NCBI RefSeq assembly: GCF_013387475.1
Contig: NZ_VWNB01000010.1
Coordinates: forward strand, 62,001-126,000
Reading direction: 5' to 3'
Source: Mariprofundus sp. KV
GTDB lineage: Bacteria; Pseudomonadota; Zetaproteobacteria; Mariprofundales; Mariprofundaceae
Length of the DNA: 64,000 bases
This document shows positions 1 through 64,000 of the stretch, piece after piece (the stretch's first letter is position 1; every line of letters begins with the position of its first letter). Position numbers and translations under genes: made by a program. Under the pieces are notes generated by a model that was not told the DNA's origin, ran no database searches, and saw only the letters and a list, made by a program, of their open reading frames with translations.

Positions 1-117
1 CCGGTCTATCTGTATCATATGAAGCCTGAAACGCTGAATGTGATCACAGCAGAGGTGGAGGCTTTAAATGTTCCGCATCTGCGCATGTTAACGCAAGTTG
101 ACGAATTACTGTTCTAA
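1..117 (+). CDS. C-terminal fragment, possibly MBL-fold hydrolase
   Basis: The first 38 codons are open in frame 1 and end in TAA just before accD, so this is the tail of a gene that begins outside the window. The tail contains YLYHMKPETL followed by an alternating hydrophobic/charged stretch ending VDELLF. This resembles the C-terminus of metallo-beta-lactamase-fold proteins of the ribonuclease Z / cyclic-nucleotide phosphodiesterase kind, where a YHxKP motif carries a late conserved histidine. That is recognition from a very short piece, so the function is tentative. Only 21 bp separate it from accD on the same strand, suggesting co-transcription. Confidence 0.4.
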   Translation, partial: PVYLYHMKPETLNVITAEVEALNVPHLRMLTQVDELLF

Positions 118-138
118 GGAAAGGTTGAGGTCACCACT

Positions 139-1014
139 ATGAGCTGGTTTACACGCCTGATTGAAACACCAAAAAACATTCTCAAGTCGAGCTCCAGTGA
201 CGCCGGCTCGCCGGAGGGGCTGTGGGTAAAATGCCCGCGCTGTTCCGAGGCGATCTACAATAAAGAGCTGGCGCGCAACAGCATGGTCTGCTCCAAATGC
301 AACCATCACCTGCGCATGTCTGCCCAGCAGCGTGCTGAGTTGCTCTTTGATGCCGATACCATTGAGCAGCTGGACACCGAACTACGCTCTGAGGATCCGC
401 TCAACTTCAAAGATAAAAAGAAGTACAAAGACCGCACCCGCGATGCCAACAAGAAGGCTGGCCCTGAAGATGCGATTCGCAACTATATCGGTGATATTCA
501 GGGACGTACTGTTTCCGCCTCCATTTTCGAGTTCGCTTATATGGGCGGCAGCATGGGCTCGGTGGCCGGTGAGAAGATTGTACGAGGCATGGAGCATGCG
601 CTGGAGCGTGGCTGCCCCTACATTCTGATTGCCGCATCCGGTGGTGCACGCATGCAGGAGGGCGTTCTATCCCTGATGCAGATGGCCAAGACCTCATCCA
701 CCGTCAATCGCCTGAATGAAGCCAAACTGCCCTTTGTCTGCCTGCTGACTGATCCGACTATGGGTGGTGTATCGGCATCGCACGCCTGGCTGGGTGATAT
801 CATTATCGCAGAACCGGGCGCGCTGATCGGCTTTGCCGGGCCGCGTGTGATTCAGGAGACTGTAGGTCAGAAGCTGCCTGAAGGGTTCCAGCGTTCAGAG
901 TTCCTTCTGGAGCATGGACTGATTGATGCTGTGGTCGACAGGGCTGATCTGCGCGACTACCTGAGCACCACCTTCAACCATTTGACCGACCGCTCTTTCC
1001 GCCAAAGCGCCTGA
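139..1014 (+). CDS. accD: Acetyl-CoA carboxylase carboxyltransferase subunit beta
   Basis: This is the beta subunit of the cytoplasmic carboxyltransferase that, with AccA, moves the carboxyl group from carboxybiotin to acetyl-CoA to make malonyl-CoA, the first step of fatty acid synthesis. The N-terminus carries the family's four-cysteine zinc ribbon (C32, C35, C51, C54). The crotonase-like core contains GGARMQEG, PTMGGVSAS and GFAGPRVIQET, which form the CoA site. The length of 291 residues is normal. A GAGG ribosome-binding site precedes the ATG. folC follows after 9 bp, the common accD-folC pairing. Confidence 0.97.
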   Translation: MSWFTRLIETPKNILKSSSSDAGSPEGLWVKCPRCSEAIYNKELARNSMVCSKCNHHLRMSAQQRAELLFDADTIEQLDTELRSEDPLNFKDKKKYKDRTRDANKKAGPEDAIRNYIGDIQGRTVSASIFEFAYMGGSMGSVAGEKIVRGMEHALERGCPYILIAASGGARMQEGVLSLMQMAKTSSTVNRLNEAKLPFVCLLTDPTMGGVSASHAWLGDIIIAEPGALIGFAGPRVIQETVGQKLPEGFQRSEFLLEHGLIDAVVDRADLRDYLSTTFNHLTDRSFRQSA

Positions 1015-1023
1015 TTTTCAACC

Positions 1024-2157
1024 GTGAGCGCAAAGCCACAAAGCATTGAGCAGTGGCTGGCAGAGTTGGGCGCGCCCTCTGCTGATCGCGACTACAAGCC
1101 GGGCCATGAACGGCAGCTCGCGCTTCTCGCTCATCTGCAACTGCGTCGCCCGAAGCTGCGTATTCGGGTTGTCGGCACCAACGGTAAAGGCTCCACCTCC
1201 TTTATGCTGGCTGCAGCCCTGCAAACCTGCGGCCTGAAGGTCGGACTCTATAGCTCGCCGCATATCCTCGAATTCAATGAACGCATCCGCATCAATGGCA
1301 CACCGGTTGCCAACAGCCTCATTGAGCAGAGCCTTGCCCGTCTGATGCCGCATGCGCTACGCATCGGCAGCTCCTATTTTGAAACCGCTACAGCTGTAGC
1401 GCTGGATCTCTTCTCACAAGCAGCAGTTGATGTTGAAATCCTTGAGGCCGGTGTTGGCGCAAGGCTGGATGCCACGACCGCCGTGCCTGCTGATATGGCA
1501 CTGATGACCCCAATAGGGCTGGATCACCAGAACTGGCTGGGTGATACGCTGCAACAGATCGCCGGGGAGAAGGCGCATGCCATGAGCGGTTGTGACCTCT
1601 CGCTCTCTGCACCACAGACAAGCGAGGTGAGAGGCGTACTCTCTGCCTTCAATCCTGCAGTGAGATTTGTTGAAACCGGCGACTGGCCAGCACTTGCTGC
1701 ACCTGGTGAGCACCAGAAAACCAATGCATCACTGGCCTGTAGCGCCATCACAACACTGGCTGAAGAGAAACGGATAACGTGTGATCTGACAGTAGCCAGA
1801 GAGGCGATCAACCGCTGTCTGATTCCGGGAAGATTGCAGAAGGTGAAGATTGGCAGCGCCAGCATCTGGCTGGATGCGGCACACAACCGCCATGCCATTG
1901 AAGCGCTGCTGCCATCACTGCCACAGCTTGCCGATCCGCTGGATGCCATTCTTGTCTTCACCCGCGAGGATCGCTCTCTTGATGATTGTCTGCCGCTATT
2001 GGTCCCTTTTACCCGCACCGTGGTAAGTCGCTCAGAGCGCACGGATGCCACATCGGCCCTGCAGGAGCAGCTGACTCGCCATCCACAGGGAGCCTTTCTG
2101 GTACTCGGCTCGTTCATCACCGTTGCCGAGATCCTGCGTAACCTTCAGAGCGGGTAA
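1024..2157 (+). CDS. folC: Bifunctional folylpolyglutamate/dihydrofolate synthase
   Basis: A Mur-ligase-type ATP-dependent enzyme that adds glutamate to dihydropteroate or to folates, retaining folate in the cell. The ATP P-loop GTNGKGST lies at residues 51-58. The SSPHILEFNERIRING stretch and LDAAHN are hallmark FolC motifs. At 377 residues it is somewhat shorter than the usual 420-430, but the main motifs are present in order. The start is GTG, nine bases after the accD stop, so translation is probably coupled to accD. No frameshift is visible. Confidence 0.93.
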   Translation: MSAKPQSIEQWLAELGAPSADRDYKPGHERQLALLAHLQLRRPKLRIRVVGTNGKGSTSFMLAAALQTCGLKVGLYSSPHILEFNERIRINGTPVANSLIEQSLARLMPHALRIGSSYFETATAVALDLFSQAAVDVEILEAGVGARLDATTAVPADMALMTPIGLDHQNWLGDTLQQIAGEKAHAMSGCDLSLSAPQTSEVRGVLSAFNPAVRFVETGDWPALAAPGEHQKTNASLACSAITTLAEEKRITCDLTVAREAINRCLIPGRLQKVKIGSASIWLDAAHNRHAIEALLPSLPQLADPLDAILVFTREDRSLDDCLPLLVPFTRTVVSRSERTDATSALQEQLTRHPQGAFLVLGSFITVAEILRNLQSG

Positions 2158-2244
2158 AAACCTGCGCTGAGCGCCCTGCTTGCCTCTGCTTCTATTACAA
2201 AGGCGCCGCTTCTGGTATTGTAGTCGGTCGGGAGGAGTGCTGGC

Positions 2245-2589
2245 ATGAATATTTTCATCGTGGATGACAATCCACACATCAGTGAACTGCTCGCTTTTCT
2301 GCTCTCCGATATCGGCCATCAGGTGCACGCCTTCGAACACCCCGAACATGCTCTCTCTCACATGCGAGAGAAAAATATCAAACCGCACATACTGATTACC
2401 GATTATAATATGCCCGGCATGAACGGCTATGAACTGCATCAGCAGACCTTCGAGCATGCCCCGCAGGTCAATACAATTGTCATGTCAGGGCGACCGGTTG
2501 ACAGAGATATCGGCGGCCTTCATTTCATACAGAAGCCGTTTAATCCTGAGTCTATCATCGCGTTGGTTGAGACTTTCAAGCCAGCCTGA
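2245..2589 (+). CDS. Single-domain CheY-like response regulator
   Basis: A 114-residue protein made only of a receiver domain. The acidic pair D7-D8, phospho-acceptor D53 (in TDYNMPGMNG), switch serine S81 and conserved K97 (in QKPF) are all present, so it should be phosphorylatable. No output domain follows, so it must act by protein-protein contact or as a phosphate sink. No histidine kinase is nearby and the partner is unknown. A strong GGGAGGAG ribosome-binding site precedes the ATG. It lies 87 bp after folC and is convergent with ilvN. Confidence 0.88.
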   Translation: MNIFIVDDNPHISELLAFLLSDIGHQVHAFEHPEHALSHMREKNIKPHILITDYNMPGMNGYELHQQTFEHAPQVNTIVMSGRPVDRDIGGLHFIQKPFNPESIIALVETFKPA

Positions 2590-2606
2590 ACAGGCTGATT
2601 GACCAA

Positions 2607-3104
2607 TCAGTCGACAGTAAAACCTTTCGAGCCACGACGCATGCCCAACGGCCCGGTACGGGTAGTCTCAATAATACCGAACACCTCCAGCTCATCGAGA
2701 ATTTTGTCCAGCAGATCAACGGTATTGGTAAATTCAAGAATCATGTGGCTGTCGATATGATCATCAACCACCTTGGCATCATACTTTTCAGCAAATTCCA
2801 GTACGGCATCGCAATTTTCAGGCCTGACCTTCACCTTCACCATCAGCATGCCACGCTCCAGATGCACAGCATGAGAGATATCCTCAACCTTGATCACCGG
2901 CACCAGCTTGTTCAGCTGTTTCTTGATCTGTTCAATGACACGCTCGTCACCCATGGTTACCAGCGTCATACGACTGACCGTTCTGTCCTTCAGCGGCGCC
3001 ACATTCAGCGTTTCGATATTGTAGCCACGCGCAGAGAAGAGTCCTGCCACTCGGGTCAGAACACCGAACTCGTTTTCAACCAGAATCGTAATTGTATGTC
3101 TCAT
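2607..3104 (-). CDS. ilvN: Acetolactate synthase small (regulatory) subunit
   Basis: The regulatory subunit of acetohydroxyacid synthase, which confers valine feedback inhibition on the catalytic subunit in branched-chain amino acid synthesis. Residues 1-75 form an ACT domain beginning with [21 protein letters not shown], and the C-terminal half matches the IlvH-type regulatory domain. The length of 165 residues is typical of the IlvH/IlvN long form. Its ATG overlaps the stop of the large-subunit gene (ATGA), showing translational coupling and equal expression of the two subunits. Confidence 0.96.
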
Positions 3105-4801
3105 GATAATACCATCTCGTTCAGAGCAGCCCCGGCCGGAACCATCGGGAACACATTCTCCTCTTTGGATACCGCAACATCGAGCAGTACAAAGCGATCG
3201 TTTACATTCAAGGCCTTATCCAGTGCAGCATCAAGCTCTTCAACCCTGTCAACGCGGATGCCCACGCCACCATAAGCCTCCGCCAGCTTGACGAAGTTGG
3301 GCAGTGAATCGAAGTAGGATTGTGAATAGCGGGACTCGTAGAACATCTCCTGCCACTGACGTACCATGCCCATATAGCCGTTATTAAGAATAATCACGAC
3401 AACCGGCAGGTTATACTGGAAAGCCATGGAGAACTCCTGGCTACACATCTGAATCGATGAGTCACCGGTAAAGACAATAACCTTCTCATCCGGCATGGCC
3501 ACCTGCGCACCAATAGCGGCAGGCAGACCATAACCCATCGTGCCGAGACCACCGGAGGTGAGCCAGCGGTGCGGACGGTTAAAGCCATAGTGCTGGGCAG
3601 CCCACATCTGATGCTGGCCTACGTCGGTTGCCACAATGGCACTGCCATGGGTCTTCTCATGTACCCGGCGAATCACAGTCTGTGGTTTAATCGCCCCCTT
3701 ATCAGGCTGATCAAAACCGAGCGAATCCTTAGCCCGCCACTCATCAATCTGCTGCCACCAGAGATCCAGCGCTTCGGCATCAGGCTTACCATCCCTGCGG
3801 GCGATCTCCTCCAGCAATTGCTTAAGAACCACACCGACATCACCCACAATCGGCAGATGGGCATGGATGTTCTTCGAGATTGAGGATGGATCGACATCAA
3901 TATGAATCACCTTGGCATCCGGCGCAAAGGCATCCAGGCGTCCGGTTACGCGATCATCAAAGCGGGCACCAATGGCAACCAGCAGATCACAGTGTGAAAC
4001 CGCCATGTTCGCTTCATAGGTGCCGTGCATGCCCAGCATGCCGACAAAATGTTTGTCATCGTGAGGTATGCCACCAAGCCCCATCAGAGTGTTGGTCACC
4101 GGTGCATTCAGGGCATGCGAAAGCTCACGCAGCAGTGATGCACTGCCGACCGAACTCATGATGCCGCCGCCGCTATAGAGCACAGGGCGTTTGGCTGCCA
4201 GCATCGATCTGACCGCTTTTTTGATCTGACCCGGATGGCCGGTGGTGACCGGCTGGTAGGAGCGCATATTGACCTCTTCAGGCCAAACAAATTCGCAAAC
4301 ATCAATACTGATATCTTTAGGAATGTCGACCAGTACAGGGCCGGGACGACCGGTTGTGGCAATGTGGAAGGCCTGGCGAATGATCAGCGCCAGATCCTCA
4401 ACACGTTTAACCAGGAAATTATGCTTGGTAGCCGAACGGGTGATACCGACAACATCGGCCTCCTGAAAGGCATCGTTACCGATCAGTGCAGAGGGCACCT
4501 GTCCGGAGAAGCAGACCGTAGGAATGGAGTCGGCCAGCGAGTCGGCAAGACCGGTCACCGCATTGGTTGCGCCCGGGCCACTGGTCACCAGTGCCACACC
4601 ACATTTGCCCGACACACGCGCATATCCATTGGCCGCATGCAGGGCACCCTGCTCGTGGCGCACAAGATAGTGTTTGAAATGGCTCTGCTGAAAGATCGCA
4701 TCATAAATCTGCAGCACCGAACCGCCGGGATATCCGAAGATGGTATCCACACCCTCACGTTTGAGGCATTCAACAAAGATTTCAGCACCGCTCAGTTTCA
4801 T
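3101..4801 (-). CDS. ilvB: Acetolactate synthase large (catalytic) subunit
   Basis: A thiamine-diphosphate and FAD-dependent enzyme that condenses two pyruvates, or pyruvate with 2-oxobutyrate, in the first common step of valine, leucine and isoleucine synthesis. The catalytic glutamate lies in [15 protein letters not shown] near the N-terminus. The cofactor-binding region carries GDSSIQM followed by NNGYMGMV; the usual GDG is GDS here, a tolerated variant. The length of 566 residues is normal. About 150 bp of upstream DNA separates it from rimI; it may hold the promoter, but I see no clear attenuator there. Confidence 0.96.
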
Positions 4802-4955
4802 GGTTATTTCACCGCTCTTGTAGGAAAAAAATCGAAACCGGAAAACTGCACCTGCCTTGCCTGAGGGTCAAGGAGAGACAATGGATAAACCCTGTTAAAA
4901 TCAAGGGAATTAGCGGTTTTTTAAGCGGCAGAGATAAAGTCAGCGCCGAACAGGG

Positions 4956-5441
4956 CTAATGAAGTTTCAGCTCCATCAGCAGTGCATCCTCAGAGAAACC
5001 GCTGGCATCAGGGGCATAATAGTTTTTTCTCAGGCCACTCTCTCTGAAGCCCAGCTTACTATAGAGGCCTCGTGCCGCACGGTTGGAGAGACGCACCTCC
5101 AGCAGAATCACGGCAATGCCTGAACTGGAAGCGATGAGATGGCGGGAGATCGCTTCAGCCACGCCCTGACGAAGAAACGGTTTGGCCACAGCAACCTGCA
5201 TGATCTGTGTCTCATCGAGAATCGTCATACTCAGCAGGTAACCGGCCAGCTCTTCATCGACTTCACAGATGATCAGATCATATCCCGATTCAAGGGCTGA
5301 ATAGAGCGACTGCAGGGACCAGCAGCTGTCAAATGCCTGTTGATTCAGTTGGTAGACGGCTGCCAGATCCTCAATGCCGCCCGGACGAATCGTGAAATGA
5401 TCAGGCAGCTTCAGGTAACTCCACCTGCTCTTTCCAGCCAC
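4956..5441 (-). CDS. rimI: Ribosomal protein alanine N-acetyltransferase (GNAT)
   Basis: A GNAT-fold acetyltransferase predicted to acetylate the N-terminal alanine of ribosomal protein S18. The acetyl-CoA pyrophosphate loop is seen as RQGVAEAI after VAVAKPFL, and the EVRLSNRAARGLYSKLGF stretch is the family's late core motif. The only canonical start keeping the whole domain is GTG at 5441, inside the end of topA, giving a 41-bp overlap in another frame. A later non-canonical start is possible, since the domain proper begins near HFTIRPGGIEDL. The overlap implies coupling to topA. RimI rather than another GNAT enzyme is an assignment by resemblance. Confidence 0.82.
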   Translation of the reverse strand: MAGKSRWSYLKLPDHFTIRPGGIEDLAAVYQLNQQAFDSCWSLQSLYSALESGYDLIICEVDEELAGYLLSMTILDETQIMQVAVAKPFLRQGVAEAISRHLIASSSGIAVILLEVRLSNRAARGLYSKLGFRESGLRKNYYAPDASGFSEDALLMELKLH

Positions 5442-7674
5442 AACCCTCGGTCACGCAGACATGCTCGGTACCGCGACGTTTGGTTTTCTTGACCGTCACA
5501 AAGGGCGCATTGCATTGCGGGCAGGCTTTATCAATAGGCAGATCCCACAGTGCACTCTTGCATTTCGGATAACCCGAACAGGAGTAGAAGATCTTGCCGC
5601 GCCGTGACTTCTTCTCCAGGAAGGTACCCTTGCTGCAGGCCGGGCATTTGACACCGGTATCCACCGGCTTCTCCAGCGGCTGGATATTCTTGCACTCAGG
5701 ATAGGCTGAGCAGCCGAGGAATTTGCCGAAGCGGCCACTCTTGATGACCATGGCCTCGCCGCACTTGTCACACTTCTGATCAGAGAGTTCAGCCTCAGCC
5801 GCCTCTTCGCCATCTCCATTGAGCGGCTTGGCATGCTTACACTCAGGGTACCCGGTACAGGCGAGGAATTTACCGTAGCGGCCAAGCTTAATGGCCAGCG
5901 GCTTGCCGCAGTCCGGACAGACCTCATCGGTCTCCTCATGGGTTACATCAGAGCGTTTAACATTGGCCATCGTATCATCGATACGCGCCTTGAACGGCCC
6001 CCAGAACTCACGCAGAATCGGCTTCCAGTCACATTCGCCACGGGCTACCGCATCGAGTTTATCCTCAATATCGGCGGTAAAGCCGGGTTCAACGATATCG
6101 GCAAAATAGGTGGTCAGAAATTTACAGACGATCTCGCCGATGTCGGTCGGCACAAAACGCTTCTTCTCCATCTCCACATAGTTGCGCTCGCGCAGCACGT
6201 TGAGGATCGAGGCGTAGGTGGATGGGCGACCGATACCGTGCGCCTCCAGCTCTTTAACCAGTGTCGCCTCGGAGAAACGGGGTTTGGGTTCGGTGAAGTG
6301 CTGCCTGGCATTGGCCTCTTTAATCTCAACCACATCACCCACAGACAGCGCCGGCAGCAGTCGTTCACCATCATCCTTGGCCGGCTCGTCGGTACCCTCA
6401 ATATAGAGCTTGCGGAAGCCGGGGAAGGCCAGCGTAGAGCCGGTGGCACGCAGCAGCAGATCACCTGAATCAATATCAGCACGCACCTGATCAAGAACCG
6501 CAGGCGCCATCTGCGATGCCAGTGCCCGCTTCCAGATCAGCTTGTAGAGCTTCAGACCATCTGCATCCAGTACGTGACGCAGGGCATCGGGCGTGCGCTC
6601 AATCGAGGTTGGCCGAATCGCCTCATGCGCCTCCTGAGCATTTTTACTCTTGGTCTTGAATCGACGTGGCTGGGCAGGCAGATACGCTTCACCATATTTG
6701 CGGTCGATAAAGCCGCGCATCTCACTGATGGCATCTTCAGAGAGCGATACCGAATCGGTACGCATATAGGAGATCAGACCTACCGGTTCACCATCAACCT
6801 CAATACCTTCATAGAGCTTCTGCGCCACCTGCATGGTTTTTCTGGCGGTAAAGCCGAGTTTGCGTGAAGCATCCATCTGCAGCGTCGTGGTGATAAACGG
6901 TGGTGAGGGCTGCTGTTTGCTCTGTTTCTTCTGAACATCACTGACCTTGAAGCTCGCCTTCTCCACACGCCGCGCCATCACTTTGGCATTCACACCATCA
7001 ATGATGGCAAATTTGCCGAGCGCTTTGCCATCAACGGCCTGCAGCTGGGCCTGGAACGGGCCGGCAGCCACCTGAACCTCGGTATCAATGGTCCAGAACT
7101 CTTTGGCTTTAAAATCACGAATCAGCTGTTCGCGTTCACAGATCAGTCGCAGTGCCACCGACTGTACGCGGCCTGCCGAGAGGCCACTGCGCACCTTGCG
7201 CCAGAGCAGTGGTGAAAGAGTGAAGCCGACCAGATAATCGAGTGCACTGCGTGCCTGCTGCGCATCCACCAGCTGCATATCCACTTCTGAGGGATTGGCC
7301 ACCGCTTCGGTGATCGCCTTTTTGGTGATCTCATTAAAGGTGATACGCTGAACAGTTTTACCTTTGAGTCTGCCGCGCTCTCTGAGCACTTCGGCCACAT
7401 GCCATGCAATCGCCTCTCCCTCGCGATCCAAATCGCTTGCGAGAATGAGCGTGTCGGCCTTTTTCATGGCGGTATCAATCGCATCAAGTCGCTTCTTCTT
7501 ATCGGCAATCACCTGATACTTGATAGCAAAATCGTTATCGGGGTCAACAGAACCGTCCTTCTTCGGAAACGCACGAACATGACCATAAGAGGCCAGAACC
7601 TTATACCCCTTACCGAGATATTTTTCGATTGTTTTCGCTTTGGCGGGAGACTCCACCACGACAACTGCACTCAT
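5401..7674 (-). CDS. topA: DNA topoisomerase I (type IA)
   Basis: Relaxes negatively supercoiled DNA by passing a strand through a transient single-strand break. The N-terminal Toprim domain has the metal-binding D81, D83, E85 in SDLDREGEA. The active-site tyrosine is Y303 in SYMRTDS. The C-terminus holds four zinc-ribbon modules, each with paired CxxC or CxxxxC motifs, beginning CPDCGKP, CDKCGEA, CPACSKG and CPQCNAP. The length of 757 residues fits the family. It is co-oriented with dprA upstream (8 bp away) and rimI downstream. Confidence 0.97.
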   Translation of the reverse strand: MSAVVVVESPAKAKTIEKYLGKGYKVLASYGHVRAFPKKDGSVDPDNDFAIKYQVIADKKKRLDAIDTAMKKADTLILASDLDREGEAIAWHVAEVLRERGRLKGKTVQRITFNEITKKAITEAVANPSEVDMQLVDAQQARSALDYLVGFTLSPLLWRKVRSGLSAGRVQSVALRLICEREQLIRDFKAKEFWTIDTEVQVAAGPFQAQLQAVDGKALGKFAIIDGVNAKVMARRVEKASFKVSDVQKKQSKQQPSPPFITTTLQMDASRKLGFTARKTMQVAQKLYEGIEVDGEPVGLISYMRTDSVSLSEDAISEMRGFIDRKYGEAYLPAQPRRFKTKSKNAQEAHEAIRPTSIERTPDALRHVLDADGLKLYKLIWKRALASQMAPAVLDQVRADIDSGDLLLRATGSTLAFPGFRKLYIEGTDEPAKDDGERLLPALSVGDVVEIKEANARQHFTEPKPRFSEATLVKELEAHGIGRPSTYASILNVLRERNYVEMEKKRFVPTDIGEIVCKFLTTYFADIVEPGFTADIEDKLDAVARGECDWKPILREFWGPFKARIDDTMANVKRSDVTHEETDEVCPDCGKPLAIKLGRYGKFLACTGYPECKHAKPLNGDGEEAAEAELSDQKCDKCGEAMVIKSGRFGKFLGCSAYPECKNIQPLEKPVDTGVKCPACSKGTFLEKKSRRGKIFYSCSGYPKCKSALWDLPIDKACPQCNAPFVTVKKTKRRGTEHVCVTEGCGWKEQVELPEAA

Positions 7675-7682
7675 GTTTATTG

Positions 7683-8789
7683 TTACTCCGCGCTTAACTG
7701 ATAACGGCTGCCGGGCAGGCGTTCAATGACGCCCTGCAGCTCAAGGGCGAGCAAGATGGGGGAAAGCTCGGGCAGGGTCAACCCGCAAGTTTCTGTGAGT
7801 TCATCCAGATACAGGCTTTCACGCCTTAATATTTCCACTATTTTCGCCTCATTTTCACTGCCCGGCTGAAACTGTTTCAGCTTCGCAGCTGCCTGCCTTT
7901 GACCACCTTGCCAGCCCAGTTGCTGCATCACCGACTGCGGATCTTGGGCCAGTAGTGCCCCATCCTGAATCAGCTGATGGCAACCTGCGTGACTGCTCGA
8001 CAACACCGAGCCCGGCACCGCCAAAACCTCGCGACCATAGTTGGCCGCGCATCTGGCGGTGATCAGGGAACCCGAGCGCAGATCCGCCTCAATCACCAGT
8101 GTGGCTTGTGCAAGGGCGGCAATAATTCGGTTACGCCGCGGAAACTGTTCGGGTCTGGCCGACTGGAGCGGCAGAAATTCGGAGATGACACAACCCTGCC
8201 TGCAGATCGCCTCTACCTGTACCCGCTGTGTCTCATTCAAGGCAGAGAGACCGCAGCCTAGTACAGCGATGGTAGGCGATAATCCTTCCAGGCTGCCACC
8301 ATGCACAGCGGCATCAATGCCATAAGCCATGCCACTGATCGTGGTGATAGCGTGATCGGAGAAGCTGCGACTCCAGCGCCGTGCAATCAGTGCGCCTTCA
8401 CGGCTTGCCCGACGTGCACCAACCACGGCCAGCCTCTTTTCACTATTGAGCACATTCACGTCACCTTTTACAAACAGGATCAGCGGCGCATCATCAATGC
8501 CGATCAGTGCTTTCGGCCAAGCCGCATCATCCGGGCAGAGCAGTATGAGCTGCTCTCTCTCACACTGGTCAATAACAGAAGCGACCGATTCCGCGCTACT
8601 TGCCTGTAAACTGCGCAGTAGCGCAGGGCCAATGCCATCAATGTTCGCAAGGGTTTCACTGTCTCGTTGCCAGAGCGCCTCAATGCCTCCGACCGCGTCG
8701 ACCAGCCTGTGACCAAGCATCGGACCTGCGCCACGCACCAGTGACAGGCGCAGCCAAAGCCGAGCCTGTTTACCGGGAGTTACAAACAC
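7683..8789 (-). CDS. dprA: DNA-processing protein DprA/Smf
   Basis: Loads RecA on incoming single-stranded DNA during natural transformation. The Rossmann-like core shows LAVVGARRASREG and SGMAYGIDAAVHGGSL, the family signatures. A helix-hairpin-helix-like start (IDGIGPALLRSL) and a C-terminal winged-helix segment flank it. The start is GTG. It lies between the LysM gene and topA, the common lysM-dprA-topA arrangement. comF at 61.8 kb is the only other competence-associated gene here, so competence itself is not shown. Confidence 0.94.
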   Translation of the reverse strand: MFVTPGKQARLWLRLSLVRGAGPMLGHRLVDAVGGIEALWQRDSETLANIDGIGPALLRSLQASSAESVASVIDQCEREQLILLCPDDAAWPKALIGIDDAPLILFVKGDVNVLNSEKRLAVVGARRASREGALIARRWSRSFSDHAITTISGMAYGIDAAVHGGSLEGLSPTIAVLGCGLSALNETQRVQVEAICRQGCVISEFLPLQSARPEQFPRRNRIIAALAQATLVIEADLRSGSLITARCAANYGREVLAVPGSVLSSSHAGCHQLIQDGALLAQDPQSVMQQLGWQGGQRQAAAKLKQFQPGSENEAKIVEILRRESLYLDELTETCGLTLPELSPILLALELQGVIERLPGSRYQLSAE

Positions 8790-8804
8790 TGGGGTGACGC
8801 GGTA

Positions 8805-9848
8805 TTACTGGCCGCTGCTCAGGACGGCATCGCCGATGTGAGTCGGCGCAGTGGAGTTGGTAATCAGGGCAAGCGAGGCACGCTCCTGCGGCACCAGCAC
8901 AATCAGGTCACCCACCTTCTCTTTCGGAAGCAACACGACGTCACCACTCACCTCGTCATCAACAGCGCGCCCGCTCTGGTAGATCGACAGCACGGTGCCC
9001 GGCTTGATGCCATCTTTGATACCCAGGCTGATGCCAAGCACCTGATGCTGGCCCGCTTCACGGCCGTCATCACGGATATACATCACCGAACCGGTGAGAG
9101 CACTGTCGGCAGTTTGTGGCAGGATTTTAAGGTTCGGATCACGCGCAGGCTTGAGGCGATCACCACGAGACATCTCCTCAAACGACTTCTCAACAACACC
9201 GCGATAGGTGCCATCCTCCTGGGAGATGACACGTATCTGACCAAGGTGAATCACCAGCACGCCCACGGCATCACCGGTGGCCGGTTCAATAACCTCATCG
9301 GTGCTGCGGAAGACATCGAAAAGTTCACCGGCTTTGGCAGGCTGATTCAACTTCATATAGACCCGGTCATGCACAGCAAAGTTAAGGCGATCATCACCTG
9401 AAGCGATCAGATGGCCGACCCCCTGCACCTCATCAGGATTGATAAAGTCCTGCCGCATCAGGGCTGTCATCATAATCGATGCGTCGATTTCACCCTCCAG
9501 CCGCTCAACCGGTTTAATCACCACCTTCGGCTGAGGACTAACACTACTCAAACCGCCCGGGCGTGTACCATCAAACCAGATTTTGTTGCCGGGATAGATC
9601 AGGTCCGGATTGGTAATATAGAGATTACGCTCCCAGATCTTCAGCCACTTCCAGGGATCCTTGAAAAAGTGATCGGCAATATCCCAGAGGGTATCACCCT
9701 TTTTGACGATATAGGGCTGGTTCACATCGGCCTTCAACTCATCGGATGCGATGACGCCTTGCATATCAAGCTGGTCAGCCACCACAGCAGGTGCTGTCGC
9801 AAACAGCGCCAGCATCGCCAAAATCAGAATAATCGGACTACCTTTCAT
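8805..9848 (-). CDS. Exported LysM-domain protein
   Basis: A 347-residue secreted protein with one LysM peptidoglycan-binding domain. A signal peptide (MKGSPIILILAMLALFATAPAVVA) is followed by LysM near residues 45-100 (YIVKKGDTLWDIADHFFKDP through YPGNKIWF). The remainder is a beta-rich region of the type seen in proteins encoded next to dprA. An upstream GTG at 9860 is in frame, but a GGAGG ribosome-binding site stands just before the ATG at 9848, so I chose that start. The role is probably in the envelope; enzymatic activity is not evident. Confidence 0.88.
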   Translation of the reverse strand: MKGSPIILILAMLALFATAPAVVADQLDMQGVIASDELKADVNQPYIVKKGDTLWDIADHFFKDPWKWLKIWERNLYITNPDLIYPGNKIWFDGTRPGGLSSVSPQPKVVIKPVERLEGEIDASIMMTALMRQDFINPDEVQGVGHLIASGDDRLNFAVHDRVYMKLNQPAKAGELFDVFRSTDEVIEPATGDAVGVLVIHLGQIRVISQEDGTYRGVVEKSFEEMSRGDRLKPARDPNLKILPQTADSALTGSVMYIRDDGREAGQHQVLGISLGIKDGIKPGTVLSIYQSGRAVDDEVSGDVVLLPKEKVGDLIVLVPQERASLALITNSTAPTHIGDAVLSSGQ

Positions 9849-9929
9849 ACCTGCCTCCACGGCCTGTGTAACCTGTCAGTCGGGATAATGCCCGATACAA
9901 AATGATCTGCACACACCCTGTAATTCCTC

Positions 9930-10544
9930 TTACGCATCTGAACCTGTTTTTTGAGATTTGCCCATCGCCAGTTCGGTGCCATCAAGCAGCCTGCGAATAT
10001 TGCTGGCGTGCTTGGCTGTCACCAGTGAAGCAAAAAGCATGCTAACCAGCAGTGCCGGCAGTGAACCGCCGGTCATCCAGACCAGCAGAGGCAGGGCCAG
10101 GGCACCTGCAATCGAGGCCAGTGAGACGTAACGCGTCGCCCACATCAGCACAATCCAGATCAACATGCCCAGCAGTGATGCCAACGGCTGCCACGGCAAC
10201 ATCGCCCCCAGCATGGTGGCCACACCCTTGCCACCCTTGAACTTCAGGTAGATCGGGAAGATGTGGCCGACAAAGCTGGCTGCGGCAATTGCACCAATCC
10301 ATGTCTCAGAGAGCTCCATGGCAACTGCCAGCGCCACGGGAATCATGCTTTTGGCTATATCTGCAACCAGCGTCAAAATGCCTACCAGCTTGCCGCCGGT
10401 ACGCATCGCATTGGTGGCACCAATATTGCCACTACCGTGATCACGCGGATCACGTTTGGTAATGGCCCTGCTCAGCAGCAGCCCAAACGGAATGGCGCCC
10501 AGCAGATAGGCGCCAGTCACTGTTAATATAAAGTAGATGCTCAA
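9930..10544 (-). CDS. plsY: Glycerol-3-phosphate acyltransferase PlsY
   Basis: An inner-membrane enzyme that acylates glycerol-3-phosphate with acyl-phosphate in the first step of phospholipid synthesis. The three cytoplasmic active-site signatures are visible: GSGNIGATN near residue 40, KFKGGKGVAT near residue 105, and the late NIRRLLDGTE region. Several hydrophobic helices separate them, and 204 residues is standard. Its ATG overlaps the stop of the upstream NAD(P)-binding gene by four bases (ATGA), so the two are translated together. Confidence 0.95.
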   Translation of the reverse strand: MSIYFILTVTGAYLLGAIPFGLLLSRAITKRDPRDHGSGNIGATNAMRTGGKLVGILTLVADIAKSMIPVALAVAMELSETWIGAIAAASFVGHIFPIYLKFKGGKGVATMLGAMLPWQPLASLLGMLIWIVLMWATRYVSLASIAGALALPLLVWMTGGSLPALLVSMLFASLVTAKHASNIRRLLDGTELAMGKSQKTGSDA

Positions 10545-11494
10545 ACGCCACCCTTACGATAGCGCGAACGCATCTGATCCCACTCCTGCTGTTTGGTATC
10601 AGCGCAGTTGCCGCAGATAAAGGTTGGCAACACATCTTCAAGTGCTGCGGGCTGGCCGAAAAGGGCCGGGAAGGGCTCGCCATCAACCACATTGTCACGT
10701 CCCAGCAGAACCAGCTGATCACGGGTGATCGGCGGAGTCGGCAGCACCTGGGTAAAGGCAGCCATCAGTGAGGCCGCCAGACCGGGTACAGGGATCAGGG
10801 TGCGCTTGATATCCAGCTCTTTAAGCAGCAGCTCCAGCAACTCTCTGAAGCTGTAGCTTTTCGGGCCGCCCAGTTCGAAGGTGGCACCATGCACATGGCG
10901 ATTGCCGATCGCATCGACAAAGGCGCGCGCCACATCCTGAACCCATACCGGCTGGAAGCGGGTTTCGCCCGAGATCACCGGCAATACCGGCATGCTCTGG
11001 CTCATCGCCTTAAACTTGTTAAAGAAGGAGTCGCCCGCGCCATAGATAATTGATGGACGGAAGATGGTAAAATTCAGACCTGAAGCAGCGACGAGCTGCT
11101 CTGCTTCGCCTTTGGTTTGCGCATAACTGCTGCCTTCAACCTGACCGGCACCAAGTGCACTCATATGCAGCAACTGCTTTACGCCGGCAGCTTTGCAGGC
11201 TGCAATGACACGCGCCGTACCCTTAACATGGGCCGCCTGAAAATTCTGACGCCCCTTCTCAAACAGCAGACCAACCAGGTTAATGACCACATCCATGCCG
11301 GCAACCGCAGCATCGAGGCCATAACCATCCGTAACATCAGCACGTACAAGCCGCACGCCGTCCACCAGCTGACCGCGAGCCCTGACCGGATGACGACATG
11401 CCACGGTCACCATATGCCCGGCCTGAACTGCCTGCTGCGCAATAGCGCGACCGACAAAGCCGCTACCACCGATAATACAAAGTCGTTGTCCCAT
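10541..11494 (-). CDS. NAD(P)-binding NDUFA9-like SDR protein
   Basis: An atypical short-chain dehydrogenase/reductase with the N-terminal dinucleotide-binding GGSGFVGRAIA motif. The pattern (LCIIGGSGFVG, YAQTKGEAE, FRPSIIYG) matches the complex I NDUFA9 family of NAD(P)H-binding proteins. The reading frame runs 30 codons further upstream, but GGGGAGG stands just before the ATG at 11494 and the Rossmann fold begins right there, so that start is preferred. The exact substrate or role, quinone-linked or lipid-linked, cannot be told from sequence. It is coupled to plsY by ATGA overlap. Confidence 0.85.
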   Translation of the reverse strand: MGQRLCIIGGSGFVGRAIAQQAVQAGHMVTVACRHPVRARGQLVDGVRLVRADVTDGYGLDAAVAGMDVVINLVGLLFEKGRQNFQAAHVKGTARVIAACKAAGVKQLLHMSALGAGQVEGSSYAQTKGEAEQLVAASGLNFTIFRPSIIYGAGDSFFNKFKAMSQSMPVLPVISGETRFQPVWVQDVARAFVDAIGNRHVHGATFELGGPKSYSFRELLELLLKELDIKRTLIPVPGLAASLMAAFTQVLPTPPITRDQLVLLGRDNVVDGEPFPALFGQPAALEDVLPTFICGNCADTKQQEWDQMRSRYRKGGV

Positions 11495-11682
11495 CTTACC
11501 TCCCCTATGATCTGATTTGCAGGGTAAGTATGATCCGGAGAGTGGCGAGGTCAATGCGCTTACTGCTGCTGCAACCCTTTTCACATAAATATATTTGGTC
11601 TATGCTCGCTAACAAGGGAAGGGGAGGAACAGACGCTTGGCATGTCATTATTCAAAACCAGCAAACAAAACTTGAGGCTTTT

Positions 11683-13452
11683 ATGATCCTCGAGTTGCCC
11701 GATATCGATAGCATTGCCAATCTTCCAGAGGCGATGTTCCGCATCAGCGAGAGTTGCGCCGCACGCCCGGCCCAGTGGTATCGGAAAAATGGTGAGTACC
11801 TTCCCATCACCTATGCTCAGCTGGCGCTGCGCATTCGCCACGTAGCTTCAGGGCTGATGCGGGCGGGAGTCAAACCGGGTGATCGCATCGGCCTGCTGAT
11901 GGAGAATCGCCCTGAGTGGGCTGTGATCGATTATGCCATCCTTGCGGTCGGTGCTGTCACAGTGCCGCTCTACTGCTCCTACCGACCTCAGGATATGGCC
12001 TATGTGCTGAAAGATTCCGGCGCCTCGATTGTTTTTACCTCCGGAGGACATCTGTTGCGCGACCTGAAAAAGGCGGCGGCGGAGTGCAAAACGGTCAAAC
12101 ATATCTACGCCACCGATGATGCCGATGATGGTACGCTTGTACGTAACCTCGCCGAGCTTGAAGGTGGCGAACCCGACGAGGAGCGTCTGAGTAGGCGGTT
12201 AGGTAAAATCGAACGTGATCAGCTGGCCACAATCGTCTACACCTCCGGCACCACGGCCAATCCGAAAGGGGTGATGCTCACCCACGGCAATATCCTCACC
12301 AATCTTGAAACCGTTCCCAACGTTATCGATCTGTTGCGCGAGGAGCGCATGCTCTCGTTTCTGCCACTGGCTCATACCCTTGAGCGTACCGCCAGCCACT
12401 TCCTGCCCTACTCCTACGGTATCTCTGTCGCCTTTGCCGAGCGCCCTGACACTGTGGCTAAAAATATGGCCGAGGCCCGACCCACCATTATGGTCTCTGT
12501 GCCGCGCATGCTGGAGGTGGTTCGCAGCCGCATTCTCGCCCAGGTTGCCAAACAGTCTGCCTTTAAGCAGAAGCTCTTCCACAGCTATCTTGATCTGGCA
12601 GGCAGAGAGAATCCCGGCCTTATCGGCAGTCTGCTGCTGAAGCTTCTCGACAAAATGGTGGGTGAAAAAATCCGTGCCCGTTTTGGTGGAAGATTACGTG
12701 TCATGGTCTCCGGTGGTGCGCCACTTGGCCCTGATGTTTTCAAGTTTTTTGAAGCCATCAAGCTTCCGATCCTGGAAGGTTACGGCCTCACCGAGTCTGC
12801 CCCCCTGCTTACCGCCAATCCGATGATCGACCGGCGCATCGGCTCGGTTGGCCGGGCCGGTAAAGGTGTCGAAATAAGGATTGCCGGGGATGGCGAGATC
12901 ATTGCCCGTGGCAGCAACATCATGCCCGGCTACTGGAAAAACAAACAAGCGACCAAAGAGACGCTGATTGATGGCTGGCTGCATACCGGTGATATCGGAG
13001 AAATCGATGCTGATGGTTATCTCAGAATCACCGACCGCAAAAAGGATATCATTGTCAACTCAGGCGGTGAGAACATCGCCCCGCAACGCATCGAGGGGCT
13101 GCTGGTCGCTGATGCAGAGATCGATCAGGTGGTGGTTTATGGCGACCAGAAACCCTATCTCGTAGCGCTGGTGGTTCCCAATCCCGAAGCCTGCAAGGCC
13201 TGGGCTGTGCAGAAGGGGCTGCCCGAGACCGATTGGGATCATCTCTGTGATTCAGCGATTTTCAAAAAACATCTGCAAACAAAAATCAGCACCATGCTCA
13301 AGCCACTTAACACATTCGAGCATGTGCGCCGCATCCACCTTTTGCACAAACCCTTCACCATCGAATCGGGCCTGATGACCCCGACCATGAAAATCAAACG
13401 CCGCAAAGTCTACGACCACTACCACGAAGTACTTGAATCCCTCTACTCCTGA
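11683..13452 (+). CDS. Long-chain fatty acid-CoA ligase (AMP-forming)
   Basis: A 589-residue adenylate-forming enzyme that activates fatty acids to acyl-CoA through an acyl-AMP intermediate. The P-loop-like VYTSGTTANPKGVMLTH, the GYGLTESAP motif and the LHTGDIGEIDADGYL hinge region are all present in order. It matches the FAA1/FadD15-type long-chain ligases. The open frame begins at 11530, but homology starts at ELPDIDSIANLPEAMF, so the ATG at 11683 is used. It is divergent from the NDUFA9-like gene and stands alone. Confidence 0.92.
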   Translation: MILELPDIDSIANLPEAMFRISESCAARPAQWYRKNGEYLPITYAQLALRIRHVASGLMRAGVKPGDRIGLLMENRPEWAVIDYAILAVGAVTVPLYCSYRPQDMAYVLKDSGASIVFTSGGHLLRDLKKAAAECKTVKHIYATDDADDGTLVRNLAELEGGEPDEERLSRRLGKIERDQLATIVYTSGTTANPKGVMLTHGNILTNLETVPNVIDLLREERMLSFLPLAHTLERTASHFLPYSYGISVAFAERPDTVAKNMAEARPTIMVSVPRMLEVVRSRILAQVAKQSAFKQKLFHSYLDLAGRENPGLIGSLLLKLLDKMVGEKIRARFGGRLRVMVSGGAPLGPDVFKFFEAIKLPILEGYGLTESAPLLTANPMIDRRIGSVGRAGKGVEIRIAGDGEIIARGSNIMPGYWKNKQATKETLIDGWLHTGDIGEIDADGYLRITDRKKDIIVNSGGENIAPQRIEGLLVADAEIDQVVVYGDQKPYLVALVVPNPEACKAWAVQKGLPETDWDHLCDSAIFKKHLQTKISTMLKPLNTFEHVRRIHLLHKPFTIESGLMTPTMKIKRRKVYDHYHEVLESLYS

Positions 13453-13514
13453 TTAATTATGTATTGTCTCCCAGAACGCCCCAAACGAAGCTCTGTCCCA
13501 ATATGGTAAACTAT

Positions 13515-13543
13515 TTGACTGTTACCATCATGGTAACTATGAT
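13515..13543 (+). promoter_or_regulatory. higBA promoter with operator palindrome as its spacer
   Basis: A TTGACT -35 box (13515-13520) and a TATGAT -10 box (13538-13543) are separated by exactly 17 bp. Those 17 bp are the perfect inverted repeat GTTACCATCATGGTAAC (8-bp arms, 1-bp centre). A further partial copy, ATGGTAAAC, lies just upstream at 13503-13511. Toxin-antitoxin operons are typically repressed by their antitoxin, so this is very likely the binding site of the downstream HigA-like protein; that link is inference. Confidence 0.8.
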
Positions 13544-13573
13544 TCCGGTGTTCTGTGGGGGAGAAGCAGAGCG

Positions 13574-13858
13574 ATGAGAATACTCGGCAGGGAGAAGTTA
13601 CTGAAGTGCGGAAAGAAACATGCTGATGCCAAAAAGGCTTTGGATGCATGGTTTCAAGAAGCCAAAGAGAGTAGCTGGAAAACAACACAGGACATTAAAA
13701 AAAGGTATCGCAGCGCAGATTTTCTGGCTGGTAATCGGGTGATCTTCAACATCATGGGGAATCGCTACCGGTTGGTCGTTAAAGTGCGCTACCAAAATGG
13801 CATCATAGCTATCGAATGGGTGGGGACTCATGCGGAGTATGACAAGATGAAATTCTAG
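13574..13858 (+). CDS. higB: HigB-type mRNA interferase toxin
   Basis: A 94-residue basic protein of the HigB/RelE-like toxin family, whose members cleave mRNA on the ribosome. Recognisable family segments are the N-terminal LKCGKKHADAKKALDAWFQEAK, the SADFLAGNRVIFNI block and the closing VRYQNGIIAIEWVGTHAEYDKM. The ATG is the first canonical start after the promoter and operator. The antitoxin-like gene begins 12 bp after its stop, toxin first, which is the characteristic HigBA order. Confidence 0.88.
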   Translation: MRILGREKLLKCGKKHADAKKALDAWFQEAKESSWKTTQDIKKRYRSADFLAGNRVIFNIMGNRYRLVVKVRYQNGIIAIEWVGTHAEYDKMKF

Positions 13859-13870
13859 AGGAGGTTGGTG

Positions 13871-15070
13871 ATGCATCTTAAAATCATTAAGAATGAAGCT
13901 GAGCACCAGCTAGCCCTTGAGGCATTGCTGACCTTGATGGATGGTAACCCTACTGAAGGCAGCGCTGAAGCAGACCAACTGGATGTGCTCTCTTTGCTGA
14001 TTGAGCGTTACGAGGAAGAAAACTTTCCTGTTGATCTGCCTGGCCCCATCGAAGCCATTCGCTTTCGCATGGAGCAGCAGGGACTAACCCAGAAAGATAT
14101 GGTACCCTATTTCGGCTCTGCCGCTCGAGTATCGGAGGTGTTGAACGGCAAGCGTCAGCTCAGCGTGAACATGATGCGTCAACTGAACAAGAAGCTTGGT
14201 ATCCCGGCAGAAGTGCTTCTGCATGAGGCAGGAGCCGAACTGCCTGTTGCCACAGACAAATGGGATCAGAGTGTTCTCAAAGCCATGCTGGAACGCAATT
14301 ATTTCGATGGCTTTGGTGGCCAACTGAGTGAGTTGAAAGAGTATGCCACAGAATGGACCAAACGCTTCGCGGATTTAGTTCCGGGCATCCCTCGAACCGA
14401 ACCCGCCCTTCTGCGCACAACGGCACATCAGAGATGCAACAACAAGCAAGTCGATGAGCTGGCCTTATGGGCATGGCAAATTCGTGTGCAGCAAAAAGCT
14501 GCAGCTGAACCGTTAAGCAATCCTTATCAGCCCGGTGTGATCAATCTCGATTTTATGCGCCGCCTAGCGGGTGAATCATGGGCTGAAAGCGGCCCTATTC
14601 GTGCCCGTGAACTACTCAACCATCATGGTATTCACCTGATTGTGGAACCCCACCTGCCGAAAACTTATCTTGATGGTGCAGTGATGCTTGATGCACGCGG
14701 CCGTCCCATTATCGCGCTTACGCTTCGTCATGATCGGGTTGATAACTTCTGGTTTACCCTGATGCATGAACTGGCACATGTGGCTTTGCATCTGGATGGA
14801 ACGAAGGTGTTCATTGATGATCTGGATAGCAACAACGAAGTGGACTCGATTGAAAGCGAGGCAGATGCCTTGGCTTCCGAAGCACTGATTCCGACAGAGG
14901 AATGGATAAGGGCATTGATATTAGCCGAGGCTGATATTTTCGATCTTGCCCAGAACCTCCATATTTCACCGGCCATAGTTGCCGGGAGACAGCGCAAGGA
15001 ATCAGGCAATTATCGCAAGTTTACCAAGCTTATTGGTAAAGATCAGGTTCGTTGCCAATTCCACATCTAA
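13871..15070 (+). CDS. HigA-like antitoxin fused to ImmA/IrrE metallopeptidase
   Basis: A 399-residue protein in two parts. Residues about 50-120 form a HigA-like XRE helix-turn-helix (GLTQKDMVPYFGSAARVSEVLNG). The C-terminal half is an ImmA/IrrE (M78)-type zinc metallopeptidase with HELAH at 299-303 and a downstream acidic SIESEADALA that supplies a third ligand. The ATG at 13871 is preceded by GAGGAGG; in-frame TTG and GTG codons just upstream are less well placed. Such proteases cleave repressors in other systems. Whether this one cleaves itself, the toxin or another protein is unknown. Confidence 0.87.
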   Translation: MHLKIIKNEAEHQLALEALLTLMDGNPTEGSAEADQLDVLSLLIERYEEENFPVDLPGPIEAIRFRMEQQGLTQKDMVPYFGSAARVSEVLNGKRQLSVNMMRQLNKKLGIPAEVLLHEAGAELPVATDKWDQSVLKAMLERNYFDGFGGQLSELKEYATEWTKRFADLVPGIPRTEPALLRTTAHQRCNNKQVDELALWAWQIRVQQKAAAEPLSNPYQPGVINLDFMRRLAGESWAESGPIRARELLNHHGIHLIVEPHLPKTYLDGAVMLDARGRPIIALTLRHDRVDNFWFTLMHELAHVALHLDGTKVFIDDLDSNNEVDSIESEADALASEALIPTEEWIRALILAEADIFDLAQNLHISPAIVAGRQRKESGNYRKFTKLIGKDQVRCQFHI

Positions 15071-15166
15071 GGCCCTAAGGTCAGGCCAAGGTTTACCGAA
15101 AGCATAATTCTTATTTATGTGTTTCCTTGGCTCGACCGGTAATAGTGGCGGATTCAGGTTCTGCAT

Positions 15167-15205
15167 TTAGAATCAGCAGGTGAGCGCGTTATAATCAAAG
15201 CGCTC
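15167..15205 (+). promoter_or_regulatory. Putative promoter of the PepSY gene
   Basis: A perfect TATAAT -10 box at 15190-15195 follows a weak TTAGAA -35 (15167-15172) by 17 bp. The -10 is bracketed by an inverted repeat, GAGCGC (15182-15187) and GCGCTC (15200-15205), which could be a repressor site. The membrane protein gene starts 33 bp further on. Confidence 0.55.
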
Positions 15206-15227
15206 TGGCCATGAGTGGAGTGGAGAG

Positions 15228-15809
15228 ATGATCAAACGTTATACATTGATGAAGCTGCACATGATCTTTGCTTCAGTGGTATTTCCGATTACGGTGATGT
15301 TCTTCATTACCGGTGCGCTCTATATCACCGATATTAAACCGGACGTCGCCAGCGAGGAGTTTCGTATCGAACTTGATCAGCCGTTTCCGGCTGATGCCAA
15401 ACAGCTCAAAGAGATTGCAGCCAAAGAGCTGGCCAGACGCAACATCTCCGAACCCCTCGGGCGATACAAACTGAAGTGGGATTCCGACCTGCAGGCCGAT
15501 TACCTCTTCTGGGATGGCGAAAATCACTGGCTGAAGATTCGCCCCTCCTCCAGCAACGCCCATGTGGCAGTCATGAAATTCTACGATCCCGGCATCTACA
15601 GCCGCTTTATGAGTCTGCACAAAGGCAATGGTAAAGAGTCGTTTAACTATTTCGTGGTAGCCATGGCGATTACCATGATGCTCACCCTGTTCAGCGGTGT
15701 GATCATCGGCATTAGCCTGCCTAAATTGCGACCTATGGTACTCTACTCAATGGGCACGGGCACGCTGCTCTTTTTCGGCCTGATGTTTTACAGTCAGTTT
15801 GTCGGATAA
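15228..15809 (+). CDS. PepSY-associated transmembrane protein
   Basis: A 193-residue inner-membrane protein with one helix near the N-terminus (about residues 12-32, starting IFASVVFPITVMFFITGALY), a periplasmic PepSY-like segment (about 45-125), and two helices near the C-terminus. This layout matches PepSY-TM proteins, which are often linked to metal uptake, redox or envelope peptidase control. Here there is no adjacent transporter, so the job is open. An appropriately spaced GGAG precedes the ATG. Confidence 0.7.
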   Translation: MIKRYTLMKLHMIFASVVFPITVMFFITGALYITDIKPDVASEEFRIELDQPFPADAKQLKEIAAKELARRNISEPLGRYKLKWDSDLQADYLFWDGENHWLKIRPSSSNAHVAVMKFYDPGIYSRFMSLHKGNGKESFNYFVVAMAITMMLTLFSGVIIGISLPKLRPMVLYSMGTGTLLFFGLMFYSQFVG

Positions 15810-15863
15810 AACCCTTACGCGTACAGGTGTGAATATTGATGGCTGCCCTGTTATGGTCTGCCG

Positions 15864-16244
15864 GTGAATATTGCTGACCACCCAATTCAGGTAAAGGTTC
15901 GCACTGAGTATGCAGCCGAGCACTCCGACCCTGCCCAGGATCGTTATGTGTTTATCTATTACATCAGCATTGTTAACAATGGCCCTGAACCTGTGCAACT
16001 GATCTCCCGCTACTGGAAAATTATGGATGCCAGCGGCCAGGTGGAAGAGGTGCGCGGTGAAGGGGTTGTCGGTGAGCAACCGGTGATTGAACCCGGACGT
16101 GAACATTTCTATAACAGCTTCTGCATTCTCGAAACCCCGGTTGGCTGTATGCAGGGCAGCTACCTGATGCAGAGGGAAGATGGTGAACAGTTTGATGCCC
16201 CCGTAGCGCTCTTTTCTCTGGCCGTGCCCGGCAGCCTGAATTGA
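15864..16244 (+). CDS. apaG: ApaG domain protein
   Basis: A 126-residue protein consisting of one ApaG beta-sandwich domain. The family blocks YYISIVNNGPEPVQLISRYW, GEGVVGEQPVIEPG and the closing GCMQGSYLM pattern are visible. ApaG is associated with divalent metal tolerance in Salmonella, but its biochemical role is not settled. The start is GTG. The usual apaH or rsmA neighbour is absent here (a partial rsmA is at the far end of the window). Confidence 0.9.
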   Translation: MNIADHPIQVKVRTEYAAEHSDPAQDRYVFIYYISIVNNGPEPVQLISRYWKIMDASGQVEEVRGEGVVGEQPVIEPGREHFYNSFCILETPVGCMQGSYLMQREDGEQFDAPVALFSLAVPGSLN

Positions 16245-16255
16245 GGGCTTAAAAG

Positions 16256-16381
16256 CTACCGATTCTCTACAGTTTCCGTCATTTCCCCTACGCCATGCGC
16301 GCCCGCATGGCGCTTGCTTATGGCGCAGTTCAGTGTGTTGTCAGGGAGACTTTGCTTAAACAAAAGCCATCCGGGCGATGA
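16256..16381 (+). pseudogene. N-terminal remnant of a glutathione S-transferase
   Basis: Starting after an in-frame TAA, this 41-codon stretch reads LPILYSFRHFPYAMRARMAL followed by AYGAVQCVVRETLLKQKPSGR and then TGA. This closely resembles the thioredoxin-fold N-terminus of glutathione S-transferases, where the site is normally FRRCPYAMRARMAL; here the catalytic cysteine position is phenylalanine. There is no start codon and no C-terminal domain, so it is a decayed fragment. A 9-bp perfect inverted repeat (16291-16299 / 16304-16312) lies within it and is probably incidental. It was too short to stand out as a gene. Confidence 0.7.
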
Positions 16382-16424
16382 AGAGCATCTGCTCTTTTCA
16401 TGGTAAGAGAACAATCAATGCCGA

Positions 16425-16754
16425 TCAGCTGAGCAGATCGATCTGTTCAATTAAATCGTCCGGGTCTGATCTGTTCAGATAGAGAGTGGAGCTGCACTGT
16501 GCGGTTCGATTGCTGATGCGGCCATTGCTGCCGCGACCTGGCGCCACAGAAGCACGCTCATTGGCAAATAGCGGCAGTTGCACTGCAATCTCATGCTGGA
16601 CCTGTCGTGCCTCTACAGAGATATCGAGCAGATCATGGCTGCCTTCGTGGGGCTCATCCTCATCCACAACTAACGGCCAGGATGTGCCTCTCCCCATCCT
16701 GTGCGATGACTTATGTCTGCTGTATAACTCAACAGAACTGTCTTTGATTCTCAT
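16425..16754 (-). CDS. Conserved hypothetical small protein
   Basis: A 109-residue open frame beginning MRIKDSSVELYSRHKSSHRM. This opening resembles a widespread proteobacterial hypothetical family whose members start MxIxDSxVxLxSxH and have a low-complexity C-terminus; I cannot assign a function. The rest is rich in polar and acidic residues, with no signal peptide or membrane segment. It lies between the GST remnant and the rpoC terminator, facing the remnant. The frame may be real but weakly conserved. Confidence 0.5.
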   Translation of the reverse strand: MRIKDSSVELYSRHKSSHRMGRGTSWPLVVDEDEPHEGSHDLLDISVEARQVQHEIAVQLPLFANERASVAPGRGSNGRISNRTAQCSSTLYLNRSDPDDLIEQIDLLS

Positions 16755-16907
16755 CTCGGCTCCGATTGTTCATACTGAAACTATCGCTAAATCAGCCCTA
16801 CACTTTATTGAGTGATCACCAGGCGCTTTCCTCAATTCCACAGTGTCCAAATATTCTGTCCCTGAATAATGCGTTTAGTTCTAACTGCTGGTTTTGAACA
16901 ATGGCAT

Positions 16908-16941
16908 AAAAAAAAAAGGGTGCCAGAAGGCACCCTTTTTT
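16908..16941 (-). terminator. Rho-independent terminator of the rpoBC operon
   Basis: On the minus strand, GGGTGCC-TTCT-GGCACCC forms a 7-bp GC-rich stem (16918-16935) followed by ten T residues (16917-16908). It lies about 20 bp past the rpoC stop. The T-run on the other side also makes it usable in the opposite direction. Confidence 0.95.
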
Positions 16942-16961
16942 GATTTCCTGAGAAAGTGGCT

Positions 16962-21170
<4,209 letters not shown>

Positions 21171-21173
21171 AAC

Positions 21174-24100
21174 TTATTCTCCTTCGTTCACGGCTGGATG
21201 TTTGACCATTGCAAGGTCAATACCCAGAGCATTCAATTCTTTGGTCATCACGTTAAAGGACTCAGGAATACCTGCGTCAAACGACATATCACCGCGTACA
21301 ATAGACTCGTACATCTTCGTACGACCCTGCACATCATCCGATTTCACTGTCAGCATCTCCTGCAGCGTGTACGCCGCGCCGTATGCTTCCAGTGCCCAAA
21401 CTTCCATCTCACCGAAACGCTGGCCACCGAACTGTGCCTTACCACCGAGCGGCTGCTGCGTAACAAGTGAGTATGGACCTGTTGAACGTGCGTGGATCTT
21501 CTCATCAACGAGATGATGCAGCTTAAGGATATACATCATGCCGATGGTAACAGGACGATCAAACGCTTCACCGGTACGACCATCATAGAGCGTGGTCTGA
21601 CCCGATTCAGGCTTGTCAGCAAGTTTCAGCATGCGCTGGATATGCGCCTCTTTGGCACCATCAAACACAGGTGTAGCAATAGGAATACCGCCACGCAGGT
21701 TGTGCGCCAGTTCAAGCAGGGACTCTTCATCCATATCCTTGATGTCGCTGCAGGCCTGATCATCTTCAAGGTAGCACTCTATAAGGAATGCACGCAGCTC
21801 TTCAGTCGGCATTTTGGCTTTGAGCATGCCATCAATCTTCTTACCAAGCTCACTGCCTGCCCAACCCATATGAATCTCGAAAATCTGACCGATATTCATA
21901 CGTGAAGGTACGCCCAGCGGGTTCAGACAGATATCAACCGGTGTGCCATCTTCGGTATAAGGCATATCCTCTTCCGGTACGATGACCGAAATAACACCCT
22001 TGTTACCATGACGACCGGCCATCTTGTCACCCGGCTGCAGTTTGCGCTTCACAGCCACAAACACTTTCACAACCTTGATTACACCTGGTTTCAGCTCCGA
22101 GCCTTCGCGAACCTTGGCCACCTTCTCTTCAAAGCGTGACTCAAGTCTGCCGCGCTCTTTGTCCATCGACTCAAGAATCTCGGCAACACGCTCATTGACA
22201 GCATCATCGGCAACAGAGACACCGGTCAGATCGCGCAGGTTCAACGCTTCAATGTTCTCAGCCTTGATTTCAGTGCCGGCTTTAAGCCCTTTAAACTTGG
22301 CAGCACTCTGGCCAATCAGCAGGTCGCGCAGACGACTTACGGCGTTGCCCTCAAGAATACGACGCTCATCTTCTTTATCAGCATAGAGCTGCTCAATAGC
22401 GCTCTCTTCGATCACCTTGGCACGATCATCCTTCTCGTCGCCACGACGGGTGAAGACCTGAACGTCAACAACAACGCCCTCATCACCAGGTTTAACACGC
22501 ATTGACGTGTCACGAACATCGGATGCCTTCTCACCAAAGATCGCGCGCAGCAGCTTCTCTTCAGGAGAGAGCTGGGTTTCACCCTTGGGTGTGATTTTAC
22601 CAACCAGGATATCGCCCTGTTTAACTTCCGCACCGATATAAGCGATACCACAATCATCAAGATGACGCAGTGCCTCTTCACCAACATTTGGAATATCGCG
22701 AGTAATCTCTTCAGCTCCGAGTTTGGTATCACGGGCAACCGCTTCAAACTCTTCAATGTGGATCGAGGTATAAACATCCTCTTTCACCAGCTTCTCGGAG
22801 ATAACAATCGCATCCTCAAAGTTGTAACCACGCCAGGGCATCAGTGCCACCAGTGCATTGCGACCCAGTGCCAACTCACCCAAATCAGTCGACGGTCCAT
22901 CTGCGATGATGTCACCCTTGGCAACAAGCTCACCGCTCTTGACCAGCGGACGCTGGTTAAAGCAGGTGTTCTGATTGGAGCGGCGGTACTTGAACAGACG
23001 GTAGATATCTACGCCGGGTTCACCTTCAACCTGCTCATCATCAAACACCTTCACAACAATACGTTCACCATCAACACGCTCAACAACACCACCACGACGG
23101 GCAACCTGAGATACGCCCGAGTCACGCGCCAGCGGCGCCTCCATGCCGGTACCTACCAGTGGCTTCTCGCTGCGCAGCAGAGGCACAGCCTGACGCTGCA
23201 TGTTGGAACCCATCAATGCGCGGTTGGCGTCATCATGTTCAAGAAACGGAATCAGACCCGCACAGACAGAGACCACCTGTGATGGTGAAACATCCATATA
23301 GTTAATGGAGGTTGCCTCAGCCATGATGAACTCACCACCCTGACGACACTGGATCAGATCATTCACAAAGCGACCGTTCTCATCCACTTTCGCATTGGCC
23401 TGGGCAATCACCGGAGCGGCCTCATCAATGGCGGAGAGGTAATCAACCACATCCGTAACCTGTCCATCAACAACCCTGCGGTACGGCGACTCAAGGAAAC
23501 CGAAATCGTTCACCTTGGCATAGGTAGCCAGTGAGTTGATCAGACCGATGTTCGGACCTTCAGGTGTCTCAATAGGGCAGAGACGGCCATAATGGGTTGG
23601 ATGTACGTCACGCACTTCAAAGCCGGCACGTTCACGAGAGAGACCGCCAGGGCCAAGCGCAGAGAGACGACGTTTATGCGTCACTTCAGAGAGCGGGTTG
23701 GTCTGATCCATAAACTGTGAAAGCTGGGATGAACCGAAGAACTCCTTTACCGATGCAATCAACGGTTTCGCGTTCACTACATCCGAAGGCATCATCTCAG
23801 TCAGGTCACCAGAGCTCAGGCGCTCACGGACAGCGCGCTCCATACGTACCAGACCAACACGAATCTGGTTCTCCAGCAGCTCGCCCACAGAGCGCAGACG
23901 ACGGTTACCAAGATGGTCAATATCATCAACTTCGCCAATGCCGTCACGCAGTGAGAGCAGTGTATCAAGCGCCAGCAGGATATCTTCATCACGCAGTGTG
24001 CCCTGATCCAGAGGAACAGACTCATTATCAATACCGAGACGACTGTTGAGTTTCATACGACCTACACGGGAGAGGTCATAACGGGATGGATCATAAAACA

Positions 24101-25268
24101 GCGATTCAAACAGTGCTTTTGCAGTTTCAACTGTTGGCGGCTCGCCGGGGCGCATCATGCGGTAGATCTCAACACGCGCCTCTTCACGCGACTGAACCAT
24201 ATCCAGGCGCAGGGTATCAGCCAGCCACGGGCCACGAACCGAAGTATCAATCAGCAGACAGTCGAACTCTTTAATGCCTGCAGCCTGCATCTCAGAGATA
24301 GCATCTTCAGTCAGCTCCTGATTGTGATCGATCAGAATCTCGCCACCGGCGACCACGATGGGCTCCGCTGCAGCCTCACCGATCACGCTCTCAATCGGCA
24401 CATCAATCCAATCGATTTCAGCTTCTGTCAGGCGTTTAATGGCCACCTTGGTGAACTTCTTGCCTTCAGCAACAATACGCTTGTTACCGACCTTGATAGT
24501 GGTAACCGCACGCGTGCCTTCAAACAGTTCAGGTACAAACTTAACCTGCAGGCCGGTCTCACTGAAGCGGTAGGTACGACGCTGATAAAAACGATCCAGA
24601 ATATCCTGAGTGGAGAGGCCGATCGCTTTAAGCAGGATGCCAACAGGCATTTTACGACGCAAATCGATACGGAAGTTCACCTTATCTTTTGCATCAAATT
24701 CAAAATCGAGCCATGAACCACGGTAAGGAATGACCCGTGCTTTAAACAGGAACTTGCCTGAAGCGTGTGTTTTACCGCGATCATGATCAAAGAATACACC
24801 CGGAGAACGGTGCATCTGGGAGACAATGGCACGCTCGGTACCGTTGATGATGAACGAGCCGTGCTCGGTCATGCGGGGGATTTCGCCCATGTATACGGAC
24901 TGGTCGCGCACTTCGCGAACCTTGCGCTTACCGCGCTTCTCGCCCTCATTCTCAAAGATCTTCAGGCGCAGCTTAACCTTGACCGGCAGAGCATAGGTCA
25001 GATCGCGTCGACGACACTCGTCCAGATCGTAGCGGGGAGGGCTATACTCGAGCCCTTCAAAACCCAGCTCAGCATTGCCGGCATAATCACGAACCGGGAA
25101 TACAGACTGGAATACTGTCGCCAGTCTGGAGTCATTCACAGCTTCGCCATAACCGACAAATTCGTGATAGGACTCGGTCTGCAGGTTCAGCATGTTTGGC
25201 ATGCTGATTGGAGACTTGATACTACCGAAATTTTTACGAATGCGTTTCAATGATGCTTGCTTAGCCAT
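21174..25268 (-). CDS. rpoB: RNA polymerase subunit beta
   Basis: The second-largest RNA polymerase subunit, 1364 residues. The rifampicin pocket ([20 protein letters not shown], then [12 protein letters not shown]) carries the residues of sensitive enzymes (the Asp, His and Ser positions are wild type). [11 protein letters not shown] and [13 protein letters not shown] are the expected active-site motifs. It follows rplL after a 124-bp gap that contains an attenuator-like hairpin, and is followed directly by rpoC. Confidence 0.99.
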
Positions 25269-25312
25269 GGTTACCTCGAACGACGTACAGATTTTCCAAA
25301 ACTCTTAAATGC

Positions 25313-25349
25313 GAAAAAGGCCAAGCCCCGGCAGCTTCCGCCACCGGGG
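25313..25349 (-). terminator. Attenuator hairpin between rplL and rpoB
   Basis: On the minus strand a GC-rich hairpin with CCCCGG/CCGGGG ends (25349-25326) is followed, after a few bases, by a run of five T. In Escherichia coli a partial terminator in the same position lowers rpoBC transcription relative to the ribosomal protein genes; the same role is inferred here. Confidence 0.65.
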
Positions 25350-25392
25350 ATTAACCCAATACGTTTACGTTGAAACGTGAAACAACAGTAGC

Positions 25393-25773
25393 TTACTTAA
25401 GTTCTACAGTTGCGCCCGCTTCTTCCAGCTTAGCTTTCAACTCTTCAGCTTCGTCCTTAGAAACGCCTTCTTTAACGTTACCAGGTGCGCCGTCTACCAG
25501 TGCTTTAGCTTCTTTCAGGCCCAGGCCAGTTGCTTCACGAACTGCCTTGATTACCTGGATTTTCTTCTCGCCTGCAGACTGCAGAACAACGTTAAACTCG
25601 GTCTGCTCTTCTGCTGCTGCGGCTTCGCCACCAGCAACTGGGCCAGCTGCTACTGCAACAGGTGCAGCTGCAGATACGCCGAATTTGTCTTCCAGTGCTG
25701 TTACCAGCTCAGACAGTTCCAGAACGGTCATAGTTTCGATTGCTGAGATTAGTTCATCTTTAGTGATTGCCAT
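25393..25773 (-). CDS. rplL: 50S ribosomal protein L7/L12
   Basis: The stalk protein that recruits translation factors to the ribosome, 126 residues. The N-terminal dimerisation helix pair, the Ala-rich flexible hinge (about residues 35-55, [20 protein letters not shown]) and the C-terminal factor-binding domain ([20 protein letters not shown]) are all clear. It lies 48 bp after rplJ and is translated from an ATG with an AAGGAG ribosome-binding site. Confidence 0.98.
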
Positions 25774-25821
25774 TTTAGTTAGCTCCTTGTGCTATAGTTA
25801 AAAAAATTAAGTGATAAATGT

Positions 25822-26340
25822 TTATGCTGCTTCTTTCTGATCGCGAATAGCTGCCAGTGTGCGTACGAACGATGCAGGAACTTCAGCCAATGTACGGACG
25901 AATCCGCTGATTGGTGCCTGCATGCTGCCGAGCATTTTAGCGAGCAAAACTTCGCGAGGTGGAAGATCTGCCAGTGCCTTAACACCTGCCGCATCCACCA
26001 ACTTGCCGTCGAGTACGCCACCCTGAACCAGAAGCTTATCGTTCTTTTTGGCGAAATCGGAGATGGCTTTTGCCATTGCTACCGGATCTTTACCATAAGC
26101 GATTGCTACCGGGCCGGTGAACAATTCTTCAGCTGCTTTAAAGCCCGTACCCTCTGCCGCACGGCGCGCCAGAGTGTTTTTTACAACCTGTAGAGACACA
26201 TCTGCGTTATGCAGAGCGCGACGAAGGTCTCCCATTTGGGAAACAGTCAGACCGCGGTAGTGAGTCACTACACCAGCTGTAGATTCGGACCAGGCAGCGT
26301 GAAGTTCTTCGACAATGCGTTGTTTGTCTTGTTTAATCAC
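25822..26340 (-). CDS. rplJ: 50S ribosomal protein L10
   Basis: The stalk base protein that anchors L7/L12 dimers. The open frame extends further upstream, but the family begins at the MIKQDKQRIVEEL block, reached from GTG at 26340 with AGGGGG six bases upstream. That start gives 172 residues, the usual length. Conserved VTHYRGLTVSQM and the L12-binding C-terminal helix are present. It follows a long structured leader and is the target of L10-L12 autoregulation in other bacteria. Confidence 0.96.
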   Translation of the reverse strand: MIKQDKQRIVEELHAAWSESTAGVVTHYRGLTVSQMGDLRRALHNADVSLQVVKNTLARRAAEGTGFKAAEELFTGPVAIAYGKDPVAMAKAISDFAKKNDKLLVQGGVLDGKLVDAAGVKALADLPPREVLLAKMLGSMQAPISGFVRTLAEVPASFVRTLAAIRDQKEAA

Positions 26341-26646
26341 ATTTACCCCCTTGCTTTTCGACCCGCGCAAGTGAGCTTGCACCCCATCTATTGTTGGAAG
26401 GGTCTCCCCAATTAAGCCGCGCTCATAAGAGTCTGGCTCCAGCAGTCTAGGACGGATCGTTATTTTAGCCGCTTATCCCCGCACCCTTCGGAATACAGAT
26501 CAAACCAGCTATTCTTTTCCTTTAGCTTCTTCCTGAAGCTTTTCCCAGCCATGGATGGCTGGCTTTAGTGAGAAGTTCGGATTTCACAAAATTCGAACTT
26601 CGTCAGAAGGTCGAGGGCAGGATGCTCCTCGACCGCATCTAACAAA
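26341..26646 (-). promoter_or_regulatory. L10 operon leader (rplA-rplJ intergenic)
   Basis: This 306-bp gap has no gene. On the transcribed strand it holds in order: an 8-bp stem GGTCGAGG/CCTCGACC (26634-26609), an 8-bp stem GAAGTTCG/CGAACTTC (26601-26572), CAGCC/GGCTG (26561-26546), AGCTTC/GAAGCT (26540-26524), then a less structured part ending in GGAGCCAGACTCTTATGAG and the rplJ ribosome-binding site. Position and the late segment match the ribosomal L10 leader that binds the L10-L12 complex to repress translation. No clear promoter was found within it. Confidence 0.7.
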
Positions 26647-27333
26647 TCACAGCGTGGTTTCATCCACGCGTACAGCTGCGCCCATCGTTGAAGAGATGCT
26701 CATCTTCTGCATATAGCGGCCTTTTGAAGATGAAGGACGCAGACGGTTCAACTCAGCCAGCAGCGCTGCAACATTTTCAGCAAGCTTCGCAGCATCGAAA
26801 GAACGACGGCCGACAGGAGCATGAATCACACCGCCCTTATCAACACGCACTTCAATCTGACCGGACTTGATTGCACCGACAGCCTTGGTCACATCCATCG
26901 TTACAGTACCCAGCTTCGGATTAGGCATCAGGCCACGGGGACCGAGCACACGGCCCAGTTTACCAACCTGTGCCATCATGTCCGGGGTTGCGACAACGCG
27001 GTCGAACTCCATAAAACCACCGAGAACCTTCTCAACCAGATCATCAGCACCAACAACGTCAGCACCGGCTGCGGTTGCTTCATCAGCCTTAGGGCCCTTA
27101 GCAAACACTGCAACACGTACAGTTTTACCTGTGCCATTTGGCAGTGCGATAGAGCCGCGAACCATCTGATCAGCATGACGCGGATCAACACCCAGTTTGA
27201 TCGCCACATCGACAGACTCATCAAACTTGGTAGCTGGCTGAGCCAGAATTGCGTCCAGAGCTGCCTGAACTGTTACAGCCTGCGCCGGTACGGCTGCAAG
27301 GCTTGCTTTCATGCGTTTAGTTACTTTTGCCAT
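26647..27333 (-). CDS. rplA: 50S ribosomal protein L1
   Basis: Forms the mobile L1 stalk near the E site and represses its own operon in many bacteria. The 228 residues include the signature [20 protein letters not shown] and the central [16 protein letters not shown] motif. It starts 11 bp downstream of rplK, so the two are co-translated. No anomalies were seen. Confidence 0.98.
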
Positions 27334-27344
27334 CTTACGCCCCC

Positions 27345-27773
27345 TTAGCCCTTAACTTCCAGACCCATAGAGACAGCAGTGCCTTCTATGATCTTCATGC
27401 CAGCTTCAGCATCGTAGCAGTTAAGGTCTGGCATTTTGATTTCAGCAATCTCGCGAAGCTGAGCGCTGGTCACGGTGCCAACCTTTTTCTTGTTAGGCTC
27501 ACCACTGCCCTTGGCAATCTTGGCTGCTTTAAGAAGCAGTACAGACGCAGGTGGGGTTTTGATAACGAAATCGAAAGAGCGATCCGCATAGACGCTGATC
27601 ACTACTGGAAGGGTCAATCCCTTCTCCATCTCCTGGGTTCTGGCGTTAAACGCTTTACAGAACTCCATGATGTTCACACCAGCCTGACCGAGAGCCGGAC
27701 CAACTGGTGGGGATGGGTTTGCAGAACCTGCAGGAACCTGCAGCTTCACAAGCTTGGTAAGTTTCTTTGCCAT
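27345..27773 (-). CDS. rplK: 50S ribosomal protein L11
   Basis: Part of the GTPase-associated centre, needed for RelA activation in the stringent response. From the ATG at 27773 the product is 142 residues, the family norm; the longer open frame adds 17 residues not found in the family. Motifs [18 protein letters not shown] and the rRNA-binding [16 protein letters not shown] are intact, including the proline pair of the N-terminal domain targeted by thiostrepton-type antibiotics. Confidence 0.97.
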
Positions 27774-27847
27774 GTATAATCTCCAACCGGCTGCAGGCCT
27801 CTTGCCCTTCACCTTTATTCGCACGCCACTATCCGTGACTTATGCTC

Positions 27848-27885
27848 CCGCAGCTTTGCGGTAAAACTCTCACATCCTGTGAAAG
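27848..27885 (-). terminator. Hairpins between nusG and rplK, possible attenuator
   Basis: On the minus strand, CTTTCACA-GGA-TGTGAGAG (27885-27867) is followed by TTTT, then a second small hairpin CCGCA/TGCGG (27861-27848). The first resembles a weak rho-independent terminator after nusG. The second lies in the rplK leader, where L1 feedback acts in other bacteria. Confidence 0.45.
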
Positions 27886-27914
27886 TGCTTGTTCAAAAAA
27901 CTGAAGCTTGAGCC

Positions 27915-28445
27915 TCAGCCTTTCTCAACCTGAATGTACTCCAGCTCAACCGGAGTAGGACGACCAAAGATAGAGACGCTCACTTTCAGCTTCGCCTTAT
28001 CTTCCATCACCTCTTCAACCACACCGTTAAAGGAGGCAAACGGACCATCGATAACACGAACCGCATCGCCGATATCAAACATCACCTTAGGCTTCGGACG
28101 CTCAATACCCTCTTCAATCTGCTGAATCAGTGCATCAACTTCGCGTTGCGGCATCGGCATCGGCTTGTTTGCTGAGCCGAGGAAGCCGCTTACCTGACGG
28201 GTATCTTTTACCACATGCCAGGTATCATCGTTCATCTCCATCTCAACGAGGATATAACCCGGGAAGAACTTACGCTGAGATGTCACCTTCTGACCCTCTT
28301 TCAGCTCAACCACTTCCTCACGGGGAACAAGAATCTGACCGAATTTCTCGGAGAGGCCTGCTCGCTCCGCATTTTCCCTCAGCATCCCCTCCACCTTATC
28401 TTCATAATTGGAGTAGACCTGAACCACATACCAACGCATCGCCAT
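27915..28445 (-). CDS. nusG: Transcription termination/antitermination factor NusG
   Basis: Binds RNA polymerase and links it to Rho or to the ribosome. The 176-residue product starts MAMRWYVVQVYSNYEDKVEG at ATG 28445; the longer frame is not needed. The N-terminal NGN domain is followed by a KOW domain with DAVRVIDGPFASFNGVVEEV. Its start codon shares one base with the secE stop (TAATG), a strong sign of coupling. Confidence 0.97.
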   Translation of the reverse strand: MAMRWYVVQVYSNYEDKVEGMLRENAERAGLSEKFGQILVPREEVVELKEGQKVTSQRKFFPGYILVEMEMNDDTWHVVKDTRQVSGFLGSANKPMPMPQREVDALIQQIEEGIERPKPKVMFDIGDAVRVIDGPFASFNGVVEEVMEDKAKLKVSVSIFGRPTPVELEYIQVEKG

Positions 28446-28633
28446 TAGATCACCTGCTTCACGAGTGAACTTAAGCCCCAGTCGACAAGCCACAGAAACA
28501 GAGCAATAAAGATCACCATAATAAACACCAGCAGCGTTGACTGCATGGTCTCTTTACGATCCGGCCACGTTACCTTTTTGGCTTCGACCTTCACTTCATT
28601 CATGAATTTCTGCATCTCTACGACACGACTCAT
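28445..28633 (-). CDS. secE: Preprotein translocase subunit SecE
   Basis: A 62-residue single-span membrane protein that stabilises SecY in the translocon. The conserved amphipathic region KFMNEVKVEAKKVTWPDRKE precedes one transmembrane helix (about residues 31-51). It is the short, one-helix form of SecE, unlike the three-helix Escherichia coli protein. Its stop overlaps the nusG start. Confidence 0.95.
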   Translation of the reverse strand: MSRVVEMQKFMNEVKVEAKKVTWPDRKETMQSTLLVFIMVIFIALFLWLVDWGLSSLVKQVI

Positions 28634-28670
28634 ACTTAAGCTCCTATTCTACTATCCACACATACAACAC

Positions 28671-28746
28671 TGGCAGGCGAGGAGGGACTCGAACCCACAG
28701 CACCCGGTTTTGGAGACCGGTACTCTACCAATTGAGCTACTCGCCT
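28671..28746 (-). tRNA. tRNA-Trp (CCA anticodon)
   Basis: A 76-base cloverleaf with the acceptor pair AGGCGAG/CTCGCCT, a D-arm AGCTCAATTGGTAGAGT, anticodon loop CTCCAAA (anticodon CCA, tryptophan) and T-arm GGGTTCGAGTCCC. The 3' CCA is encoded. It sits between rpmG and secE. Confidence 0.97.
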
Positions 28747-28751
28747 AGGTG

Positions 28752-28907
28752 TTACTTAATCTTTGTTTCCTTGTGTGGCGTATGCTTACGACATGAATTG
28801 CAGTACTTGCTCAGCACCAGCTTGTCTGTCGTGGTACGCTTGTTCTTGTCGGTGGTGTAGTTCTTGCGCTTACACTCTTCACACGCCAAAGCCAATAAAT
28901 CACGCAT
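28752..28907 (-). CDS. rpmG: 50S ribosomal protein L33
   Basis: A 51-residue basic ribosomal protein. It starts [20 protein letters not shown] and keeps C9, C12, C36 and C39, so it is the zinc-binding (C+) form of L33. The ATG has a weak GGAGATTAAGAG upstream. It lies between tuf and tRNA-Trp. rpmG in this position is common outside Enterobacteria. Confidence 0.95.
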
Positions 28908-28930
28908 CTCTTAATCTCCAGTGACGGCAA

Positions 28931-28959
28931 AGCGGCGGTAGCACGAGTCTACCGCCGCT
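28931..28959 (-). terminator. Strong hairpin between tuf and rpmG
   Basis: An 11-bp perfect stem, AGCGGCGGTAG/CTACCGCCGCT with a 7-base loop, lies 17 bp past the tuf stop. On the minus strand only TTT follows, so it may act as a partial terminator or as a 3'-end stabiliser or processing site of the abundant tuf mRNA. Confidence 0.6.
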
Positions 28960-28975
28960 GCACATCTTTTAGGTT

Positions 28976-30166
28976 TTACTTAGTAATGTCGGTTACGACG
29001 CCAGCGCCGACCGTACGACCACCTTCGCGGATAGCAAAACGAAGCTCTTTATCCATTGCGATTGGGGTAATCAGTTCAACATCCATAGAGATGTTATCGC
29101 CAGGCATCACCATCTCAGTTCCCTCAGGAAGGGTAACTGAACCGGTTACGTCAGTTGTACGGAAGTAGAACTGTGGACGGTAACCGTTAAAGAATGGGGT
29201 ATGACGACCGCCCTCTTCTTTATTCAGGATATATGCTTCAGCTTTAAATGAGGTGTGTGGCGTGATGGAACCTGGCTTGGCCAGAACCTGACCACGCTCG
29301 ATATCTTCACGCTTAACACCACGAAGAAGAAGACCTACGTTGTCGCCTGCTTCACCGGAATCCAGCAGCTTGCGGAACATCTCAACACCGGTACAGGTAG
29401 TCTTAACAGTGTTTTTGATACCAACGATCTCGATCTCTTCACCAACCTTGATCACACCAGCTTCGATACGACCGGTTGCAACAGTACCGCGACCTGAGAT
29501 GGAGAACACATCCTCAACAGGCATCAGGAACGGCTTGTCTACATCACGTGCAGGGGTAGGAATGTACTCATCCACTGCAGCCATCAGACGCAGGATAGAT
29601 GGCGCGCCGATCTCAGACTCATCGCCTTCCAGTGCCTTCAGTGCAGAACCGATGATGATTGGTGTGTCGTCACCCGGGAAGTCGTAAGAGTCGAGAAGTT
29701 CACGAACTTCCATCTCTACCAGCTCCAGCAGCTCTTCATCATCAACCATGTCAGCCTTGTTCAGGTATACTACCAGGTGAGGTACGTTTACCTGACGCGC
29801 CAGCAGTACATGCTCACGGGTCTGTGGCATAGGGCCATCAGCAGCAGAAACTACCAGGATACCGCCGTCCATCTGCGCAGCACCGGTGATCATGTTTTTT
29901 ACATAGTCAGCATGGCCCGGGCAGTCAACGTGTGCGTAGTGACGCGCTTCAGTCTCATACTCAACGTGAGCTGTAGCGATAGTAATACCGCGCTCGCGCT
30001 CTTCCGGAGCACCATCAATGTCGCCGTAGTCCTTGAACACAGCGCCGCCTGTCAGAGACAGAACCTTGGTGATTGCAGCGGTCAACGTGGTCTTGCCATG
30101 GTCGACGTGACCGATGGTACCGATGTTCACATGCGGTTTATTACGCTCAAACTTTTCCTTTGCCAT
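28976..30166 (-). CDS. tuf: Elongation factor Tu
   Basis: The GTPase that delivers aminoacyl-tRNA to the ribosome, 396 residues. GTP-binding motifs [17 protein letters not shown] and NKADM lie in order in domain 1. Domains 2 and 3 carry the expected [18 protein letters not shown] and the C-terminal RTVGAGVV. The gene is the tufB-like copy, transcribed after four tRNA genes. A second tuf copy in a str operon would be outside this window. Confidence 0.98.
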
Positions 30167-30229
30167 ATTTATTCTCCATACATGTTTTTAAACTACGATG
30201 GAGATCTGCAAGCAGATAACCATCTAAAC

Positions 30230-30304
30230 TGGAGCCCAGAGCGAGAATTGAACTCGCGACCTCATCCTTACCAAGGATGTGCTCTACCCCTGAGCTACCT
30301 GGGC
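30230..30304 (-). tRNA. tRNA-Thr (GGU anticodon)
   Basis: A 75-base cloverleaf with acceptor GCCCAGG/TCTGGGC, D-arm AGCTCAGGGGTAGAGC, anticodon loop TTGGTAA (anticodon GGT) and T-arm GCGAGTTCAATTCTCGC. The 3' CCA is encoded. It corresponds to thrT in the Escherichia coli thrU-tyrU-glyT-thrT-tufB operon. Confidence 0.97.
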
Positions 30305-30331
30305 CAGACCCAAATGCCTGCAAACAGCATA

Positions 30332-30405
30332 TGGAGCGGGCGGCGGGAATCGAACCCGCGTCATCAGCTTGGAAGGCTGAGGTGCTACCATTGTACCACG
30401 CCCGC
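30332..30405 (-). tRNA. tRNA-Gly (UCC anticodon)
   Basis: A 74-base cloverleaf with acceptor GCGGGCG/CGCCCGC, anticodon loop CTTCCAA (anticodon TCC) and T-arm CGGGTTCGATTCCCG. The 3' CCA is encoded. It is the glyT equivalent in the tRNA-tuf operon. Confidence 0.97.
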
Positions 30406-30441
30406 ATACCCGAAGAAGCTCAGGGGAACTTCTCCAGAAAC

Positions 30442-30526
30442 TGGTGGAGAGAGCTGGATTCGAACCAACGTAGGCTGAGCCAGCAGATTTACAGTCTGCC
30501 CCCTTTAGCCACTCGGGAATCTCTCC
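30442..30526 (-). tRNA. tRNA-Tyr (GUA anticodon)
   Basis: An 85-base type II tRNA with acceptor GGAGAGA/TCTCTCC, anticodon loop CTGTAAA (anticodon GTA), a long variable arm and T-arm TTGGTTCGAATCCAG. The 3' end is encoded as ACCA. It is the tyrU equivalent. Confidence 0.97.
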
Positions 30527-30627
30527 ATTTCACGCCCCTGTCCCGCAAGCAGGCCAACCCAAAAGGGCGCGCGATTATACACCTTTGCCGCGCACTGTCA
30601 ATGAGCGCAACAAAAATACGGTTAAAC

Positions 30628-30703
30628 TGGAGCCGGCAACAGGAATCGAACCCGTGGCCTGCTGATTACAAATCAGCTGCTCTACCATCTGAGCTATGCC
30701 GGC
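30628..30703 (-). tRNA. tRNA-Thr (UGU anticodon)
   Basis: A 76-base cloverleaf with acceptor GCCGGCA/TGCCGGC, D-arm AGCTCAGATGGTAGAGC, anticodon loop TTTGTAA (anticodon TGT) and encoded CCA. It is the first gene of the tRNA-tuf operon, equivalent to thrU. Confidence 0.97.
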
Positions 30704-30714
30704 AAGGGTGGCGC

Positions 30715-30742
30715 ATCATAACGATCAAAAATATGAACTCAA
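30715..30742 (-). promoter_or_regulatory. Promoter of the tRNA-tuf operon
   Basis: On the minus strand TTGAGT (30742-30737), 16 bp and TATGAT (30720-30715) form a sigma-70 type promoter. The following GCGCCACCC is a GC-rich discriminator typical of stringently controlled tRNA promoters, and the tRNA begins 11 bp after the -10. Confidence 0.75.
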
Positions 30743-30897
30743 GCACTATTTGAAAAGAGTTGTTTATTCCGTCAGATAGCGCTGCTTTTTAAGAGATAAC
30801 AAGAGCGCCTTTCTCGACCATTTATCCAGTAAATACGCGGTGATTAAAGTCGTTCAATATGCCATTGGTTCTGTTAAGTGATGAATTCAAAATGAAA

Positions 30898-31371
30898 CTA
30901 TTTGGCAGCAAGGAATGGAACAACCACGGGCGGGACAAGTTCGGAAACGTCACCACCCATGCTGGAAATTTCGCGGATAAAGCGGGATGAGACAAAGGTG
31001 TAATCCTCACGCGCCATAACAAACACGGTTTCAATGCGCTCATCGAGCCTGCGATTCATGGTCGCCATCTGAAATTCATACTCAAAATCGGAGGCTGCAC
31101 GCAAGCCGCGCAGAATCGCGGCGGCCTGATGGCCATGCGCCAGATCCACCAGCAGGCCGTTAAAACAGACAGCCTCTACATTCGGCTCACCCTTAAATGT
31201 TTCACGAACCATGCTTAGACGCGTCTCCACATCAAACATCGGCCCTTTGCCGGGATTGTCCGCCACACCGATCACAACGCGGTCAAACATCTTCAGGCCA
31301 CGCTTTACCACATCAACATGGCCCAGTGTAATCGGATCAAAAGTACCGGGATAAATAGCTGTCTTTTTCAC
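30898..31371 (-). CDS. coaD: Phosphopantetheine adenylyltransferase
   Basis: Catalyses the penultimate step of coenzyme A synthesis, adding AMP from ATP to 4'-phosphopantetheine. The nucleotidyltransferase signature PGTFDPITLGHVDVV is at residues 9-23, and the late FVSSRFIREIS contains the expected SSxxIR-type motif. The length of 157 residues is standard. It is a single gene, with about 190 bp of non-coding DNA between it and the tRNA operon promoter. Confidence 0.96.
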   Translation of the reverse strand: MKKTAIYPGTFDPITLGHVDVVKRGLKMFDRVVIGVADNPGKGPMFDVETRLSMVRETFKGEPNVEAVCFNGLLVDLAHGHQAAAILRGLRAASDFEYEFQMATMNRRLDERIETVFVMAREDYTFVSSRFIREISSMGGDVSELVPPVVVPFLAAK

Positions 31372-31430
31372 GTTTCCCCCATCAAGAGGTGAACAGTAAT
31401 TGATTCATGGCTGTTTTTGTATGTTTCTCA

Positions 31431-32708
31431 TCAGAACGCCTGCCCGGTTCCCAGATAAAAGCGCCAGCGCTTACTGGCTAAGCCGTAAGCCATATCCCCT
31501 CTTAGCGTACCTTTTGCCAGCCAGCGCATCGTCCAGAGGAAGCCGCCACCGGCACCTATAGCTAAACCATGTGTAACGGAGGTGCCTATCCTGCCACCTA
31601 TCTTGCCGATATCTGTAAAGGCCACGAGCTGAAAATTTGAGCCATCACGGATGGGCATGCGAGCCTCTAACGTACCATAGATATAGTGAGTCCCCTGCAG
31701 CTCCCCAGGATAGTAACCACGCAACCCGTTGCGGTTACCGATATCAAAAACACCACTGCGCTGTACATCTCCGGTCATCAGGCCGCCATTTACACGCATA
31801 TTAATTGTACTCTGTCCTGAGAACGCATAATAATCACGCCAGGATGCTGTATGACTATAGCTGTTCAGCGTAGACCCCAACCCCCTGTGCGCAGCTGTCA
31901 TGGAGTAATCAAAAGCCCTACCGGTCAGCCAGGTAATCTGATCATCAATCTGCCTGTAGCTCAATCCCGCCTGCAGCGCACGGACACGATAACCATTGAT
32001 ATCGACCTGTGGCGTTCCGGATATAAAGCGGTACTGTGCATTTGAGCCGGAGAATCCTGCAGCAATACTCCAGCCCTCGTCCGGCACCTCATCAAGGGCA
32101 TATGTAAAAAGCAGACTTCCACTTTTACCTCTCTGCAGGTACTGGGCGACATGAAGACCGTTGCTATATGCATCGAAGAGCGATCTGCCCCATGTGCCGC
32201 TCATTACCATACTCAGTTTTGAATCGGCAATTCTGCGCCAGTTGTATGAGCTCTCATACGAGGTGCCTTTTAGGGAAGAGAAGTTTTTTCCGGTATCCCG
32301 CTTATAAGCCACGCGGATATGGTGGTTCAACCCCCACAGGTTATGTTCATCCACCACAACGGATGCTGATGATGCGCCGTTATCCTTGCGTGTAACCTGA
32401 GGAAGTACCCATAACGTCCAACGCTCTTTCACACGCAGGTTCACCTGCCCTGAGTCATCGGGTGGCAAAACCACCACTTCACTGAATATGCCCAGATTAC
32501 GCAGCCTTCTCTCTGACAGACTGGCAAACTCGTGCTGCCAGACAGTGCCAATATAAAACGGCAACTCCCGCAGCACCGTCGCCTCTTCTGTTCGCTTCAA
32601 ACCATCGATATGAACGCTGCTTACAATCTGACCCGAATCAGCATAAACACCGTCAGCAAGCAGAAGCATGCAAAACATCACAACTAAAAATCGGGAAATT
32701 TTTGCCAT
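31431..32708 (-). CDS. BamA/TamA-like outer-membrane beta-barrel protein
   Basis: A 425-residue protein with a signal peptide (MAKISRFLVVMFCMLLLADGVYA), one POTRA-like domain (about residues 28-100, SSVHIDGLKRTEEATVLREL and LRNLGIFSEVVV) and a C-terminal barrel of alternating aromatic strands ending in phenylalanine (FYLGTGQAF). This is the architecture of short Omp85-family surface antigen proteins with a single POTRA, rather than BamA (five). The start at 32708 places the signal peptide at the N-terminus. Its cargo or function is unknown. No partner gene is adjacent. Confidence 0.75.
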   Translation of the reverse strand: MAKISRFLVVMFCMLLLADGVYADSGQIVSSVHIDGLKRTEEATVLRELPFYIGTVWQHEFASLSERRLRNLGIFSEVVVLPPDDSGQVNLRVKERWTLWVLPQVTRKDNGASSASVVVDEHNLWGLNHHIRVAYKRDTGKNFSSLKGTSYESSYNWRRIADSKLSMVMSGTWGRSLFDAYSNGLHVAQYLQRGKSGSLLFTYALDEVPDEGWSIAAGFSGSNAQYRFISGTPQVDINGYRVRALQAGLSYRQIDDQITWLTGRAFDYSMTAAHRGLGSTLNSYSHTASWRDYYAFSGQSTINMRVNGGLMTGDVQRSGVFDIGNRNGLRGYYPGELQGTHYIYGTLEARMPIRDGSNFQLVAFTDIGKIGGRIGTSVTHGLAIGAGGGFLWTMRWLAKGTLRGDMAYGLASKRWRFYLGTGQAF

Positions 32709-32853
32709 ATCCCTAGTAAAGCAAAGGAGATGCCGAATACAAGCAGGTAGCAATTAGTTCCTGCCAATATAGACGCATCACCTCACCCGCCTGGCTTATC
32801 TCGGGCTCCTGATAGTAAAACATCTCGCTTTCTGCAAAATGGCCAGCACTACA

Positions 32854-33870
32854 TTAAGGCTTCCATACCCCGAATTCGTTAACAATCGCCGTGATATTAG
32901 CAAATGGAGTTACGTCAAATGCCGGATTATTGGCACCAACGCCTGTCGCTGCTATGCGAATATGACGAAAAATACCATCCTGATCCAGACCATCCATCTC
33001 CAGAACCTCGCGATCTTCCCTCTCTTCAATGGGAATATTCAAGCCGCTGGAGCAAGCTGGATCAAATGTTGAGGAGGGGGCTGCCACATACATTGGCACG
33101 CCATGCTCTCTGGCGGCCAGAGAGAGTGCATAAGTGCCAATTTTATTGGCCACATCACCGTTGGCTGCGATGCGATCTGCTCCCACTACAATGGCATCCA
33201 CCTTGCCCTGAGCCATCATCCAGGCGGAGGCTCCATCAGCCTGAATTCGGCAATCAACCCCCTCCTGATTCAACTCCCATGCGGTTAAGCGGCCCCCCTG
33301 TAGTCGCGGCCTTGTCTCATCCACCCAGACAAACGGCTTCTCACCGGCATGAGCCAGATGATAGATACCCGACGTTGCCGTTCCCCAATCGACGGCAGCC
33401 AGCCAGCCAGCATTACAGTGGGTCAGAATGCGCCTCTGCCCAACAGCAAGTCGCTCGGCAAGGCAGACGCCTATGGCGCGATTGGCCGACACCTCGGCAT
33501 CCGCATAGGCCACTGCAGCCTCGATCATCTCAGCAGGAGATGGGTCTGCTTCAGCACACTGCTGCATCGCATCGCAGGCATGAAACAGATTAACTGCTGT
33601 CAGCCGCGTGGCACGAAATCGCGGCAACCAGAGTTCAAAAAAACGCCCTTTATCCTTTTTCCATGCCAGCGCCAGCCCATAAGCAGCCGTGGCTCCTATT
33701 GTAGGTGCACCGCGCACCTGCATCGATTCAATAGCAATCGCGACATCTTCAGGATTGAGACTTACCACCTGCTCAAACCTATGGGGTAGCAGTCGCTGCT
33801 CGATCCACTGCACACCACCGGATCGTGCATGCCAATTTACTGCCCGAAATGTAGAAGCCCCCACCCTCAT
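32854..33870 (-). CDS. mtnA: S-methyl-5-thioribose-1-phosphate isomerase
   Basis: Converts methylthioribose-1-phosphate to methylthioribulose-1-phosphate in methionine salvage. The 338-residue protein has the family's RGAPTIGATAAYG, the catalytic cysteine in LTHCNAGW and the aspartate in VVGADRIAANGDVANKIGTY. No other salvage gene (mtnP, mtnB and so on) is in the window. A related eIF2B-like ribose-1,5-bisphosphate isomerase role is possible but the motifs fit MtnA. Confidence 0.92.
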   Translation of the reverse strand: MRVGASTFRAVNWHARSGGVQWIEQRLLPHRFEQVVSLNPEDVAIAIESMQVRGAPTIGATAAYGLALAWKKDKGRFFELWLPRFRATRLTAVNLFHACDAMQQCAEADPSPAEMIEAAVAYADAEVSANRAIGVCLAERLAVGQRRILTHCNAGWLAAVDWGTATSGIYHLAHAGEKPFVWVDETRPRLQGGRLTAWELNQEGVDCRIQADGASAWMMAQGKVDAIVVGADRIAANGDVANKIGTYALSLAAREHGVPMYVAAPSSTFDPACSSGLNIPIEEREDREVLEMDGLDQDGIFRHIRIAATGVGANNPAFDVTPFANITAIVNEFGVWKP

Positions 33871-33915
33871 AGCACAAACACCTGTTAACCCATTGTTTTA
33901 TATAGACAATTCATC

Positions 33916-34764
33916 TTATGCGCGCAACTTCCTCAACACACCATCAAGTTCAACAGGGCGGGTATATGCGATCTTCAACTCACCAGAGCCACCTTTCCTG
34001 CAGATAATCTCAACAGGAAGGCCCAGCTTGCGCGTTAACTCATCCTGTAGTGCAAGCACATCAGCATCCGGCTCGGCTCTTCTTTTTTCAACAGGAGCTT
34101 TTGCCGCTCGTTTGGCCTCCTGCTCCATCTGCCTCGCACTCCAGACCTTGCTGATACATTGACGTGCCAGTGATTCGGCAACATGTGTCGGCAATCCTAC
34201 CAACGGTCTTGCCTGACCCATGCTAAGCTGCCGATTTTCAATCATCTCTTTGATTGTCGGAGAGAGTTGAAGCAGGCGAATCAGATTGCTGACCTGCACG
34301 CGAGAAACACCAATCTTTTCAGCCACTTGCTGTTGTGTGCAGCCGAACTCATCGATCATGCGACGATAGGCTCTGGCTGACTCAATGGCGGTGAGATCAT
34401 CACGCTGCTCATTTTCAATAATAGCAAGTTCCAGAGCCTGCATATCATCCACATCACGAATAACTGCCGGAATCTCCTTCAACCCCGCAGCCTGAGAGGC
34501 CCGCCAGCGGCGCTCACCGGCAATCAACTCATAACCATCCCCTTGGGGACGAAGGAGGATAGGCATAAGCACACCTTCGCGGCGGATTGATTCCGTCAAC
34601 GACTCCAGCTCGTCGTGAGAAAAGTGGGTCCTGGGCTGATAGGAGTTCGGTTTAATCCTGGATATTGGCACTTGAGAGGCCTGTCGCATCACTTCCGGTG
34701 TTGGCGTGTCTGCCAATAGAGCACTTAAGCCCCGTCCTAACCCTCTGTTTTTCAATGCAGCCAT
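33916..34764 (-). CDS. parB: Chromosome-partitioning protein ParB
   Basis: A CTPase DNA-clamp protein that loads on parS and slides along DNA to build the partition complex. The N-terminus has the ParA-interacting RGLGRGLSALL, then the nucleotide-binding GERRWRAS region and ENEQRDDL, then a helix-turn-helix (TQQQVAEKIGVSRVQVSNLIRLL). The C-terminal dimerisation segment ends LDGVLRKLRA. The length of 282 residues is normal. It lies 40 bp downstream of parA and close to two parS sites. Confidence 0.97.
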   Translation of the reverse strand: MAALKNRGLGRGLSALLADTPTPEVMRQASQVPISRIKPNSYQPRTHFSHDELESLTESIRREGVLMPILLRPQGDGYELIAGERRWRASQAAGLKEIPAVIRDVDDMQALELAIIENEQRDDLTAIESARAYRRMIDEFGCTQQQVAEKIGVSRVQVSNLIRLLQLSPTIKEMIENRQLSMGQARPLVGLPTHVAESLARQCISKVWSARQMEQEAKRAAKAPVEKRRAEPDADVLALQDELTRKLGLPVEIICRKGGSGELKIAYTRPVELDGVLRKLRA

Positions 34765-34804
34765 AGCTTTTCTCCCAAAAAAATACAGTTTGCCAAATTA
34801 ACTG

Positions 34805-35590
34805 TCAGATTGACCTGCGATGTAACAGCTCCTGAGCAACATCCAGGTATGCCTGAGCACCCTTGGATTTCAGGTCATGATACATTACCGGTACCCCGAA
34901 ACTTGGCGCTTCAGACAGTCGCACATTGCGGGGAACGACGCTCTCATAGACCTGTGAGCCAAAGTAGGCACGAACATCCTGCTCTACCTGTGTGGAGAGG
35001 TTGTTTCGCCGATCCACCATAGTAAGAAGGATCCCCTCCATATTCAGGGCCGGATTCAGACCCTGACGAATACGCCGTATCGTATCCATCAGCTGGGTCA
35101 GTCCCTCCATGGCATAAAACTCTGTTTGCAGTGTTACCATAATGTAATCAGCTGCGGTAAGCGCGTTTACTGTTAAAATACTCAGGGCTGGTGGGCAATC
35201 GATAAAAATATGGTCAAAGGCTTCACCCTGGTATGCAGCGAAGGCGTTTTTCATGCGTTGCTCACGACCCTGCTCATTAACCAGCTCTATTTCGGCACCG
35301 GCAAGATCCATGGTCGCAGGCAGAAGATAGAGGTTATCACATTCTGTTTTCACGATGGCATCTTCAATCGAGCTGTCGCCCAGCAGTACATCATAGGTAC
35401 CGGACTCCACCTGCTGCTGGTCTACCCCCAATCCTGAAGTAGAGTTTCCCTGAGGATCCAGGTCGATCAGCAGAACGCGTTGATCCAGCGCTGCCAATGA
35501 GGCAGCCAGATTAATACTGGTCGTTGTTTTACCCACACCGCCTTTCTGATTAGCCACCGCGGTGACCGGGCCGAATCCCTGATGTTTCAC
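34805..35590 (-). CDS. parA: Chromosome-partitioning ATPase ParA
   Basis: A Walker-type ATPase that moves ParB-parS complexes. From GTG at 35590 the product is 261 residues beginning [18 protein letters not shown]. The deviant Walker A KGGVGKTTTSIN and the Walker B-like FDHIFIDCPPALS are intact. GAGGGGGG lies five bases upstream of this GTG. The start codon sits inside a parS palindrome, and GTGA overlaps the rsmG stop. The longer open frame upstream adds residues that are just the rsmG tail in another frame. Confidence 0.96.
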   Translation of the reverse strand: MKHQGFGPVTAVANQKGGVGKTTTSINLAASLAALDQRVLLIDLDPQGNSTSGLGVDQQQVESGTYDVLLGDSSIEDAIVKTECDNLYLLPATMDLAGAEIELVNEQGREQRMKNAFAAYQGEAFDHIFIDCPPALSILTVNALTAADYIMVTLQTEFYAMEGLTQLMDTIRRIRQGLNPALNMEGILLTMVDRRNNLSTQVEQDVRAYFGSQVYESVVPRNVRLSEAPSFGVPVMYHDLKSKGAQAYLDVAQELLHRRSI

Positions 35591-35598
35591 GTGAAACC
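35583..35598. promoter_or_regulatory. parS site at the rsmG-parA junction
   Basis: TGTTTCACGTGAAACC differs from the consensus parS palindrome TGTTTCACGTGAAACA at one terminal base. The central CACGTG supplies the parA GTG start and the rsmG TGA stop on the minus strand. ParB bound here would cover the translation-coupling junction. Confidence 0.93.
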
Positions 35599-36159
35599 CC
35601 CCTCTGAATCGTCGCAATAACGATAACACCGGACTCGCTGGATGCCATCCCCTTCTTCATTTGAGATATCAAGATCATGCTCACCACTAAGGTGCCAGCC
35701 ATCAGCAGCTTCAGGTTGGTGTGATAGCGGAACTGGGAACAGCGCCAATGCATTGCTATTGGCGTGCGGCGTACACATGCGCAGCAGCATTGCCTCGTCT
35801 GTTACCGCCCTGGCAACACACAGATCGACATGCAGCGATGGAAGATCATTCACATCTGCATCGTATACTTCAGCATTCAGCTTCAGCTTGCGAACGATAT
35901 GGCGCAGAAACTCAGCTCTTTTTTTTCTTCTCTCTACCAGAACCCCGACCAATCCGGGCTTTGCAATCAAGAGAGGAATACCGGGAACCCCCATACCGCT
36001 GCCAATATCAAGCATGCGCCCCTCTTCGGGCATCCACCTGGCAAGAGCCAACGAAGGTGCTATAAAACGATCATGAAACAACTTTGGAACTGCAATTGAG
36101 GTGAGATTCAGCGCCCTGCGGAACTTCATCACCTCCTGCACATAGAGATCACAGCTCAT
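35587..36159 (-). CDS. rsmG: 16S rRNA (guanine-N7) methyltransferase RsmG
   Basis: Methylates G527 of 16S rRNA; its loss gives low-level streptomycin resistance. From ATG 36159 the product is 190 residues beginning [13 protein letters not shown], slightly short for the family. The SAM-binding loop is [15 protein letters not shown]. Its ATG overlaps the mnmG stop (ATGA) and its TGA overlaps the parA GTG, so mnmG-rsmG-parA are translated as a chain. The open frame extends further upstream, inside mnmG, without homology. Confidence 0.92.
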
Positions 36160-38021
36160 TGTTTCACCTTCAGGTAGAGCATTAGCGATGTAATTGCTGC
36201 GGGTGTAATGCCTGACAGGCGTGATGCCTGACCTATCGTAGCAGGTTGTGCTGCAATTAGTCGCTGGCAGCACTCGATACTCAACCCCTTCACTGATGCA
36301 TAATCAAACCCTTGTGGAATAGTGAACCCCTCCATCTGCTGGAATCGATCCACCTCTAGCTGCTGCTTATCAAGATAACCCTCGTAATGTACAAGTGCAG
36401 TTAAACTCTTCAAATCCCTATTGTTAAGCTCTGGATATACAGACAATAACTTAAGAGCCTCTGTGGGCCGCACATCATCCCTATGGCAGTAAGAGGCAAG
36501 GCTCATCGATTGCGATGGCTCAGGAAGATTCAAAGCGGCCAAGCGCGCTCTCCATGCTGCACCTGTACCGATATTCATCGCGCGTGACTCTGACAGCCCA
36601 GCCTCTACCCGCTCCCTTCTTGCGATAAAACGGTGAGAACGCTCTTCATCATAGAGGCCGAGCCCAATCGCCCTATCGCCCAACCGCATATCAGCATTAT
36701 CTTCCCGAAGTTGCAGACGAAACTCTGCTCTTGAGGTGAACATGCGATAGGGCTCTGTCACACCTTTAGAAACCAGGTCATCCGCCATAACACCGAGGTA
36801 AGCCTCTGACCTGTCCGGAACCCAACCTTCAACATCAATTGCCCTTGCCGCCGCATTGATTCCTGCCAACAATCCCTGGGCGGCGGCCTCCTCATAGCCT
36901 GTAGTGCCATTGATCTGACCAGCATGAAACAGCCCCGAAACCTTTTTGCTCTCCAGAGTGGGCCTCAACTCGGTAGGATCGACATAATCATATTCAATGG
37001 CATAACCAGGACGAATAATGACAGCCTGCTCCATACCAGGAATGGAACGGATAAAGGCCCATTGCACATCAATTGGAAGCGAGGTGGATATACCATTGGG
37101 ATAGACCTCGTTATGATCCTTTCCTTCAGGCTCCAGAAAAATCTGATGGCTTGTTTTGTCTGCAAAACGAACCACTTTATCCTCTATGCTTGGGCAGTAA
37201 CGTGGCCCCCGTCCTTCAATCTTCCCTGAAAACATAGGTGATCTACTCATGTTTTCCCGAATAATCTCATGCGACTTTTCAGTTGTTCTGGTAATAGCAC
37301 ATGGTATCTGATCCTGAGTCACCTGCTCATGGAGCGCCGAAAACGGCTGAACATCTTCCTCTCCCGACTGAGACTCCAGCGAGTCCCAATCAATCGTTTT
37401 TTTATCAAGACGGGGAGGGGTTCCGGTTTTCAAGCGACCAAGATTAAACTCCCTGCGGTAGAGCTCATCAGTCAGACCGTGCACAGCTGCATCCCCTGCC
37501 CTGCCAGCAGGCATACTCTTCTCACCAACGTGGATAAGACCGGATAGAAAGGTTCCGGTTGTTAGCACCACTGCTCTGGCCATATGCTGAACACCCAACT
37601 CATCCACTGCGCCAACCACTGCATCACCATTAAACAGCAACTCAGAGACAGTCCCCTGATGCAGGCTGATACGTGGATGAGAGTCTAACATCCCTCTGAT
37701 AACCATATGATAGATGCGTCGATCACACTGAGCACGTGTTGCCTGTACCGCTGGCCCCTTGCGACGATTTAACACTCGGTACTGCAGTGCGGAACGGTCC
37801 GCAGCCAATCCCATCAAACCACCAAGGGCATCAACCTCGTGGACAAGATGGCCCTTACCAATGCCACCGATTGCAGGATTACAGGACATCTTGGCAATAG
37901 TATCCAGATTCTGAGTAATCAGACGCACACGGGCACCACGACTTGCAGCAGCCCATGCGGCTTCACAACCAGCATGGCCTGCACCAATAACAATCACATC
38001 AATCTTTTGCGGATGTTTCAC
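36156..38021 (-). CDS. mnmG: tRNA uridine-5-carboxymethylaminomethyl enzyme MnmG
   Basis: An FAD enzyme that works with MnmE to modify the wobble uridine of certain tRNAs. The N-terminal dinucleotide site [12 protein letters not shown], the [17 protein letters not shown] motif and the C-terminal family block are intact in 621 residues. The start is GTG, inside a second parS palindrome; no in-frame ATG or TTG would give a better N-terminus. It heads the mnmG-rsmG-parA-parB operon. MnmE is encoded about 1.1 kb away, across the phosphoribulokinase gene. Confidence 0.97.
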
Positions 38022-38029
38022 GTGAAACC
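38014..38029. promoter_or_regulatory. Second parS site, overlapping the mnmG start
   Basis: Again TGTTTCACGTGAAACC, the same 16-base sequence as at 35583-35598, 2.4 kb away. The core CACGTG carries the mnmG GTG start codon on the minus strand. Confidence 0.93.
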
Positions 38030-38087
38030 AATCTCCATTGTTTTTTTCAAAAGGTGAAGAAGCGTAGGCGTAAATTTCTTCAACGCA

Positions 38088-38117
38088 ATAAAAAAGGGGG
38101 GCTTTTAAAAGCCCCCC
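38088..38117 (-). terminator. Terminator of the phosphoribulokinase gene
   Basis: A perfect 11-base inverted repeat, GGGGGGCTTTT / AAAAGCCCCCC (38096-38117), with T residues following on the minus strand, lies 22 bp past the phosphoribulokinase stop. It separates that gene from mnmG. Confidence 0.9.
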
Positions 38118-38139
38118 TCTTTATCAAAGCAGTGAAACA

Positions 38140-39003
38140 TTAACCTTTGCGTCTCTTCTCCATCATATCATGGATGATCGGGGAGAGGAGAAGCTCCATA
38201 GCGAACATCATCTTACCAGCCGGAACAACCATAGTATTACGACGGGACATAAATGAACCATGCAACATTGAGGTCAACCAAGGGAAGTCGATGCCCCACT
38301 TCTCCGGTTTGCGAATACGAATCACAACAACACTCTCATCCGGCGTAGGCACATCGCGCGCGATGAACGGGTTGGAGGTATCAACCAGGGGAACGCGCTG
38401 GAAGTTTATGTCCGAATTGCTGAACTGCGGTGTAATGAAGTGTACGTAATCGTGCATACGGCTAAGAATGTTCTCTACTACAGCTTCAGATGAGTAGCCA
38501 CGCATTTCAGTGTCACGATGAATCTTCTGGATCCACTCCAGATTTACAACCGGAACAATACCCAGAAGCAGATCAGCATAAGGAAGAACCTCTTCAACGC
38601 CGCCATGAAGACCCTCGTAAAACAGCAGGTCAGAACCCTCTCCAACCTCGCGCCACTCAGTGAAGCGCCCTGGCTCAACACCATAAATCTTCGCCTCTTC
38701 ATCATCATGAATATAGGTGCGGGCAAGGCCCTTACCGGTCTCACCGTAAGATCTGAACAGATCAGCAATATTATCAAACAGGTTAGCCTCATCAGAGAAG
38801 TGGCTCAGACGTTTGCCGGCCGCCTCAAATTCCTTTGATTTTTCACGGAACTCATAACGGTCAAAGCGGTGAAAACAATCGCCTTCGACAATTGCTGGCG
38901 TAACCTTCTCGCGTCTGAAAATATGCTCGAGTGCTACTTTTGCTGTACTTGTACCGGCTCCTGATGAACCCGTTACGGAAATCACTGGATGATTTGCTGA
39001 CAT
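38140..39003 (-). CDS. prk: Phosphoribulokinase
   Basis: Phosphorylates ribulose-5-phosphate to ribulose-1,5-bisphosphate, the Calvin-cycle step before Rubisco. The P-loop SVTGSSGAGTSTAK is at the N-terminus, followed by VEGDCFHRFDRYEF and the LLFYEGLHGG motif. The 287-residue protein is of the bacterial class I octameric type. The ATG at 39003 with GGGAGA upstream is preferred over one four codons earlier. It is a lone gene with its own terminator. Rubisco genes are not in the window. PrkB-like proteins of unknown role exist in heterotrophs, so autotrophy is an inference. Confidence 0.9.
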   Translation of the reverse strand: MSANHPVISVTGSSGAGTSTAKVALEHIFRREKVTPAIVEGDCFHRFDRYEFREKSKEFEAAGKRLSHFSDEANLFDNIADLFRSYGETGKGLARTYIHDDEEAKIYGVEPGRFTEWREVGEGSDLLFYEGLHGGVEEVLPYADLLLGIVPVVNLEWIQKIHRDTEMRGYSSEAVVENILSRMHDYVHFITPQFSNSDINFQRVPLVDTSNPFIARDVPTPDESVVVIRIRKPEKWGIDFPWLTSMLHGSFMSRRNTMVVPAGKMMFAMELLLSPIIHDMMEKRRKG

Positions 39004-39161
39004 GGTATCTCCCAAAAAAACTTTTTAAATCAAGGGTTTACGGAGTCCCTAGCCTCTTGCTCCCCTGCCCTCTTGCATTAAATAACGCCAAAAGGTTGGC
39101 CATTATGCCGCAAACCACCCCTAACATTCAAGGAAAAGCCGAAAACCGCACTGCCAATATC

Positions 39162-40490
39162 TTATTTTCCGATGCAGAACTCTGAAAAAACCTGATCCAA
39201 TATATCTTCTACATCGCCAATCCCGAGGATGCTTCCCAGCGCCATCCAGGCAGACCGCCACTGCATAGCTGTAATCTCCAGCCTCTCTTCATCATGCAGT
39301 GTCTGCATACCTGTCTCTATACAGTGCAGTGCCTCACTTAAACGCTGACGATGCCGTTCCCGCGTCACAAGCATCGATTCATCAGCGATCTCAACATCCC
39401 CCAGAACCGTTGCAAGATTGTCACGTAAAACAGCGAGACCGGAACCGCTTGTCGCACTGGCTAAGATAAAGTGATCCGGATAGCCCCCACGCCCGATATC
39501 ACACTTATTCATCAGATAAATATCCGCATCAACCTTACAGTGCCAGGTATCCGGGCGCGTAGCATCAGCAACAAAAAGTATAGCATCAGCCTGCTCAGCA
39601 GATTGATGTGCTCGGCGCACACCTTCCTGTTCAATCTGATCCTCACTCTCCCTGATGCCTGCCGTATCAGCCAGACGTACGGGTATACCATGCACCTCAA
39701 AATCGACCTCAAGAACATCTCTGGTTGTTCCGGGAATATCACTGACAATCGCCCTGTCGCGCCCCGCCATAGCATTCAAAAGGCTTGATTTACCAACATT
39801 CGGTGCACCGATAATGGTGACGGTCGCGCCATCAAACAGCCGCTCGCCAAGCGCTGCTGAATCAAGCATAGCCCGAATCGGAAAAATCAACTGCCGCTGC
39901 ATATCTTCCGCCAGTTGATCAAAGAACAGTTCCGGAATCTCCTCCTCGGGGAAATCGAGACTGGCCTCTACATGCGCCACCAGAGATGTAAGGCGCTGCA
40001 TCAACTGATCAATATGGTGGCCAAAAGCCCCCTGTAGCTGCAGCTGAGCCTGTTTTCCTGCTCGAATGGTGGCAGCATCAATACAGGAGGCTACGGCCTC
40101 TGCCTGAGCCAAATCCATCTTTCCATTCTCAACTGCACGGCGGGTAAACTCTCCCGGTGCGGCTGGCTTGCATCCGAGCTGAAACAACCGCTCAAGCAGG
40201 GCGCGTAATAAGACGGGGCCACCATGCCCCTGCAGCTCAACTGTATGTTCACCTGTATAAGAGTGGGGTGCCGGAAAATAGAGTGATAACCCCTGATCCA
40301 GCACGTCGCCCGCATCGTCCAGCCATGAAGAGAGTATTGCGACTCTTGGAGGGTAGTCGCGGTCAGAATGTGTAAGTTGTTGAAGGATATTCAGGGAATT
40401 TACGCCTGAAATGCGAATGACCCCTACGCCACCCCGACCTGGCGGGGTGGCAATAGCGGCAATCGTTGTTGTAGCAGACAGCAGATTAAT
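39162..40490 (-). CDS. mnmE: tRNA modification GTPase MnmE
   Basis: The GTPase partner of MnmG in wobble uridine modification. It has the GTP motifs GAPNVGKSSLLN, DTAGIRES and NKCD, and ends with the invariant FCIGK. Homology to the N-terminus (TTTIAAIATPPGRGGVGVIR) lies upstream of the first canonical start (GTG at 40304) and is continuous back to an in-frame TGA. Between them no ATG, GTG or TTG occurs. The ATT at 40490, overlapping the yidC stop and preceded by AGAGGA nine bases upstream, gives 442 residues, the usual size. The start is therefore probably non-canonical. Confidence 0.93.
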   Translation of the reverse strand: MNLLSATTTIAAIATPPGRGGVGVIRISGVNSLNILQQLTHSDRDYPPRVAILSSWLDDAGDVLDQGLSLYFPAPHSYTGEHTVELQGHGGPVLLRALLERLFQLGCKPAAPGEFTRRAVENGKMDLAQAEAVASCIDAATIRAGKQAQLQLQGAFGHHIDQLMQRLTSLVAHVEASLDFPEEEIPELFFDQLAEDMQRQLIFPIRAMLDSAALGERLFDGATVTIIGAPNVGKSSLLNAMAGRDRAIVSDIPGTTRDVLEVDFEVHGIPVRLADTAGIRESEDQIEQEGVRRAHQSAEQADAILFVADATRPDTWHCKVDADIYLMNKCDIGRGGYPDHFILASATSGSGLAVLRDNLATVLGDVEIADESMLVTRERHRQRLSEALHCIETGMQTLHDEERLEITAMQWRSAWMALGSILGIGDVEDILDQVFSEFCIGK

Positions 40491-42081
40491 CGACGTTCAT
40501 CCTCTTCATTACCATCCGCTGCTGAACAATGGAGAGTACGTTGTTCACAACCCAGTAGAGTACAAGACCCGCCGGGAAGAAGAGGAACATGGCTGTAAAT
40601 AGAAATGGTAAAAACTGCATCACCTTGGCCTGTACCGGATCAGGTGGCTGAGGGTTTAGCTTCTGCTGGATATACATCGAGATACCCATTAATACAGGCA
40701 GTACAAAAAACGGATCCTGAACCGACATATCTTCAATCCAGCCAATAAACGGTGCCTGACGCATCTCAATTGACATCAGCAGTACTTTATAAAGGGCAAA
40801 GAAAACAGGAATCTGAATAATAATCGGCAGGCATCCACCCAGTGGATTCACCTTATGCTTCTTATAGAGCCCCATCACCTCCTGACCCATTTTCTGACGA
40901 TCATCGCCATACTGCTCTTTCAGACGAGTCATCTCAGGCTGTAATTTACGCATGGCAGCCATCGATTCATACGACTTCTGGGTAGGGTAGAAGAAGAGGA
41001 TTTTGATACAGATCACCAGTACAATAATACACCAGCCGAAGTTACCGAGATAGCGGTAGAGCCACTCCAGAAAACTGTGCATAGGCTTGGCGATCGGAGA
41101 GAACCAACCAAAATCAACAGAGCGCTCCAGTTCGGCATTCACACTCTCAAGCACAGGGATTGATTTAGGGCCTACATAGATACGGGTGTTAAACACAGCA
41201 TCTCTGCCTTCAAGTTTACCATCATCAATCAGGCCCGCCTGATAGGAGCGACCATCGCCTTTATAGTAGTAGGGGTAGTCCTGATCTGCATTGGAGATGA
41301 GCGCTGCAATAAAGTAGCGATTCATAATTGCCGTCCAGCCGCCCATAGAGGCTGAGCGAATGGAGCCCTTCTCATCCAGCTCATCATAACCCGGTTCCTG
41401 CAGCTTACCCTCAAACAGACCTGTTGGTCCCATGTGTTCATAGAAGGTGCTCGCCTCTTTATCAGGATGACGCTCAACCACCTGACGATAAAGTTTCAGA
41501 CCACCGCCCTCTATAATCCTGTCTTTGACATCAATGACATAGGAACCTTGAGTCAGACTTACCTGGCGCTCCCAGATACGCCCGTCATCAAGCACGCTAC
41601 GCAGAACAACTGCATCACCACTCTGTTTTACCGCCGCAAACTGCTGCGCCAACTGATGACCCATCACACCGGTATTCACATAGACTGAATGACCTTCATC
41701 CATATGCAGTACAGCAACCGGAGCTGAGTCCTTCTCCAGAGATTCTTTATAGTTAGTCAGAACTGCGCGGGTAAACCACCCCTTCTCGTTCACAGAGAGT
41801 TTCAACAGATCATTACTGATCTCAAAAGCAGCAGGTGTGATCGGCACAGCTGCAGGCACAGCCATAGGTTTAGCGACAGCTGGCGTCACATCACTAACTT
41901 CAGCTACAGTGCCTGCATCCGGAATTGCTGCCGCCGTATCGGAGGGGGGCATCAGTTTTTGGGGGGATTCTGTCTGAACCTGCTGTGATGCAACCGGCTC
42001 CTGTTCAGGAAAAAGTGCTCCCCATCCCAGTAGAACCAGCATCGACAGTGCAAATGCCAGAATCATATTGCGTTGATCCAT
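40486..42081 (-). CDS. yidC: Membrane protein insertase YidC
   Basis: Inserts and folds inner-membrane proteins alone or with SecYEG. The 531 residues have one N-terminal helix, a large periplasmic domain (about residues 60-330) and the conserved C-terminal Oxa1/Alb3 core with helices around WLYRYLGNFGWCII and GGCLPIIIQIPVFFALYKVL. It lies 2 bp after yidD, in the conserved order rpmH-rnpA-yidD-yidC-mnmE. Confidence 0.97.
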   Translation of the reverse strand: MDQRNMILAFALSMLVLLGWGALFPEQEPVASQQVQTESPQKLMPPSDTAAAIPDAGTVAEVSDVTPAVAKPMAVPAAVPITPAAFEISNDLLKLSVNEKGWFTRAVLTNYKESLEKDSAPVAVLHMDEGHSVYVNTGVMGHQLAQQFAAVKQSGDAVVLRSVLDDGRIWERQVSLTQGSYVIDVKDRIIEGGGLKLYRQVVERHPDKEASTFYEHMGPTGLFEGKLQEPGYDELDEKGSIRSASMGGWTAIMNRYFIAALISNADQDYPYYYKGDGRSYQAGLIDDGKLEGRDAVFNTRIYVGPKSIPVLESVNAELERSVDFGWFSPIAKPMHSFLEWLYRYLGNFGWCIIVLVICIKILFFYPTQKSYESMAAMRKLQPEMTRLKEQYGDDRQKMGQEVMGLYKKHKVNPLGGCLPIIIQIPVFFALYKVLLMSIEMRQAPFIGWIEDMSVQDPFFVLPVLMGISMYIQQKLNPQPPDPVQAKVMQFLPFLFTAMFLFFPAGLVLYWVVNNVLSIVQQRMVMKRMNVD

Positions 42082-42083
42082 GA

Positions 42084-42353
42084 TTATTTCTCCCTCAAAA
42101 CTTTTAGAGACCTGGTTGCCTCAACTTCCGGCACCGGATCGAACCCGCCTTTTGAAAACGGATGGCAACGTAACAGACGTTTCGTGCCAAGCCAAATACC
42201 GCGCAACACGCCATGGCGCTGCACGGCCTCGATTGTGTAATATGAACAGGTGGGGTAATGCCTGCAGTGCGAAGGCATCACAGGCGAAATGAACAACTGA
42301 TAAAAACGGACAGGCAGCAGAATCAGTTTACGCATCACGACAAAACCTGTCAC
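42084..42353 (-). CDS. yidD: Membrane protein insertion efficiency factor YidD
   Basis: An 89-residue small protein that assists YidC. The family core [21 protein letters not shown], the three conserved cysteines and [15 protein letters not shown] are present. Its ATG overlaps the rnpA stop by four bases. The N-terminal hydrophobic segment suggests membrane association. Confidence 0.94.
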
Positions 42354-42688
42354 TGATACGGCTGACGAATCTTGAGCAGAGCTTGAGAAAAGTCATGTGC
42401 TGGATCCACCATTCTATCTACATTCACAACCGGTATCACCAGAACATCAATACCCAGTGAATCATAACTGCCGCAACGAAAATGCTCACGCAGCTGGCGT
42501 TTTAAACGGTTCCTTGCAACAGCGTTGCCATATTTCCTTGAAACAGCAAGCCCCAGACGGGAAATGCCGGAACCGTTAAAACGATAGACCAGCCGTACTC
42601 CCCCTGCACTGATTCGCCTGCCTTTTCGCATGGCGGCGAAATCAGATTTTGAGCGTAATCGCCCTGTTTTGGGGAAGTGCTGGTTCAG
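42350..42688 (-). CDS. rnpA: Ribonuclease P protein component
   Basis: The protein subunit of RNase P, which trims the 5' ends of pre-tRNAs. The RNR motif is [15 protein letters not shown]. The only canonical start is ATG at 42631, giving 93 residues and lacking the first helix and strand. Upstream in frame, homology continues as [20 protein letters not shown] back to the rpmH stop, with no ATG, GTG or TTG. CTG at 42688 would give 112 residues, the family norm. I therefore annotate the long form, with ATC at 42694 and ATG at 42631 as alternatives. No Shine-Dalgarno is evident before the CTG. Confidence 0.85.
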
Positions 42689-42694
42689 ACCGAT

Positions 42695-42829
42695 TTATAC
42701 TGTCAGGTCCTTACGACCTTTAGCACGACGACGGTTAATGATCGTACGTCCAGCTTTGGTTGCCATGCGTGCACGGAAACCATGACGGCGTGCGCGGCGG
42801 ATACGGCTTGGCTTATATGTAAAGCTCAT
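42695..42829 (-). CDS. rpmH: 50S ribosomal protein L34
   Basis: A 44-residue very basic ribosomal protein: [20 protein letters not shown] followed by [20 protein letters not shown]. It is the first gene of the rpmH-rnpA-yidD-yidC-mnmE cluster and is divergent from dnaA across a 146-bp gap. AGGAG lies eight bases before the ATG. Confidence 0.97.
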
Positions 42830-42886
42830 GGTAAATCTCCTGATACCTGATCAACTTGATAAGCAGTCGCTTAAAAAGGGTCGCGC

Positions 42887-42914
42887 ATGATAAATTGCAT
42901 CACAATAGTGTCAA
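42887..42914 (-). promoter_or_regulatory. rpmH promoter
   Basis: On the minus strand TTGACA (42914-42909), a 16-bp spacer and TATCAT (42892-42887) make a near-consensus sigma-70 promoter with a GC-rich GCGCGACCC discriminator, 58 bp upstream of the rpmH ATG. Confidence 0.8.
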
Positions 42915-42975
42915 GGAATGATCGCGACTCATCTATAGAGTGGATGAAGCTGGGCAAGCATGTACTATTCTGCCA

Positions 42976-44307
42976 ATGACAACCACCTTTGATGAATCTT
43001 ACTGGCACCGTATCAAGGATGCACTGATGGATGAGATCCCTGCATCCCGTTTTGATGCGTGGATTCGGCCGTTAACCGCCCACTACAATGATGGGGATTT
43101 AACCATCAAGGTTGCCAACCGATTTTTTCTTGATGGCCTGAAAGCCAGCTACGGCAAACGGCTTAGCGAACTGGCTCATATTATGATCGGCGATCACATC
43201 AACATCCTCTATGAGGTCGATGCCAAACTGGCAGCAGCGGCAGAGGTGCAGAAAGAAGAGGCGGAAGTTGAAAGCAGGCAGTCCAACGTTGATGGTTATA
43301 TCGATCCGCGTTTCACCTTTGAGAATTTTGTTGTCGGTTCCGGCAATGAGTTCTGCCATGCCGCCTGCCGTGCCGTGGCTGATAAACCCGGTGCCATCTA
43401 TAACCCGCTCTACCTCTATGGTGGTGTAGGCCTTGGTAAAACACATCTGATCAATGCCGTGGCCAATGAGCTGTTGAGTAAGGATCACACCCGCATCGCC
43501 TACCGCACAGGTGAGCGTTTCACCAATGAGCTGATCCAGGCCATTCGTAATGGTTCAACTGATGCTTTTAGAAATCAGTACCGTCAGGTGGATGTACTGA
43601 TCATTGATGATATCCAGTTTATTGCCGGCAAGGATCGTACGCAGGAGGAGTTTTTCCACACCTTCAATGCGCTGTATGAGGTAAAAAAGCAGATTATTCT
43701 TACCTCTGACCGTAGCCCGCGCGATCTGACTAACCTGATGGAGCGTCTGCGCTCCCGTTTCAACTGGGGTCTGGTTGCCGATATTCAACCGCCCGATCTT
43801 GAGACACGTTTGGCAATTTTATCCAGTAAAGCGGAGTTGGCAGGTGTTCATCTTGATAAAGATGTTGGCCATCTGCTGGCATCACGTATTAAAAATAACG
43901 TGCGTGAACTTGAAGGTGCACTGACCCGTCTTACTGCCCATGCAACTTTGACCGGTCGCACCATTGATATCGCATTTGCCCGTCATGTACTGCGTGATCT
44001 GCTGCATGAAGAGGTTCGCGCAATCTCTGTAGAGGATATTCAGAAGAAGGTCGCCTCCTACTTTAATATTAATATACGTGAGATGTCCTCAAGTAAACGC
44101 AGTCGCACCATTGCATTCCCGCGCCAGATTGCGATGTATGCCACAAAAGAGCTGACCACCCTTTCGTTGCCAGAGATCGGTGGTCATTTTGGTGGTAAAG
44201 ATCATACAACCGTTCTCTATGCGGTACGAAAGATTGATGCAAAACGCAAAGAGTCGGAAGATTTTGATGAAGAGATGGGGCGGATTATGGCCCTGCTCAA
44301 ACAGTAA
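42976..44307 (+). CDS. dnaA: Chromosomal replication initiator DnaA
   Basis: The AAA+ ATPase that binds DnaA boxes and opens the origin. From ATG 42976 it has 443 residues beginning MTTTFDESYWHRIKDAL; an in-frame GTG at 42940 adds 12 residues without homology. Domain III shows Walker A GGVGLGKTHLIN and Walker B VLIIDDIQFIAGK. Domain IV carries the DNA-binding signature KDHTTVLYAVRKI. It is followed by an origin-like intergenic region and dnaN. Confidence 0.97.
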   Translation: MTTTFDESYWHRIKDALMDEIPASRFDAWIRPLTAHYNDGDLTIKVANRFFLDGLKASYGKRLSELAHIMIGDHINILYEVDAKLAAAAEVQKEEAEVESRQSNVDGYIDPRFTFENFVVGSGNEFCHAACRAVADKPGAIYNPLYLYGGVGLGKTHLINAVANELLSKDHTRIAYRTGERFTNELIQAIRNGSTDAFRNQYRQVDVLIIDDIQFIAGKDRTQEEFFHTFNALYEVKKQIILTSDRSPRDLTNLMERLRSRFNWGLVADIQPPDLETRLAILSSKAELAGVHLDKDVGHLLASRIKNNVRELEGALTRLTAHATLTGRTIDIAFARHVLRDLLHEEVRAISVEDIQKKVASYFNINIREMSSSKRSRTIAFPRQIAMYATKELTTLSLPEIGGHFGGKDHTTVLYAVRKIDAKRKESEDFDEEMGRIMALLKQ

Positions 44308-44519
44308 ATAGCTCTCCAGGCCTCTTATCAAAAAGCCTTTTCTGTCACACTGGAGCAATCAAAAACCGGTTAATGTTTGATATGGGATCTATTTCTCATT
44401 ATCACCCATGCCTATCTTGTTAAGACTTGTAACTAACCGTTATTAAATGACTTTAGAAATATTTATTCACACAACAGGTAAATCATTCCCCCCTCCAGAA
44501 AGGTGTTAGCCTATCCCCA

Positions 44520-44725
44520 TATAGCCTGTGGATAGATTGAGCATAAGCCGATACCTGACCACCACCCTGATACCAATCGGAGTTTATCCACATCCTGTTC
44601 ACAAGCTCTCCATTATTCACACACAGTTCAAAGAGCAGTTAAAGCCAATAGCTGAATAGGTATTCTATGCTTACTCACACTACTCACAGCACCTATGATG
44701 ACTATGAATCTTTATTAAAATAAAA
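44520..44725 (+). repeat. Origin module copy 1
   Basis: The first of two diverged direct repeats. It contains in order TGTGGATAG, TTATCCACATCCTGTTCAC, a TTCACACACAG element and a 27-base identical block starting TACTCACAGCACC (44681-44707). Every landmark recurs at exactly +542 bp in copy 2, so there are no net indels between the copies. Confidence 0.85.
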
Positions 44726-45061
44726 GGGTAACAAGTAATAAAGGCAACAACCTTACAGGAATATTCCAGCATACTTTTATTCAGTAGAAACAAAAGTATG
44801 TAAAGAATCCCAGATCAATGAGAAACCATGCATATCCATCTGAATGGGGTAAAAAAATAATGGCAATCAAATTGAAAGTATTGAGCTACTCTTTAAGCCA
44901 TCTACTCGCTCTTAATACGCTTTAACCGGATGAGCCAAACACCTGGTTCTCTCCGGAAACATTCATTTAAAGTGTACCCTGCTAAAATGATGATGCGGTC
45001 TCTTCGTAGTAGAGAGGAACAACACTTCTCTTTTGAGTGATAAGGTGTGAGTCTCTCCGCG

Positions 45062-45267
45062 CATATATTGTGGATAGTTTGAGTATAAAGTGATTGACCG
45101 AACTGATGCGACTGAGCATGATTAATTATCCACATCCTGTTCACTCTCTCTCCTGGATTCACACACAGACCGGAGATGCTAAAAAGCCATGTGAACAATG
45201 GATAAGTGGGGTTTATTCACAATACTCACAGCACCTATGATGACTATGAGTTTTTATAAATATAAAG
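45062..45267 (+). repeat. Origin module copy 2, upstream of dnaN
   Basis: The second copy has the same landmarks: TGTGGATAG at 45069, TTATCCACATCCTGTTCAC at 45126 and the 27-base identical block at 45223-45249. It ends just before the dnaN ribosome-binding region (AAAGGGGATTAGG), so it may also carry the dnaN promoter. Confidence 0.85.
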
Positions 45268-45284
45268 GGGATTAGGTAGTAGAT

Positions 45285-46385
45285 ATGAACATCACATTGT
45301 CCAGAGCATCTTTGTTGCAGGCAGTGCAGCGTTGTCAGAGCATTGTAGAAAAACGCCACACCATCCCGATTCTTGCCAATATTTTACTGCAGGCAGAAAA
45401 CGATACGTTGCATATTACCGCTACCGATCTTGAAGTTGGTATCCGTTCTCAGGCACCGGCCACCGTTAGCAAAGAGGGTTCGATCACTGTATCAGCGAGA
45501 AAACTGTTTGATATCATCAAAGAGCTTGATGCTGATCAGGATGTAACCCTTGAGAGTGGTGAGACCTTTGTATCGATTCGCAGTGGTCGTTCCCGTTTTC
45601 GTTTGGCCTCGCTTGCCGCTGGTGAATATCCGGCATTAAAAGAGGAGCAGGGTGGCAGCGCCATCACCCTCTCCGGTTCAACACTTTCCGATATGGTTGC
45701 AGCTACTGCCTTTGCCATGTCCACAGATGAGACCCGTAAATATCTAACCGGTAGCCTGTTTGAGGTAGATAGTGAGCATATGCTCAGACTGGTCACCACC
45801 GATGGTCACAGACTGGCGCTCTCTGAGGTTCGTCTTCAGCAACAGACCGAGGCTGTAAAATGCATAGTACCGCGCAAAGCGGTGATGGAGATCAAAAAGC
45901 TCTGTGATGAGTGTCAGGGACAGATCGAACTGTTTCTGGGTGAGCGTCAGATTCGTCTGGTGGCTGACTCCAACATTCTCACCTCAAAACTGATCGATGC
46001 CCGTTTCCCGGTCTATCAGGATGTGATTCCTGTGAATAACCCTGCACAGGCGATTGTCGCCAAGGGTGAATTTGATCAGGTGCTGCGCCGCAGCATGATT
46101 GTAGCCAATGAGTTTACCCACGATGTTCGACTCACCTTCAAAGAGAAGGGCATTGATATCTCTGCACACAATACCGAGCAGGAAGAGGCGGAAGAGCATA
46201 TCTCGACTGATTACAACGGTCAGGAGGTCGCTATCGGTTTTAATGGTCGCTACCTCAGGGATACGTTGGGTGCCATTCGCTCTTCAGCAGTACGCATTGA
46301 GCTTAAAGATGAGCTCTCTCCGGTACTGGTGCGTGGTGATGACGATGAGGGATCGCGCTATGTTATTATGCCGATGAGGATCTGA
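45285..46385 (+). CDS. dnaN: DNA polymerase III sliding clamp (beta)
   Basis: The ring-shaped processivity clamp. The 366-residue product has three repeated clamp domains and the C-terminal PMRI ending typical of DnaN. Segments such as ETRKYLTGSLFEVD and TTDGHRLALSEV match the second domain. It is followed by recF after 7 bp. Confidence 0.97.
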   Translation: MNITLSRASLLQAVQRCQSIVEKRHTIPILANILLQAENDTLHITATDLEVGIRSQAPATVSKEGSITVSARKLFDIIKELDADQDVTLESGETFVSIRSGRSRFRLASLAAGEYPALKEEQGGSAITLSGSTLSDMVAATAFAMSTDETRKYLTGSLFEVDSEHMLRLVTTDGHRLALSEVRLQQQTEAVKCIVPRKAVMEIKKLCDECQGQIELFLGERQIRLVADSNILTSKLIDARFPVYQDVIPVNNPAQAIVAKGEFDQVLRRSMIVANEFTHDVRLTFKEKGIDISAHNTEQEEAEEHISTDYNGQEVAIGFNGRYLRDTLGAIRSSAVRIELKDELSPVLVRGDDDEGSRYVIMPMRI

Positions 46386-46392
46386 ACGACAG

Positions 46393-49949
<3,557 letters not shown>

Positions 49950-49962
49950 GGGAAGCTGAAAA

Positions 49963-51015
49963 GTGAGTGCTACAGACAAGAGTAAACTTAGCTATGCCGA
50001 TTGTGGTGTAGATATCGATGCCGGCAACGCCTTTGTTGGCCGCATCAAAAAAGCGGTTAACAGCACCATGCGTCCGGAGGTTCTCTCCGGGCTGGGTGGT
50101 TTTGGCGGCCTGTTCAAGCCCGATTTTTCCGACATGGAAGAGCCGGTGCTGGTATCGGGTACCGATGGTGTAGGCACCAAACTGCTGCTATTGCAGGAGT
50201 TTGACAGGCCTCATGTAGCCGGTATTGATGCGGTGGCGATGTGTGTGAATGATCTGGCGGCACTCGGTGCTACCCCGCTCTTCTTCCTCGACTATCTGGC
50301 AACCGGAAAACTGGCCGGTGAAACACTGGCCGGTGTGGTTGAAGGCATTGCTGATGCGTGTAACACCTGCGAATGCTCGCTGATCGGTGGTGAAACGGCT
50401 GAGATGCCGGGTATGTATGCACCGGGTCACTACGATATCGGTGGTTTCTGCGTGGGTGTTGTAGATCGTCCGAAGATGGTGGATGGCAGCAAGATTGCCG
50501 CTGGCGACGTTATTATCGGACTTGCCTCAGACGGACCCCACTCCAACGGTTTCTCAATGGTTCGTAAGCTGCTTGAGCTGGGCGGAGCTGATCTGAATAA
50601 CGATACCCTCTCTGATGGTCGCAAGGCTGTAGAGGGAGTTCTATCCCCTACCCGCCTTTATGTACCTGCTGTAAACACGCTGATGAAGTCCGGTGCAGAG
50701 GTGCACGGTTTTTCACACATCACCGGTGGCGGCATGTTCGATAACTTTGAGCGTCTGCTAACAGATGATCTGGCTGTCACCATTGATGTCGGCGCATGGC
50801 CTGTGCCACCGGCATTTGAATATCTTCTGAACTTTGCCGATGTGGAGCGTGATGAGCGCTACCGCACCTTCAATATGGGTATCGGTTTCGCCGTGATTCT
50901 GCCTGAATCCGAAGTCGAGAAGGTCGAGGCAGTATTGAAAGATGCCGGTGAAACTACCTACCGCATGGGTAGCGTTCATAAACGTGATGGTGAACCGGTC
51001 ACCCTGATCGGCTGA
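49963..51015 (+). CDS. purM: Phosphoribosylformylglycinamidine cyclo-ligase
   Basis: Closes the imidazole ring to form AIR in purine synthesis. The 350-residue protein has the family motifs SGTDGVGTKLLL, GGETAEMPGMY and HSNGFSMVRK. The start is GTG, 13 bp after the gyrB stop. purN follows, the common purM-purN pair. Confidence 0.97.
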   Translation: MSATDKSKLSYADCGVDIDAGNAFVGRIKKAVNSTMRPEVLSGLGGFGGLFKPDFSDMEEPVLVSGTDGVGTKLLLLQEFDRPHVAGIDAVAMCVNDLAALGATPLFFLDYLATGKLAGETLAGVVEGIADACNTCECSLIGGETAEMPGMYAPGHYDIGGFCVGVVDRPKMVDGSKIAAGDVIIGLASDGPHSNGFSMVRKLLELGGADLNNDTLSDGRKAVEGVLSPTRLYVPAVNTLMKSGAEVHGFSHITGGGMFDNFERLLTDDLAVTIDVGAWPVPPAFEYLLNFADVERDERYRTFNMGIGFAVILPESEVEKVEAVLKDAGETTYRMGSVHKRDGEPVTLIG

Positions 51016-51029
51016 ATAAAGTTAAACCG

Positions 51030-51644
51030 ATGACCTCCAAATCAATTGCGGTGATGGCCTCAGGTCGCGGCACCAATCTCAAGGTAATCCTCGATGCCGT
51101 AGCTGCAGGGCACTGTCCGGTTGATGTGCGGCTGGTGATTTGTGACAAAGCTGATGCCAAAGCGCTGGATATTGCCCGCCAGGCGGGTGTTCCGCATGTC
51201 ATTCATGTGAACCCGAAAGATTATGAGAATCGTGAGCAGTATGATGCCCAGTGTGCAGATCTGTTGGACAAGCACGGATGCCAGTGGATTGTACTGGCCG
51301 GTTATATGCGCATCCTCTCCTCCGCATTTGTACGCCGTTTTCGTGGCCGTATTATCAATATTCACCCCTCCATCCTGCCAGCCTTTGCCGGTGCAAAGGC
51401 TGTTGAGGATGCACTGGAGTATGGTGTAAAAGCTTCCGGCTGCACCGTTCACCTTGTTGATGAGGTGTTGGACGGAGGCCCGATCCTGGCGCAGGCAATT
51501 GTACCGGTACTTGATGATGATACGCGTGAGACCCTGCACGCCCGCATTCAGCGCGAAGAGCATATTATCTATCCGGCTACCCTCAAACGCATGGTTGAAG
51601 AGGGCTTCACCATCGAAGGCCGCCGCGTCATCTGGTCTACTTAA
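51030..51644 (+). CDS. purN: Phosphoribosylglycinamide formyltransferase
   Basis: Transfers a formyl group from 10-formyltetrahydrofolate to GAR. The catalytic residues are visible in NIHPSILPAF (Asn, His) and DEVLDGGPI (Asp). The 204-residue length fits PurN. It starts 14 bp after purM. Its end is 6 bp from the convergent regulator gene, so transcripts may collide. Confidence 0.96.
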   Translation: MTSKSIAVMASGRGTNLKVILDAVAAGHCPVDVRLVICDKADAKALDIARQAGVPHVIHVNPKDYENREQYDAQCADLLDKHGCQWIVLAGYMRILSSAFVRRFRGRIINIHPSILPAFAGAKAVEDALEYGVKASGCTVHLVDEVLDGGPILAQAIVPVLDDDTRETLHARIQREEHIIYPATLKRMVEEGFTIEGRRVIWST

Positions 51645-51650
51645 ATATAC

Positions 51651-52391
51651 CTATGCCGATTCTCTTCTGTGAGTAGAGAAGAAATAGGGTTCCCACTCCC
51701 TCATTCCAAGTAGAAGACCGACATTATTGCGTTCAGAAATTGGCCGTGTAGCACTCTCTTTAAGTAGTTCTCCGAACTCGTGAGATAAAGCGGTAAGGCG
51801 TCTGAATAGGGTCTCCCTTGCCCCTGGAGTCAGGGGGCCATGAAGATAGAGGCGCAGTTCACCGCTCTGATCAAACTCAGACTGCAGAAATTCATTCATC
51901 AGTTTCTTTTTGAAAGTGCGCTCAATCGGGCCATTGGGGAGCCAGCGAAAGTTCTCTGCGACCAGTAAGCGGATTCGGTTACCCGGATGTAACTCCAGAA
52001 GGCGCAGCCCCTCAAGTCTTGAGATCATCTGATAGCACTCCTTTTTTGATATATCGAACTGTTCGACGATCTCATCAAAGTGCCAATGATTGCGAGCGCA
52101 GAGGGCCACAATCAGAAGTTTGCTGTTGCGAACGAGCTCCTGCTCTTGCTCAGGCTGTAGATGAGAGATCCTTTCACGGCTCTCATCAAACAGGCGTACC
52201 AGATCGATAAAATCGAGATGCATCATTTCGCAAAGTGCATTGATACGTTTAAGGGTGATATTTTGGGTGGAGAACATCTTTTTCACGCTGGCCTCGCTGA
52301 GGTTGAGGTGCCTTGCGGCATCAGCATAAGTTAACCCATTGAGCTTGAGTGCGCGTTTAAGCGTATCAATGGCTGCTTTTGTATTGTCCAT
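51651..52391 (-). CDS. XRE-family helix-turn-helix regulator
   Basis: A 246-residue regulator. Residues about 5-65 form a Cro/C1-type helix-turn-helix (GLTYADAARHLNLSEASVKKMFS). A second winged-helix-like region (about 100-150, ISKKECYQMISRLEGLRLLELHPGNRIRLLV) and a C-terminal domain of unknown function follow. It is divergent from the two-gene exported cassette, and its promoter region holds AGTATA repeats, so autoregulation and control of the cassette are plausible. No ligand can be inferred. Confidence 0.85.
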   Translation of the reverse strand: MDNTKAAIDTLKRALKLNGLTYADAARHLNLSEASVKKMFSTQNITLKRINALCEMMHLDFIDLVRLFDESRERISHLQPEQEQELVRNSKLLIVALCARNHWHFDEIVEQFDISKKECYQMISRLEGLRLLELHPGNRIRLLVAENFRWLPNGPIERTFKKKLMNEFLQSEFDQSGELRLYLHGPLTPGARETLFRRLTALSHEFGELLKESATRPISERNNVGLLLGMREWEPYFFSTHRRESA

Positions 52392-52410
52392 AAACGCTCC
52401 GATTCTAATA

Positions 52411-52443
52411 AGTATAATAAAGATATACTATAGGGTGAGTATA
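52411..52443. promoter_or_regulatory. Putative operator between the XRE regulator and exported genes
   Basis: AGTATA (52411-52416) and its inverse TATACT (52424-52429) form an inverted repeat across 7 bp. A third AGTATA lies at 52438-52443. They stand 20-52 bp upstream of the regulator start. Regulator binding is an inference. Confidence 0.5.
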
Positions 52444-52547
52444 TTTCCATGTCATCCCAATAAGTACCATAAAAGTATTCCTTGTTCCACACTGTTTCCT
52501 GTCAGGCGGAAATGCCGTCTGCAAAACGAAAAAACAAGGAGATCAAT

Positions 52548-52871
52548 ATGAAAAAGAAAATGGCAATCGTAGGTGCAATGGTAATCGCAATGTTATTCAG
52601 CCAGCAGGCCATGGCTCAGGGAAGTGCTCAACATTCAGGTAAGGCCGTAGGCCATTCGGCTTTGGCTGCCGGTCATAGTGCAGTCGGTTCGGCAAAACTT
52701 ACCTCGGCTGCCGTAGCAGTGCCATTGGTGGCAGTGGGTGCAGTCGGCGCGGTCAGCGCACAAGCGGGTAATGCCCTCCTGAAGGCGGCAAACAAACCCA
52801 TTGGTGAACCACTCGAGATCTCGGATGAGGCAATCACTGTCGGTCCATCGCCAGATCGTGCGATTCGATAA
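52548..52871 (+). CDS. Small exported Ala/Gly/Ser-rich protein
   Basis: A 107-residue protein with a signal peptide (MKKKMAIVGAMVIAMLFSQQAMA). The mature part has short repeats of HSxxAxGHSAVGSA type, a hydrophobic VAVPLVAVGAVGAVSA stretch, and the closing IGEPLEISDEAITVGPSPD. I recognise this layout from small exported proteins encoded beside DUF2145 genes, but no function is known. AAGGAG lies just before the ATG; the open frame to 52482 is not needed. It is followed by the DUF2145-like gene after 28 bp. Confidence 0.8.
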   Translation: MKKKMAIVGAMVIAMLFSQQAMAQGSAQHSGKAVGHSALAAGHSAVGSAKLTSAAVAVPLVAVGAVGAVSAQAGNALLKAANKPIGEPLEISDEAITVGPSPDRAIR

Positions 52872-52899
52872 CCGGAAGAACCAGGAAAGGAGTATAGAT

Positions 52900-53688
52900 A
52901 TGAAAAGAAAACTTATTCACGGAATGACAGTAGCGATGATGGTTCTCGGTATGGCCGCAACAGCGGAAGCTGGAAGCGGTGCCAATGCGGAACCGCAGTT
53001 TGCGGCGGAAGAGATCATCGAATTTTCCAAGAAGGTCGAGAAAACAGTGGCATCAAAAGGGGCCAGGGTATTCATTCTCGCACGAGTTGGTCGTCCTGCA
53101 AGTGAACTGCCGGAAGGTATTCACTTCACCCATACGGCAATAGGTGTTTATTCGAGAATAAAAACCGCTGATGGTCGAGAGGTTCCCGGCTACGCGATAT
53201 ATAATCTGTATCAGCGGGATAAGGAGCCGGATGTCAGTGATCTGGTTGTCGACTACCCTATCGACTTCTTTTCCGGTGTTTACGAGCTGAAGGCAGGTAT
53301 AGTGATTCCAACTCCTGAACTTCAGCAACGAATTTTGCAGGTGATTGCATCAAACAGACATAGATCACTTCATAATTCGAATTACTCTGTGATCGCTAAC
53401 CCGTACAACAGTAAATACCAGAACTGTACGGAACATACTCTGGATGTAATCAATGCGGCGATTTATCAAACTGACGATATGCAGGTAATTAAGGGGAACA
53501 CCAAGGCATACTTTGATGCTCAGAAGGTTCATATCTCTCCTTTCAAGCTGCTGGCAGGTTCGCTTTTTATGCCTGATGTTAAGACTTCAGATCAGAAAGG
53601 CGGAATCAAGACTTCTACCTATACAACGATTGCCAGTTACCTTGATAAGTATGACCTGGTACAGGAAAAGCTGGTTATTACACAGTAA
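52900..53688 (+). CDS. Exported DUF2145-like protein
   Basis: A 262-residue exported protein with a signal peptide (MKRKLIHGMTVAMMVLGMAATAEA). The mature region shows RVFILARVGRPASELPEGI, FTHTAIGVYS (His78) and YQNCTEHTLDVINAA (Cys176), which resembles the DUF2145 family. A conserved His and Cys allow a papain-like fold, but this is speculation. AAGGAG lies eight bases before the ATG. It is co-oriented with the small exported gene upstream and is followed by a terminator-like hairpin. Confidence 0.78.
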   Translation: MKRKLIHGMTVAMMVLGMAATAEAGSGANAEPQFAAEEIIEFSKKVEKTVASKGARVFILARVGRPASELPEGIHFTHTAIGVYSRIKTADGREVPGYAIYNLYQRDKEPDVSDLVVDYPIDFFSGVYELKAGIVIPTPELQQRILQVIASNRHRSLHNSNYSVIANPYNSKYQNCTEHTLDVINAAIYQTDDMQVIKGNTKAYFDAQKVHISPFKLLAGSLFMPDVKTSDQKGGIKTSTYTTIASYLDKYDLVQEKLVITQ

Positions 53689-53709
53689 TTCGAAGGTGTA
53701 ATTGTTGTG

Positions 53710-53741
53710 ACAGGCCCTGCAGTATTTTGCGGGGCCTGTTT
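53710..53741 (+). terminator. Terminator after the exported cassette
   Basis: ACAGGCCC (53710-53717) and GGGCCTGT (53732-53739) form an 8-bp stem followed by a short T run, 21 bp past the stop of the DUF2145-like gene. The T run is short, so efficiency may be modest. Confidence 0.65.
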
Positions 53742-53760
53742 GGTTCAGGCGGCTAGGGTT

Positions 53761-55338
53761 TTATAAAATCGGTTTGATCGGCATCAGTTGCCAGAAGAAG
53801 GCTTTGCCGCGCTTGGTGGCTGTTGTGTGACTGTCTGGGTCGTCCCTGCTGGCATCCCAGCTATTTTCGGGAAGCAAGTCTTCAACGATGGCGGCTTCGA
53901 CCTGTTTCGCCAGTTCTTGATTCTCGATAATAACACCGGTTTCGGTGTTGAGATTCACCGATCGCGGGTCGAGGTTGAAAGTGCCGATGAAGAGTTTGCT
54001 TGAATCAATCACCACAGTTTTCGCATGTAGCGAAAAGGTGGGCATTGGATCGGGGACCTGATTGTAGCGGCGCATCAGGGTTTTTTGATTGGCCGCATCC
54101 GGCCGGAACTCGTAGATCTCGATACCCATCTTCAGCAGCGCCTTACGCTGGTTACGGTAACCGCTGAATGCCTGCATGTTGTCGCTGGAGGCGAGCGAGT
54201 TGGTGTGGATGCGGATCTTTACCCCGCGTTTGATAAGCTCCCTGAACAGGGCCTTCGCCTCGCTGGTTAGGATCAGGTAGGGAGACTGGATGATCAGCTG
54301 CTCTTCTGCCTCACGTACCAGTGCTGCAAGTTCACTGGCCATGCGGCTTCCGCCGCCAAGTGAGAAGCTGTTTTCGTTCTTGCCCGGTATATCATTGATC
54401 ACTTTCACATCACACCAGACAAATGCATTGTTCAATCGAGAGAACCTGCCGGGGAGGTCTTTAATCGCCCGGCGCACCTCGGGCTCAAAGTTCTCGGGGT
54501 TGCGGGCGTATTCGTGCAGCTCTGTATAGATGCGCTGAATGGTCGGGTCATCCACCTCGACATGCCTCTGCATGATGCCGAGTCCATCGTAAAGGTCTTC
54601 GGTGGGTACCGTGATGAGGGAAGACCAAAAGCGTTCAAAGCTCTGCTGGATATCAATAGCCGCCTGACCAAGAAGGAGTACATCGCGGTCGCGATAGATG
54701 TATTCATGGCTGTAGTCGAAGTATTTGTCCTCCATGTTGCGGCCACCAGTAATGGCGACGATGTCGTCCACCACCATCACCTTGTCGTGCATGCGCTGAT
54801 TAAAACCTCGGAAATCGGTGAACATATTAATAAGACGGGTGTGGAAAGGTGTGCCAACAGAGTGTTTAGGATTATAGATTTCAATTTCGATATTAGGATG
54901 TTTTGCCAGAGCTAATAGCGTTTCATCAGGCGCATCAATGAGAAGGTCATCAACAATAACGCGTACTTTTACCCCACGCTCTGCAGCTCTCAATAGCGCT
55001 TCAGCAGCCAATATTCCAATATTATCACTGCTCCAGATAAAGTATTGAACATCAATACTTTTTTTCGCGTGATCTGCCAACCAGGCGCGGGCTAATAGTG
55101 ACTCTTCGCCATACTCCAAAACATAAACCGCGGTTTGCTTCGGGTGGAGCTTGGATTGTTGATAAAAGTTATCGAGGGAAATTAGACCAGGAGAACTGTC
55201 TGCAAAAGTAAACCTTGGAGTGATTAGCAGTGATAGAATAACAATAGCTGTTAAGTAATAGGCGGGCCTGAAAGTGAACCCTCTGGTATGAGTCATGTTT
55301 CTCAAGCTATTCACAACTTTAGAGAGTAAGCATTTCAC
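53761..55338 (-). CDS. Phospholipase D-family protein, cardiolipin synthase ClsC-like
   Basis: A 525-residue exported or membrane-anchored protein with two HKD motifs: HDKVMVVDD (H184, K186, D191) followed by GGRN, and HAKTVVIDSSKLFIGTFN. Domain order fits the YmdC/ClsC group, which makes cardiolipin from two phospholipids. An N-terminal hydrophobic stretch (about residues 27-46) resembles a signal anchor. GTG at 55338 overlaps the kinase stop (GTGA); an ATG at 55296 is an alternative start. Coupling to the kinase suggests envelope-stress control of lipid composition, but this is inference. Confidence 0.85.
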   Translation of the reverse strand: MKCLLSKVVNSLRNMTHTRGFTFRPAYYLTAIVILSLLITPRFTFADSSPGLISLDNFYQQSKLHPKQTAVYVLEYGEESLLARAWLADHAKKSIDVQYFIWSSDNIGILAAEALLRAAERGVKVRVIVDDLLIDAPDETLLALAKHPNIEIEIYNPKHSVGTPFHTRLINMFTDFRGFNQRMHDKVMVVDDIVAITGGRNMEDKYFDYSHEYIYRDRDVLLLGQAAIDIQQSFERFWSSLITVPTEDLYDGLGIMQRHVEVDDPTIQRIYTELHEYARNPENFEPEVRRAIKDLPGRFSRLNNAFVWCDVKVINDIPGKNENSFSLGGGSRMASELAALVREAEEQLIIQSPYLILTSEAKALFRELIKRGVKIRIHTNSLASSDNMQAFSGYRNQRKALLKMGIEIYEFRPDAANQKTLMRRYNQVPDPMPTFSLHAKTVVIDSSKLFIGTFNLDPRSVNLNTETGVIIENQELAKQVEAAIVEDLLPENSWDASRDDPDSHTTATKRGKAFFWQLMPIKPIL

Positions 55339-56819
55339 GCTTTTTCGTTTTCAGGATCGATGAGGATATTGTCGATGCGTTTGAGGTGACCGTGATCAAC
55401 ACCGGCCAGAGGCAGGCGGATGATGAAGCTGGCCCCCTCACCCGGTGTGCTCTGTACTTTGATTTTACCGGCATGGGCTTCAACGATGCGTTTACAGATC
55501 GCCAGACCAAGGCCTGCACCCTCGCCATCTTTGCGACAGCGGGCATCATCAGCGCGGAAGAAACGGTCAAACAGGCGGCTTTGCTGCTCTTCGGCAATGC
55601 CGGGCCCCTCATCACGCACGGTGATGATTGCCGAGCCATTGGCTGTTCGGGCAGTCAGGTGGATGGCAGAGTGCTCTGGTGCATGCTTAAAGGCGTTAGA
55701 GAGCAGGTTCATCATGGTTCGCTCAAGCTGGCTTGCCTCACCGATGATCTCCATATCATCTTCAATATCCATATCGAGCATAACATTCTGGCCATCAAAG
55801 AGGATCAGGTGCTGTTGTCCCACCTCCTGTAGCAGCAGTGAGAGATCAACCGGGGTCTGTACCATCTCAAGCTGACCGGCATCAGAGCGGGCCAGCGTGA
55901 GCAGGTCATTCACAATACGCTGAATGCGATCAATGGTGCCAAGCTGCTGGCGCAGAATCTGCTGATACTCCTCTTCACTACGCGGATGCCTCAGCGCCAC
56001 TTCGATCTCACCTTTAAGAATAGTCAGTGGCAGGCGCAGCTCATGCGAGGCGTCAGCGGTAAACCGTTTCTGGCCCTGAAAGCTTGCCTCCAGATCGGCG
56101 AACATCTTGTTCAGCACGCGCACCAGTACGCGGATCTCTTTATCCTGTGATTTGGATTTCAGACGTCGGGAGAGGTCACCGGCTGCCACACCACGCGCCG
56201 TGGATGTGATCTCCTGAATCGGTTCCAGTGCCCGCTTGGCCATGTAGTAACCGGCAGCAGCACTGATGACAATGGAGATCGCACCCAGAATACCACCGAG
56301 CAGGTAGAGCAGGTTAAAGACCGAGCGGATATCACCGGTACTGTGACCCAGCATCAGCGTGGCAACCACGCGGCCGTCACGATGAATCGGGAAGGCGATC
56401 ACACGGATATTACCCTTATCCAGTAGTGATTCGGTTGAGGCAAAGGCGGGTGCACCGGCGCGGAAGGCGTGGCCGAGTGCGCGACTGACATCGTTGCCAC
56501 CTTTATCGATCAGGGAGCGATCAGAGCGGAAAAGAATCAGTCCGTTGGCACCGATCAGCTGGATGGCACCGGGATAGTGGTTGGCAAAGCTGCTCAGGTG
56601 ACCCGACCAGAAATAGAAGGGGGAGCTCTCCAGCTCATTGGAGAGAGAGGTCGCCTGACTGACCAACTGCTCATCCACCTCATAGTAGACGCGGTTGGAG
56701 AGGGCAGCATAGAGCACACCGGCGGCAAAGATAAGAATGCCGAGCTCCAGTGTGATATAGAGCAGCGCCAGCCTGCCGCGAAAGGTGCGGAAGAGGTTGG
56801 AGCGAATCCAGTTAATCAA
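55335..56819 (-). CDS. Two-component sensor histidine kinase
   Basis: A 494-residue inner-membrane kinase. Two helices (about residues 17-40 and 170-194) flank a periplasmic sensor; then HAMP (about 195-245), the HisKA box with H259 (DASHELRLPLT), and a HATPase domain with RDEGPGIAE and GAGLGLAI. It is the partner of the response regulator immediately upstream. The sensed signal is unknown. Its stop overlaps the start of the phospholipase D gene. Confidence 0.93.
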   Translation of the reverse strand: MINWIRSNLFRTFRGRLALLYITLELGILIFAAGVLYAALSNRVYYEVDEQLVSQATSLSNELESSPFYFWSGHLSSFANHYPGAIQLIGANGLILFRSDRSLIDKGGNDVSRALGHAFRAGAPAFASTESLLDKGNIRVIAFPIHRDGRVVATLMLGHSTGDIRSVFNLLYLLGGILGAISIVISAAAGYYMAKRALEPIQEITSTARGVAAGDLSRRLKSKSQDKEIRVLVRVLNKMFADLEASFQGQKRFTADASHELRLPLTILKGEIEVALRHPRSEEEYQQILRQQLGTIDRIQRIVNDLLTLARSDAGQLEMVQTPVDLSLLLQEVGQQHLILFDGQNVMLDMDIEDDMEIIGEASQLERTMMNLLSNAFKHAPEHSAIHLTARTANGSAIITVRDEGPGIAEEQQSRLFDRFFRADDARCRKDGEGAGLGLAICKRIVEAHAGKIKVQSTPGEGASFIIRLPLAGVDHGHLKRIDNILIDPENEKA

Positions 56820-56852
56820 TGCCAGAGGGTTAAGCGTCAGAGCAGACTCCGC

Positions 56853-57536
56853 TTAAACTGGTGGAGAGTCGTCGCTGAGCAGGTAGCCCTGGCCGCGCAG
56901 GGTGTGCAGAAGAGCCGGTTCAAAGCCTTTATCGATCTTGGCACGCAGATGACTGACATACACGTCAATCACGTTGCTCTCCGGGTCGAAGTTCATATCC
57001 CATACATGCTCGCCGATCAGGGTGCGCGACAGCACCTTGTCCGGATTACGCATCAGGTATTCAAGCAGTGCATACTCTTTGGTGGTAAGACGAATCGCTT
57101 TACCACTACGGGAGACACGACGGCTGATCGGATCAAGCTCCAGATCTGCCATTTTAAGCACCGGCGATTTACTATCGGATTGCCTGCGCAGCAGTGCACG
57201 TACACGAGCCAGAAGCTCTTCAAAGGCGAACGGTTTAGGCAGGTAATCATCAGCACCGGCATCGAGACCGCGCACCTTATCTTCGACAGAGTCTCGTGCT
57301 GTCAGCATCAATACAGGTGTTGCCACTCCGCTGGCACGCAGTTCACGACAGACCACGATACCGTTTTTCTTGGGCAGCATCAGATCAAGAATGATCAGGT
57401 CATAATCGTTCACTTCAGCGAGGAATTCACCATCCTCACCGTCATAGGAAACATCTACGGCGTGCCCCTCCTCCTTCAGACCTTTCTGAATGAAGTGGGC
57501 AACGCGCTCTTCGTCTTCAACTACCAGAATCTTCAT
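56853..57536 (-). CDS. OmpR/PhoB-family response regulator
   Basis: A 227-residue regulator with phospho-acceptor D51 (LDLMLPKKNG), the K in PKPFAFEELLAR and a C-terminal winged helix (TTKEYALLEYLMRNPDKVLSR to SHLRAKID). The ATG at 57536 (MKILVVEDEE) is the family start; the frame extends 20 codons further. It lies 33 bp upstream of its histidine kinase, and is divergent from the NUDIX gene. Targets may include the downstream phospholipase D gene. Confidence 0.94.
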   Translation of the reverse strand: MKILVVEDEERVAHFIQKGLKEEGHAVDVSYDGEDGEFLAEVNDYDLIILDLMLPKKNGIVVCRELRASGVATPVLMLTARDSVEDKVRGLDAGADDYLPKPFAFEELLARVRALLRRQSDSKSPVLKMADLELDPISRRVSRSGKAIRLTTKEYALLEYLMRNPDKVLSRTLIGEHVWDMNFDPESNVIDVYVSHLRAKIDKGFEPALLHTLRGQGYLLSDDSPPV

Positions 57537-57594
57537 GCGGCTTACTGTAGCATTTAATTGTATGATGCGTGAAGTCTTGAAACGGAGTCGTGCC

Positions 57595-58185
57595 ATGGAT
57601 TATAAAATAAAACATAAAGAGCGTCCCTATCAGGGCTTTTTTGCCATGGACAGATACACTGTAGAACACGACCGTTTCGATGGCGGAAGCCTTGAGATTG
57701 TGCGTGAAAATATGGAGCGCGGTGATGCGGCAGCGATGCTGCTTTATGATCCCGATGCCGATGAGGTGCTGCTGCTGGAGCAGTTCCGGATCGGTCCCGC
57801 AGTACGTAGTGATAACCCATGGTTGCTTGAGATTGTTGCAGGCATTATCGATGCAGGCGAAAACGCTGAACAGGCCGTGATTCGCGAGTCTGAGGAGGAG
57901 GCCGGTTTTATCCCCTATAACACCCGCTTTCTTGGCCGTTACTACACCACTCCCGGCGCCTGCTCCGAACGCATCGATCTCTTTCTCGGACTGGTTGATA
58001 AAAACAGCCCGGTCAGTGATGGCGGTGGTTGCGATGCTGAGCATGAGGATATCCGCAGCTTCTGGGTCAAACGTGAAGAGGCACTGGCTATGCTCGATGA
58101 GGGAAAAATAGCCTCAGGTGCCCCGATGCTCGCCCTGCTTCTCGCCTTCGGCTGCAAAGGTGTTGTTAGTGAAGGGGATGGTTAA
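57595..58185 (+). CDS. nudF: NUDIX hydrolase, ADP-ribose pyrophosphatase-like
   Basis: A 196-residue enzyme with an intact NUDIX box: GIIDAGE, seven residues, RESEEEAGF, which matches Gx5Ex7REUxEExGU. The N-terminal portion fits the ADP-ribose pyrophosphatase (NudF) type that splits ADP-ribose into AMP and ribose-5-phosphate. The start at 57595 follows GGAG by nine bases; an upstream frame overlaps the regulator and is not used. It ends four bases into bioD, convergently. Confidence 0.86.
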   Translation: MDYKIKHKERPYQGFFAMDRYTVEHDRFDGGSLEIVRENMERGDAAAMLLYDPDADEVLLLEQFRIGPAVRSDNPWLLEIVAGIIDAGENAEQAVIRESEEEAGFIPYNTRFLGRYYTTPGACSERIDLFLGLVDKNSPVSDGGGCDAEHEDIRSFWVKREEALAMLDEGKIASGAPMLALLLAFGCKGVVSEGDG

Positions 58186-58817
58186 TCGGTAAGGAGAACA
58201 GCTTCCTCAAACTCGAGGCAGTGAATGGTGCAACCCTGATTAAGGAACGGTTCAACTGCTTTTCTGGTTGGGGTGATCCAGTCGTTGAACTCTGGTTTGG
58301 TGGCGTTGAAGAAGATGCGGGTCGGTGAGCGCCCCATCTGTTTTAGTTTTTCCAGTGTTAATAACGTTTGATTGATGGCTCCGAGTTTGCAGCCTACCAC
58401 CAGCCATACTTCGGCATCAGGGGTTGCATCGATCCAGTCATTTACTAACCAGCTGTCGGTGATTGGGACCATCAGACCACCCACCCCTTCGATCAGGCAG
58501 GTATCAACGTTTTCTGATTGCGCTTTGCACCACTGCACCAGCTTTTCTGTATCAACAACCTGATCTTCTGCCGCGGCTGCCTGCGAAGGGGCTGCAGGAA
58601 GCGCGTAGCGATAGAGTGAGATCTGATCGGCATCGCTCAGGCTTTGGGCGGATAGCAGGGCATCGATATCCTCGTTGCGACCAGCTTCATCCAGACCGCA
58701 GGCGATCGGTTTCAGAGCCTTGGCACTTTTTCCATCGCTCAGCATGGCTCGGATGACCGATGCGGTTACCCAGGTTTTGCCGGCATCGGTGTCGGTGGCA
58801 GTAATAAAGATCAGCAT
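58182..58817 (-). CDS. bioD: Dethiobiotin synthetase
   Basis: Closes the ureido ring of biotin using ATP and carbon dioxide. The N-terminal P-loop is TATDTDAGKTWVTASVI, and EGVGGLMVPI is the later family motif. The length of 211 residues fits. It is the last of the bioF-bioH-bioC-bioD series, separated from bioC by a 165-bp inverted-repeat region. bioA and bioB are not in the window. Confidence 0.95.
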   Translation of the reverse strand: MLIFITATDTDAGKTWVTASVIRAMLSDGKSAKALKPIACGLDEAGRNEDIDALLSAQSLSDADQISLYRYALPAAPSQAAAAEDQVVDTEKLVQWCKAQSENVDTCLIEGVGGLMVPITDSWLVNDWIDATPDAEVWLVVGCKLGAINQTLLTLEKLKQMGRSPTRIFFNATKPEFNDWITPTRKAVEPFLNQGCTIHCLEFEEAVLLTD

Positions 58818-58831
58818 GCGACAGACAGTTC

Positions 58832-58975
58832 TTCACCGCAAAGGGCGCGAAGGAACGCAAAGGAAAGGCAAAGCATGTATTGGTCTGCCTGAAGGTAAAT
58901 GCATGCGCTGTTGCTGATTTCAGAGCCTCTGCCAATAAAAATACCATTGCGGCCCTTTGCGACCTTTGCGGTGAA
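58832..58975. repeat. 144-bp inverted-repeat element between bioC and bioD
   Basis: The ends, TTCACCGCAAAGG plus CGC(G/A)AAGG (58832-58853 and, inverted, 58954-58975), are 22 bp with two mismatches. The interior has more CGCAAAGG-like units and no gene. TTCACCGCAAAGG units are common intergenic repeats in many environmental bacteria. Whether it is mobile or a hairpin-forming RNA site is not known. Confidence 0.75.
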
Positions 58976-58982
58976 ATTGGTT

Positions 58983-59894
58983 TTAGATGCCATCGATTCT
59001 TAGATCCCCTTCCACCTTGATCGGAATCACACCATCACGATGCTCAAAACCCTCCTCCTTGTACCAGGCCTGGGCATAGAGTGCTTCAAAGGTGGCGCGA
59101 ATGCGGCCATCTTCGCCGCGGTAGCGTTCAGAATACTGGGTCTCAAGTTTTCGGATCAGCGCACGACCATAGAGGCCGCTTTTGCGACCACGGATGGCAG
59201 AGGCGGAGGCTCCGAGGCCTTTTAGTTCACGCACCAGAGAAACGGTGTCGGGATAGGTGAGCGTGAAGAGGTCTGCATCGGTAACCGGCATCTCAACGGC
59301 AAGTTTTGATATCGCATCACCCAGACTCATGACATCGGGGAATGGCAGAACCAGCCCGGCATTGCCCGGATCGATCTCGGCCAGTGACTGGCGTAGCTCG
59401 GAGAGGGTGCGGCGGCCAAAGGTGGAGAAGAGGATCAGGCCACCCGGAGCCAGTACACGGCGCATCTCTGCCAGCATCTGATCAGGTTCCGGCACCCACT
59501 GCATGGCCAGATTGGAGCAGACCAGATCGAATGATCCGCTTTTAAATGGCAGTGATGCTGCGTTACCTGAGGCGTGCAGATGACGGCCGTGCCACGGCAG
59601 CCTGCGCGCGTGTGCTTTGCGGGTGGTGGCAACCATCGATTCAGAGAGATCAAAGGCGGTGATCTCAGCCTTCTTGTATTTGCCGCGTAGCAGGCGCGTG
59701 AAATAACCGGTGCCGCAACCGATATCGAGAATGCGTTTGGGATCAATTTTGGTGAAATTAAGGTGTCCAAGCAGTCGGTCGCCGATCTCACGCTGCAGAA
59801 CGGCATGTTCGTCATAACTATCTGAAGCTGCGGAGAAGGAGCGCTTGACCTGATTACTATGGATATGGATGTTTTTCACTGTTCTGACCACCAT
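58983..59894 (-). CDS. bioC: Malonyl-ACP O-methyltransferase BioC
   Basis: Methylates malonyl-ACP so that it can enter fatty acid synthesis as a disguised biotin precursor. The SAM-binding motif is ILDIGCGTGYFTRLL near residue 55, and the family's SNLAMQWVPEPDQ is present. ATG at 59894 gives 303 residues; GTG at 59879 overlaps the bioH stop (GTGA) and is a good alternative. It lies between bioH and bioD. Confidence 0.94.
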   Translation of the reverse strand: MVVRTVKNIHIHSNQVKRSFSAASDSYDEHAVLQREIGDRLLGHLNFTKIDPKRILDIGCGTGYFTRLLRGKYKKAEITAFDLSESMVATTRKAHARRLPWHGRHLHASGNAASLPFKSGSFDLVCSNLAMQWVPEPDQMLAEMRRVLAPGGLILFSTFGRRTLSELRQSLAEIDPGNAGLVLPFPDVMSLGDAISKLAVEMPVTDADLFTLTYPDTVSLVRELKGLGASASAIRGRKSGLYGRALIRKLETQYSERYRGEDGRIRATFEALYAQAWYKEEGFEHRDGVIPIKVEGDLRIDGI

Positions 59895-60607
59895 GTTTGA
59901 ACGAGTTCGTTAAATGTGTCGGGCCGGGTAAGAAAGGGCGCATGACCGCAATCCGGGAAAATGTGTGATTCACTGTGACTGATCTGTTCTGCCAGCCAGC
60001 GGCCAGCGGCCACCGGTACGACTGCATCAGTTTCACCGTGCACAATCAGCGTGGGCTGCTTGATCGCATTAGTGAGCGGACACAGATCCAGCTGTTGCAG
60101 CCGTTCAAGGCCACCCTGCATGCCTGTGGCACTGACCGGGTTACTGCGATCGACAGCAGTTTTGGCCAGCCGGTTATAATCACTTCGGCTTAAAGCGTCA
60201 CCGTGCAGCATCAGTGCAAAAAAGCGGTTGAGTGCTTTGGGAGAGCCCGACTCAACCGCTTCTCTGAAACCGTTGAAGACGTCATCGCTATTGCCGTGCG
60301 GCCAGGCCTCAGAAGCCCTGAAGCGTGGCGTCGTGGATACAAGCATAAGAGCAGCCACCCGTTCGGGATGAATTGCAGCGATCTGCATGGCCACCATGCC
60401 GCCGAGAGACCAGCCGACCAGATGACATGGTTCGTCGGGCAGTTGTGCCACAATGGCATCAACCCATTCGTCTGCCGGGAGATCGGCTGCGCTGCCATGA
60501 CCCGGAAGATTGAGAAACAGTGCATCACTGAAAGGCTCAAACTGGTTGCACCAGATCTGACGTGATTGCGCCCAGCCATGCAGGAAAACGAGAGGTTTCT
60601 GGCTCAT
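59876..60607 (-). CDS. bioH: Pimeloyl-ACP methyl ester carboxylesterase
   Basis: An alpha/beta hydrolase that removes the methyl ester after pimeloyl-ACP is formed, ending the BioC-BioH route. The nucleophile is the serine in GWSLGGM, the late histidine is in CGHAPFL, and the oxyanion HGWAQS is near the N-terminus. The length of 243 residues is near the usual 256. It overlaps bioF (ATGA) and bioC. Confidence 0.92.
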   Translation of the reverse strand: MSQKPLVFLHGWAQSRQIWCNQFEPFSDALFLNLPGHGSAADLPADEWVDAIVAQLPDEPCHLVGWSLGGMVAMQIAAIHPERVAALMLVSTTPRFRASEAWPHGNSDDVFNGFREAVESGSPKALNRFFALMLHGDALSRSDYNRLAKTAVDRSNPVSATGMQGGLERLQQLDLCPLTNAIKQPTLIVHGETDAVVPVAAGRWLAEQISHSESHIFPDCGHAPFLTRPDTFNELVQTWWSEQ

Positions 60608-61755
60608 AGAAGTTCTCGCAGGCGTGCGGTTAGTTGTTCGATCTGCTCACTGCTATGGGCTGCCGTGATGGTGAAACGCAGACGCGCAGTACCCTCGGGA
60701 ACTGTTGGCGGGCGAATAGCCGGCACAAAGAAGCCGGTATCGCGCAGCGCTGCAGCCAGCTGCAGCGCCTGCTCATCGGAGCCGACAATCAGTGGCTGAA
60801 TCGGGCTGTCGGAAGCCATAAAGCCGAGCTCCTCTGTCTGCGCTTTGAACAGTGCCAGATTCTCTCTGAGTTGCTGTAGCTGCTCTCCGCGCTGAATCAG
60901 CGCCAGTGCAGTCTCTGCCGCTGCAATCATGGCAACCGGCAGGGCGGTGGAGTAGATCAGGGTACGTTGCCGCTGCCTTAATCCCTCAATCAGTTCAGCG
61001 GTGCCGAGGATGAATGCACCGTATGAGCCGAAGGCTTTGCCGAAGGTGCCGACTTCGATCAGGCGCGGGTGGCCGGAGATGTTATGTTCTGCTGTGATGC
61101 CTCTGCCCTCAGGGCCCATGCAGCCGATGCCGTGGGCATCATCAATCAGCAGCAGGGTGTCGTGCGCTTGGGCAAGGCCAAGCAGGGCCGCAGCATCGGC
61201 AGAATCACCATCCATGCTGAAGATACCATCCGAGACAATGATGCGGCGCTCTGCCGGATGTTTCTCCAGCAGTTTCTGCAGCTGTATGGTCTCCAGATGG
61301 TTGTAGCGATGCGATTTTGCGCCGCAGAGGCGCACCCCATCGACCAGTGATGCGTGATTCAACTTGTCAGAAAAAACATGTGTATGCCGATCCGCCAGTG
61401 CCTGAATAAGGCCGATATTGGCCAGCATACCCGAGCCGAGGATCAGGCAGGCCTCATAACCTTTCCAGGCAGCCAGCTTCTGCTCAAGACGGTGCAGCAT
61501 CGGATCATCACCGGAGACCAGGCGGGAAGCGCCACTACCGACCGCTTCATCAAGCGCCCCTTTGGCACCCATGCAGACAGCGGGATGAAAGCTGAGTCCG
61601 AGATAATCGTTGCTGGCAAAGTTGATCAGCTGCTCACCATCGAGATGGATCAACATGCCCTGACGGCGCGACGCGGTCAGGCGTCGGCGGCGGGTGGCGG
61701 GGGTCTCTGCAAACCAATTGCGCGAATCGGGCATGTCCGGCATGCTGGTAGGCAT
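60604..61755 (-). CDS. bioF: 8-amino-7-oxononanoate synthase
   Basis: The PLP enzyme that joins pimeloyl-ACP (or -CoA) with alanine in biotin synthesis. The PLP lysine is in GTFGKAFGSYG and the aspartate-histidine pair in DDAHGIGC. The open frame is 450 codons, but homology begins near RNWFAETPATRRRR; ATG codons at 61755, 61743 and 61734 are the candidate starts, and 61755 gives 383 residues, the usual length. The comF gene starts on the other strand within one base. Confidence 0.92.
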   Translation of the reverse strand: MPTSMPDMPDSRNWFAETPATRRRRLTASRRQGMLIHLDGEQLINFASNDYLGLSFHPAVCMGAKGALDEAVGSGASRLVSGDDPMLHRLEQKLAAWKGYEACLILGSGMLANIGLIQALADRHTHVFSDKLNHASLVDGVRLCGAKSHRYNHLETIQLQKLLEKHPAERRIIVSDGIFSMDGDSADAAALLGLAQAHDTLLLIDDAHGIGCMGPEGRGITAEHNISGHPRLIEVGTFGKAFGSYGAFILGTAELIEGLRQRQRTLIYSTALPVAMIAAAETALALIQRGEQLQQLRENLALFKAQTEELGFMASDSPIQPLIVGSDEQALQLAAALRDTGFFVPAIRPPTVPEGTARLRFTITAAHSSEQIEQLTARLRELL

Positions 61756-62509
61756 GAAGAGACTGTCAACCAAAGGCTTTGATCTGGTTAACGGCGCACG
61801 CAGGCTGCTGTTTCCATCGGCATGCCTGTTCTGCCAGCAGCCGCTGAATGAAGGTGGCATGCTCAGCCATGTTTGTTGCCATGCTTGCTTTGAAAAAACC
61901 GCGATCTGGCCACGTTCAGTTTGCAGCCGTTGCGGCTCAGCATTGCCCGAAGCCATGGCACCGGGGCCGTGTGGCCACTGCCTGACAAGGCCTCCTGCAC
62001 AGGCAGCGACGATGAGCCTCTACGCTTACAAGGGACCGGTTCGCGATGCGATTTTAAACTGGAAATTGCAGGGGCAGGATGCGGGTGTGCGCTGGCTGCT
62101 TGATGCGGCCATGCCCCGTATAAAGGAGTTGATTAACGCCGATGATCTTCTGCTTCCTGTGCCGATGCCGCTTTCACGCATGCGTAAAAGTGGTGTGCAT
62201 CATAGCGCAGATCTCTGTCGCTGGCTGTCTGCCGGCGTTGGCTGTGGCTGGGATTGGCAGCTGCTGCGCAGGGTTGGAGAGCAGCCACGCCAGTCGGCAC
62301 TCTCAGGTGTGGCCCGAAGAAAAAACCTGCGCAGGGCTTTTGCATTGGCTGCTGACTTCCGGGCATCACTGGCCGATGCTTCCACAATCTGGATTGTCGA
62401 TGATATACTGACCACAGGTTCAACATTGAACTTTGCGGCCAGGGCGGCAAAGCCGCTGAAAAGGGATGTGAAGGTGCTGTCGCTGGCGCGAACTTTAAAC
62501 AGAGGATAG
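61754..62509 (+). CDS. comF: ComF-family phosphoribosyltransferase-like protein
   Basis: A 251-residue protein with N-terminal cysteine pairs (CLFCQQP, CCHACF, CSRCG, CGHC) that form zinc sites and a C-terminal phosphoribosyltransferase fold with IWIVDDILTTGSTL. ComF is linked to DNA uptake in competent bacteria, and widely present. ATG 61754 (MKRLSTKGFDLVNGA) is chosen; it overlaps the bioF start on the opposite strand. grxC follows after 9 bp. Confidence 0.88.
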   Translation: MKRLSTKGFDLVNGARRLLFPSACLFCQQPLNEGGMLSHVCCHACFEKTAIWPRSVCSRCGSALPEAMAPGPCGHCLTRPPAQAATMSLYAYKGPVRDAILNWKLQGQDAGVRWLLDAAMPRIKELINADDLLLPVPMPLSRMRKSGVHHSADLCRWLSAGVGCGWDWQLLRRVGEQPRQSALSGVARRKNLRRAFALAADFRASLADASTIWIVDDILTTGSTLNFAARAAKPLKRDVKVLSLARTLNRG

Positions 62510-62518
62510 GTTTTCACC

Positions 62519-62776
62519 ATGGCAAACGTTGAAATATATTCGGGCGACTACTGCCCCTACTGTGTTCGGGCTAAAAATCTGTTGAAAAATAAAGGTGTGG
62601 AGTTTGTCGAATATGATGTGCAACGCGATCTGGCGCGTCAGGCCGCGATGGTAGAGCGCTCAGGCGGAGCCCGCAGCATTCCGCAGATTTTTATTAACGG
62701 AAAGCATATTGGTGGTTGCGATGACCTCTATGCGCTGGATAGCCGGGGTGAACTGGACCCCATGCTGGCAGGTTAA
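62519..62776 (+). CDS. grxC: Glutaredoxin 3
   Basis: An 85-residue dithiol glutaredoxin with the active site CPYC near residue 12 and the cis-proline SIPQIFINGKHIGGCDDL glutathione-binding segment. It reduces protein disulfides with glutathione. It is co-oriented between comF and the carbonic anhydrase gene, 9 and 11 bp away. Confidence 0.96.
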   Translation: MANVEIYSGDYCPYCVRAKNLLKNKGVEFVEYDVQRDLARQAAMVERSGGARSIPQIFINGKHIGGCDDLYALDSRGELDPMLAG

Positions 62777-62787
62777 GGCAGGTATAG

Positions 62788-63447
62788 ATGTGCAGCCCTG
62801 AAAAACTGTTACAAAATAACCGCGAGTGGTCTCGCAAATGCCAGGAACAGAACTCGGAATTTTTCAATCGTCTGGCGGCAATCCAGAATCCGGACTTCTT
62901 CTGGATCGGCTGTTCCGATAGCCGTGTACCTGCCAACGAGATCACCGGTCTTGAGCCGGGGCAGGTGTTTGTGCACCGCAATGTGGCCAATCAGGTTCAC
63001 CATACCGATCTGAATTGCCTCTCTGCTGCGCAATATGCGGTGGATGTGCTTGGCGTTAAACATATTGTTATTACCGGCCACTACGACTGTGGCGGCGTTC
63101 GCGCGGCGATGGCTGGCCAGCACCACGGCATTGTCGATAACTGGATTCGCAGCATTCGTGATACCTATGTGTTGCATCACGATGATCTGCAGCTGTTGCC
63201 GGAGAGCAAACGCATGGATCGCTTGTGCGAGCTGAATGTGATTCGCCAGGTGGATAATATCTGTCATACCCGTATTGTGCAGAATGCCTGGGAGCGTGGC
63301 AGCCCTCTCTCTGTACATGGCTGGATCTATAGCGTCAAAGATGGGCTGCTGCACGATCTGAGAGTGACTAAAAGTACACCTGAAGATGTGGCACCGCTCT
63401 ATCGTGTGACCGGTACCGAAACCAGCGCCTGGCCCGCTGCCAGCTGA
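62788..63447 (+). CDS. can: Beta-class carbonic anhydrase
   Basis: Interconverts carbon dioxide and bicarbonate. The zinc ligands are in CSDSRVPANEITG and HYDCGGV, with the usual Asp-Arg pair. The 219-residue length fits the Can type. It could supply bicarbonate to acetyl-CoA carboxylase, or carbon dioxide or bicarbonate to carbon fixation, matching the phosphoribulokinase elsewhere in the window; this link is inference. Confidence 0.95.
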   Translation: MCSPEKLLQNNREWSRKCQEQNSEFFNRLAAIQNPDFFWIGCSDSRVPANEITGLEPGQVFVHRNVANQVHHTDLNCLSAAQYAVDVLGVKHIVITGHYDCGGVRAAMAGQHHGIVDNWIRSIRDTYVLHHDDLQLLPESKRMDRLCELNVIRQVDNICHTRIVQNAWERGSPLSVHGWIYSVKDGLLHDLRVTKSTPEDVAPLYRVTGTETSAWPAAS

Positions 63448-63503
63448 TATTTATTATATGAACATGCGCTTACATGCGCCTGTTCAATCTTGTCCGGATT
63501 GAT

Positions 63504-64000
63504 CTATCCCTTGTTTGACAGAGCGATTGCGATTCTTACCCAGGCATCATAATCGAGCTGTTCAGGTCGCTTGCGCGGGTCAATCGCAATGGCCTCAAAA
63601 TCTTCCGCACTCAGTTCGCCCCTGAAATTATTATTGATGGTCTTACGGCGATGGGCAAATCCCTGACGTACTGTTTTCTGCAGAAGCTCATAACTGCAGG
63701 CCGGTGTTTTTCCGTGCGGTGTCATCAGGATCACTGCTGAATGGACCTTGGGTGGCGGCACAAATGCACCGGGGGGCAGCGTCAGCAGCCGTTTTACATC
63801 ATAATAGTGGCGTACCAGTACGGAGAGTCCGCCATACACCTTGCTGCCGGGCCCTGCAGCGATGCGTTCAGCCACTTCGCGCTGATACATCAACACCATG
63901 CCGCCGGAGAGATTGAAACCGGCCAGTTTAGCAGTCAGCGGGCCACTGATATTGTAAGGGAGATTGCCGGCAATCCATTCAGGGTGAATGGCGGTGACAG
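63504..64000 (-). CDS. rsmA: 16S rRNA dimethyladenosine transferase, partial
   Basis: The C-terminal 165 codons of RsmA (KsgA), which dimethylates A1518 and A1519 of 16S rRNA. The N6-adenine methyltransferase motif reads WIAGNLPYNISGPL near the window edge. The C-terminal domain (VLVRHYYDV, PGAFVPPPKVHSAVI, FAHRRKTINNNF) is complete. The gene continues beyond 64000. It is convergent with the carbonic anhydrase gene. Confidence 0.95.
   Translation of the reverse strand, partial: VTAIHPEWIAGNLPYNISGPLTAKLAGFNLSGGMVLMYQREVAERIAAGPGSKVYGGLSVLVRHYYDVKRLLTLPPGAFVPPPKVHSAVILMTPHGKTPACSYELLQKTVRQGFAHRRKTINNNFRGELSAEDFEAIAIDPRKRPEQLDYDAWVRIAIALSNKG

Follow-up and report, generated by a model that had tools for sequence, protein, structure and literature searches.

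Results

A duplicated putative origin module between dnaA and dnaN

The interval between dnaA and dnaN in Mariprofundus sp. KV, from a genus of iron oxidisers, carries the same block of about 230 bp twice, and we read the pair as a duplicated chromosome origin (probability about 0.6), in which both copies would be maintained oriC modules and only the dnaN-proximal one would also drive dnaN. The two copies lie in the interval 44308-45284 of the window (the whole 64,000-nucleotide stretch analysed), at 44500-44728 and 45042-45270, and align without gaps at an offset of +542. The best ungapped 229-column self-match of the intergenic region scored 151, compared to a mean of 86 and a maximum of 95 in 300 dinucleotide shuffles, which places the duplication far above chance expectation and bears out the first-pass annotation, which had noted landmarks recurring at +542. 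The pairs at exactly this offset are TGTGGATAG (44527/45069), TTATCCACATCCTGTTCAC (44584/45126), TTCACACAC (near 44615/45157) and the 27-bp block TACTCACAGCACCTATGATGACTATGA (44681/45223). Identity between the copies is 36/47 in the first conserved block, 19/19 at TTATCCACATCCTGTTCAC, 29/45 in the next and 51/58 in the last, falling to 8/37 and 8/23 where the two intervening stretches have diverged, and the alignment is absent before 44500 (24/101) and past 44728 (1/14).

GC skew switches sign at the dnaA-dnaN interval, which together with the flanking genes makes this the expected site of oriC, and both modules there contain a predicted DnaA-box cluster adjoining an AT-rich tract. An Rfam scan of the window returned tRNAs only, and the ORF list holds no long plausible + strand reading frame in the inter-module spacer. 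The features of the locus are as follows.

42940-44307, + strand: dnaA (Pfam Bac_DnaA, Bac_DnaA_C and DnaA_N)
44500-44728, + strand: module 1, putative upstream oriC module, ungapped +542 match to module 2 (nhmmer 99.0 bits; model R1 102.5 bits)
44527-44535, - strand: module 1 box b, TGTGGATAG (CTATCCACA on the - strand, 1 mismatch)
44538-44546, - strand: module 1 box b2, TGAGCATAA (TTATGCTCA, 2 mismatches), 11 bp from box b
44547-44583, no strand: decayed module 1 counterpart of the module 2 promoter-like segment (identity 8/37; PWM -17.2 versus +14.6)
44584-44592, + strand: module 1 box c, TTATCCACA, perfect
44595-44603, + strand: module 1 box d, CTGTTCACA, 11 bp past c
44613-44621, + strand: module 1 box e, TTATTCACA
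44671-44688, + strand: module 1 tandem boxes f and g, TTACTCACA and CTACTCACA
44692-44707, + strand: module 1 trio-like element, CCTATGATGACTATGA, identical in module 2, with a CCTATGA core kept genus-wide
44708-44728, + strand: module 1 AT-rich tract, candidate unwinding element (0.77 A+T over 30 bp)
44731-45041, no strand: inter-module spacer, fast evolving (5 indel events versus G001, 4 versus G012)
45042-45270, + strand: module 2, putative dnaN-proximal oriC module (nhmmer 120.3 bits; model R1 116.9 bits)
45069-45077, - strand: module 2 box b, TGTGGATAG
45080-45088, - strand: module 2 box b2, TGAGTATAA (TTATACTCA)
45094-45122, + strand: promoter-like TTGACC-N17-CATGAT, putative dnaN promoter, module 2 only (PWM difference between the copies)
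45126-45134, + strand: module 2 box c, TTATCCACA, perfect
45137-45145, + strand: module 2 box d, CTGTTCACT
45155-45163, + strand: module 2 box e, GGATTCACA, weak
45213-45230, + strand: module 2 tandem boxes f and g, TTATTCACA and ATACTCACA
45234-45249, + strand: module 2 trio-like element, CCTATGATGACTATGA
45250-45270, + strand: module 2 AT-rich tract, extending into the dnaN leader (0.73 A+T over 30 bp)
45285-46385, + strand: dnaN (Pfam DNA_pol3_beta domains)

Both blocks thus contain the whole putative oriC of the genus: CCTATGATGACTATGA, an AT-rich tract and DnaA boxes, of which two point leftward and several rightward. From left to right, a module has b and b2 pointing leftward, then c, d and e pointing rightward; after a linker come tandem f and g, followed by CCTATGATGACTATGA and the AT-rich tract. 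A promoter-like sequence between b2 and c is found in module 2 only. Module 2 occupies the same position as the module of single-copy relatives. An assembly artefact was rejected because the duplication recurs in two relatives, G001 and the single-contig G012, and two named isolates, M. ferrooxydans PV-1 and M. erugo P3, also have extra copies.

Geometry inside and between modules

Across 43 module copies, box b is followed by box c at 57 bp in 39, box c by d at 11 bp in 42, box f by g at 9 bp in all 43, and box g by the trio-like element at 12 bp in 41, with linker identity averaging just 31-37%. Module 1 carries no indels relative to G001 and G012 (21 and 72 substitutions in 231 bp, respectively), and module 2 is the slower-evolving copy, with 4 substitutions in 243 bp between the genome of the window (G000) and G001. 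The module-to-module offset varies, from 542 bp in the window to about 620 in G001, 488 in G012, 486 in G013 and 430 in G006, and an offset of about 1065 also occurs. These alignments indicate that geometry inside the module is held fixed and that the inter-module distance is free. The earlier proposal of a duplication followed by selection on spacing therefore holds inside the module, where box distances are fixed and module 1 lacks indels, whereas selection on the exact 542-bp offset was rejected given the offsets of these close relatives.

Constraint on the upstream copies and loss of the promoter-like segment

Counting DnaA-box and trio-like columns as elements, we compared changes in elements and linkers between upstream copies, and found 3/88 versus 15/93 for G000/G001 (p=0.0036), 5/88 versus 18/91 for G006/G011 (p=0.0041), 11/88 versus 49/93 for G012/G000 (p=5e-9) and 5/88 versus 54/93 for the two upstream copies of G005 (up1/up2, p=4e-15). 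Elements of the upstream copies change several-fold less than linkers, a pattern indicating that they are constrained. If module 1 were a non-functional leftover of tandem duplication in neutral decay, its missing promoter-like segment and diverged linkers would be expected, but we regard this as highly improbable given the several-fold difference in all four comparisons, the lack of indels in module 1 while the neighbouring DNA is scrambled, and its retention in G000, G001 and G012.

We then scored each segment by PWM against the single-copy genomes. With p-values pooled over 12 upstream copies treated as independent, which overstates their independence because they trace to 3-4 events, the box and trio-like segments scored alike in upstream and dnaN-proximal copies (p at least 0.22; trio-like median 20.1 versus 20.1 bits), the promoter-like segment from TTGAGTATAA to TTATCCACA had a median of -10.0 upstream versus +14.6 in dnaN-proximal copies (p=7.5e-5), and the AT-rich segment scored slightly lower upstream (p=0.0095) at similar A+T content. 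In 12/12 upstream copies the promoter-like segment scored below that of the genome's own dnaN-proximal copy. These scores indicate that the DnaA-box and CCTATGATGA segments persist in upstream copies, which have lost the promoter-like stretch that dnaN-proximal copies keep.

TTGACC-N17-CATGAT is the only sigma-70-like match of the interval on either strand, a count not above chance (1 found versus 3.7 expected from shuffles), and its position and conservation point to a putative dnaN promoter. Several dnaN-proximal copies share AACG(A/C)TAAGCTAG(G/C), beyond the -35/-10 hexamers, between TTGAGTATAA and TTATCCACA, and this may be a further protein-binding site, not a promoter alone.

The first-pass annotation had allowed that one copy might be the origin and the other a control region for dnaN. 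The survival of the promoter-like segment in dnaN-proximal copies only agrees with a dnaN role for module 2, but for module 2 to be solely a DnaA-regulated dnaN promoter and module 1 the origin is improbable, since module 2 retains the AT-rich tract and trio-like element along with every box, evolves more slowly, and has as its counterpart the sole candidate origin of 12 single-copy genomes.

Module number among relatives

Relatives among Mariprofundus and other Zetaproteobacteria were collected through dnaN, and the module sequence model R1 was searched against 74 genomes of the family. Among the 22 genomes of the genus Mariprofundus with a detected module, counting full-length copies, 12 have one module, 8 have two and 2 have three. 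Reverse-strand model hits, which arise from the opposed DnaA boxes within each module, were left out of these counts, as were G084 (two contigs, each with its own dnaN), G070 (apparently two different dnaN contigs) and a second hit in G068 (a weak match on the dnaA contig, upstream of dnaA). The three-module genomes are M. erugo, with all copies in dnaA-dnaN, and G005, where one lies in dnaA-dnaN and the other two are upstream of dnaA; in both M. ferrooxydans PV-1 and G010, one copy precedes dnaA and one is downstream of it. In single-copy relatives the module is the sole dnaA-dnaN element, and the loci examined place it close to dnaA or dnaN. Such relatives had been put forward as speaking against a duplicated origin; they are present, and they date the duplication and do not refute it.

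In G005 (locus L124, G005:C91:19000-26000) the modules lie at 1301-1522, 2987-3199 and 4009-4210 (- strand), the two upstream of dnaA being about 1 kb apart, which shows that the module can be inserted both upstream and downstream of dnaA. The three modules of M. erugo P3 (L015, 2171-4000) lie within a dnaA-dnaN interval of 1830 bp and adjoin a remnant of a DDE transposase gene (126-aa fragment, 2121-2501, - strand), whose insertion may have helped the duplications or come after them. Between dnaA and the single module of G092 (L009, 3183-3518) is a 111-aa ORF without a Pfam match, whose frame seems broken by a stop, in the manner of a decaying insertion. In another genus of the family, G063 (L158, G063:C33:7500-10977) has two modules beside dnaN, 350 bp apart (1878-2069 and 2224-2419, - strand), likely a further duplication.

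Comparison with known origins and a proposed mechanism

The bipartite oriC of Bacillus subtilis, Helicobacter pylori and other Epsilonproteobacteria likewise has two DnaA-box clusters near dnaA, and in PV-1, G010 and G005 the modules lie, as there, on both sides of dnaA. Known bipartite origins comprise two box clusters with a gene, usually dnaA, between them and an unwinding element in one sub-region (PMC4285127; PMC5043019). The clusters of the window are instead co-linear paralogous copies of one complete module, both within dnaA-dnaN rather than on either side of dnaA, and by sequence the trio-like element and AT-rich tract are present in both. A bipartite origin, raised in the first-pass annotation, is therefore a poor fit in its textbook sense, as both copies retain every element.

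Module 1 might still serve as an accessory DnaA-binding cluster, a titration or looping partner, with unwinding and initiation left to module 2. This arrangement would match the two clusters and single unwinding element of the known bipartite origins (PMC4285127; PMC5043019), the upstream placement of the extra copies in PV-1, G010 and G005, which corresponds to that of oriC1 in bipartite origins, and the slightly lower upstream score of the AT-rich segment. We consider it rather unlikely, because a pure titration site would not need the trio-like element, boxes f and g and the AT-rich tract, all of which are retained upstream (equal trio-like medians; A+T of 0.77 versus 0.73 in the window). 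Retention of the trio-like element and AT-rich tract in the upstream copy favours firing of both modules over titration or looping, although DnaA sites could be conserved for regulation or titration without initiation.

The right-hand part of the module resembles the basal unwinding system (BUS), in that co-oriented tandem boxes f and g and a short GC-containing spacer precede a CTA (3'-GAT-5') triplet, after which triplet-spaced sequence runs into AT-rich DNA. The published search pattern for BUS is a DnaA box, a spacer of up to 16 bp and three or more N-A-N trios (PMC8287927). In both window copies tandem f and g directly precede the trio-like element, placing a box within 16 bp; three or more consecutive N-A-N trios are absent from both, where CTA TGA TGA CTA TGA deviates from the pattern. 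Several relatives match it, for example the G006 upstream copy with CTA CTA CTA ATT. We call the element trio-like because only some triplets fit.

Our preferred reading of a duplicated origin supposes an ancestral genus module of about 230 bp with DnaA boxes, an AT-rich unwinding tract joined to a trio-like element, and a dnaN promoter embedded in it. This module would have been copied to a second dnaA-dnaN site in the ancestor of the window's species, G001 and G012, after which identical box geometry and the same elements would have been maintained in both, with the dnaN-proximal copy keeping both roles and the upstream copy the origin elements only. DnaA, whose binding and unwinding activity we predict here, as we do promoter activity, would load on boxes b to e of either module, extend to tandem f and g, and open the CCTATGATGA/AT-rich tract beside them. 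The outcome would be two equivalent initiation or unwinding sites separated by about 540 bp, of which one would escape the transcription of dnaN. A stronger form, which we hold only tentatively, is that each module is a functional origin alone, and that some Mariprofundus species may have two or three complete origins competing within about 0.4-3 kb, a state gained repeatedly, with the extra ones released from dnaN transcription.

The prevailing view gives each bacterial chromosome a single origin, and the splitting of some origins still calls for an explanation (PMC4285127, PMC4403523). The large origin-containing duplication of Mycobacterium bovis BCG Pasteur and the double oriCs that DoriC lists for Acidaminococcus likewise give more than one origin region per chromosome; reported bacterial double origins are large duplications or separate loci, and in these two cases whole gene blocks were copied or a second dnaA is included (PMC4403523). 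In Mariprofundus, by contrast, a module of about 230 bp appears to have been copied alone, several times independently, and kept through species divergence. In the open-licence literature we found no paper on Mariprofundus oriC or on repeated or recurrently duplicated short oriC modules. Origins of this genus seem to evolve by whole-module copying rather than splitting, which suggests that one possible route to bipartite origins is whole-module duplication with some parts lost afterwards. Species with one, two and three modules form a natural series in which a complete module was recurrently copied and kept; comparing them offers a way to tell DnaA-box geometry apart from transcription within oriC, and to ask how cells tolerate or use a second origin adjacent to the first.

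History of the duplications

On a tree of the DnaA and DnaN proteins, the distribution of single and multiple modules requires at least four changes, and module trees sort the copies by clade rather than by position. A constraint that kept all upstream copies in one group was rejected in an AU test (p about 1e-82), which excludes a single ancient duplication inherited by all. Joining the upstream copies of G000/G001/G012 with those of G013/G006/G011 was also rejected (p about 1e-5), whereas a grouping of M. erugo upstream copies with those of the PV-1 clade was not (p=0.20). These rejections indicate that at least three lineages of the genus gained extra copies separately, unless gene conversion homogenised older copies. 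The module trees unite the upstream copies of G000, G001 and G012 with modest support (86-93%), and G008 carries a single module; the duplication in the window is thus probably older than the split from G012 and later than that from G008.

Gene conversion between copies could mimic independent duplication. The linkers of the window's two copies have diverged by 62% (58/93), which argues against recent conversion there. In G013 (L115), the first ~33 bp of the two modules are nearly identical and the remainder has diverged, which looks like local gene conversion of the 5' module ends.
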